IMG/VR virus record: IMGVR_UViG_3300047284_000070
Location: 1-31,666 of that record
Length of the DNA: 31,666 nucleotides
Strand: one strand, 5' to 3'
DNA from: a virus
A program made the position numbers and the translations under genes. The notes beneath the pieces were generated by a model. It made no database searches and was not told the origin of the DNA. It was given only the letters and a program-made list of their open reading frames with translations. This document shows, piece after piece, positions 1 to 31,666 of this stretch. How positions within the stretch are numbered: position 1 is the stretch's first letter; each line of letters begins with the position of its first letter.

Positions 1-2
1 CA

Positions 3-698
3 GGGCAAACGGCGATTGCGTTCTGCTGCAGCGTGGCGCACGCGGAGGCTGTGGCTGACCTGTTCCAGCGCAATGGCATTGCCGCGGCCAGTATTGACGG
101 CAGCATGGACACCGCCACCAGGCGCCAGCTACTGAGCGACCTCGGCGCTGGCAGGCTGAAAGTGCTCACCAGTTGCGCATTGATCGGCGAAGGCGTGGAC
201 GTACCAAGCGTTGGTGGTTGCATCCTGCTGCGCCCTACCGCATCCGTGGCGCTGCACCTGCAGATGATCGGCCGGTGCTTGCGCCCGCAGCATGGCAAGC
301 GCGCGGTGGTACTGGATCATGTCGGCAACACGCTCCGGCTTGGTCACCACCTAGAGCCACGCGACTGGACGCTCGATGGGCTGCGCAAACGCGACCGCGA
401 GAAGGCGCCCAGCGTCAAGGTGTGCCCGCAGTGCTTTGCCACTAGCGCCAGTGCAGTGCAGACATGCCGCGAATGCGGTCATGTGTTTGCGCCACAAGAG
501 CGGCGGGAGTTGCAGCAGGTAGATGGTGAGTTGGTGGAGATGGTGGCACGCGCCCGCAAACGCGAGCAAGGCGGCGCTCAAACACTGCAGCAGTTGATCG
601 CACTGGGCCAGCAGCGTGGCTACAAAAACCCCGTGGCATGGGCTAAGCATGTGCTGGCCGCACGCCAGACCAAGGGGCAGTGGAGCAAAATCAAATGA
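3..698 (+). CDS. Superfamily 2 DNA helicase, C-terminal part (5' end outside window)
   Basis: The reading frame is open from the first bases of the window, so the N-terminal ATPase lobe lies upstream. The 231 visible residues match the second RecA-like lobe of DEAD/DEAH-type helicases. A TAIAFCCSVAHAE strand-helix is followed by GEGVDVP (visible residues about 63-69, motif V) and QMIGRCLRP (about 87-95, motif VI with its arginine finger). After the lobe, two CxxC pairs (C141, C144, C155, C158) form a probable zinc ribbon that ends CGHVF, as is usual in phage replication helicases. The family unwinds DNA with ATP. The stop overlaps the next start (ATGA), so the two are probably translationally coupled. 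The family is clear; the exact role (replication or recombination) is inferred from the neighbouring nucleases. Confidence 0.9.
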   Translation, partial: GQTAIAFCCSVAHAEAVADLFQRNGIAAASIDGSMDTATRRQLLSDLGAGRLKVLTSCALIGEGVDVPSVGGCILLRPTASVALHLQMIGRCLRPQHGKRAVVLDHVGNTLRLGHHLEPRDWTLDGLRKRDREKAPSVKVCPQCFATSASAVQTCRECGHVFAPQERRELQQVDGELVEMVARARKREQGGAQTLQQLIALGQQRGYKNPVAWAKHVLAARQTKGQWSKIK

Positions 699-1141
699 GC
701 AAGTTTTGCATTGAGCTAAAAAATTCCGATCTTGCGGAAATTGTTGATCAAGTTTGCGCCGCATGGTACGAAGCAAATAGCAAAACGCAAATTGAAATAA
801 CCGCTAATTGGGCAGAAAAATTACGCAATCAAATAAAAGCGAAGCACGGCAAGGGATGGGGGCTTGATGGCGTAGGCGAAAGTCAATTCAATCCCCACGG
901 AAAATGCAGGCTACAGTACAAAAAAACAAACCATCAAAGAGTTGGCATTGTTTTACCAATTCATTGGCGCCCGGAGAATTTTGACGAAATTTTCCGGATG
1001 GCTGATGCCGTTATAACTGTCTTTCTTGCCAATGATTTATCCTTGAAAGAAGCTTTTAAGACCGTAATTGACCGAGCAAACCATCCAGCAACAGATCCGC
1101 ATCGCCTGCAGCCGCGGCCAGACCAGGCTCTTCCGCAATAA
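695..1141 (+). CDS. Hypothetical protein, AT-rich gene between helicase and nuclease
   Basis: This 148-residue protein is not recognised. The ATG at 695 overlaps the helicase stop and is preferred over an upstream in-frame ATG at 680 that lies inside the helicase. The protein begins MSKFCIELKNSDLAEIVDQ and has mixed helix/strand character without membrane segments or signal peptide. By hand count the DNA from 721 to 1060 is about 42% G+C, while a helicase line nearby (541-600) is 65%, so the gene looks foreign to this genome. Its last 24 codons (from 1068) run out of frame through the start of the VRR-NUC gene and have that gene's base composition. The native C-terminus has therefore probably been lost or extended. 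Function is unknown; insertion as a cassette is inferred. Confidence 0.72.
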   Translation: MSKFCIELKNSDLAEIVDQVCAAWYEANSKTQIEITANWAEKLRNQIKAKHGKGWGLDGVGESQFNPHGKCRLQYKKTNHQRVGIVLPIHWRPENFDEIFRMADAVITVFLANDLSLKEAFKTVIDRANHPATDPHRLQPRPDQALPQ

Positions 1142-1421
1142 CACCGGCACTTTGCGTGATCAGCACGGCAGACCGGTGCAGTTTGGGCTGTGCAAGGGCA
1201 GCGCCGATCTGATCGGCTGGCGCACGATCACGATCACACCGGAGATGGTCGGGCAGCAGGTGGCAGTGTTCCTGTCCATCGAGGTGAAGACGCCAACCGG
1301 CAGGCTGCGACCTGAGCAGCAGCAGTGGCTGGATGCTGTCCAGTCGGCTGGTGGCATTGCAGGCGTGGCGCGCAGCGTGGAGGATGCTGAGCGGTTGACC
1401 ACGGTTGCACATGGTGTATAG
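1068..1421 (+). CDS. VRR-NUC domain nuclease
   Basis: This 117-residue protein matches the stand-alone VRR-NUC family of phages, a branch of the PD-(D/E)XK nucleases related to Holliday-junction and flap nucleases. Visible family features are EQTIQQQI at the N-terminus, FRNN (22-25), FGLCKGSADLIGW with the metal-binding aspartate D47, IEVKT with E72 and K74 as the catalytic E-x-K, and the following QQQW. The length is normal for the family. The TTG start at 1068 is chosen because the conserved helix begins immediately after it and no later start preserves the domain. It overlaps the preceding gene by 74 bases. The stop codon lies inside a promoter-like repeat. A role with the adjacent helicase in DNA repair or recombination-dependent replication is inferred. 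Confidence 0.88.
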   Translation: MTEQTIQQQIRIACSRGQTRLFRNNTGTLRDQHGRPVQFGLCKGSADLIGWRTITITPEMVGQQVAVFLSIEVKTPTGRLRPEQQQWLDAVQSAGGIAGVARSVEDAERLTTVAHGV

Positions 1422-1422
1422 T
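1395..1422 (+). promoter_or_regulatory. Putative sigma-70 promoter, repeat copy 1
   Basis: TTGACC (1395-1400) and TATAGT (1417-1422) are separated by 16 bases, close to the sigma-70 consensus. The element overlaps the 3' end of the VRR-NUC gene and precedes the RlpA-like gene at 1454. The 26-base core 1393-1418 recurs at 1773-1798 with two mismatches, which argues that it is functional. It is predicted only from sequence. Confidence 0.5.
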
Positions 1423-1453
1423 GCCGCCTGGCACACCACTTAACTCGAGCATC

Positions 1454-1768
1454 ATGCGTGCACTGATCACTGCAGCAATCCTGCTGCTGTCGCCCGCTCA
1501 AGCCCGGCAGGTGACTGCCACCGTCTACGACGGCTGGTATCACGGGCGCACCACGTACTGCGGTGGTACCTACCGCCACTGGGGCGTGAGCGCTGCGCAT
1601 CCATGGCTGCCATGCGGCACACGCGTCACGGTGCACCATCGCGGTCGCACGCTGACGGTGCCAGTGACTGACCGCTGCGACTGCGGCTCACTGGATCTCA
1701 GCGCCGGCGCTGCGCATCGCCTAGGCGTTCCGCTCGATGGCATCGCCATTGTGTCGATCCGTTACTAG
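1454..1768 (+). CDS. Secreted RlpA-like double-psi beta-barrel protein
   Basis: A 104-residue protein with a hydrophobic signal peptide (about residues 1-18, MRALITAAILLLSPAQARQ) followed by an RlpA/barwin-type double-psi beta-barrel. The order TATVY, YHGRTTYCGGTY, AAHPWLPCGTRVTV, VTDRCDC and LDLS matches the RlpA core. H49, D73 and D81 occupy conserved barrel positions. The glutamate usually found in the glycan-binding loop of RlpA lytic transglycosylases is not visible in CGGTY, so catalysis is uncertain. Four cysteines (36, 54, 75, 77) suggest disulfides in the periplasm. The ATG at 1454 is preferred over a GTG at 1421 because it starts the signal peptide and lies downstream of the promoter. 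It sits in the early region, away from the lysis genes, so envelope modification or exclusion of other phages is as likely as lysis. Confidence 0.82.
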   Translation: MRALITAAILLLSPAQARQVTATVYDGWYHGRTTYCGGTYRHWGVSAAHPWLPCGTRVTVHHRGRTLTVPVTDRCDCGSLDLSAGAAHRLGVPLDGIAIVSIRY

Positions 1769-1774
1769 GCACGG

Positions 1775-1802
1775 TTGACCACGGCTGCGCATGGTGTAGG
1801 AT
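1775..1802 (+). promoter_or_regulatory. Putative sigma-70 promoter, repeat copy 2
   Basis: TTGACC (1775-1780), a 16-base spacer and TAGGAT (1797-1802) form a second promoter-like element. Bases 1773-1798 repeat 1393-1418 with two changes. It lies in the short gap after the RlpA-like gene. Transcription would begin near 1809, which favours the ATG at 1845 for the next gene over the one at 1803. Confidence 0.5.
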
Positions 1803-1844
1803 ATGGGGACAGGAGGCGAGAGCTTCCACCCCACACCGAGAGAC

Positions 1845-2027
1845 ATGCACGCTTCCGTGTTCCAGCTCAAAGCCCAAGCCGTTGAGACCGGCACCACCGT
1901 CTTTCACGACGGACTGCAGATCACGCCCGAAGGCAAGTACTGCATTTGCGGTCGGTTCTGCACCTTAAACGAGGCGATCATGTACCTCGGCAACCGCGCA
2001 GTGACCCGCGCCAAGACTGCAGCCTGA
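1845..2027 (+). CDS. Small hypothetical protein
   Basis: A 60-residue protein that I do not recognise. It has CxCxxxC spacing (CICGRFC) in its second half and no signal peptide or membrane helix. The ATG at 1845 is chosen because a start at 1803 would overlap the -10 element of the upstream promoter-like repeat. An AGGAGG at 1811-1816 lies too far from 1845 for ideal spacing, so the true start could differ. It is the first gene after promoter copy 2. No function can be assigned; three close cysteines hint at metal binding. Confidence 0.55.
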   Translation: MHASVFQLKAQAVETGTTVFHDGLQITPEGKYCICGRFCTLNEAIMYLGNRAVTRAKTAA

Positions 2028-2086
2028 CCCCACGCGGCCCGCCGGAGCCGCACCCAATCCGGCAACCACACATTGCGACCCCAACC

Positions 2087-2281
2087 ATGATTGCAACTGC
2101 ACTGCTGATCATCTGGAAGCTGCTACTACCACTGCTGGTAGTAGTCGCCGTGATCGACTGGCTTACCGCTTCAGATGACCGCCGCATCCGCGTACTGCGC
2201 CGCACTGGCTTGAGCCAGAAGCGCATCGCTGATCGCCTGAACCTGTCCACCTACCGCGTCCGCAAGGCGCTGATGGCATGA
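2087..2281 (+). CDS. Membrane-anchored helix-turn-helix protein
   Basis: A 64-residue protein with one N-terminal hydrophobic helix (about residues 3-27, IIWKLLLPLLVVVAVIDW). An arginine-rich linker (DDRRIRVLRR) and a C-terminal helix-turn-helix follow (about 38-63: GLSQKRIADRLNLSTYRVR). The positive linker directly after the helix predicts a cytoplasmic C-terminus, which would hold the DNA-binding part at the inner membrane. The stop overlaps the next ATG by four bases. It sits among secreted and membrane proteins. The HTH resembles the sigma-region-4/LuxR-like type. Tethering genes, replication or phage DNA to the membrane is inferred. Confidence 0.72.
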   Translation: MIATALLIIWKLLLPLLVVVAVIDWLTASDDRRIRVLRRTGLSQKRIADRLNLSTYRVRKALMA

Positions 2282-2517
2282 AAACAATCCTCGCCTTACT
2301 GCTGCTGACTGCCCCCGCCATGGCGCAGTCAATCGACCCCATCGCCTACGGCAAGCGCTTCTGCCAGCTCAGCGCCATGGGTGTTGAGCAAGATGCTGCC
2401 CGCCGCGCTGCGGTGAAGCACGCCTACATCGGCACACGCAACGCAGCAGACCTAAACGCTGATGCCACAGCAGCAGCCAAATACGTCATCAACACCTGCC
2501 CGGACGCACTCGAATGA
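2278..2517 (+). CDS. Small secreted hypothetical protein
   Basis: A 79-residue protein with a clear signal peptide (residues 1-17, ending APAMAQ, a good signal peptidase I site). The mature part, about 62 residues, is mainly helical and contains two cysteines (in RFCQLS and NTCPDALE) that could form a disulfide. It is coupled to both neighbours by ATGA overlaps. I do not recognise the family. A periplasmic location, together with the adjacent RlpA-like and membrane proteins, suggests a role in the host envelope. Confidence 0.68.
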   Translation: MKTILALLLLTAPAMAQSIDPIAYGKRFCQLSAMGVEQDAARRAAVKHAYIGTRNAADLNADATAAAKYVINTCPDALE

Positions 2518-2639
2518 ACAACCTCAACCGCCTCGCCGTGCTGGCGATCATCTTCGGCGTCTGGGCAATGGCTTATGACACCGGTCGCCAGCAACCTGCC
2601 TACAGCCATCACGCCTGCCAAGAGCAACTCAAGCCGTGA
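2514..2639 (+). CDS. Tiny single-helix membrane protein
   Basis: This 41-residue protein starts with the ATG that overlaps the previous stop. Residues about 5-20 (NRLAVLAIIFGVWAMAY) form one membrane helix. The short tail carries histidines and a cysteine (YSHHACQEQ). It overlaps the next gene by four bases (GTGA). It has the layout of a small phage inner-membrane protein, but no family is recognised. Its reality is supported mainly by perfect coupling on both sides and by the hydrophobic segment. Confidence 0.55.
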   Translation: MNNLNRLAVLAIIFGVWAMAYDTGRQQPAYSHHACQEQLKP

Positions 2640-2836
2640 CTGATTCCGACATCTACTGGACCTTTGCCACCGCCTACCAGCACGGCGGTGGTTTCTTCCA
2701 AGCGCTAGCACACGCTGGCCTGAAAGCTGATCCCGGCAACAAGCGCCGCCTGCTGGATGCATTCCCTGAGCTGGTCGCCACCTACGGCACCGCCAGCCGG
2801 ATGCACCGCCAACTGCGTAGTGGGGCATCGGTGTGA
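2636..2836 (+). CDS. Small hypothetical protein
   Basis: A 66-residue soluble protein from a GTG start overlapping the previous stop. It is predicted helical, with an aromatic and glycine-rich stretch (YQHGGGFFQAL) and a basic end. The tract LLDAFPELVATYG looks like a packed helix. No family is recognised. It is coupled through GTGA overlaps to the genes before and after it, so it is part of the same early operon. Confidence 0.62.
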   Translation: MTDSDIYWTFATAYQHGGGFFQALAHAGLKADPGNKRRLLDAFPELVATYGTASRMHRQLRSGASV

Positions 2837-3207
2837 CTTCTAAAGCTTGGATTGTCGATCGCGCTCCTGCGACCGAAGACGTTGACAGGGATGGCAGGAT
2901 TCAAATACCTGTCGAGCCATCCGATCCGTTCAGCAAAGGCACCGCTGTGTCTGTGAGTTGTTGGCATGAAGGACTGCCATGGCGCAGAACCCATAAAGGG
3001 TCGGCAAAACAGACGCAAAACGTCACCAGCAAATCCTGTGAAACCTGCATCTTTTTTCGTAAATGGTCGAAACCTGGCGGCGAATGCCGCCGCAATGCGC
3101 CGCAAGCCGTGATGGTGCACGCCGACATCGACGACAGCGAGCACATTGCGTACTGGCCTGGCGTTGATCCGTCTGACTGGTGCGGCGAATGGGAGGCAAA
3201 ACAATGA
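2833..3207 (+). CDS. Four-cysteine phage protein (probable metal-binding)
   Basis: A 124-residue protein with a GTG start. The N-terminal half contains APATEDVDRDGRIQI, a short motif I have seen in other phage early proteins. The C-terminal half carries C69-x2-C72, C85 and C117 in the order CETCIFF, GECRRNAP and DWCGEW. This arrangement is widespread in small phage and bacterial proteins and probably binds zinc or an iron-sulfur cluster. The end overlaps the start of the exonuclease gene. No enzymatic role is known; the position directly before the recombination genes suggests a DNA-related function. Confidence 0.7.
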   Translation: MTSKAWIVDRAPATEDVDRDGRIQIPVEPSDPFSKGTAVSVSCWHEGLPWRRTHKGSAKQTQNVTSKSCETCIFFRKWSKPGGECRRNAPQAVMVHADIDDSEHIAYWPGVDPSDWCGEWEAKQ

Positions 3208-3998
3208 CGCTATCCAATGAGCAGTATCACGCCGACCCAGCCGTCAGCGCCAGCCACCTGCACGCGATCGCTCAGTCTCCCTACCACTACTGGAGTCGCT
3301 ACCTCGACCCAAACCGCAGCGCTCCAGAGCCGACTGCCGCCATGCGGCTGGGCTCACTGGTGCATTGCGCAGTGCTTGAGCCGGATGAGCTACAAGCCCG
3401 CTATGGCGTCTGCGGTCCACGCAATACCAAAGCCGGCAAGGAGCAAGCAGAGCGCATGGCTGCTGATGGCATTGAAGCCGTCACTCAGTCCGACATGGCA
3501 CTGGCGCTCAGCATGGCTGCCAGCGTCCGCGTGCATCCTGCTGCTGCTGCACTGCTCGCCAACGGCAAGGCTGAGCAGTCCTTTTGGTGGGATGACTCAA
3601 CCACAGGTCTGCGGTGCAAGTGCCGCCCCGACTGGTACGCCGGTGCCACTGTGGTGGATCTCAAGACCACCACCGACGCCAGCCCAGCCGGCTTTGCCCG
3701 TAGCGTCGCCACCTTCCGCTACCATGTGCAAGCCAGCCACTACCTAGCTGGTCTGCACGGCGCTGAGCGGTTTGTATTCATTGCCGTTGAAAAGACTGCG
3801 CCATATGCGGTTGCGGTCTACGAGCTTGACGCCGCGGCCATGGCTGCTGGTGACGAGCTGCGGCAGCGCGACATGCGCATGATCGCCGACTGCCAAGCCA
3901 CCAAGGAGTGGCCTGGTTACGGCGATGACTGCCAAACACTCAGCCTGCCTTCATGGGCTCTAACTGCCAACCCAACTATCACATCTGATGACTTCTAG
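3204..3998 (+). CDS. RecE/exonuclease VIII-like PD-(D/E)XK exonuclease
   Basis: A 264-residue protein of the phage exonuclease VIII-like PD-(D/E)XK group, which resects double-stranded ends to give a 3' single strand for the annealing partner. Visible motifs are an N-terminal SASHLHAIAQSPYHYW, LGSLVHCAVLEP with the conserved H54, CRPDW (D143), VVDLKTT (D152, K154) and QASHYLAGL (Q177, Y180). These make up the RecB-like nuclease site. The start at 3204 follows GGGAGG at 3191-3196 at good spacing. It overlaps Bet by 11 bases, the usual exonuclease/annealase pairing. Confidence in the family is high; exact substrate polarity is taken from the family. Confidence 0.88.
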   Translation: MTLSNEQYHADPAVSASHLHAIAQSPYHYWSRYLDPNRSAPEPTAAMRLGSLVHCAVLEPDELQARYGVCGPRNTKAGKEQAERMAADGIEAVTQSDMALALSMAASVRVHPAAAALLANGKAEQSFWWDDSTTGLRCKCRPDWYAGATVVDLKTTTDASPAGFARSVATFRYHVQASHYLAGLHGAERFVFIAVEKTAPYAVAVYELDAAAMAAGDELRQRDMRMIADCQATKEWPGYGDDCQTLSLPSWALTANPTITSDDF

Positions 3999-4752
3999 CA
4001 TCACGCTCTGGACACCAGAGCAAGCGCAGCTGATTTCAACCACCATTGCGCCAGGCTGCAGCAACGACGAGTTGCGGCTATTTGCCTACGCCTGCCAGCG
4101 CACTGGCCTTGATCCATTCAGCAAGCAGATCTACGCCATCAAGCGTGGCGGCAAGATGACCATTCAAGCCGGCATTGACGGCTTGCGTGCCATTGCGGAG
4201 CGCACTGGGCAGCTTGATGGATCGGAAACCTACTGGTGTGGTGACGACGGCCAGTGGACTGACGTATGGCTTGGCAGCAAGCCACCTGCTGCAGCCAAGA
4301 CCATCATCCACCGCAAGGGCAGCCAGCATCCATTTGTTGGTGTTGCGCGCTTTGCTGACTACAACGCCGGCCAAGGCTTGTGGAGCAAGATGGGCGCCGC
4401 GATGATCGCCAAGTGCTCTGAGGCATTGGCACTGCGCAAGGCATTTCCTGCTGATCTCAGCGGCGTCTACAGCACTGATGAGATGCAGCAAGCGGAAGTG
4501 GAGCCTGTAACGGTGACCACCACTGCACCTGCACTGCCCGCCAAGCCTGCAGGTGATGCCAAGCTGTTCCAAGCCGGCAAGGCTGCAATCGCCAAGGCTG
4601 ACACGCTGGACAAGCTGCAGGAGGTGGTTGCCCGCATGGAGAAGCGCAAGCCTGACCTGAGCGATGAGCAGAACCAGCAGCTTATGGAGCTAGCACTCGC
4701 CAAGGAGGGTGAGCTAGCACCTGCCACCGAGGATCCGTTCGCTGATGACTGA
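3988..4752 (+). CDS. bet: Bet/RecT-family single-strand annealing protein
   Basis: This 254-residue protein matches phage recombination protein Bet, which coats single-stranded DNA and pairs it with complementary strands. Diagnostic stretches are LRLFAYACQRTGLDPFSKQ, YAIKRGGKMTIQAGIDG, the region GQLDGSETYW, and MIAKCSEALALRKAFP near residues 140-155. The last 70 residues are a charged helical linker ending in an acidic, aromatic tip (EDPFADD) that resembles SSB C-termini. The gene overlaps the exonuclease upstream and a small HTH gene downstream, so it belongs to one recombination operon. Length and order match the lambda beta/RecT class. Confidence 0.92.
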   Translation: MTSSITLWTPEQAQLISTTIAPGCSNDELRLFAYACQRTGLDPFSKQIYAIKRGGKMTIQAGIDGLRAIAERTGQLDGSETYWCGDDGQWTDVWLGSKPPAAAKTIIHRKGSQHPFVGVARFADYNAGQGLWSKMGAAMIAKCSEALALRKAFPADLSGVYSTDEMQQAEVEPVTVTTTAPALPAKPAGDAKLFQAGKAAIAKADTLDKLQEVVARMEKRKPDLSDEQNQQLMELALAKEGELAPATEDPFADD

Positions 4753-4954
4753 GCCATTCTTGACCACAGATGAACTGGCGGCACGTTGGGGGCTAAAGCC
4801 AGCAGCCATCAAAAACCAACGCGCACGCGGCATTGGCCCCGCCTATGTCACTGCGCCACGTATTGGATTGCCAGCCGGCACACCACGCGTGCGCTATCCC
4901 CTTGCTCAGGTCTTGGCTTTTGAAGAAGCCAATGGCATCACACCACTGGATTGA
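4745..4954 (+). CDS. Small excisionase/AlpA-like HTH protein
   Basis: A 69-residue protein with a winged-helix HTH of the excisionase/AlpA type. LTTDELAARWGLKPAAIKNQ forms the helix-turn-helix, RARGIGPAYV the wing, and VRYPLAQVLAFEE the closing helix. Such proteins bind DNA as excisionases, transcription regulators or replication accessories. No integrase is visible in the window, so an excisionase role has no support here. Its place between Bet and SSB makes a regulator or recombination accessory more likely. It overlaps Bet by eight bases. Confidence 0.8.
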   Translation: MTEPFLTTDELAARWGLKPAAIKNQRARGIGPAYVTAPRIGLPAGTPRVRYPLAQVLAFEEANGITPLD

Positions 4955-4956
4955 AA

Positions 4957-5307
4957 ATGAGTCTCTACGCAACTGGCATCATTCGCATCATCTCTGATCC
5001 GCAACTGCGTGCCTTTGAATCCGGCACGATGGTTGCCAACTTCGCTGGCGGCATCCAGGAAGGCAAAGACAAAGATGGCAACTGGATCAACAATGCCATC
5101 GACTGTGAGGTATGGGGCAAGTCCGCAGAGGTGATCGTCGACAAGCTCAAGAAAGGCGACAGCATCCTCGCCAGCGGTGCAGTACGCCGGCAAGAATGGA
5201 ATGACAAGGAGACTGGCGCCAAGCGCAGCAAGCACGTGCTCAGCGTTCAGCGCTTTGAGTTCATGCCACGCGCTGCAGCCACCACCAGCGAGGAGGCTGT
5301 GTTCTGA
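4957..5307 (+). CDS. ssb: Single-stranded DNA-binding protein
   Basis: A 116-residue OB-fold protein of the bacterial SSB type. The order IIRIISDPQLRAF, MVANFAGGI, INNAIDCEVWGKSAEVI, KGDSILASGAVRRQEW and HVLSVQRFEF matches the beta-barrel strands. The ATG at 4957 is preferred over a TTG two codons upstream. The C-terminal tail is very short and ends EEAVF rather than the acidic DDIPF tip through which cellular SSBs recruit partners. It may therefore recruit host proteins poorly. It acts with Bet and the exonuclease, and on single strands during replication. Confidence 0.9.
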   Translation: MSLYATGIIRIISDPQLRAFESGTMVANFAGGIQEGKDKDGNWINNAIDCEVWGKSAEVIVDKLKKGDSILASGAVRRQEWNDKETGAKRSKHVLSVQRFEFMPRAAATTSEEAVF

Positions 5308-5462
5308 TGAATCAAACCGCCCTTGATGCTGCATTCAAGGAGTGGTGGGAGGCGTCCTACGGGCGCCCTCCCGGCACCCATGCAGTGATGACGCACGTGG
5401 CTTTTGCCGCGCATATCCTTGAACTTTTGGAGCTGATGCAAGATGATCAATCACAAAACTGA
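5307..5462 (+). CDS. Small hypothetical protein
   Basis: A 51-residue protein from an ATG overlapping the SSB stop by one base. It is predicted helical (ALDAAFKEWWEASYG, then FAAHILELLELMQ). There are no cysteines, signal peptide or membrane helix. It overlaps the next gene by 20 bases in another frame. The beginning, with its WWEASYG, resembles short phage proteins of unknown function. No role can be assigned. Confidence 0.6.
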   Translation: MNQTALDAAFKEWWEASYGRPPGTHAVMTHVAFAAHILELLELMQDDQSQN

Positions 5463-5598
5463 GCAGCGCCGCGATGATTACCTGCAGTGGCTGTATGAGC
5501 AAAGCGGCCGCACTTGCAGCACCTACACCGGCTTGTACCAGCAGCGCATTGCTGAGCTGATTAAGCGCGACATGACGGAGGCATTGGGCGATGAGTGA
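5443..5598 (+). CDS. Small hypothetical protein
   Basis: A 51-residue charged, helical protein (QRRDDYLQWLYEQSG, then IAELIKRDMTEALG). It overlaps the preceding gene by 20 bases and the DUF3310 gene by eight, in keeping with the dense packing here. I do not recognise it. Its size and its place next to DUF3310 suggest an accessory early protein, perhaps a modulator of host functions. Confidence 0.58.
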   Translation: MINHKTEQRRDDYLQWLYEQSGRTCSTYTGLYQQRIAELIKRDMTEALGDE

Positions 5599-5809
5599 TC
5601 TAGTCAACCATCCACCGCATTACAAGCACAGCGATATTGAGTGCATCCATGCCATTAAGGCAGCCCTCGGTGATGACGGATTCCGTGCTTATTGCAAAGG
5701 CAATGTCATCAAATACTTATGGCGTGCTGAGCATAAGGGCAATGCCGACCAGGATTACGGCAAAGCCGACTGGTACATGCGACGTTTGCTGTTGCATGTA
5801 GATGAGTGA
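5591..5809 (+). CDS. DUF3310 family protein
   Basis: A 72-residue protein with the typical DUF3310 pattern: VNHPPHYKH, IECIHAIKAALG, FRAYCKGNVIKYLWRAEHK and KADWYMRRLL. DUF3310 proteins are very common small phage proteins, sometimes labelled nucleotide kinase-like, whose function is not established. The start overlaps the previous stop and the end overlaps the next start. The family assignment is secure; the role is not. Confidence 0.88.
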   Translation: MSDLVNHPPHYKHSDIECIHAIKAALGDDGFRAYCKGNVIKYLWRAEHKGNADQDYGKADWYMRRLLLHVDE

Positions 5810-5987
5810 TCCGTTTAAGCGCGGCGAGCAAAACTACGCCGCGTTTCTAACTGAAGACCACGTGCGCGAGCTGCGCCAGTTACGCGTTGCTGGCAGTAGC
5901 TATAGCCAACTAGCTGAACGCTACGGCATCGACAAGAAACACGCATGGCGCATCTGCCAACGCATTGCATGGAGCTGGCTTGAATGA
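5802..5987 (+). CDS. Small HTH protein
   Basis: A 61-residue protein whose second half reads as a helix-turn-helix (LRQLRVAGSSYSQLAERYG, then DKKHAWRICQRIAW). The pattern resembles resolvase-type or sigma-region-4-like DNA-recognition domains that detect a recurring arginine-lysine-rich helix. It overlaps DUF3310 and the next gene. A small transcription regulator is the natural reading; the target is unknown. Confidence 0.7.
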   Translation: MSDPFKRGEQNYAAFLTEDHVRELRQLRVAGSSYSQLAERYGIDKKHAWRICQRIAWSWLE

Positions 5988-6199
5988 CTCAAGAACACCC
6001 GATTACTCCGCCTCAAACTCAAGAGCTTCGAATCACTAATCAATCTTGGGCGGTTTATCAGCCTCCGAAGGTCATCTGCCCCAAGCACGGCACTCACCCT
6101 CACACGATTAGCAGCAACATCCTTGGCCATGAAGGCACTTGGTGCATGTTGTGCGCTTTGGAGCGACTAGGCCCTTCGCTTCCTACAGTCAATGACTGA
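5984..6199 (+). CDS. Small cysteine/histidine-rich protein
   Basis: A 71-residue protein with CPKHGTHPH, then GTWCMLCALERLG. C-x2-H and C-x2-C pairs about 25 residues apart suggest a single zinc-binding unit. The N-terminal third is proline- and glutamine-rich. The local DNA is somewhat more AT-rich than the structural genes. I associate this type of short zinc-finger protein with cyanophages, but do not know a function. Confidence 0.65.
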   Translation: MTQEHPITPPQTQELRITNQSWAVYQPPKVICPKHGTHPHTISSNILGHEGTWCMLCALERLGPSLPTVND

Positions 6200-6211
6200 C
6201 TCTGAGGAACA

Positions 6212-6412
6212 ATGAAACTCACGGCACATCAACTTGCGCTCATTGTCGACACGCTCAACCACTCTTTAATGGTGTCAAACTGGAACGGCTACTACACTGC
6301 CAAATCAAGGGAAAAAGTCAGGGATAGTATTGCCATGATCATGGAAGAAATGAGCGTGGAAATTGTTACCGGCAACGCAAACTTTACTGTTGACGCTGAT
6401 GCAGGGATTTGA
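6212..6412 (+). CDS. Small hypothetical protein
   Basis: A 66-residue acidic protein, mainly helical (HQLALIVDTLNHSLMVSN, then KVRDSIAMIMEEMSVEI). A good ribosome binding site (GAGGA, about seven bases upstream) supports the ATG at 6212. There is no membrane helix or metal motif. No family is recognised. Confidence 0.62.
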   Translation: MKLTAHQLALIVDTLNHSLMVSNWNGYYTAKSREKVRDSIAMIMEEMSVEIVTGNANFTVDADAGI

Positions 6413-6413
6413 G

Positions 6414-6761
6414 ATGACTAACAACAATCACACGATCACCCCACCGCCGGAGCTGGTGCAGCAGTGGGTGGCCGAAATCTGGCATGAAGGAACACCAGTT
6501 CGAGTTGCATTGAGCGAAGAACACATCGCCACCCGTGCCGCTCAATGGGGCGCCGACCAGGAGCTGGAAGCTTGCATCGACTGGATGAAGCGTATGGGGT
6601 ACTGGGGCGATGACGGCAAAGCCATTCCGGCTTTCCGCGCTGCCAGACGCCCCAAGCCGCTGAGCTTAAAGGAGCAGGCGCTGGAGGAAGTAGGTGTCTT
6701 TGAGGGCATGGGTACATGCAACATCGACATCATCCGCCGCGCTCTTGAATCCTTACCATGA
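6414..6761 (+). CDS. Hypothetical phage protein
   Basis: A 115-residue protein. The ATG at 6414 follows the previous stop directly and is preferred over a start at 6363 inside that gene. It begins MTNNNHTITPPPELVQQWV and then has EHIATRAAQWGADQELEACI, a helical core, and a short C-terminal helix (NIDIIRRALESL). I have a general memory of this N-terminal pattern in uncultured cyanophage proteins, without a known function. The end overlaps the next small gene by four bases. Confidence 0.7.
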   Translation: MTNNNHTITPPPELVQQWVAEIWHEGTPVRVALSEEHIATRAAQWGADQELEACIDWMKRMGYWGDDGKAIPAFRAARRPKPLSLKEQALEEVGVFEGMGTCNIDIIRRALESLP

Positions 6762-6865
6762 CTTATCCCTCTTACTGTTGCCCCAAATGCGGTGAGCAGC
6801 TTGGCTGGTTAGGGAGACTATTCAATGCGGCTTTACCTTGTTGGCACAAATGCAAAATCACTTAG
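6758..6865 (+). CDS. Tiny zinc-ribbon protein
   Basis: A 35-residue protein that starts in the ATGA overlap with the previous stop. It contains YCCPKCGEQLG and, 20 residues on, PCWHKCK, giving two cysteine pairs that can hold one zinc ion. Such tiny zinc ribbons often mediate protein contacts. The coupling and the four-cysteine pattern are the evidence that it is a gene. Its role is unknown. Confidence 0.55.
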   Translation: MTYPSYCCPKCGEQLGWLGRLFNAALPCWHKCKIT

Positions 6866-6883
6866 TCAACATCACTTCTCACA

Positions 6884-7087
6884 ATGACTGAACTTTCACC
6901 CGCTGCACTTGCCGTTTGGGAGTATTTCAACCAAGACGAAGCCGGGGCCTTTGTGGATTATGGCTACAAGATAGCTGCTGTGCTGAGGATTGTGGCAGAT
7001 CAAACAATTAACAGACAATGGAGTACAGAAATGGATGAACTCTATAAAGAGATTTACGCCATCGCCGCCGAACTTGAAGCCAAGTAG
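6884..7087 (+). CDS. Small hypothetical protein
   Basis: A 67-residue acidic protein (LSPAALAVWEYFNQ, then KIAAVLRIVADQTI, then LYKEIYAIAAELE). All segments look helical. There is an 18-base gap before the start. I believe similar proteins occur repeatedly in cyanophage genomes, but no function is known to me. Confidence 0.65.
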   Translation: MTELSPAALAVWEYFNQDEAGAFVDYGYKIAAVLRIVADQTINRQWSTEMDELYKEIYAIAAELEAK

Positions 7088-7112
7088 TCCGATCACTTAA
7101 CCACTCCACCAA

Positions 7113-7637
7113 ATGACCATCCTCTGCGACTACGAAATCAAAGCGCTGTGCACCGATGGCATGGTGCCAAACTATGACGAGGCATTGATCAACCCTGCCA
7201 GCCTTGACCTACGGCTAGGTGACACGATCATGATCGAGTCTGCGGAGAACCTAGACATGCGACCGCTCAGCATTGCAGGGCGCACTGCGGACAATCCCTA
7301 CGAGCTGAAGCCTGGACAGTTCATCCTTGCTCAGACCATCGAGGTGTTCAACATGCCGGAGAACATCGCTGGATTGTTCTTCCTCAAGTCAAGCCGCGCA
7401 CGGGAAGGGTACGAGAACCTGCACGCTGGATACGCAGATCCTGGTTGGCATGGCAGCGTGTTGACATTGGAGCTGAAGAACTCGCGCCAGATCTTGCCAT
7501 TGCCGCTATGGCCTGGCTTGAAGATCGGGCAGATGGTGTTCTTCCGCATGAGTCAGCAGCCAGTAACCAGCTACAGCGTCACCGGGCACTACAACCTAGA
7601 TCTCACGACGACGCCCTCTAAGCAGTTCCTCGGCTAG
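7113..7637 (+). CDS. dcd: dCTP deaminase
   Basis: A 174-residue protein of the dCTP deaminase/dUTPase superfamily, which deaminates dCTP to dUTP (bifunctional members continue to dUMP) and so supplies thymidylate. Visible motifs are INPASLDLRLG (26-36), KSSRAREG (92-99), ADPGWHG (108-114) and LTLELKN, with E120 at the position of the catalytic glutamate. PLWPGLKIGQMVFF follows. It is slightly shorter than bacterial enzymes (about 190). The 3' end overlaps a probable - strand gene by 42 bases. No thymidylate synthase is visible nearby. It acts in the cytoplasm on the host nucleotide pool during phage replication. Confidence 0.9.
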   Translation: MTILCDYEIKALCTDGMVPNYDEALINPASLDLRLGDTIMIESAENLDMRPLSIAGRTADNPYELKPGQFILAQTIEVFNMPENIAGLFFLKSSRAREGYENLHAGYADPGWHGSVLTLELKNSRQILPLPLWPGLKIGQMVFFRMSQQPVTSYSVTGHYNLDLTTTPSKQFLG

Positions 7638-7853
7638 GTCTAGGTGCCATTGCTCCACGCCTGCCGGTGGCGCTGCGGCAGCCTCTTGCACTAGCCAGTG
7701 GATTTGCGACCGCTGGCTAGCTTCTTGCTCTGCCAACAGCAGTGCATACTCCAGCAATCCGCTCCAATCTGCTGCAGCATGTAACGCACGCAACTGCGCA
7801 GCGTTGGCAGCTCCGTGGAATTGTGCTTCCATTGTATGTTCTAACGGATTCAT
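7596..7853 (-). CDS. Small hypothetical protein on the opposite strand
   Basis: This frame fills the 217-base gap between dcd and the sigma gene, where the + strand has no gene. Starting at the ATG at 7853 it encodes 85 residues; an ATG at 7832 is an alternative. The sequence is strongly helical and alanine-rich (NAAQLRALHAAADWSG, then LEYALLLAEQEASQRSQ), with a basic end. It is convergent with dcd and divergent from sigma, with almost no room for a promoter. Codon quality suggests a real protein rather than chance, but no family is recognised and no ribosome site is obvious. Confidence 0.5.
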   Translation of the reverse strand: MNPLEHTMEAQFHGAANAAQLRALHAAADWSGLLEYALLLAEQEASQRSQIHWLVQEAAAAPPAGVEQWHLDLAEELLRGRRREI

Positions 7854-7854
7854 C

Positions 7855-8781
7855 ATGTCTGACGCCATTGGAGACTACTTGAACAATATCGCGCGTTATC
7901 CACTGCTAACGCCGCAGCAAGAGATACAACTTGGAAGGCGCGTCGCAAAGTGGAAGGAATTAAAAAACCTTGAGCGACCATTAACAACGCAAGAACGCCG
8001 CGAGTTTCGCAGTGGCGAACGCGCTCGCCAGCGATTCATGCAATCCAACTTGCAGCTTGTTGTGCATGTAGCGCGTAAATACAGCAAGCGCAATACGCAA
8101 ACACTGGACATGCTTGACCTCATCCAAGAGGGCAACATTGGTCTTGCGCGCGCCGTGGAGCTATTTGATTACAGCCGCGGTTACAAGTTCAGCACTTACG
8201 CCTACTGGTGGATCAGGCAGGCGATCGGTCGTGCATTGGTGCAATACGACCCAATCATCAGGCTGCCGCTTGGCGTGCATGAGATGCTGACCAAGCTCAA
8301 CAAGACTGCGCAGCAGTTTGCGCAGCAGCATGGCCGCACGGCAACCATGGCAGAACTTGCCGCGGTGCTTGAAGTATCGCCTAGCGTCATCTCTGACACC
8401 TTGCGGCAGGCGTATCGAGTGACAAGCCTCGACAAGCCAGCGCAGGAGGATTCATCCAACATCTTGGATCTGATCGCTGATGAAAAGCAATATGACGTTG
8501 AATATGACTGGCAGGTTGAAATCATCCGTGACTACTGCGAGGAGTATCTAGATGATCGGACGCGTGAAATCATCTATGCACGCAACAGCCGCAATCCTGT
8601 GCCATGGAATGACCTAGAGCAGCGCCTTGGCATTTCGCGCGGTCGCATGTGCGAATTGCAGAAGCGTGGCGTCAACCGCCTTCGTATGCTGATAGGCAAC
8701 CCACTGGCAGGCACACCACTTGGGTCCAACAATAAAGAAAGTCGGCAATCTATGGAGAGTCTGCCTAGCTGGGATGTGTAA
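7855..8781 (+). CDS. Sigma-70 family RNA polymerase sigma factor, cyanobacterial group-2-like
   Basis: A 308-residue sigma factor with regions 1.2, 2, 3 and 4. Region 1.2 (DAIGDYLNNIARYPLLT, 3-19) resembles cyanobacterial group-2 factors. Region 2 holds NLQLVVHVARKYSKR and LIQEGNIGLARAVELFD, and FSTYAYWWIRQAI (112-124) covers the -10 melting and recognition helix. RLPLGVHEML opens region 3. Region 4.2 (251-277, WNDLEQRLGISRGRMCELQK) is the -35 HTH but diverges from host factors. The ATG at 7855 is chosen over one 51 bases upstream because the conserved region begins there. It is the last gene of the rightward arm and probably directs host RNA polymerase to phage middle or late promoters. Confidence 0.92.
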   Translation: MSDAIGDYLNNIARYPLLTPQQEIQLGRRVAKWKELKNLERPLTTQERREFRSGERARQRFMQSNLQLVVHVARKYSKRNTQTLDMLDLIQEGNIGLARAVELFDYSRGYKFSTYAYWWIRQAIGRALVQYDPIIRLPLGVHEMLTKLNKTAQQFAQQHGRTATMAELAAVLEVSPSVISDTLRQAYRVTSLDKPAQEDSSNILDLIADEKQYDVEYDWQVEIIRDYCEEYLDDRTREIIYARNSRNPVPWNDLEQRLGISRGRMCELQKRGVNRLRMLIGNPLAGTPLGSNNKESRQSMESLPSWDV

Positions 8782-8803
8782 AGATCACCAGCAAGAATGG
8801 CAG
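8761..8803. other. Imperfect hairpin at the convergent gene junction
   Basis: CTGCC (8761-8765) pairs with GGCAG (8799-8803), and inside it GCTGG (8768-8772) with CCAGC (8788-8792). The structure spans the sigma stop codon and ends just before the HNH stop. No T-run follows on either strand, so a bidirectional terminator is possible but weakly supported. Confidence 0.25.
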
Positions 8804-8804
8804 G

Positions 8805-9122
8805 CTAAGGTGTTCTATCATCAGATGCTTGAATCCAGCGCAGCACAGCAATCTCACGATCAAGCAGATAGCAATCCTGCCGATTGAACCAGTCGCGCCA
8901 TTCCTCGCTGCCTTTACGGCGATTGCATGGGCGACATGCTGGCACTAGGTTTGTTGTTACCGTAGCGCCGCCTTTATGGCGTGGCTTGACGTGATCTAGC
9001 GTGTCTGCAGGTTCACCGCAGTACGCGCATTGATGTTGCCACGCTTCAAATATCTGCTGTCTGAATTTATGTTTTGCACTGCGTTTTGGGATGAGGTTGG
9101 TGCCATCAATGCAATGATCCAC
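8805..9122 (-). CDS. HNH endonuclease
   Basis: A 105-residue protein with a complete HNH motif: C32-x2-C35 (CAYCGE), the catalytic LDHVKP (D43-H44), GGATVTTNLV with N58, and C63-x2-C66-N67 (CRPCNRRKG). These make a zinc-held beta-beta-alpha metal nuclease. It is the last gene of the leftward operon, after the lysis genes. Terminase-linked HNH proteins act in packaging, while free-standing ones are often homing endonucleases. The position away from the (unseen) terminase makes homing slightly more likely, but this is inference. Confidence 0.87.
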   Translation of the reverse strand: MDHCIDGTNLIPKRSAKHKFRQQIFEAWQHQCAYCGEPADTLDHVKPRHKGGATVTTNLVPACRPCNRRKGSEEWRDWFNRQDCYLLDREIAVLRWIQASDDRTP

Positions 9123-9131
9123 GCAGTGGAA

Positions 9132-10190
9132 TCAGTAGTCCCATCGTACACGCGGTCTGCCTCGCCTCATGCCAAGATGCACAAACCCTTTTGGCGCACC
9201 GTAACCCAAGCTGTATGGCCAATTTGCATCACACCATTCCTGCACGTGGTTGATGTTGACCTCACGAATGTAGAAGTCAACAGCACCTACATCAGGTGCA
9301 TCGTATAGATGCTCGCTGCCACTGGCGCCGCCTACCGCTGCATTGATGGCACGCGGACGGTAGCCGCTGGTGATGATTACAGGCTTGCCGCCAAACTTGA
9401 CGCGCGCACGCTCTAGGAATGCCGCTAGCTCTGCTGCAGTGTCGAGCTGGTATTGATGGTCAAAACGTCGTGCCTCTTGGAACAATGCAAACTCACCAAG
9501 CTGCACATGCGGCGTGATGCGCGCAGTAAATGCACTGTTTGGCGTCAGCTTGGCTGGGTTTTGCTGCTGCTCGCCAGCCCATAGCCTGCCTTCTGCGCGG
9601 CGACGCCGCAGCAATCCAGCCTCGACGTTGCTGCCTGGGTTGCGGTACAACTCCATCGCTGCGGGCACTGCCCGCCAATCCTTGCCAGCAAGTGCCTTGC
9701 TGATGGTGTCAAAGCCAGTGCTGCCGTAAAAGCCAGCGCCAAGGTTGTAGGCAAACGACAGTAGCGCGCATTGCTTGTTGCCGCTCATCTCATTCCAAAA
9801 CGGCACACTGCTGCGCAACTTGGATGCAATGCGTTCAACCTCAAGGTCCAGCAACTGATCAGCGTCGATCACGGTGATCTTGTCGCCGCGTTGCACCTTA
9901 CGCCCATCTGAGTAGCGCGTGGTGCCATAGCCGATGGTTGCGACATCCCATCCATGCAGCGGATCGGGATAGGCGCTAAGGTGCACACCTTCAAACTCCT
10001 TGATGAGCTTGACTGCTGCGCCGTAGTCATGCAGCTTGCCGCCAGCCTGCCAGGTCTTATACCAAGGCTGATCCCTGTCAAAGACCTGCGGCGCAACCTT
10101 TAATAGCTCCGCCTCAAGTTCAGACACGGCAGCCATTTGATGTGGCGTGCCGTGCTTGTAATACTTAAACAGATCTGACAGCTTGATCAT
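9132..10190 (-). CDS. Endolysin: GH24 lysozyme fused to M15-type peptidase
   Basis: A 352-residue protein with two cell-wall hydrolase domains. Residues about 58-205 form a GH24 (T4-like) muramidase with the E-D-T triad visible as KEFEG (E67), AYPDP (D76) and ATIGYG (T85), plus LLSFAYNLG. Residues about 235-352 resemble an M15/VanY-type zinc peptidase: TSGYRP (275-279), GSEHLY (H294), GAVDF (D305) and GFVHLG (H338) give the usual His-Asp-His set. The pair would cut both glycan and peptide stem. There is no signal peptide, so release depends on the upstream holin candidates. The start overlaps the stop of a small membrane protein gene (ATGA). Roles follow from the families. Confidence 0.92.
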   Translation of the reverse strand: MIKLSDLFKYYKHGTPHQMAAVSELEAELLKVAPQVFDRDQPWYKTWQAGGKLHDYGAAVKLIKEFEGVHLSAYPDPLHGWDVATIGYGTTRYSDGRKVQRGDKITVIDADQLLDLEVERIASKLRSSVPFWNEMSGNKQCALLSFAYNLGAGFYGSTGFDTISKALAGKDWRAVPAAMELYRNPGSNVEAGLLRRRRAEGRLWAGEQQQNPAKLTPNSAFTARITPHVQLGEFALFQEARRFDHQYQLDTAAELAAFLERARVKFGGKPVIITSGYRPRAINAAVGGASGSEHLYDAPDVGAVDFYIREVNINHVQEWCDANWPYSLGYGAPKGFVHLGMRRGRPRVRWDY

Positions 10191-10324
10191 TTGCGTGGCT
10201 TGATGGTCTTCAGCACTTGAAAGACAAGCTGAATGATGCCATTGCTCTTGAGTGGCGACAGAGCAATCAACTCAGATGCTGCTGCGACAATGATCCAAAA
10301 TGCAGGATGCTGGAGGAAATCCAT
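10187..10324 (-). CDS. Small membrane protein in lysis cassette
   Basis: A 45-residue protein with one or two short hydrophobic stretches (AFWIIVAAASELIAL, then GIIQLVFQVLKTI) and a basic end (KPRK). It lies between the holin-like gene and the endolysin and overlaps the endolysin start. It may be a holin partner, antiholin or release factor. It is too short to assign to a family with confidence. Confidence 0.62.
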   Translation of the reverse strand: MDFLQHPAFWIIVAAASELIALSPLKSNGIIQLVFQVLKTIKPRK

Positions 10325-10326
10325 GG

Positions 10327-10575
10327 CTAGGTATGTGGCCTTGCCTCTAGCTTAGAGACCCTTTGCTCAACAGTATTCAACCGCGTGAATGTTTCCTTGC
10401 GGTCTTCTTTGATGTCAGTGTGCAATACCTCAAGCTGTGTTGCAATGTGCTCTACAGCGCTTGTAAGCCGAATCACTGCATCGCGCGCTTCGTCATTGCG
10501 GCGGCTGAATCCCGCTGCACCCATCGCAGCCACGCTGATGGACGCTCCAGCAACAGCAGCGATGATTTCAACCAT
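10327..10575 (-). CDS. Putative holin / XhlA-like protein
   Basis: An 82-residue protein with an N-terminal hydrophobic helix (residues 1-22, VEIIAAVAGASISVAAMG). A charged alpha-helical coiled coil follows to the end (AVEHIATQLEVLHTDIKED, then RLNTVEQRVSKLEA). It resembles hemolysin XhlA-like phage proteins turned head to tail, since XhlA has its helix at the C-terminus, so the family is uncertain. Its place directly before the endolysin genes supports a role in membrane permeabilisation or lysis timing. Confidence 0.68.
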   Translation of the reverse strand: MVEIIAAVAGASISVAAMGAAGFSRRNDEARDAVIRLTSAVEHIATQLEVLHTDIKEDRKETFTRLNTVEQRVSKLEARPHT

Positions 10576-10584
10576 GAACCTAGG

Positions 10585-10722
10585 CTAGCGCCCCTGTCCG
10601 CGTAGAGGTTTCTTGCCGCGGCGGCGTGGCCTGCTGTGCTGCCCCATGCCTTGGCTGGTGGTCTTCTGTGGTCCGGGTTGGTGCTCAATGCGAGCAGTGC
10701 CGGTCTTGCTGCGTACTGCCAT
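10585..10722 (-). CDS. Small arginine-rich protein
   Basis: A 45-residue, very basic protein beginning MAVRSKTGTARIEHQPG and ending in SRPRRRGKKPLRGQG. About a third of its residues are lysine or arginine, so nucleic-acid or capsid binding is likely. I have a memory of similar small proteins in several cyanophage groups, including myoviruses, but cannot verify it. It precedes the lysis genes in the late operon and has no visible partner. Confidence 0.62.
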   Translation of the reverse strand: MAVRSKTGTARIEHQPGPQKTTSQGMGQHSRPRRRGKKPLRGQGR

Positions 10723-10776
10723 GGTTGCTAGTATTAATGCCTAGACCTTTTCTGAGGATCTAGGCGGTACCGTAGC

Positions 10777-10823
10777 GGCAGGCTGCGGTGAGGCCGGCAC
10801 CGCGTGAGGACCGGCCACCTGCC
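10777..10823 (-). terminator. Possible hairpin in the non-coding gap of the late operon
   Basis: In the 107-base gap between the arginine-rich gene and the gene ending at 10830, GGCAGG (10777-10782) pairs with CCTGCC (10818-10823). Nested inside, GGCCGG (10792-10797) pairs with CCGGCC (10811-10816). It is GC-rich but lacks a following T-run on the - strand, so it may be a processing or attenuation structure instead. Confidence 0.3.
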
Positions 10824-10829
10824 ACCCTA

Positions 10830-11135
10830 TTACCAAGGCACACCAGCAGCCTTGCTGGGGCTGTGCTGTTCATCGAGCTGGGCTTGCAGTGCCGCCTCGA
10901 TCTCGGCAACCTTCTCATCGCCGCCGAGGGCTTCTTTGACCCAGCCGATCACCAGCTCTTCGGTCAGGTCGGCGTAGGGGATCAGGTTTTCGGGGCGCTC
11001 GAAGCCGATGCTGCCATAGGCGGAGCTGGAGTAGGTGCCGTCATTGGCGCTCACGGTGTAGTGGGCGACGAAAACGAAACCGTCTGCGGTCTCCCTTTCG
11101 AGGTTGGCGACGGCCCAGGTGAATGTAGTAACCAT
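10830..11135 (-). CDS. Conserved cyanophage-type hypothetical protein
   Basis: A 101-residue acidic protein. Its first part is a beta-rich module (FTWAVANLERETADGFVFV, then AHYTVSANDGTYSSSAYGS). Its C-terminal part is helical (LVIGWVKEALGGDEKVAEI). I recall this pattern in many cyanophages, next to tail or fibre genes, as a domain of unknown function. It lies between the fibre genes and the lysis cassette, so a structural accessory role is plausible. Confidence 0.75.
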   Translation of the reverse strand: MVTTFTWAVANLERETADGFVFVAHYTVSANDGTYSSSAYGSIGFERPENLIPYADLTEELVIGWVKEALGGDEKVAEIEAALQAQLDEQHSPSKAAGVPW

Positions 11136-11195
11136 GAGAGTGGTGGTGATGGCGTAAGGCTAGCAGCGGTCAATGTGGATGACCGACAGGACAAC

Positions 11196-12344
11196 TTACG
11201 GCCATGTGCTGATCGCAGTTCGCTTCCATGTATTCGTTGCAGTGCAAACGTAGATGTAGTCAGCATCCCAGCAGATTTCACCAGCGGTGCCAGTATCTGA
11301 TGCGGATGATGGTGTCTTGGCAGTTGCAACTCTAATGCGGTTTCCGTTCACTTGAAGCAATGCGCCGCCACTGTCAGAGCTGGTACCAACTAAGAGCCTG
11401 CCGGAGCTGTCGAGACGCATCTTTTCCGCAAAGCTGCTGTCAAGAACTGCTAAAAGAGCGTCAGACTGTGCACCTAACCAACTATGTCCTGTACCGCTAT
11501 CTGTACGCTCTAATCGCAACTGAGCAAGGGTAGAACTTGCTGCTGCTCGAATTTGACCGCTTACATCTAGTGCGTAACTAGGGCTCGTGGTGCCAATGCC
11601 GACGTTGCCTGAGGAGTCGATGCGAAGGCGTTCAGTTAAACCAGTGCCAGATGTGACTGCTGTAGAAGCCACGATAGTGAACGTAGTATCACTGCCAGTT
11701 ACAAGAAAGCCGCTATTTGTACTGTTTGTAAGACCCAATGAAGCGGCGGCGCTTGTGCCCGCATTACGCTCTATCGTCGCTGTTGGAAAACCACCGTAAG
11801 TGTGTAGAACGGTATCAGGTGAACTAGTCCCAATGCCCACAAGCCCTGCCGAGGTGATGCGCAGGCGTTCGGAGCCGTTTGTAGCAAAATACATCGCTGC
11901 ATTTGCTCGCTGAAATAGCGTCGCTACACCGCTGCCGTCTTGACCGATAGCAAATCCACTTGAGCCGACCGTATTCCCATTGCCAGCGAACTCAATCAAT
12001 CCTGGAAGACTGCTGCCGCGTGCGCCGCCAAGCAAAGTATTTGCAACGGGAGTGATGCCTAATCCAACATTCCCACTCGCATCAACAAACAGCCGCCCAG
12101 TGCCGCCAGTGGATAGCGCAACGCCATTCGCGCCAGTGCTGTAGAGCCCGCTATCGGGGTCGCTCTCAAACGCAAAACCAGGCGCACCAGCCGTGCCGTC
12201 AGGCGCACCACGCAGCAGCTCTTCAATCGTGATGCGCTTGTTCTTGTTGGCCGCCGATGCCTCGCTGATATCAACGATTGGCAGGTAGTCACCTGATGCA
12301 GGCGTCGTAAGCGCTGTCAGGTCAGAAATCTTACGGTCAGCCAT
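11196..12344 (-). CDS. Tail fibre-like protein with repeated GNVGIGT motifs
   Basis: A 382-residue protein with an N-terminal KISDLTALTTPASGDYLPI attachment-type module. At least four copies follow of a trimeric-fibre repeat of the form RLRIDSSGNVGIGTTSP, near residues 82-96, 160-175, 240-257 and 311-325. The repeat is typical of beta-helical phage fibres and bacterial adhesins. The C-terminal AGEICWDADYIYVCTATNT motif is common at fibre tips. It probably contacts the host surface. It is the last of three tail-tip genes and is followed by small genes and the lysis cassette. Confidence 0.82.
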   Translation of the reverse strand: MADRKISDLTALTTPASGDYLPIVDISEASAANKNKRITIEELLRGAPDGTAGAPGFAFESDPDSGLYSTGANGVALSTGGTGRLFVDASGNVGLGITPVANTLLGGARGSSLPGLIEFAGNGNTVGSSGFAIGQDGSGVATLFQRANAAMYFATNGSERLRITSAGLVGIGTSSPDTVLHTYGGFPTATIERNAGTSAAASLGLTNSTNSGFLVTGSDTTFTIVASTAVTSGTGLTERLRIDSSGNVGIGTTSPSYALDVSGQIRAAASSTLAQLRLERTDSGTGHSWLGAQSDALLAVLDSSFAEKMRLDSSGRLLVGTSSDSGGALLQVNGNRIRVATAKTPSSASDTGTAGEICWDADYIYVCTATNTWKRTAISTWP

Positions 12345-12369
12345 TGGTGGTCAGTATCGTGCCTTTAGT

Positions 12370-13143
12370 TTAAGACCAGCCGCCTACATTGGTATTTGCA
12401 CCTGCTGCACCGATCGGTCGCAGCTTGATGTACGAGCCTGCGTTGGTGGTAAATACAGGTGTTGCGCTGCTGAATGTCACCTGCGGCGTGAAGGTAGTGG
12501 CGGAGTTGACCGAGATGGTGCCCTTGGCTTGGATGTTGAAGTAGTCGTTGGCGAGGCTTGTTGTTAATTGTGTTGCGGCTGTGGTTGATAGGAATCCCAT
12601 TCCGTCTGGTGTTGCTCCAATAGTGCTGCCAGGATCCTCATCCCATGTGACGATGTATTGATAGTGGAAGTTATTCGGTGCATTGCCGCAAGCGAAGCCA
12701 ATGCTGACATTCACTGATGTGGCATTCGGATCACACTTCAGCATCGCCACCATCTCAAACTCATAGACGGTGCTCGCTAGCAGGCTGCAGCCAACGCCAA
12801 AAATGCTCTGCGCAGTATTGACACCAGCCAGCAGCAGGTCAGAGTTCAACCTAAACAAATGTGATGGCGCAAGACCAAGGAATGGGTAGGTGGTATTGCC
12901 AACCGTCACCCATCCATCATTGGCGCCATTGCGCATGTACAGCGTCGCCGGTGCATCCGTATCAACCCACCACATGTAGGCATACGCATCTGTGTCAGCC
13001 GTGACGCCAGGTGCAGTAGCAAGGCTGTTGTTGGTGGCAAGTGCCATCAACGCTTCGTTCAGATCGCTGCGGAACGACGCGCCAGCTTGGTTGCCGATGA
13101 CGAAGCTGTTTTCAGTAGCTACTGCAGGGGTGTGTTGTGGCAT
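12370..13143 (-). CDS. Putative tail/receptor-binding protein
   Basis: A 257-residue, glycine-, serine- and threonine-rich protein of beta character. Its N-terminal helix (FRSDLNEALMALATNN) followed by AYMWWVDTDAPATLYMRN is a pattern often found at the start of phage fibre proteins. The middle (LFRLNSDLLLAGVNTAQS, then YEFEMVAML) resembles a carbohydrate-binding jelly-roll. Its ATG overlaps the stop of gene J by one base. A role in fibre or receptor binding is inferred from position. Confidence 0.72.
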   Translation of the reverse strand: MPQHTPAVATENSFVIGNQAGASFRSDLNEALMALATNNSLATAPGVTADTDAYAYMWWVDTDAPATLYMRNGANDGWVTVGNTTYPFLGLAPSHLFRLNSDLLLAGVNTAQSIFGVGCSLLASTVYEFEMVAMLKCDPNATSVNVSIGFACGNAPNNFHYQYIVTWDEDPGSTIGATPDGMGFLSTTAATQLTTSLANDYFNIQAKGTISVNSATTFTPQVTFSSATPVFTTNAGSYIKLRPIGAAGANTNVGGWS

Positions 13144-16100
13144 CAGATGATCTCCTTGCCGTAACCGACGGCGGTGTATTGAAAGTCTCGCACGGCAGGT
13201 TTGTCGTTCTTGTCGTGGATCACAAGATCAACGCCAGTGCGGGTCAGTGTATCCAGTGTAAAGTAATCGCCTGATTCTGCGTTGAAGATCGTGATACCCA
13301 TTGTTGGTGCTTGGTAGAACGGATCCACGAAGGTAATCAAGAACGGTCCAGCAACAGTACCAGTACCAGTACCTGGCCCTGTAGCCGTGAACTTGGTGCC
13401 GATGTTGTTGTTTGCTGCACCGATCAGCGTGAAGTCAGTCGTGCCAACCGAAACGATGGTGTAATCACGTCCGGCTTGAATCTCTGCTGCAGTATTCAAC
13501 GTGTCGTGAACATCAGACTGCTCAGTGCGTTGCTGCATTTCAACTGCCACCGAAGCATTGGTGATCACCGGCGTTTGCGTTTCATCCGTGGTGCTAGCAA
13601 CCACGCGGAACTGAAATGCCCTGCCGCGCACTGTGGCATTGGCGAAGTCGCGCCAGTCGCTCCAGTCTGGGGTGCCGCTTGGATCATCTGTGGTTGTACG
13701 TACTTCCATTGCAGCATTGACGCGATCGCCTAGGTCGTCGATCGTGCTCCAAGTGTCGATCAAAGCATCCTTGGTATCCCACAATGCACCAGGGATATAG
13801 CTGCTGACAGTTAGTGTCCGCCGCAGATTGATGTCATAGACCTGCGATAGATCCAGCGCTGTTGGGTTCAGTAGATAGCTGCCCGTCTCAACAGATCCAC
13901 CGACGTTATCAATCGACTCCATCCCATCCCAGTTGCCGTCTTGCGCCATATCATCAACCCAGATGTCATTGGTCAGCGAGACACCGTTTAGCGCAGGGTC
14001 GTAGTAAGTGTTGTCGAATGATCCAGTGAACGGCGGATGCGTGATGGTTTGCACCGCCAGCCGCGGCAATGGTTCTGGCAGATCAACGATGATCGACGCC
14101 GCCGCAGTAGAACGGTTGCCGGTGTCATCTTCAAACTTGATTAGGTAGGTGCCTTCCAGCAATGGCACCTGCTTCTGCGTTTGACCGCCAGCAGCGGCAG
14201 CCACGATCTCTTGCGCATTTTCCCAAACTGCACCCGACAGCGTTGCTTGGTGCCTGATCAGCACCTTGCCGTTGAGGATAACGTCTAGCTCGGTGCTGCG
14301 GTTCCAGCTAATGACGGCACTAGCTTGGTCGATAGCAATGAGACTCAACCCAGTCGGTGTTGCTGGCGGAGCAGTTTTGCCGACTGCTTCGATCTGCGTT
14401 GTAGCAGCAGTTGGCGACAGCCTTAGGTTGTCAGGGTTGACGCTGTAAACCTCAATGTCATAGGTGCCAGCAAGCGCAACATCAATGCCGTAGGCAAGCG
14501 TCTGCTGATCGACCTCTGTCCAGTTGCCATCATCAATCCGCCAGCGGACGCGGTAAACATCAACGCCATCTACCGCTGGCCACGACACATCAATCTGCGC
14601 CAGCACAATGCCATTGCTTGCAAAGATGCGCTCTGTGGCATCCACGTATGTTGGCGCTTCGTAGACGATGTTTAGGTTGGTGATGTCACGCTGCTGCAGC
14701 GGTACGTCACGCTCGATGTAGTCGTATTTGGTGCTGTTGTAGGCAACTGCGCTGATTGTGTATAGAGCTTCATCTTGCTCGGCAATGCTGATCACGCGCC
14801 AAGTGGATGCCTCTAAATCTGCTGTCTGGTACACCCAGATGCTGTTTGGATTCGGTGCGCTGCTATACGCACTGCTGACCGTGATGACATTGCCAACAAT
14901 GCTGCTGACGGTTTTTGATTCAACCGTCCCATCAGACAGGATCACAGATAGCGTCGGGCTGGTGCCAAGTACCAAGTCGGTGGCATCATCAACGGTGATT
15001 GCAGTTGTCGTTGCAGATGCAATGCGACCACCACGGCGCTGCTGGCTGCGGGTTGGATCTGCGATCTCGATGATCTGACCAGGCTGCACGATCACGCCAG
15101 CATCAAGCGATGCCGTGAACGACACCACCTGCGTCTCGTAGCGATTCGAGTACAGCAGCCACTCACCAAGGCGATGTGCTTGCCCACGACTGGTGCAGGC
15201 GAACGCTTGAATCTCAGCCTTCTGCACGCCGTAACGCTGAATGCCGTCTAGATCCTCGACAACCTCCTGCGCGATGTCACGTGTCTCCATGTTGAAATAC
15301 GAGACAACAGCAACAGTTGGGCGTCCCTTTAGATTGCTGTTTTGATAGGCGAAGCCTTCCTCTGTGACATTCGCCAGCGTGAATAGATGCGCGATTGAAT
15401 CCGGTGCATCCTGCGCAATGCTTAGTGAGCCCTCCGTCCAAAACGGCATGGCGCGAAACACTGAGCACAGATCATTAACCAGCTTGTATGCATCTTCTGA
15501 TGACTGAATGTTGACGTTGCAGGAGAAGCGTGGCTCTTGCCCGCCAAAGCCATCGGGCACAGTGGCGCCACAATATTGACTGGCGCTGAAGAATGACCAC
15601 TTATCAAGTTGCGCTGGCTGAATGTGATCGCCAAACCCATAGCGCTTTGATGTCAACAGATCCCATAAGATCCATGCTGGGTCGCTGCACCATTCCTTAT
15701 TGGCTTTGAAATTACCTCCCCATGCGCCGCTGTATGACAGCGCGCCGGTGGATTGATTGACTGTGGCATTATCTGGTATTGCAATCTTGATGCCACGCAC
15801 GCGATAGCTGCGTGATGGAATGTTGCCAATCTGCCTTGCATCTAACCTGATGCCAACCAGTGCTGCATTGGGATAGCGCAGTCTGCCATAGATGATCTTG
15901 GTGTATGACGACCATTCAAAACGATCGCGCAATGATGCCTTGGTTGAATCTGCAGTGACTCGCGTCACCTTAATGTCAACCGGAAATGCGCCATCGATCT
16001 CGATCTGGTAATCGCGGTTGTAGGGATCAAGTGTCTTGCCGTTGATCGTGTCATCAATAACGGTGACATACGATCCACCGCTGTAGCGCCGTGCAATCTG

Positions 16101-16463
16101 CACGCGCACCTTGGCGCCTTTGCTGCCATTGCTGGAGAACAGCACAGGGAATCGCAGGGTCACGCGCACTGCATCGACGTTGTTATCGGTGATCGTGCGG
16201 ATGACTGGATTATCTTTTTCTACGGTTGCGCCGACTGTTCGCTCTTCATCAATCGACTGATCGCCGAACTTAATCGGTGCTTGATCTTTGGTGCCTACTG
16301 CGGTCGTATCGACGCTGACGTTTTGGAAGTTGCGCCGCCCATTGCTATCACGCAGTGGCGTGTTATCAAAGAAGATAGATGCCTCACCATCAACCAAGCC
16401 CTCGATCTCACCTTCGCTGATCAGGTCGATGATCTGCGTGTATTGCGTAGATTGCAGCGCCAT
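13143..16463 (-). CDS. J: Tail tip attachment protein J (central fibre)
   Basis: A 1106-residue protein matching the lambda gpJ family, which forms the tail tip hub and host-recognition fibre. The N-terminus has QIIDLISEGEIEGLVDG and a hub region with DITNLNIVYEAPTYV. Fibronectin type III-like segments follow (about 640-850, with PATPTGLSLIAID). The C-terminal region holds FVDPFYQAPTMGI and RDFQYTAVGYG, a conserved ending of J-like proteins. About residues 989-1040 are a glycine/threonine-rich module (DYTIVSVGTTDFTLIGAA, then FTATGPGTGTGTV) inserted before that ending. The gene order I-J and the size are lambda-like. It overlaps gene I by one base. Confidence 0.92.
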   Translation of the reverse strand: MALQSTQYTQIIDLISEGEIEGLVDGEASIFFDNTPLRDSNGRRNFQNVSVDTTAVGTKDQAPIKFGDQSIDEERTVGATVEKDNPVIRTITDNNVDAVRVTLRFPVLFSSNGSKGAKVRVQIARRYSGGSYVTVIDDTINGKTLDPYNRDYQIEIDGAFPVDIKVTRVTADSTKASLRDRFEWSSYTKIIYGRLRYPNAALVGIRLDARQIGNIPSRSYRVRGIKIAIPDNATVNQSTGALSYSGAWGGNFKANKEWCSDPAWILWDLLTSKRYGFGDHIQPAQLDKWSFFSASQYCGATVPDGFGGQEPRFSCNVNIQSSEDAYKLVNDLCSVFRAMPFWTEGSLSIAQDAPDSIAHLFTLANVTEEGFAYQNSNLKGRPTVAVVSYFNMETRDIAQEVVEDLDGIQRYGVQKAEIQAFACTSRGQAHRLGEWLLYSNRYETQVVSFTASLDAGVIVQPGQIIEIADPTRSQQRRGGRIASATTTAITVDDATDLVLGTSPTLSVILSDGTVESKTVSSIVGNVITVSSAYSSAPNPNSIWVYQTADLEASTWRVISIAEQDEALYTISAVAYNSTKYDYIERDVPLQQRDITNLNIVYEAPTYVDATERIFASNGIVLAQIDVSWPAVDGVDVYRVRWRIDDGNWTEVDQQTLAYGIDVALAGTYDIEVYSVNPDNLRLSPTAATTQIEAVGKTAPPATPTGLSLIAIDQASAVISWNRSTELDVILNGKVLIRHQATLSGAVWENAQEIVAAAAGGQTQKQVPLLEGTYLIKFEDDTGNRSTAAASIIVDLPEPLPRLAVQTITHPPFTGSFDNTYYDPALNGVSLTNDIWVDDMAQDGNWDGMESIDNVGGSVETGSYLLNPTALDLSQVYDINLRRTLTVSSYIPGALWDTKDALIDTWSTIDDLGDRVNAAMEVRTTTDDPSGTPDWSDWRDFANATVRGRAFQFRVVASTTDETQTPVITNASVAVEMQQRTEQSDVHDTLNTAAEIQAGRDYTIVSVGTTDFTLIGAANNNIGTKFTATGPGTGTGTVAGPFLITFVDPFYQAPTMGITIFNAESGDYFTLDTLTRTGVDLVIHDKNDKPAVRDFQYTAVGYGKEII

Positions 16464-17098
16464 CAGCCTTTTACCTGCACTGTATCGAGTCCGGCACTGA
16501 TCACCACTGATCCAGTGATCACTTCACCGTAAACGATTGGCACCGGAACGCCAGCGCGAGCAGTATTCTGCACGCCGCTAAAACTGAAGTTAGATCGTGG
16601 ATCCTTTGACTGCGCGATTGGCATTGGCGATGCTGCAACACCAACCTGCGGCGCTGGCTGTGTAAGCGCAGATGATGCGTAGGCAAGACCTGCACCAACA
16701 GCGCCGAGGGTGATGATCCGCCCGATGTCACCGCCAATGATGGTGCCAAGTATGGCGCCGCCAAGCGCAACCAAGCCGCCAGTTATCAGGTTGCTGCTGC
16801 TGCTTGCTTGCTTTTGATTGCGACGATCAATATCCTCTTGCGTTCTAGCAATCTCACCCGAGAACACCGGCACAATACGCAATTCTTGCGCACCGAGTGG
16901 ATCATTCAGCTCCTCGTAGCCGGTCAGCCTGTAGTCACCGATATAGATTGCATACCACTGATTCAGGATGTGCTGCTTCACCTGCGGATAGTTTGCCGCT
17001 AGGAATCGAAATGCTTCGGCTGGTGTGCTAATTGCTGCCTTGAATACCCGCTGCCCGATGCACTTCGCTAGCTGCCCATACACTCGGATGGTATTCAT
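16463..17098 (-). CDS. I: Tail assembly protein I
   Basis: A 211-residue protein matching lambda gpI. MNTIRVYGQLAKCIGQRVF opens a ubiquitin/RnfH-like N-terminal domain, and LRIVPVFSGE ends it. A glycine-rich hydrophobic stretch (GGLVALGGAILGTIIGGDI) comes next, then a C-terminal GVPVPIVYGEVITGS. The ATG at 17098 is chosen by comparison with lambda I; another in-frame ATG at 17125 adds nine residues. Either start overlaps gene K out of frame by 71 or 98 bases. It helps assemble the tail tip with K and is thought to be absent from the mature virion. Confidence 0.88.
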   Translation of the reverse strand: MNTIRVYGQLAKCIGQRVFKAAISTPAEAFRFLAANYPQVKQHILNQWYAIYIGDYRLTGYEELNDPLGAQELRIVPVFSGEIARTQEDIDRRNQKQASSSSNLITGGLVALGGAILGTIIGGDIGRIITLGAVGAGLAYASSALTQPAPQVGVAASPMPIAQSKDPRSNFSFSGVQNTARAGVPVPIVYGEVITGSVVISAGLDTVQVKG

Positions 17099-17429
17099 CG
17101 GACCATTGCTCGGTGCGTGGATCAATGATAAACCAGCTCAATCCGCTGAGTTGTATCCCTCTGATGTCCAGTCTAGATGGCTGAATGCTGCCGCCTGGAT
17201 GACTGTGAATGATCGCTAGCACAGTGCCTGAGTCTTCTGCTGCTGCGTAGTCCAGCGGATCCATGGCGAATTCCTCGCCGCTGTTTGCCATGTTGCGACA
17301 CGGCCAGTAGATCACCGCATCTGGCTCAAGCTCCACCAGTAGCCCGCACGATTCATTGGGGTCTTGCTGCTTTGCGTGCTGCATTGCAGCATCACGCCAA
17401 GTAAGTGCTGACACCAGGGAAGCCTCCAA
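17028..17429 (-). CDS. Tail assembly protein K-like JAMM/MPN peptidase
   Basis: A 133-residue JAMM metallopeptidase-like protein. E26 (in NESCGLL), H75 and H77 (IIHSHPGG), S85 and D88 (SRLD) give the complete JAMM E...HxH-x7-S-x2-D set. Lambda gpK joins this domain to an NlpC/P60 peptidase, which is absent here. Its position between L and I matches K. It may process a tail component or cut peptidoglycan cross-bridges. The stop lies inside gene I; the end after HPSVWAA is probably a non-conserved tail. Confidence 0.86.
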   Translation of the reverse strand: MEASLVSALTWRDAAMQHAKQQDPNESCGLLVELEPDAVIYWPCRNMANSGEEFAMDPLDYAAAEDSGTVLAIIHSHPGGSIQPSRLDIRGIQLSGLSWFIIDPRTEQWSDEYHPSVWAASEVHRAAGIQGSN

Positions 17430-18873
17430 AGTTCAAGATGCCGTTAGTGCGGAAGATGTAGTTTTGATCCGGTGTTGAGAATGTATAGGAGGTGCTTGGT
17501 TGTGCCTGTACTTCATAGAAGCTGTAGGTGCCTTCACTGCCGTTCACTTTGCCTTCAAATGACACATAAATGCGCGTCAACCCGCTGCTGTTGCTGATGA
17601 TGCTACCAACCCTAGCTGCATCTGCCTCGGCAATCGTAGGGCCAATAACATACAACCCGGATACGATATTTGTTCTGTTTGGCACCACAATCATCCTGCT
17701 AGTTGGATCTGGATCGCGCGGGTTAGATGCATAGCCAAACTCCTGCACCTTGAGATAGGAGCTTGACTTGGTAGTGATCAACGTTGCGATGTTCAACCAT
17801 GGCACAGGCTGGCTAAGCGTTACCGTAGTGCCGCTGATCTCAGCAATGGTCGTGCCGGTTTGGATGTTAGGTCCGGTCACAATCATGCCAACAGCTAAGC
17901 CTGCCGCTGATGCCACCGTGAGCGTTGTCCTGCCGGTACTCAGTGTTGCTGTCGTGCTAACAACGCTTGTAGCTGTAGCGTTGGCGCTCATTGTCACGAT
18001 GTTGCCGCTGACGCTAGATACCGTTGCGCCAGATGGCACGCCAAATCCTTTGACCGGAAATCCTGCCGCGATGGATGTGCCATCAGTTAGCACAAGTTGA
18101 TTGCTGCCGCTTGTGATATTGCCGGTCCTAACGATCTGACCAAACCTGCGCTCGCAACTGCTCAGCCGCTTGCCGCATACATCCTCAGCAAGTGTTGCAA
18201 CTGGATTGTCGTCAACGTCAAAATACTGCGTGCCGTTGTACTGGCAGGTTTCAGAATCGCGGTACACCCAAGGGCAGTAGGTGCTGACGCATTCACGTTT
18301 TGGCGCACGCACACCGCTTAGGTCGAAAACTGAAGCAAGCTCAAACTGCACAACATCACGGTTCTCAAGTGCAGTGCGGTCAATGTAGAACACCTGACGC
18401 GGAAACTCCGCCGTAGGGTCTGGGCTGTAGGGGCTGACTCCACCAGGGAAGTTATCGGCGTCGATGTAGCGCGCCAACGTGCGGATGCGCGTGACCTTGG
18501 CGCCTTCAATGCCACGCGGCAGACTAAGGATCAACCCGGTGATCGTGCCGAGCAGATTGCTCATCGTGAGCGTTGGACGCGGCAGCGTGCCATTGCCACT
18601 CATCTCAAAGCCTTCAGCTTGAACAGGAAACCACGAGTAGGTGTTGCCGTTCCATATCAAACCACCGGGCTCTTGCGCAGTGGTATCGCCGTTTTCGTAC
18701 AACAGCAGTGTGCTATTCTCGGCCTGCAAAGCACCGCCAGGTTGCAGATTGATGCCTGCGTGGAAGCGGTACACATCCGCTACGCCATGCTGCGCAACAT
18801 TAAGCTCTAGCTCAAACAGCTCAATGAGTGCGCCAGGGTTGATCTCCTGTAGTGCCGCAAATGGGACTGCCAT
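17392..18873 (-). CDS. L: Minor tail protein L with internal insertion
   Basis: A 493-residue protein of the lambda gpL type, which sits at the tail tip and holds an iron-sulfur cluster in its C-terminal part. Five cysteines (195, 200, 210, 233, 240; for example KRECVSTYCPW and CGKRLSSCERRFG) match the metal-binding region. Lambda L continues almost directly into a short NFGG-containing end. Here the equivalent NFGGFPGVSTYLA appears only at residue 481. Residues about 246-480 are an extra block with Ig-like repeat segments (GNITSGSNQLVLTDGTS; SGATVSSVSGNIVTMSANAT; GTTIAEISGTTVTLS). It overlaps K by 38 bases and M by one. The insertion is inferred from comparison by memory. Confidence 0.9.
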   Translation of the reverse strand: MAVPFAALQEINPGALIELFELELNVAQHGVADVYRFHAGINLQPGGALQAENSTLLLYENGDTTAQEPGGLIWNGNTYSWFPVQAEGFEMSGNGTLPRPTLTMSNLLGTITGLILSLPRGIEGAKVTRIRTLARYIDADNFPGGVSPYSPDPTAEFPRQVFYIDRTALENRDVVQFELASVFDLSGVRAPKRECVSTYCPWVYRDSETCQYNGTQYFDVDDNPVATLAEDVCGKRLSSCERRFGQIVRTGNITSGSNQLVLTDGTSIAAGFPVKGFGVPSGATVSSVSGNIVTMSANATATSVVSTTATLSTGRTTLTVASAAGLAVGMIVTGPNIQTGTTIAEISGTTVTLSQPVPWLNIATLITTKSSSYLKVQEFGYASNPRDPDPTSRMIVVPNRTNIVSGLYVIGPTIAEADAARVGSIISNSSGLTRIYVSFEGKVNGSEGTYSFYEVQAQPSTSYTFSTPDQNYIFRTNGILNFGGFPGVSTYLA

Positions 18874-19214
18874 TATGGTTCAAATACCTGCACGAATGTT
18901 GCACTGACCGTAGCGCGATTGTTGTACGGTATGGACTTGCTCCACTCAAAGCACACCCACTTGTAACTGCTTGCCTCGCCCGGTGGCGTCCAGTCGAAGC
19001 TATCACTATCTGCGGCGCGTGCATCTAGGAAGGCTTCAATCGTATCGGCGTCAGTCTCGGAAACGTTAAACGTCAGAGTCCATACCTTTGGGTTTTGATT
19101 CAATCCAACGGTCAACCGGTGCTGATAGCCATCACCAAATTGCACAACACGCACGCGTGGTGCGCTGCCCTTTTGGGCGCCATAGGTTGGTGTGATCGCA
19201 GGGAATGTTGCCAT
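18873..19214 (-). CDS. M: Minor tail protein M
   Basis: A 113-residue protein matching the phage minor tail protein M family (lambda gpM). APRVRVVQFGDGYQHRLTVG, then WTLTFNVS and DADTIEAFLDARAADSDSF, then FDWTPPG and WSKSIPYNN are family features. It binds the end of the tape measure and tail tip during assembly. It sits between tape measure and L as in lambda, with one-base overlaps on both sides. Confidence 0.92.
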   Translation of the reverse strand: MATFPAITPTYGAQKGSAPRVRVVQFGDGYQHRLTVGLNQNPKVWTLTFNVSETDADTIEAFLDARAADSDSFDWTPPGEASSYKWVCFEWSKSIPYNNRATVSATFVQVFEP

Positions 19215-21340
19215 TACGCAAGAATGCCTCCGGGTCGCTTCTGTTTCACCAATTCTGACTGCACAGCGGCTGCGATCACACGACCCAATGCAGCGCCAGA
19301 TCCTGCATCACCTTGCACGCTGCTGCCGCTGGCATCCACATTGACTACCACGTTGGTGGCGCCAAAGGTGCCGGATGGTGCAATGCCTCCGCTGCGCCCT
19401 GGCGTAAACAGCTCTGGACCACGCTCGCCGACGAGGTAGCTGCGACCGCTGGATACGCTGCCGCCCATGGCACGCTTGCCGCCAAGACCAACCATGCCGA
19501 GCAGTCCGCCACCAGTGCCGGATCCGGTCATGCTGCCGAATAGGGCAAGGTTGACGCCAACATCAATCAGCTTGGCTGAGATGCTGCGCAGCACCTGCGA
19601 GGCGACATCACCGAGGCTCTTGGTGCCATCAATAGCGCCTTGGATGGCATCAACGACGCCATCCTTGATGGTGCTGCCGATGTCAAGGTAGAGCTGCTTC
19701 ATCTGGTCAGCAGCGGCGATCTGCTTCTTCAGTGCTTCGATGCCTTGCAGCTTGGCTTTAACGTCCGCTTCAGACAATCCTTTGGTGTCCTTCATCAGGT
19801 CACGCAACTGCTGCTGCAGGATCACCTCAGCTTCGTTGCCGTTCAGCTTGGCGCGTAGCAGCGCCTCCTCATCCATCAATGTTTGCAGCTTGCCTTGCCC
19901 TGCTTTGATCAGTTCTTGGTCTTTCTTTGCTTGCTCCTCTTGCAGCTTGAACAAGTCTTCATCAAGACGCAATGCACGCTCTTTTGCCTTGTAGCGCAAC
20001 TCAGCGATCTGATTTGCTTTTGCCTGCGCGGGCAGATCTTTATTGGCAAGAATCTCAGTACCTTGCGCGCTGATTGCTAGTAGATCCTTTTGCGCCTCGC
20101 GTGCTAGTACCAGTTGTTGGTTGTTGTTCTTGCGTGCAGTCAGCAGCCGTTGTTGAATGATGAACTCTTGCTGCGCAACACCAAGCGAGCGGCTGCTTAA
20201 CGCAATCTGCTGCGCCGCACGCTCTGCTTCACGCTTGCGCTTTTCTTCCTCGCGCTTTGCTTTTGCTGCCGCGCCTTTATCCTCCTCGGCAAGCAGCGCT
20301 GGTGGTTTGGTTGTTGCAGCGGGCGCAGTTACAGTTGGCTTTACTTGACCAGTCCGCAATCCAAACGCTTCTATCAGATCTCTCTCGCGTTGCGATGCAA
20401 GCTCTTGAAACTGACGATTACGCTCAAACGGATCTCGTATTCTGCGGCGATTAACTATGTCTTCCGCTTCGCGTTGCGCTTGACGTAGTATTTGTTGGCG
20501 TTGGCCTTGGTTTAAACCAAACGCTCGCGCTCGCGCGCCAGTATTCAGCAAATTATTGATCGTATTGATTGCAAATATCGCTTCATTTAAGACTGACTTG
20601 ATCGCAGGCGTCAGACTCGTTCCGATTACACGCGCAATAGTCTCAACACCATCCGTCAAGGTGCTGAACTTGCCTGCCAGCGTGTCGCTCTGAGCGATAG
20701 CACCGTTGGCGTACTTGCCGCCTTTTTCTGTCAGGCGAACGATGGCAACCTCAACAGCTTCTGCGCTGATGCGACCCTTGCTCAGTGCCTTGCTGAACTC
20801 CTCGCCGGTGAGCCCATACATCTTGCGCAGCTCATCCTGCAGACCAACGCCACGCTCCTGGAACTGCAGCAGCTCCTCGCCTTGCAGCCTGCCCTTAGCG
20901 ATGACTTGACCGTAGGCAAGCGACAACTCGCCAAGATTGGCGCCAGTCGCGCCGGCTACGTCACCCAGTCGCCTGGTGGTTTCAACCACCTTGTCAGCGC
21001 TGACGCCAAAAGCTGTTAGTCTCTTGGCGGTCTCGATCAGCTCCGTGCTGGTAAACGGCGTCACCGCGCCAATCGCCTGCAGTTCAGAGATGATCTGCTT
21101 TGCCTTATCAACGCTGCCCGTCAGTGTTTGAATGCTGCGGGTTTGTGTTTCAAGCTCTGCAGTCTTGACAACAACAAACCGTATTGCAGCCGCTGCAGAT
21201 AACGCAACGCCAAGGCTTGCAACGGCACCGCGCAATGCACCAATGCCTGCTGTTGCCGCTTTCGACGCACCGTTGATCTGCTGCAGGTTGCGTACAGCAG
21301 ACTGACTGTTTACCTGTACGTCAACAACAGCAACAGCCAC
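19214..21340 (-). CDS. Tail tape measure protein
   Basis: A 708-residue tape measure protein. It has an N-terminal hydrophobic/helical region (VASLGVALSAAAAIRFVVV) and a conserved domain at about 60-260 (GAVTPFTSTELIETAKRL, GLTGEEFSKALSKGRIS). A lysine/glutamate-rich coiled coil follows at about 350-540. The C-terminal motif AMGGSVSSGRSYLVGERGPE is common in tape measures. At the usual 0.15 nm per residue it predicts a tail of about 105 nm. Basic local composition (Lys/Ala runs) gives the long coil. It follows the G/GT genes and precedes M, as expected for lambda-like tails. Confidence 0.95.
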   Translation of the reverse strand: MAVAVVDVQVNSQSAVRNLQQINGASKAATAGIGALRGAVASLGVALSAAAAIRFVVVKTAELETQTRSIQTLTGSVDKAKQIISELQAIGAVTPFTSTELIETAKRLTAFGVSADKVVETTRRLGDVAGATGANLGELSLAYGQVIAKGRLQGEELLQFQERGVGLQDELRKMYGLTGEEFSKALSKGRISAEAVEVAIVRLTEKGGKYANGAIAQSDTLAGKFSTLTDGVETIARVIGTSLTPAIKSVLNEAIFAINTINNLLNTGARARAFGLNQGQRQQILRQAQREAEDIVNRRRIRDPFERNRQFQELASQRERDLIEAFGLRTGQVKPTVTAPAATTKPPALLAEEDKGAAAKAKREEEKRKREAERAAQQIALSSRSLGVAQQEFIIQQRLLTARKNNNQQLVLAREAQKDLLAISAQGTEILANKDLPAQAKANQIAELRYKAKERALRLDEDLFKLQEEQAKKDQELIKAGQGKLQTLMDEEALLRAKLNGNEAEVILQQQLRDLMKDTKGLSEADVKAKLQGIEALKKQIAAADQMKQLYLDIGSTIKDGVVDAIQGAIDGTKSLGDVASQVLRSISAKLIDVGVNLALFGSMTGSGTGGGLLGMVGLGGKRAMGGSVSSGRSYLVGERGPELFTPGRSGGIAPSGTFGATNVVVNVDASGSSVQGDAGSGAALGRVIAAAVQSELVKQKRPGGILA

Positions 21341-21365
21341 GGCAGCACCTCCCTATGCAACCAGT

Positions 21366-21898
21366 CTACCGCCGTGACTTAGCGCGATCCATTGCTTCCT
21401 TCTCGCGCTTGCCTTTCACTTCATAGTAGGCAGCAAAGTGAACAAACTCAGCATCAGTCAGCTCAGTGCGTAACCGGCTGACTGTCATGCCGAGTTCTGT
21501 AGCAAGGAAGAACTCAAAGAATAACCATGAGTCTTCCTCTAGGCTTTTTTTGCTTCCTCAAGGCTGGGCTCACCGCCAAGACCAAACAAGAACAGCTCAA
21601 GCTCGTTCAGCACACGCTCCGGCAGCTCGCGTTGCAGCTTGGCTGCATCAGCCGGTGCAAACGCCTTGGTGCCGTCCTCAAGCTCTGCCACTTGACACAG
21701 CACCTGCGTGCTGATGTCGAGCGCTTCATCGCCACCAGCAAGCGCCATCGCCTTCTTGCGATCAGCGCGAGTCACCGGCTTGAAGTACAGATCCATCACC
21801 ACAGTGCCGTCGTCTTTAGTGACTTCAAACTTGCGGCGCTGGTTGAGATCAAAAGCGCCCGTGAGTAGATCAACCGGGCGCTGGTTTGCAGCAGGCAT
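21366..21898 (-). CDS. Tail assembly chaperone GT (-1 frameshift fusion)
   Basis: A -1 frameshift at the A7 tract (21551-21545, reading the - strand) joins the G frame to a second open frame that ends at 21366. It gives a predicted 177-residue fusion: 118 residues of G plus 59 (EEDSWLFFEFFLATELGMT, then SRLRTELTDAEFVHFAAYYE). The second frame has no plausible start of its own. Its content resembles the T extension of phage tail chaperones. A GAGG sequence (21559-21556) sits just upstream of the slip site, as in dnaX-like shifts. GT would bind the tape measure and recruit tail-tube subunits. The fusion is predicted, not observed. Confidence 0.82.
21539..21898 (-). CDS. Tail assembly chaperone G (unshifted product)
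   Basis: A 119-residue protein at the position of lambda gpG, between the tail tube and tape measure genes. It begins MPAANQRPVDLLTGAFDLN, has a domain with KFEVTKDDGTVVMDLYFKP, and ends EAKKA, so the A7 tract is two codons before the stop. The product is a chaperone thought to keep tape measure soluble, with GT made by frameshifting at a fixed ratio. It overlaps the start of the tape-measure-proximal frame only through the shift. Confidence 0.85.
   Translation of the reverse strand: MPAANQRPVDLLTGAFDLNQRRKFEVTKDDGTVVMDLYFKPVTRADRKKAMALAGGDEALDISTQVLCQVAELEDGTKAFAPADAAKLQRELPERVLNELELFLFGLGGEPSLEEAKKA
21545..21551 (-). promoter_or_regulatory. Programmed -1 ribosomal frameshift site
   Basis: On the - strand, seven adenines read A-AAA-AAA in the G frame, a canonical slippery heptamer. 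They lie two codons before the G stop. A GAGG stretch four bases upstream could act as an internal Shine-Dalgarno stimulator. The -1 frame then stays open for 59 codons. Confidence 0.82.
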
Positions 21899-22317
21899 CA
21901 GATAGAAAGCGTGAGTGTTCCGGACGTCACGAACGAGACTGTAACGATCTCGATCTCGCCAACGGTAGCACTGTATTCAGTGCTAGTCACGACCACGCTA
22001 CCGGTGATCTTTTTGCCGCCGGTTTCATCAAGGTACAACTCAACAAAGGCATCAGCCTCGTCGGTTGCTTGGTTGACGTCTTTGATCAGGTCCAGCTTGT
22101 CGCCAGCGCCTGGTGCGTCATACATCAACTCGATGGTGCCGCTGCCGCTGATCAGTCCACCTACGTTGGCGCGATAGGTGTCGCCGTGAGTAGTGGAGTC
22201 ATAGGATTCCTTCTCAACGGTCATGCTCCACGACCGCACGGCAGCGATCTCGGATACACCGCCGCTGCCTGCCTTATCAAAGAAGACAGTGCCTTGTTGT
22301 CCGCGATAGAAAGCCAT
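21898..22317 (-). CDS. Tail tube protein, copy 2
   Basis: A 139-residue tail-tube-type protein, second in transcription order of two adjacent paralogues. MAFYRGQQG at the start, SMTVEKES, DTYRANVGGLISGSGTIEL, and YSATVGEIEIVTVSFVTSG are nearly shared with copy 1. These strands correspond to the beta-sandwich of phage major tail proteins. It may build the tube together with, or in place of, copy 1. Its stop overlaps the start of G by one base. Confidence 0.85.
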   Translation of the reverse strand: MAFYRGQQGTVFFDKAGSGGVSEIAAVRSWSMTVEKESYDSTTHGDTYRANVGGLISGSGTIELMYDAPGAGDKLDLIKDVNQATDEADAFVELYLDETGGKKITGSVVVTSTEYSATVGEIEIVTVSFVTSGTLTLSI

Positions 22318-22319
22318 GA

Positions 22320-22736
22320 TCAGATGTCCAGGGTGATGGTGCCGTTGGTCACGAAGCTGACCGTGATCACTTCAATCTCGCCAACGGTGGCGGAGTATTC
22401 AGCAGAGGTTACGACACCATCAAAGCTGATCTTTTTTGTGCCAGCGGTGTCAAGGTACAGCTCAAACAATGCAGTGCCTGCATCGTTTGCAGTGTTGACG
22501 TATTCGATGAAGACGTTGGTTTCATCGGCGCTGCTGGCTGTGTACATCAGCTCGCAGGTGCCGGAGCCGCTGATCAAACCGCCGACATTACCACGATAGG
22601 TATCACCCAGTGCGGTGGTGTCGAGCGATTCCTTTTCAACAGTCAGCGACCATGCACGAGTGCTGGCGATTGTTACTGCAGTGGAACCAGCATCGTCAAA
22701 CTTGACGCTGCCTTGCTGCCCTCGGTAAAAAGCCAT
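22320..22736 (-). CDS. Tail tube protein, copy 1
   Basis: A 138-residue paralogue of the following gene. It shares MAFYRGQQG, SLTVEKES, GDTYRGNVGGLISGSGTCEL and YSATVGEIEVITVSFVTNG. Differences cluster in the middle loop (about 66-95) and in the N-terminal variable loop. Both copies carry complete folds, so neither is an obvious pseudogene. The two genes are separated by two bases and arose by tandem duplication. Confidence 0.85.
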   Translation of the reverse strand: MAFYRGQQGSVKFDDAGSTAVTIASTRAWSLTVEKESLDTTALGDTYRGNVGGLISGSGTCELMYTASSADETNVFIEYVNTANDAGTALFELYLDTAGTKKISFDGVVTSAEYSATVGEIEVITVSFVTNGTITLDI

Positions 22737-22738
22737 GG

Positions 22739-23164
22739 CTAGAGATCCTCGAAGGTTTCAAAGGTCATTCTGACCTGAGTTTGGAAGTAACCCTCAGGAG
22801 CTGGCGCAGCCACCACCTCTGGGCCAGTAGGCGGGTCAAAATGAACACCGCTGATTACCACCCTATTGTAAAGGTCGCGGATGCGTTTACCGATCGTGTA
22901 ATTAGCGCCAGGTCCTACGCCTTTAGCGGTAAAGATATTGACCAAGACCAGACCGATCACGCTATTGCTGCTGCCGGTAGTGCCGCCCATCGTGAGATAG
23001 TTGTTGTTGCCAAAGCTGACCAAACACTGCACCCATGAGCTATTTGGTGTTGGCGTATACGGCATGTTGTGGAACACAACCGGAATCGCGGGCGATAGTG
23101 CCAGCTCAGTTGCAAGCCTGCCTTCAATCGTGGCTCGTACTGTGTTGAGATTCAGCGCAGCCAT
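22739..23164 (-). CDS. Tail terminator protein
   Basis: A 141-residue protein at the usual place of the tail terminator, between tail completion and tail tube genes. IEGRLATELALSPAIPVVFHN and the region IFTAKGVGPGANYTIGKRI fit the lambda gpU-like alpha/beta ring fold, and the end GYFQTQVRMTFETF is a typical final strand (DUF4128-like). It would cap tube polymerisation. Family assignment rests on order and these segments. Confidence 0.72.
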   Translation of the reverse strand: MAALNLNTVRATIEGRLATELALSPAIPVVFHNMPYTPTPNSSWVQCLVSFGNNNYLTMGGTTGSSNSVIGLVLVNIFTAKGVGPGANYTIGKRIRDLYNRVVISGVHFDPPTGPEVVAAPAPEGYFQTQVRMTFETFEDL

Positions 23165-23604
23165 CAGTCTTCCCTCCCAATCTGATCAGCGCGTTGTCGC
23201 GCCCAGTTTGCCATTTCACGGACAATTACATCCGGATAACCCTTTTCGATCTGATTGTTCTTTGACCGCCAGCGTCCATTCCATGATGGTGGCAGATAGC
23301 TGCCATAGATCACTGGTTCTGCATACGGCAAGCTGTTATGGATGTGGTAGACGTTACCGGCGCGTTCCACTTGATAATCAAGCCTGCGCGGCGGCACGAT
23401 TGCAGGCACGCTGCTTTGCGGTCCTGGATCGTAGCCCGGTGTGCCTTGCTCACTGATTGACCACGCCAGCCGCAATCTGCCGGTATCAACTGGGCTGCCT
23501 TGCTTCAGCAGCACGTCAGTTTGAAATACAACCTCGCGCAGCAGGCGTTCATACTTGTCCTTGGAGTAATCACCAAACTGAGCGAGACTGATGCGGCGTG
23601 CCAT
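23164..23604 (-). CDS. HK97 gp10-like tail completion protein
   Basis: A 146-residue protein with LKQGSPVDTGRLRLAWSIS, a signature of the HK97 gp10/minor tail completion family, and a middle with HNSLPYAEPVIYG. The C-terminus is helical and basic (MANWARQRADQIG). It probably fits at the head-tail interface or tail end. The arrangement next to the terminator gene is normal. Confidence 0.85.
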   Translation of the reverse strand: MARRISLAQFGDYSKDKYERLLREVVFQTDVLLKQGSPVDTGRLRLAWSISEQGTPGYDPGPQSSVPAIVPPRRLDYQVERAGNVYHIHNSLPYAEPVIYGSYLPPSWNGRWRSKNNQIEKGYPDVIVREMANWARQRADQIGRED

Positions 23605-23606
23605 GG

Positions 23607-23963
23607 TTATGCCCTCAGGATCAGCTCATAGGTAATGGCTGTGTTGTCCTGCTCAATGGTCTGCACGCGGATCACCTGATGGCTGATGCCACCGATCAAC
23701 ACGCGGTCAGTTGCGGTTGGTGCATTGGTCACATCAGCCGCTGCGATCGTCAGCCGCTTGTCGCCAGCTTGGATCAGCTCGTTGACCTCGCGTAGGTTCA
23801 CATCCTCCAGCACACCGCGCACGCTGGTGTCGGTTGTGGTTTCCGTGATAGCGCCGGTCGTGGTGTTGTAGGTGCTAGGTGTGACACGGCGGATGGTGAC
23901 CGTGCCGCCAAACTTAGCCATCAGCTTGCTGGCTACCTTACGCAGCGGTGTTGCAAGCGTCAT
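23607..23963 (-). CDS. Head closure / head-tail adaptor protein
   Basis: A 118-residue protein at the position of head closure proteins. Strand-rich core: GGTVTIRRVTPSTYNTTTG, then RVLIGGISHQVIRVQTI and TAITYELILRA at the end. This resembles the small beta-barrel head-closure fold of siphoviruses. Its ATG overlaps the previous stop. The assignment is by order and fold impression. Confidence 0.68.
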   Translation of the reverse strand: MTLATPLRKVASKLMAKFGGTVTIRRVTPSTYNTTTGAITETTTDTSVRGVLEDVNLREVNELIQAGDKRLTIAAADVTNAPTATDRVLIGGISHQVIRVQTIEQDNTAITYELILRA

Positions 23964-24172
23964 GCGGCACCTTCCAGCTTGATCTTGTCGTTGTCCTCAT
24001 ACAGCAGCAGATCGTTATCTTCTGCTGCCATGAACTCAAGCGTCACCGTATCAATGACCGGTGCTAGGCGGAACTGCCCATCAAGCCCGATCATCAAGCG
24101 GTTGTTACCCCAAAGCTGCAGCAGATCGACGCTCTGCAGGATGGTGCCTTTAGCGATGTCGATCCGCGTCAT
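23960..24172 (-). CDS. Small hypothetical protein
   Basis: A 70-residue acidic protein of strand character (LMIGLDGQFRLAPVIDTVT, then EDNDLLLYEDNDKIKLEG). The repeated EDND looks like a surface-exposed beta hairpin. I do not recognise it. It lies among head-tail connector genes and is coupled to the next gene by a four-base overlap, so a structural role is probable. Confidence 0.6.
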   Translation of the reverse strand: MTRIDIAKGTILQSVDLLQLWGNNRLMIGLDGQFRLAPVIDTVTLEFMAAEDNDLLLYEDNDKIKLEGAA

Positions 24173-24175
24173 GAT

Positions 24176-24382
24176 TCAGCTCTTGGTGACGGTGAGCAGG
24201 TTGTCGTTGGCGTCGTAGGTCATGGTGAGCGTTGCCACCAACTTGCCACCTGATCCACCGCGGTAATACTCAACAGTGGTCAGGTTGCCGCTGCCGTCGT
24301 AGGTGTTGCTGATGTAGTCATGCAGCGGGATCTCAAGGCCCTCGCGTGATACTGCATCGCCGCCACCAAGGAAGATGCTCAT
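24176..24382 (-). CDS. Small structural-region protein with YD-type repeat
   Basis: A 68-residue protein that reads like short beta repeats (YDGSGNLTTVEYYRGG, then LTMTYDANDNLLTVTKS), similar to YD/RHS-like strands in phage tail proteins. It starts inside the end of the connector gene (four-base overlap). No function is assigned. Neighbours suggest a virion or assembly part. Confidence 0.6.
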   Translation of the reverse strand: MSIFLGGGDAVSREGLEIPLHDYISNTYDGSGNLTTVEYYRGGSGGKLVATLTMTYDANDNLLTVTKS

Positions 24383-24942
24383 GACCGTCGGATTGCAATG
24401 TTGCCTGGTCCACTAATTCTAAGCCCGGTCAGATATCGCTCCATCAACGGCGGCACCTTATCAACACCAGACTGCGGGCTGTTTTGGTTGACGCTAACGC
24501 TGATCGGCCCGATCGTGACACTGTTGTAATCCTCAAGCCCGTTCAGTCCTAGCCCGTCCTTGTTGTTGTTCAGGTACACCGCAAGCACAGCCTGCGCCTG
24601 CTTGATCTGCGTTGGGATCTCGGTGTCGGTGTAGTAGTCGGTCGTGATCCGAAATGGGAAACCAACCGCGTAGGTATTGATGTAAGTGTCAGGTTTGCGC
24701 ACGCCAGTGCGTGGCCACTGCAATGCCTGCGTATCAGTTGCGCGTGCGCCTAGGTAGCGTTCACGATCCAGCCGCTGCGTTGCGGTGTATAGCGCACGGT
24801 TCTTTTGATCAGTGGTTGCTGATGCCCATGCCGTGACATCATCATCCTCAACCAAGCCATCAATGATCGCTTGCGCATCCGCCAGCGTCAGGTAGCTGTT
24901 GGCGTTTGCGCCGCCCACTGTGGCGTCGATTACTATTGCCAT
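24379..24942 (-). CDS. DnaT-like head-tail connector protein
   Basis: A 187-residue protein with NANSYLTLADAQAIID at the start and KNRALYTATQRLDRERYLG, LQWPRTGV and QIKQAQAVLAVYL further in. This is the pattern of the phage DnaT-like/adaptor family often mis-annotated as DNA-binding. In siphoviruses it forms the ring below the portal. Its place after the capsid genes supports this. The protein's last strands contain VTIGPISVSVNQN. Confidence 0.82.
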   Translation of the reverse strand: MAIVIDATVGGANANSYLTLADAQAIIDGLVEDDDVTAWASATTDQKNRALYTATQRLDRERYLGARATDTQALQWPRTGVRKPDTYINTYAVGFPFRITTDYYTDTEIPTQIKQAQAVLAVYLNNNKDGLGLNGLEDYNSVTIGPISVSVNQNSPQSGVDKVPPLMERYLTGLRISGPGNIAIRRS

Positions 24943-25048
24943 CGGTTTGTACCTCTGGGGTCAGTGTAGGCTCTGCCATAGAAATAGAGGCTGCCTCCGT
25001 AGAAGCAGCCTCCCGTTCACGCAGTCGCCGAAAGGCGTACATGCCCAT
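24860..25048 (-). CDS. Small basic protein overlapping the connector gene
   Basis: A 62-residue protein starting where the decoration gene stops (TGATG). MGMYAFRRLREREAAST is followed by an acidic stretch and a basic end (RRHSGRRKRQQL). Its last 83 bases overlap the connector gene in another frame. The first 35 codons lie in DNA with no other gene, and contain a strong hairpin. It could be a real small protein or the reading of a spacer with regulatory structure. Confidence 0.42.
   Translation of the reverse strand: MGMYAFRRLREREAASTEAASISMAEPTLTPEVQTDGNSNRRHSGRRKRQQLPDAGGCASDH
24987..25012 (-). terminator. Strong hairpin between capsid and connector genes
   Basis: GAGGCTGC (24987-24994) and GCAGCCTC (25005-25012) form a perfect eight-pair stem with a ten-base loop. 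On the - strand the stem is followed by a moderately T-rich stretch (TATTTCTAT). It may attenuate transcription after the abundant capsid genes, or stabilise their mRNA. It lies inside the small basic reading frame, where it encodes repeated EAAS. Confidence 0.45.
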
Positions 25049-25449
25049 CAGGCACGCTTCAGCAGCACGGTGACGATCACACCAGCCAGGGTGGTGGTGG
25101 TGCCAGTCACATCAAGGCTGAGACGGTTGCCAGCCTCAAGGGTGAGATCGGCAGTGGTGTCAGTCAGCGCAGGTGCTTGCTCAGTGAGAGCAGTGCCCTT
25201 GAGGTTGATCTTGGTGCTGCCGAGCAGGTCATCACCAGCGGTGGCGGCTTCGGTGCCTTGGCAACGACGAATCGTTGCGGTAACAGCACCAGCGTCATCA
25301 CCGGCTACGGCGTGCACTTCGCGGATACCCACGACGGTGCACTTAACCGGAGCGGTCCAGAACTGCACATCAGCCACCGAGGAGGCGATGTAGTGAGTAG
25401 CAGTCAGATACTGCTCAGTGCTCAGCTCGAATTGGGAAGGTTGTGCCAT
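25048..25449 (-). CDS. Probable capsid decoration protein
   Basis: A 133-residue, cysteine-poor, beta-rich protein immediately after the major capsid gene. Segments are YLTATHYIASSVADVQFW, CTVVGIREVHAVAG, LTLEAGNRLSLDVTG and a VIVTVLLKRA end. The position and jelly-roll-like character suggest a head decoration or stabilisation protein. Codon use is like the capsid gene. The family name is not known to me. Confidence 0.65.
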   Translation of the reverse strand: MAQPSQFELSTEQYLTATHYIASSVADVQFWTAPVKCTVVGIREVHAVAGDDAGAVTATIRRCQGTEAATAGDDLLGSTKINLKGTALTEQAPALTDTTADLTLEAGNRLSLDVTGTTTTLAGVIVTVLLKRA

Positions 25450-25460
25450 GGTTAGTTACC

Positions 25461-26480
25461 TCAGTAGTTAGAAGTGACAGTGGCACGCACGATACCAATG
25501 TTCTTGGTTTCGTACACCTTCGCCCAGTTACCAACAGTGGCAAGCTGTGCTTGAGTCGGGTTGGTGGTGGTCACCGCCCAACGTGCACCAACCGGGTGGT
25601 AGGTGTAGTGCAGGTCGATCGACATTGCATCGCTCTTAGCGAGGATGTCGCGGTCGGTTTCAGTGCGCATCGCCATCTGTTCACCGCTGGCGATAGCGCC
25701 TTGGGTGAAGAAATAGATGGGATAGTTGGTGCTGGTAGGCGCGATGTCGTCAGAGACGATTACGCGGCAACCAAGATAGAAAGGCACTTGATAGTTGTTG
25801 GTATAAGCACCAGCGATGCTGCCACCAACAAAGTCGGTCACCGAAGACGTCAGACGAGCGTCAGTCTCGGTCACATAATCAATCGCCTTGCGCTCCACCA
25901 GGTCGAAATACACATCGCTGTGCATTGCAACGGCAGCCAGCTTGTCGCCTTGATCACCCAGCTTGGCGCGTGCCTTGCTGACGGTACGGGGGGACAGGAT
26001 GGCGCGGGTGTCGCCAGACTCGGAGTCCACTGCCAGATCGAAGAATGCCGAGCTGGAGGTGTTAGCCGACAGGCTGCCGAACACGCCTTCGAGGCACTTC
26101 AGCAAATCCTTCTGACGCTGGTTGGCAACATAGTCAGCCACCTTGCTGGCGATAGCAGCCATGGGATCAGCGCCGGATGCCATTGCAGCGAGATCACGCA
26201 CTTCAAATGCGCGACCGCGGTGCAGGATTACACCGGTCTGCTTGGCAGCTTCGATTTTGCCGGGGGTCAGGCTGGTGCTATCGGTCAGCACCTCGAAGTC
26301 GCCGGAGAGGTTTGCCTTGAAGAAAGGCACGTTAATGAAGTCACCACCCTCAGTAGCATTCAGCTCCGCCATGGGCTGCACCACACCGCTAGCCAGGAAG
26401 GCGTCGCGCTGGGTGGTTGCCTCGATGACGTAAGGCGTAAATACCTCGGGGATGATGATGTCAGAGCGAAGAGTCGCCAT
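25461..26480 (-). CDS. Major capsid protein (HK97 fold)
   Basis: A 339-residue protein in the major capsid position. SDIIIPEVFTPYVIEATTQ and a GDFINVPFF strand begin it. The region AIDYVTETDARLTSS and FYLGCRVIVSDDIAPTS belong to the A- and P-domains. SIDLHYTYHPVGARWAV near the end is typical of P22/HK97-type phage coat proteins. Scaffold is encoded separately just upstream, and no prohead protease is visible. The gene has strong codon bias toward C-ending codons. Confidence 0.92.
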   Translation of the reverse strand: MATLRSDIIIPEVFTPYVIEATTQRDAFLASGVVQPMAELNATEGGDFINVPFFKANLSGDFEVLTDSTSLTPGKIEAAKQTGVILHRGRAFEVRDLAAMASGADPMAAIASKVADYVANQRQKDLLKCLEGVFGSLSANTSSSAFFDLAVDSESGDTRAILSPRTVSKARAKLGDQGDKLAAVAMHSDVYFDLVERKAIDYVTETDARLTSSVTDFVGGSIAGAYTNNYQVPFYLGCRVIVSDDIAPTSTNYPIYFFTQGAIASGEQMAMRTETDRDILAKSDAMSIDLHYTYHPVGARWAVTTTNPTQAQLATVGNWAKVYETKNIGIVRATVTSNY

Positions 26481-26551
26481 GATGGATCACCAGGAATGGG
26501 TTACAGATTGGGCGCAGCCCTATATCACCAGCGCAGCCGGCTGCCGATAGC

Positions 26552-27226
26552 TTAACGGTTTGCGGCTGCTTTCATACGTTCGTACAGGTCACGATCAGTT
26601 TTGTACAGACGTGCCTGTTCAGTGAGGTTGAACGTATCGCGATTGAATGGATTGGTCATGCCGGTTGGCACGCTGCTGCTGGCGCCACTGGTAGGTGCGC
26701 CGCTGCCTTGCGGCTTGGGTTGCTTCTGCATCCATGCCGGCAGCGTCTTCGCCCACTCCTGCACTGGTGTGCGCTGGTAGCCATCCACTACCACGACGGT
26801 GCCATCAGCTTCGCGCTCGATTGATTCAGGCTTGAGCTTCGTCTTCAGCACCATGTCCGGATCGTGGACGATCTCAGCCAGTGCCGTCACTGCTGGTGTG
26901 ACAAGCTCCAGCTCGCGGACGCGTGATTCAAGTTCTGCGATGCGCTGGTCCTTCTGCGCCGTCGCCTCGCGGAACTGCTGCTCCAAAGCCTGTCGGGCCT
27001 CTTGGTACTTGCCTTGTGATTCAAGCTGCTGCTGTTCGTAGTTGCGCTTGAACTCAAGTAGCTCTTCAACATTGACACCATCCGGCGCCTTGGACTTCTT
27101 CGCTGCTCGCAGTTCAGCGATCAGCTCCTGATTCTTGCGTTCTAATGCCTCAACACTGCGCTGCAGTGATTCGGTATTTCCGCCCTCAATAGCCGCAGGC
27201 TCTTGAGTTTGTTGTTCTTCAGACAT
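26552..27226 (-). CDS. Capsid scaffold protein
   Basis: A 224-residue, highly charged coiled-coil protein. SVEALERKNQELIAELRAA and a long glutamine/glutamate-rich helix (about 60-110) give the scaffold rod. A glycine/serine-rich linker (GSGAPTSGASSS) and a basic C-terminal helix (LYKTDRDLYERMKAAAN) follow, the usual coat-binding end. It sits directly before the capsid gene. It guides procapsid assembly and is not in the mature head. Confidence 0.9.
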   Translation of the reverse strand: MSEEQQTQEPAAIEGGNTESLQRSVEALERKNQELIAELRAAKKSKAPDGVNVEELLEFKRNYEQQQLESQGKYQEARQALEQQFREATAQKDQRIAELESRVRELELVTPAVTALAEIVHDPDMVLKTKLKPESIEREADGTVVVVDGYQRTPVQEWAKTLPAWMQKQPKPQGSGAPTSGASSSVPTGMTNPFNRDTFNLTEQARLYKTDRDLYERMKAAANR

Positions 27227-27258
27227 GGATAAGCCGCAGGCTTAAGTGCAAGCCAAGG

Positions 27259-27531
27259 TTACCACTTCTCCTTATTGGCCCAATAAGCGGCGGACATTTT
27301 GCCCTTGGCGATATTGGCAGCATGGCGTGCTTTGAATGATTCGCGGCGTGCCTTTGCTGCTTTTGACTCATCAGGCTTAGCTGGGCTGCCGCTGACTCCC
27401 TGCTGACCAAAACGGATCAGCTTCACTTTGTCACCTTCCTTGGCGAGCACCGCATGGGATTTGTTCGGATGCTTTGGCGTCCGCTTGGGTTTGTTGTAAC
27501 CCTCAAACTGCTCGCCGCGGTAGGTGATCAT
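27259..27531 (-). CDS. Small basic phage protein (DUF6321/DUF5872-like)
   Basis: A 90-residue basic protein with LIRFGQQGVSG, KARRESFKARHAANIAKG and a closing AAYWANKEKW. This ending, and ARRESFKARH, are typical of small phage proteins found near portal and capsid genes in several phage groups. The function is unknown; a nucleic-acid-binding assembly role is inferred from the charge. Confidence 0.78.
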   Translation of the reverse strand: MITYRGEQFEGYNKPKRTPKHPNKSHAVLAKEGDKVKLIRFGQQGVSGSPAKPDESKAAKARRESFKARHAANIAKGKMSAAYWANKEKW

Positions 27532-27677
27532 TTCTTCTTCGCCGTCTTAGCAGCAACCTTGAATGCAGCAGCAGTTGGCCTGCCTGCTTCACCCTTGCGT
27601 GCCATGCGCTCCTTTGCACCTGCCTTGATGCGCTTGCGCTTGGCATTGATGTTGGCATAGAGACCTGGCTTAGCCAT
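27528..27677 (-). CDS. Small lysine-rich protein
   Basis: A 49-residue protein: [20 protein letters not shown], with GRPTAAAFKVAAKTAKKK at the end. It is strongly basic. I remember such proteins from many phages as partners of the neighbouring basic proteins. ATG and stop overlap adjacent genes by three or four bases. Its function is unknown. Confidence 0.72.
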   Translation of the reverse strand: MAKPGLYANINAKRKRIKAGAKERMARKGEAGRPTAAAFKVAAKTAKKK

Positions 27678-27817
27678 TACTTAGTCCCCTTCTTGCGTGT
27701 TTTGCCGGCTTTTGCGAGTGCGATTGCTACGGCTTGCTTTTGCGGCTTGCCCTTTTTCATCTCGCTTTTGATGTTGGCTGATATCACAGCCTGCGACTTG
27801 CCCCGCTTCAATGGCAT
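27677..27817 (-). CDS. Small basic DUF6496-like protein
   Basis: A 46-residue protein: [20 protein letters not shown], then [17 protein letters not shown]. The pattern [15 protein letters not shown] belongs to a common family of small phage proteins (DUF6496-like). The gene overlaps the upstream 102-residue frame for 137 bases in a different frame. Family resemblance suggests this frame is the real one in that stretch. Confidence 0.72.
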
Positions 27818-27989
27818 AGCGCCAGTCTTCAACTGCAGGCAGTTTACTCAAGTCAACCGTTGCCCAGTAGTAGCTGCCATCTTCGCGCTGGCATAGGACT
27901 GCTGGCATCCATGCCTCGCCGATCAGCACCTCAACCGGATCGCTGACCAGCAGACCATTGCGTTGATGCAGCGTGCTAGGCAGATCCAT
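27681..27989 (-). CDS. Hypothetical protein, C-terminus overlaps a second gene
   Basis: A 102-residue frame. The N-terminal 57 residues lie in sequence without a competing gene and look like a small folded beta domain ([18 protein letters not shown], then [19 protein letters not shown]). The last 45 residues are low-complexity polar and read across the DUF6496-like gene. The start overlaps the head morphogenesis gene by 14 bases. Function unknown; the length of its functional part is uncertain. Confidence 0.6.
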
Positions 27990-29211
27990 ATCGCGCTTGT
28001 AGCTGCTCTAAGGTTAGCTCTGAGCCATCATCACGCACGAGCTTGGCTATTGCATCCTTGGCGCCATGCTTCTCTGATAGCTTGCGGAAGTATTTGGCCT
28101 TCTCCGCACCTAGCGCCTTGGCTTGTGTTGCTAGGTCTTGCTTGATCAACCACTCGCCGTAGGTGGTGTTACCTGGCACCATGCCGCCTGCTGCTGCACG
28201 CTTACCTACTGGCAGCGGCGGTGCGCCTGGTGGTAGGTCAAGGACTGGCACTGTGGTGCTGCGACAGTTGAAATGCTGCGGCGGTGTTGGTCCTTTGCCG
28301 TATTCAAATTCTCTACCATCCAATGCACGGCAAATGCTGCTGGTGCGGGCATCCAGTGTTGCCAGATACCGATACTTCTTGGTGATGTCTTGATTTGCTT
28401 CATACACCTGCTGGCTAGCAGCATTGGCAACTTGGTTAATGCTAGTGCGTACCAAAGTATTGATCTGGTTATTAGCCATCCGTGTTGCATCACCGCCACG
28501 TGCCACGGTTTCCTTGATGCCTGCAGCACGCCGCTGCCCTGCAGTGGTTGCGGGCTCACCAAACTGAAGTCGATCATCGCTGCGCTCCAGCGTGCCCTTG
28601 AGCCGCTTGGCGATTGCAGGCGTCGGCTCACCAGTCAGCAAGCCATTGCGCACGACTTGAGAGAATCGCTCAGCCTGATCAACCGCAATGCCGCGGAATG
28701 CCTTGGTGACTACTTCGCCATTGGGCAGTGTGATGGTGGCACCGCGTGCTGCTGTAAGACTGAACGTTTGCGGTGCGCCCTGCACTGCAGCGAACAGATC
28801 ATCACTCAATGCCACAACGTTGATCTGCGTTGGATCTGTGGTGACAACTGACTGCGCAAACTGCGGGCTGATCTCAACCGTGTTGACAATGCTGCGCTGA
28901 CCGGCTGGCAGTGCAAGCCGTAGCTGCTCGGTGACAAACTCTGATTGCAACTGCGCAATGCCCTGCAGTTCAGTTGCTGTGATCTCAGTGCTGTCTCCAG
29001 CCCATGTAGCGAGGCTGTCCTTGAGTTGCGCCAAGATCGCGCGCAGCCTTGCAGCCTTGACCGGTGCTGCCAGTTCATCAATGGCGCGGAGCTGATTGAC
29101 CGCATCAATGATGATGTCGTTGTAAGCATTGATCAACCGTCGTGCAACGCTATTGCTGTAGCGGTTCAGATCAATGGCATTACGAAATAGCGCCTCCGGT
29201 ATGTCACTCAT
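27976..29211 (-). CDS. Head morphogenesis protein (Mu F/SPP1 gp7-like)
   Basis: A 411-residue protein. The middle has RTSINQVANAASQQVYEANQ, then LDARTSSICRALDGREFEYG and PPQHFNCRSTTVPVLD; this pattern marks the Mu F/SPP1 gp7 family. Its N-terminal half is helical. Members bind the portal and enter the head as minor proteins. The gene order (portal, small gene, this gene) is normal. Its stop overlaps the next gene. Confidence 0.92.
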   Translation of the reverse strand: MSDIPEALFRNAIDLNRYSNSVARRLINAYNDIIIDAVNQLRAIDELAAPVKAARLRAILAQLKDSLATWAGDSTEITATELQGIAQLQSEFVTEQLRLALPAGQRSIVNTVEISPQFAQSVVTTDPTQINVVALSDDLFAAVQGAPQTFSLTAARGATITLPNGEVVTKAFRGIAVDQAERFSQVVRNGLLTGEPTPAIAKRLKGTLERSDDRLQFGEPATTAGQRRAAGIKETVARGGDATRMANNQINTLVRTSINQVANAASQQVYEANQDITKKYRYLATLDARTSSICRALDGREFEYGKGPTPPQHFNCRSTTVPVLDLPPGAPPLPVGKRAAAGGMVPGNTTYGEWLIKQDLATQAKALGAEKAKYFRKLSEKHGAKDAIAKLVRDDGSELTLEQLQARYGSA

Positions 29212-29528
29212 TGGTAGATGCCGAGATCTTCAGGGTTGTATCCACTGCGGATACTGACATTTGCGCCTTGTCGTAATGCAGTGCCAACCAATGCAGCAAA
29301 CGCCTCAAACCCATTATCGCCATCTTCCATCAATGTGACTTGATCCACTTCGTGCGCCTTGCCATCTTTATACCAAGTGATACGAACGATGGCTAACACC
29401 TCAGGTGGCAGTAGCGAGACGTGATAATCCAGCTCTTGCTTGCGCGGTCGCTTGGGTTCAATCATGATCATGATGTCAACAAGCCGATCGGTAATCCAAT
29501 CAAGCGCGCGGTAGATCAAGCCCAGCAT
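29208..29528 (-). CDS. Small hypothetical protein between portal and head morphogenesis
   Basis: A 106-residue protein from an ATG at 29528, with GAGG nine bases upstream. An ATG at 29543 would add five residues but has no clear ribosome site. It has LGLIYRALDWITDRLVDIM, a helical N-terminus, and a beta part with VLAIVRITWYKDGKAHEVD. The gene overlaps the portal by 29 bases and the next gene by four. I do not recognise it. Confidence 0.68.
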   Translation of the reverse strand: MLGLIYRALDWITDRLVDIMIMIEPKRPRKQELDYHVSLLPPEVLAIVRITWYKDGKAHEVDQVTLMEDGDNGFEAFAALVGTALRQGANVSIRSGYNPEDLGIYQ

Positions 29529-30873
29529 TGGCCGTAGCCTCAAGCTCTGCGTCCACGTTAAAGTCGTCTCCCAATACGTCGCCCTCCGCCAGCTCGCGCA
29601 GTAATGTTTCTTGCGTGATGGTGCCAGCGGTGTAAAGCTGCAGCAGGGATTGGATGTCTGCAGGCTCTAGGCGAGCACCAAGGAAGTCGCGGTTGACGTA
29701 GGCACTGCCCGGCGCAGTGGTGTTGCCGATGTATTCAGCGTGGAACTGCAGGCAGTTGTCGATCATGTCCTGCACGTTCTGCGCGATCACCATCATGGTG
29801 CTATCGCCCTGGCTGCGATCAATGCGCTTTGCCTCGGCAGTTTCAGCCGATAGCTTCTGCCCGAGCACAGCCGATAGCCCTAGCTCATTGATCTGCAATG
29901 CAAGCTGCTCCAGCCTGCGGAATTGATAATCAAAGCTGCGGCCTTCAGGCTCGATGTAGCGTGCATCGCCATCAGCAGGAAATGCGATCGCTTCACCAGG
30001 GCCAGCGGATACTTCCTCTGCTGATGTTGGGAATCCAAAGAATGCAAGCATCGGCACTGCACTGATGTGCAGCTGATTATCAAGGTCAGATTGCACCTGA
30101 TACGCCTTGAGGTTTAGCTCTGCGATGTCTTCAAGCGGTGGGCGTGATTCCATGAAACCATGCCGCTGTGCATATGCAACGCTGAATGGGATCTTGCTAA
30201 GGCTTGTGCGGCCTTCATCAACGATCTTGTATTCACCGTCGTCATTGCGCTGATGGAGCTGGTATTCACCGGGCGTCAGCACACGGATCTGCTCAACTGC
30301 CTTCTCGCCGTAGTCGGAGTCCGGTACGGTGACCATCTCAGCTAGCCGCAGTTGGGTCAGCACCTGCTGCCCTTCCTGCTGCTCAGTGCGCCAGCCAAGG
30401 ATCTGCCGCGGGGTGTAGGTCACCCAATAGGGTCGACCGCCAGTAGCAGGTGCATCCACCAGTACACCAACGTGGCCATAGCGGACCATCTTGCGCGTGG
30501 TTTCATAGGTCCAGACGTTGAGGTCATTGCCCTGCAGATCAACATCAAACAACTGCTCGCGGATGATGTCGGCGGTGTCATCCAAGCGCACGGGCTTGCG
30601 CGTCAACATGCCGGCCAGCATCCGCTCTAGCCGCATGTAGAACGGCGGGCAGACTGATCGGGCTAGGCGGTTGTCGTAGGACTCATCCTGCTCCCTCGGC
30701 TCTTGCGGCAGATACCGGCGATGCTTCTTGCGCATCCCGTAGGTGCCTTGCAGCAAGTCTTCAATCAGGATCCAGTGCGGCTCTTGCGCATACCACGCCG
30801 TATTGGGATCACTGACCTTGGAAACGGTGCGCTGCGCCGTTGGCCGATCGTATGCGTTAAAGCCGGTGTACAT
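29500..30873 (-). CDS. Portal protein (DUF4055 type)
   Basis: A 457-residue portal protein. Features are YDNRLARSVCPPFYMRLERM, GHVGVLVDAPATGGRPYWV, TYTPRQILGWRTE and KIPFSVAYAQ. A clip/stem-like helix region follows (about 300-375, YQFRRLEQLALQINELGL, SAETAEAKRIDRSQGD). This matches the DUF4055 portal family. The length and order before the head morphogenesis gene agree. It forms the dodecameric channel for DNA packaging; the terminase is expected further right. Confidence 0.92.
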   Translation of the reverse strand: MYTGFNAYDRPTAQRTVSKVSDPNTAWYAQEPHWILIEDLLQGTYGMRKKHRRYLPQEPREQDESYDNRLARSVCPPFYMRLERMLAGMLTRKPVRLDDTADIIREQLFDVDLQGNDLNVWTYETTRKMVRYGHVGVLVDAPATGGRPYWVTYTPRQILGWRTEQQEGQQVLTQLRLAEMVTVPDSDYGEKAVEQIRVLTPGEYQLHQRNDDGEYKIVDEGRTSLSKIPFSVAYAQRHGFMESRPPLEDIAELNLKAYQVQSDLDNQLHISAVPMLAFFGFPTSAEEVSAGPGEAIAFPADGDARYIEPEGRSFDYQFRRLEQLALQINELGLSAVLGQKLSAETAEAKRIDRSQGDSTMMVIAQNVQDMIDNCLQFHAEYIGNTTAPGSAYVNRDFLGARLEPADIQSLLQLYTAGTITQETLLRELAEGDVLGDDFNVDAELEATANAGLDLPRA

Positions 30874-30898
30874 CGCAGCGCGCCTAATCGGTGATAGT

Positions 30899-31222
30899 TT
30901 AAGCGGCTGCAGTCAGCGTGATGCTGTTGCGGCCAATCTTGATGTCAAACTCAGCGCCGGGTTCGTATCCCATTTCACGGAGATAGCCATCACCGATCTG
31001 CAGTTTGCCGTTGAATTGCACCTTGGCTTTGTAGGTCAAGCCGCGGCCGCGCTTGCTGGTCTTGCCATTGAGGTCAAGCCCTTTGGCTTCTAGCAGTGCT
31101 TCATAGAACTGGGTGAATGCAACGCGATCTTTCACGACATAGCCGCATTGGCGCAACAGTTCAGACTTAGGCATATCACCCAGTTCTTTGACCTTGGCAA
31201 GTAGCTCAGCACCCTTCAGCAT
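30899..31222 (-). CDS. cyAbrB-like transcription regulator
   Basis: A 107-residue protein with the layout of cyanobacterial AbrB-like (cyAbrB) regulators. LKGAELLAKVKELGD, KSELLRQCGYV and FTQFYEALLEAKGLDL form the N-terminal part, and a C-terminal AbrB-type DNA-binding fold follows (about 62-104: LTYKAKVQFNGKLQIG, EPGAEFDIKIGRNSITL). The ATG at 31222 is chosen because it starts the conserved part; a long in-frame extension to 31333 crosses another gene. In cyanobacteria these proteins regulate carbon and nitrogen genes globally. Here it may reprogramme the host or control phage genes. Confidence 0.87.
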   Translation of the reverse strand: MLKGAELLAKVKELGDMPKSELLRQCGYVVKDRVAFTQFYEALLEAKGLDLNGKTSKRGRGLTYKAKVQFNGKLQIGDGYLREMGYEPGAEFDIKIGRNSITLTAAA

Positions 31223-31385
31223 GGGTAGAGGTAATGATTGGACTTGCGGAGCATAACAGCGTCGCCAAGGTTTGGGTATCTTTAATGCAGCATTGATGGC
31301 ACACAATTCTGCCATCTTCAAGTTGCCATCCATCTGGTGGCCCTTCGTCTTGCCCGATAGGACCGCTGCAATCAGCGCAGATCAT
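31206..31385 (-). CDS. Small zinc-finger protein
   Basis: A 59-residue protein with MICADCSGPIGQDEG and, 18 residues on, RIVCHQCCIKD; two CxxC pairs bind one zinc. The ATG at 31385 overlaps the previous stop (ATGA), so it is preferred over 31391. It overlaps the AbrB-like gene by 17 bases. Similar short proteins are common in phages of cyanobacteria by my memory. No function is assigned. Confidence 0.68.
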   Translation of the reverse strand: MICADCSGPIGQDEGPPDGWQLEDGRIVCHQCCIKDTQTLATLLCSASPIITSTHAEGC

Positions 31386-31666
31386 GCCCATTGCTGCATC
31401 AGCAAAGCTGCATCAGCGCGGAAGCTGGCGGCCACTTCGCGGATCAGGTCACGGGTGATCTGGGTGCCGGCGCGACGCAGACCCATCAGTTGATTACTGG
31501 CGCGACCAAAAGCCGCATCACGCTCAGCGCGGATTTCCTTGGTGATCTGCTGGCTGGTCTTGCCGGTGTTACGCGCGGCGCATGTGCGGCCAAAGTGGAC
31601 TAGCTCGCCGAGATCAGACTGCATCAGAACTGTGGCCTTCAGGTTGGTGCGGCCGCAGCAGTCGCA
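31382..31666 (-). CDS. Cysteine-rich protein, N-terminus outside window
   Basis: Ninety-four residues are visible up to the stop; the frame is open to the window edge, so the start is upstream. It begins (partial) CDCCGRTNLKATVLM and continues LVHFGRTCAARNTGKT. This set of cysteines around a beta hairpin looks like a treble-clef zinc finger. The C-terminal part is helical and basic (EIRAERDAAFGRASNQLM). It is coupled to the next gene. Function unknown; it may be regulatory. Confidence 0.68.
   Translation of the reverse strand, partial: CDCCGRTNLKATVLMQSDLGELVHFGRTCAARNTGKTSQQITKEIRAERDAAFGRASNQLMGLRRAGTQITRDLIREVAASFRADAALLMQQWA

Follow-up and report, generated by a model that had tools for sequence, protein, structure and literature searches.

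The window studied here is a virus record of 31,666 bases, and its tail-tip gene raises a question: what are the 235 residues that separate the metal-binding cysteines of a lambda-type minor tail protein L (gpL) from its conserved end, how did they come to be there, and what might they do? The gene, its parts and its downstream neighbors are arranged as follows.

17392-18873, minus strand: gpL-type tail tip (hub) protein of 493 aa, the carrier of the insertion
18379-18873, minus strand: N-terminal hub domain I region, residues 1-165, from the match to lambda gpL, the domain name being that used in the accessible part of PMC10721106
18142-18378, minus strand: Fe-S domain region, residues 166-244, from the cysteine alignment and the lambda ligands
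18274-18276, 18244-18246, 18175-18177 and 18154-18156, minus strand: Fe-S cysteines C200, C210, C233 and C240, respectively
17437-18141, minus strand: insert, residues 245-479, with limits set by alignment of relatives
17392-17436, minus strand: conserved C-terminal end LNFGGFPGVSTYLA, residues 480-493, and the stop codon
17028-17429, minus strand: JAB-domain tail protein (K-like), overlapping the end of L
16463-17125, minus strand: tail assembly protein (I-like)
13143-16463, minus strand: central tail fiber J

Judged by its sequence, the window protein is a true minor tail protein L. It scored 178.4 bits against Pfam PF05100 (cut-off 25) and 191 bits against NCBIfam TIGR01600 (cut-off 70.75), at the sequence level it matched lambda L together with three further tip proteins of known structure, and its fold resembles that of lambda L (8iyk_L; Foldseek E 1.9e-14, Z 17.6). 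A gpM-like gene flanks the L gene on one side and genes resembling K, I and J follow on the other, in the M-L-K-I-J order of tail genes. All four cysteines are invariant among 41 aligned sequences and align with those of lambda, whose gpL, as described in the accessible part of PMC10721106, uses Cys173, 182, 205 and 212 as ligands of a [4Fe-4S] cluster and forms a trimer at the tail tip. With lambda gpL and the two family models the window protein shares hub domain I, the Fe-S domain with its four cysteines and the L-K-I-J order; unlike it, lambda gpL has 232 aa and no insert, and the alignment between the two reaches the end of the cysteine cluster.

The insert sits between an SCxxRF motif and the final FGG block. 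A preliminary description of this DNA had placed it at 17434-18138, which captured a real insertion with limits one codon off the aligned ones. It had also proposed that lambda-type L proteins are short at this point and that a domain had entered the C-terminal metal-binding end, and both proposals were borne out: in the L protein of Synechococcus phage S-H1 (233 aa) the residues SCAKRF are joined directly to TSGLLPFGGFPG, the four cysteines of the window protein are kept, and insert-free relatives define the limits of the added piece.

Altogether we compared 86 L proteins, comprising 85 from two viral scans and that of S-H1; L011 and L012 were left out, being on the same contigs as L003 and L004. 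Two of the 86 end before the insert site. Among the 84 assessable proteins, the comparison with relatives that had been suggested earlier showed a long insert in 28 (two of which run off a contig end) and, in the other 56, an SCxxRF motif set apart from the FGG-type block by just 4-5 residues, counts that are not population frequencies because the viral sampling was biased, the gpL scan contributing the best 80 of 584 matches. The insert was absent from all 37 gpL homologues from bacterial and archaeal genomes. In a phage collection searched by tblastn only, 1515 records matched L and none covered 80% of the query, while the insert alone gave only a 35-residue match to S-H38 (two records, E 0.3). 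The module is not peculiar to the window's phage: when viral sequences were scanned with an alignment of the inserts, at least 99 stretches proved to encode it. Of the best 80 of these 99, a script placed 78 at the gpL site, and the remaining two were recognized as gpL by eye (L129, whose contig begins nine residues upstream, and L141, whose alignment begins early); this agreement of 80 out of 80 is partly expected and cannot prove confinement to gpL, since the single search pattern was built from gpL inserts.

Internally, the insert consists of three homologous repeats followed by closing strands.

17950-18123, minus strand: repeat unit 1, residues 251-308 (unit profile, i-Evalue 4.4e-24)
17776-17949, minus strand: repeat unit 2, residues 309-366 (unit profile, i-Evalue 9e-22)
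17518-17697, minus strand: repeat unit 3, divergent, approximately residues 393-452 (E 7.5e-9 to unit 2)
17437-17517, minus strand: closing strands, residues 453-479, which, from the aligned ranges, appear to complete barrels 2 and 1

Duplicated VSGxxVTxS units had been reported here previously. The repetition is indeed beyond chance in profile-profile comparisons (units 1 and 2, E=1.7e-12; units 2 and 3, E=7.5e-9; units 1 and 3, E=5.4e-5); the units number three and not two, and the motif is better written [VI]SGxxVTxS (VSGNIVTMS, ISGTTVTLS), being degenerate in unit 3. A 58-position unit profile made from these inserts scored 80 bits on unit 1 and 73 bits on unit 2, and matched no other reading frame of the window. 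The tandem unit consensus found nothing in the phage collection, a result that the BLAST low-complexity filter may explain.

Structure prediction, which had been proposed as a check, was performed with AlphaFold2 on the whole L protein and on the insert alone. In the former, pLDDT was 91-97 in 11 of 12 ten-residue blocks of residues 251-370; the latter reached pLDDT 89 and pTM 0.79. The insert is confidently predicted to fold separately, with its units modeled at high confidence as small six-stranded β-barrels. Single contiguous solved barrels align to insert residues 1-235 using merely 64-71 residues, others align to 60-222 (about 61-63 residues used) and to approximately 117-212, and the whole-L model returns the same three ranges (244-478, 304-468 and 364-456). 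These ranges, in which single barrels span the insert, suggest that in the model the barrels are apparently nested, unit 1 being closed by insert residues 223-235, unit 2 by about 212-222, and unit 3 lying in the center. Two closing-strand residues (Y219 and F221, counted within the insert) do not vary among 25 sequences. All 25 complete aligned inserts hold the whole three-unit module; copies with just one or two units turned up only where a contig is cut short.

The Ig-like assignment made earlier found no support from sequence families. The window insert matched no Pfam family at E<=10, and none of the 25 insert members matched an Ig family at E<=0.1. Weak matches of single members among these 25, to FlgK_2nd, PE-PPE, Calycin_like, Iron_permease and Peptidase_M23, were taken as chance, as was the only match of the insert profile to solved structures (Pumilio, E 1.8). 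Foldseek gave no PDB match for the insert at E<=0.001; antibody chains among its matches had probabilities of 0.12 or less and were disregarded.

Three solved folds matched the insert at Z>=8, values near 8 being borderline according to the tool's own note: the capsid decoration protein of phage Bridgette (8eci_1; Z 8.6, rmsd 1.7 over 62 residues, 29% identity), a tail-tube domain of phage Mystique (Z 8.0) and the insertion barrel of the LKA1 tailspike gp49 (4ru4, residues 284-370; Z 8.0, rmsd 2.5 over 71 residues). The Bridgette protein shows 29-35% identity to the insert across 57-62 residues; it differs in being a decoration protein with a single barrel, and its sequence-profile E-value is only 0.049. 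The LKA1 barrel is likewise six-stranded and located within a host-facing protein; it differs in being single, in its 18% identity and in residing in a tailspike enzyme. Similar barrels are also found on capsids and tail tubes, as in the decoration protein, the P22 capsid and the T1 tail tube. Among predicted viral proteins, the best fold matches were uncharacterized, structural and fiber proteins, several of them from cyanophages such as S-CAM3, Syn30 and ACG-2014, and PHROGs tied 10 of 25 inserts to a family of virion structural proteins and 7 of 25 to an unnamed one. The Ig-like label is not absurd, since the T1 tail-tube domain, which matches the window L model at Z 6.2, was termed Ig-like by its authors in the accessible text of PMC11945409. 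On balance, an Ig-like identity of the insert is not well supported, and its nearest folds, as far as the models indicate, are small β-barrels.

The history of the insert was examined on trees of the L core. With the insert removed, a tree of 77 cores requires at least 6 changes in insert presence, 3 of them forced by well-supported branches; a larger tree of 84, for which 12 genome homologues served as the root, requires 7 changes, 2 of them forced. All 12 outgroup rows are without the insert, which argues that the short form is ancestral for this set and that the insert has more than once been acquired, passed on or lost. Its absence from the 37 genome homologues, and from the phage-isolate records as searched, likewise points to a derived state. 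The insert is the faster-evolving part, with a mean identity of 42% as compared to 64% for the core (62 sequences), and insert and core distances are correlated (Mantel r 0.83, with 0 of 999 permutations as high). One protein, L205, has 80-83% core identity to a group and just 31-34% in the insert, a clear case of replacement as far as the sequences tell. The window L and its close relatives L002, L003 and L004 have cores that are 95-97% alike, with inserts at 83-94%. In five pairs, dN/dS was 0.06-0.18 for the insert and 0.03-0.06 for the core, values which imply that the insert is translated and constrained by purifying selection.

Phylogenetically informative sites within this close group change their grouping along the genome. 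In units 1-3 they are distributed 61:3:2, pairing the window with L002 and L003 with L004, as compared to 5:19:4 upstream within L (Fisher p 6e-12) and 6:25:15 in the first kilobase downstream (Fisher p 3e-14). This difference from the adjoining L and downstream DNA indicates that the insert was exchanged between close relatives. It is not a unique recombination hot spot, since other tail-module blocks also switch topology: sites at -4500 to -2500 upstream group as in the insert (25:3:7), and those at +1000 to 2000 support a third grouping (2:8:30).

Other gpL relatives carry unrelated insertions elsewhere in the protein. In a survey of insertion sites, a regular expression parsed 82 of 118 proteins, and the sites were then read by eye. 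About 150 residues are inserted just before cysteine 3 in L055 (4001-5188) and L087 (3550-4800), where by eye the sequence looks like coiled coil. In L056, L079, L081 and L076 the insertion lies between cysteines 2 and 3, and in the first three it resembles the endosialidase β-barrel PF12195 with E-values of 3e-4 to 9e-3, below the Pfam cut-off. The first domain is the site of insertion in L090, L010 and L126. In L090 (4001-4846) the inserted sequence is made of repeated LLLEDGFELL-type units, to which a short stretch of the window L at residues ~50-65 (LLLYENGD) looks similar; L126 (6001-7968), a 656-aa gpL of Thermomonas haemolytica, has about 400 residues inserted, which match the tail protein family phrog_5939 (E 7e-75); and the large insert of L010 looks cupredoxin-like. 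The cysteine cluster is wholly missing from L010 (5974-6963, marine virus AG-345-A17) and from L103 and L107 (contigs binned as Maricaulis). All three retain the final FPSIGT end, and L010 and L103 read RAPKRQCTR..EFPSIGTFIA.

Extra domains are also known from published hubs, here cited from the accessible parts of the respective papers. In the RcGTA hub g13 and the roseophage R4C hub, the Fe-S domain is interrupted by a domain called oligosaccharide-binding (PMC7296036, PMC10276861). For RcGTA the name was given because the domain resembles the tailspike barrel of LKA1, and the crystal paper on that barrel goes no further than a possible part in substrate binding (PMC5701251). As in the window, these hubs are gpL-type with an extra domain in the Fe-S region, and the LKA1 barrel after which the RcGTA domain was named also matches the window insert, at the borderline Z of 8.0. 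Apparently in contrast, the RcGTA/R4C domain, with limits from the published description, is a single one of about 82 residues located between two Fe-S segments, whereas the window insert has 235 residues in three repeats and lies beyond all four cysteines. A 2026 paper on the LSH1 and Jersey hubs reports that the gpL C-terminal region is hypervariable and close to the cell wall. There the variation likewise falls on the C-terminal region, with the Fe-S domain replaced or truncated; the accessible text describes no large insert with the cysteines kept. We found no description of the window insert in the open-access literature searched. Extra domains in hubs of other phages are known; this module and its position look like a new form of that arrangement.

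As to function, we lean toward an accessory role in adhesion, with the insert exposed on the surface of the outer Fe-S domain at the tail tip. Its exposure there would follow by analogy with lambda, and glycan adhesion is suggested by the related folds and by the other domains in gpL relatives. If gpL forms a trimer as in lambda, each virion would carry three copies of the insert, that is, nine barrels around the tip. Their contacts with host surface polysaccharide would most likely be weak and numerous, and might help to keep the tip on the cell until J engages the receptor. Against adhesion, similar barrels on capsids and tail tubes need not bind the host. The main rival, in our judgment an unlikely one, is a structural role in which the barrels, with no host contact, strengthen the tip, whether by holding gpL against J or gpM or by covering the Fe-S cluster. 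The capsid decoration protein as nearest fold match, the similar barrels on tail tubes (9n71, 9l0f) and the purifying selection on the insert all agree with bracing, but 56 of the 84 assessable relatives manage without the insert, and its faster evolution and exchanged alleles fit a host-facing part better than structural decoration. Patchy presence on the core trees (6 or 7 changes) and rapid divergence could also describe a mobile passenger domain under loose constraint, which an exposed loop tolerates and which has no selected function; we find this improbable given the low dN/dS of the insert (0.06-0.18) and the full three-unit module in 25 of 25 complete copies, partial ones occurring only on contigs cut short.

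The remaining alternatives concern the nature and age of the insert. It is very improbable that gpL started out in the long form and that most lineages lost the insert. The patchy distribution, which permits several losses on the core tree, and the correlation of insert and core distances (Mantel r 0.83) speak for this, but the cultured phages and genome homologues examined are insert-free, including 12 of 12 outgroup rows and 37 of 37 genome homologues, and tblastn did not find the insert in phage records, where none of the 1515 that match L covers 80% of the query. The preliminary description had itself named a long ancestral form as the outcome that would overturn its reading, and the relatives examined do not show it. 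A self-splicing intein or intron, leaving a normal 258-residue L, would account for a clean in-frame insertion at one site, but it is scarcely credible and was rejected: no Hint or other splicing domain was detected in L at E<=0.1, no Rfam match was found in the window, the insert is constrained at the protein level, and its predicted β fold is confident on its own.

With regard to the host, the nearest relatives of window proteins include the L of cultured S-H1, the J of Prochlorococcus phage MED4-117, the L of a cyanobacterial MAG and the sigma factor of S-CBS1/S-CBS3, and these cyanophage and cyanobacterial affinities make a picocyanobacterial host likely. The sigma factor gene (7804-8781, plus strand) encodes a full sigma-70 type factor with regions 1.2 to 4, closest to the group 2 sigma factors of the Synechococcus siphoviruses S-CBS1 and S-CBS3 (41-46%). 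Elsewhere in the window, a predicted lysin (9132-10190, minus strand) combines a phage lysozyme domain with a peptidase M15 domain, both catalytic, and two adjacent similar genes (21898-22317 and 22320-22736, minus strand), both starting MAFYRGQQG, are by position perhaps duplicated tail tube genes. For the 1106-residue J, whose own insertion the preliminary description had paired with that in L, the best cultured relatives stop at about residue 929, leaving ~930-1106 mostly uncovered; a single Rhizobium phage matches across 99%, with 30% identity.

The functions of the lambda gpL Fe-S cluster remain to be characterized, according to the accessible part of PMC10721106. We see about even chances for the following reading: in uncultured siphoviruses, mostly of cyanophage type, the Fe-S end of gpL serves as a general plug-in platform, with several fixed entry points for unrelated domains around the cysteines, and the window version is built like a Russian doll, with barrel 3 in 2 in 1, its two ends meeting so that an exchange of the whole module leaves the metal site intact. 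Diverse surface domains at several points around the cysteines would make it plausible that this end acts as a socket for modules that contact the host. The insert itself is a defined piece of 235 residues, predicted to fold separately, in viruses of abundant aquatic bacteria. For lambda-like phages in general, receptor-facing variation may thus be worth looking for in L, beyond J and the side fibers.
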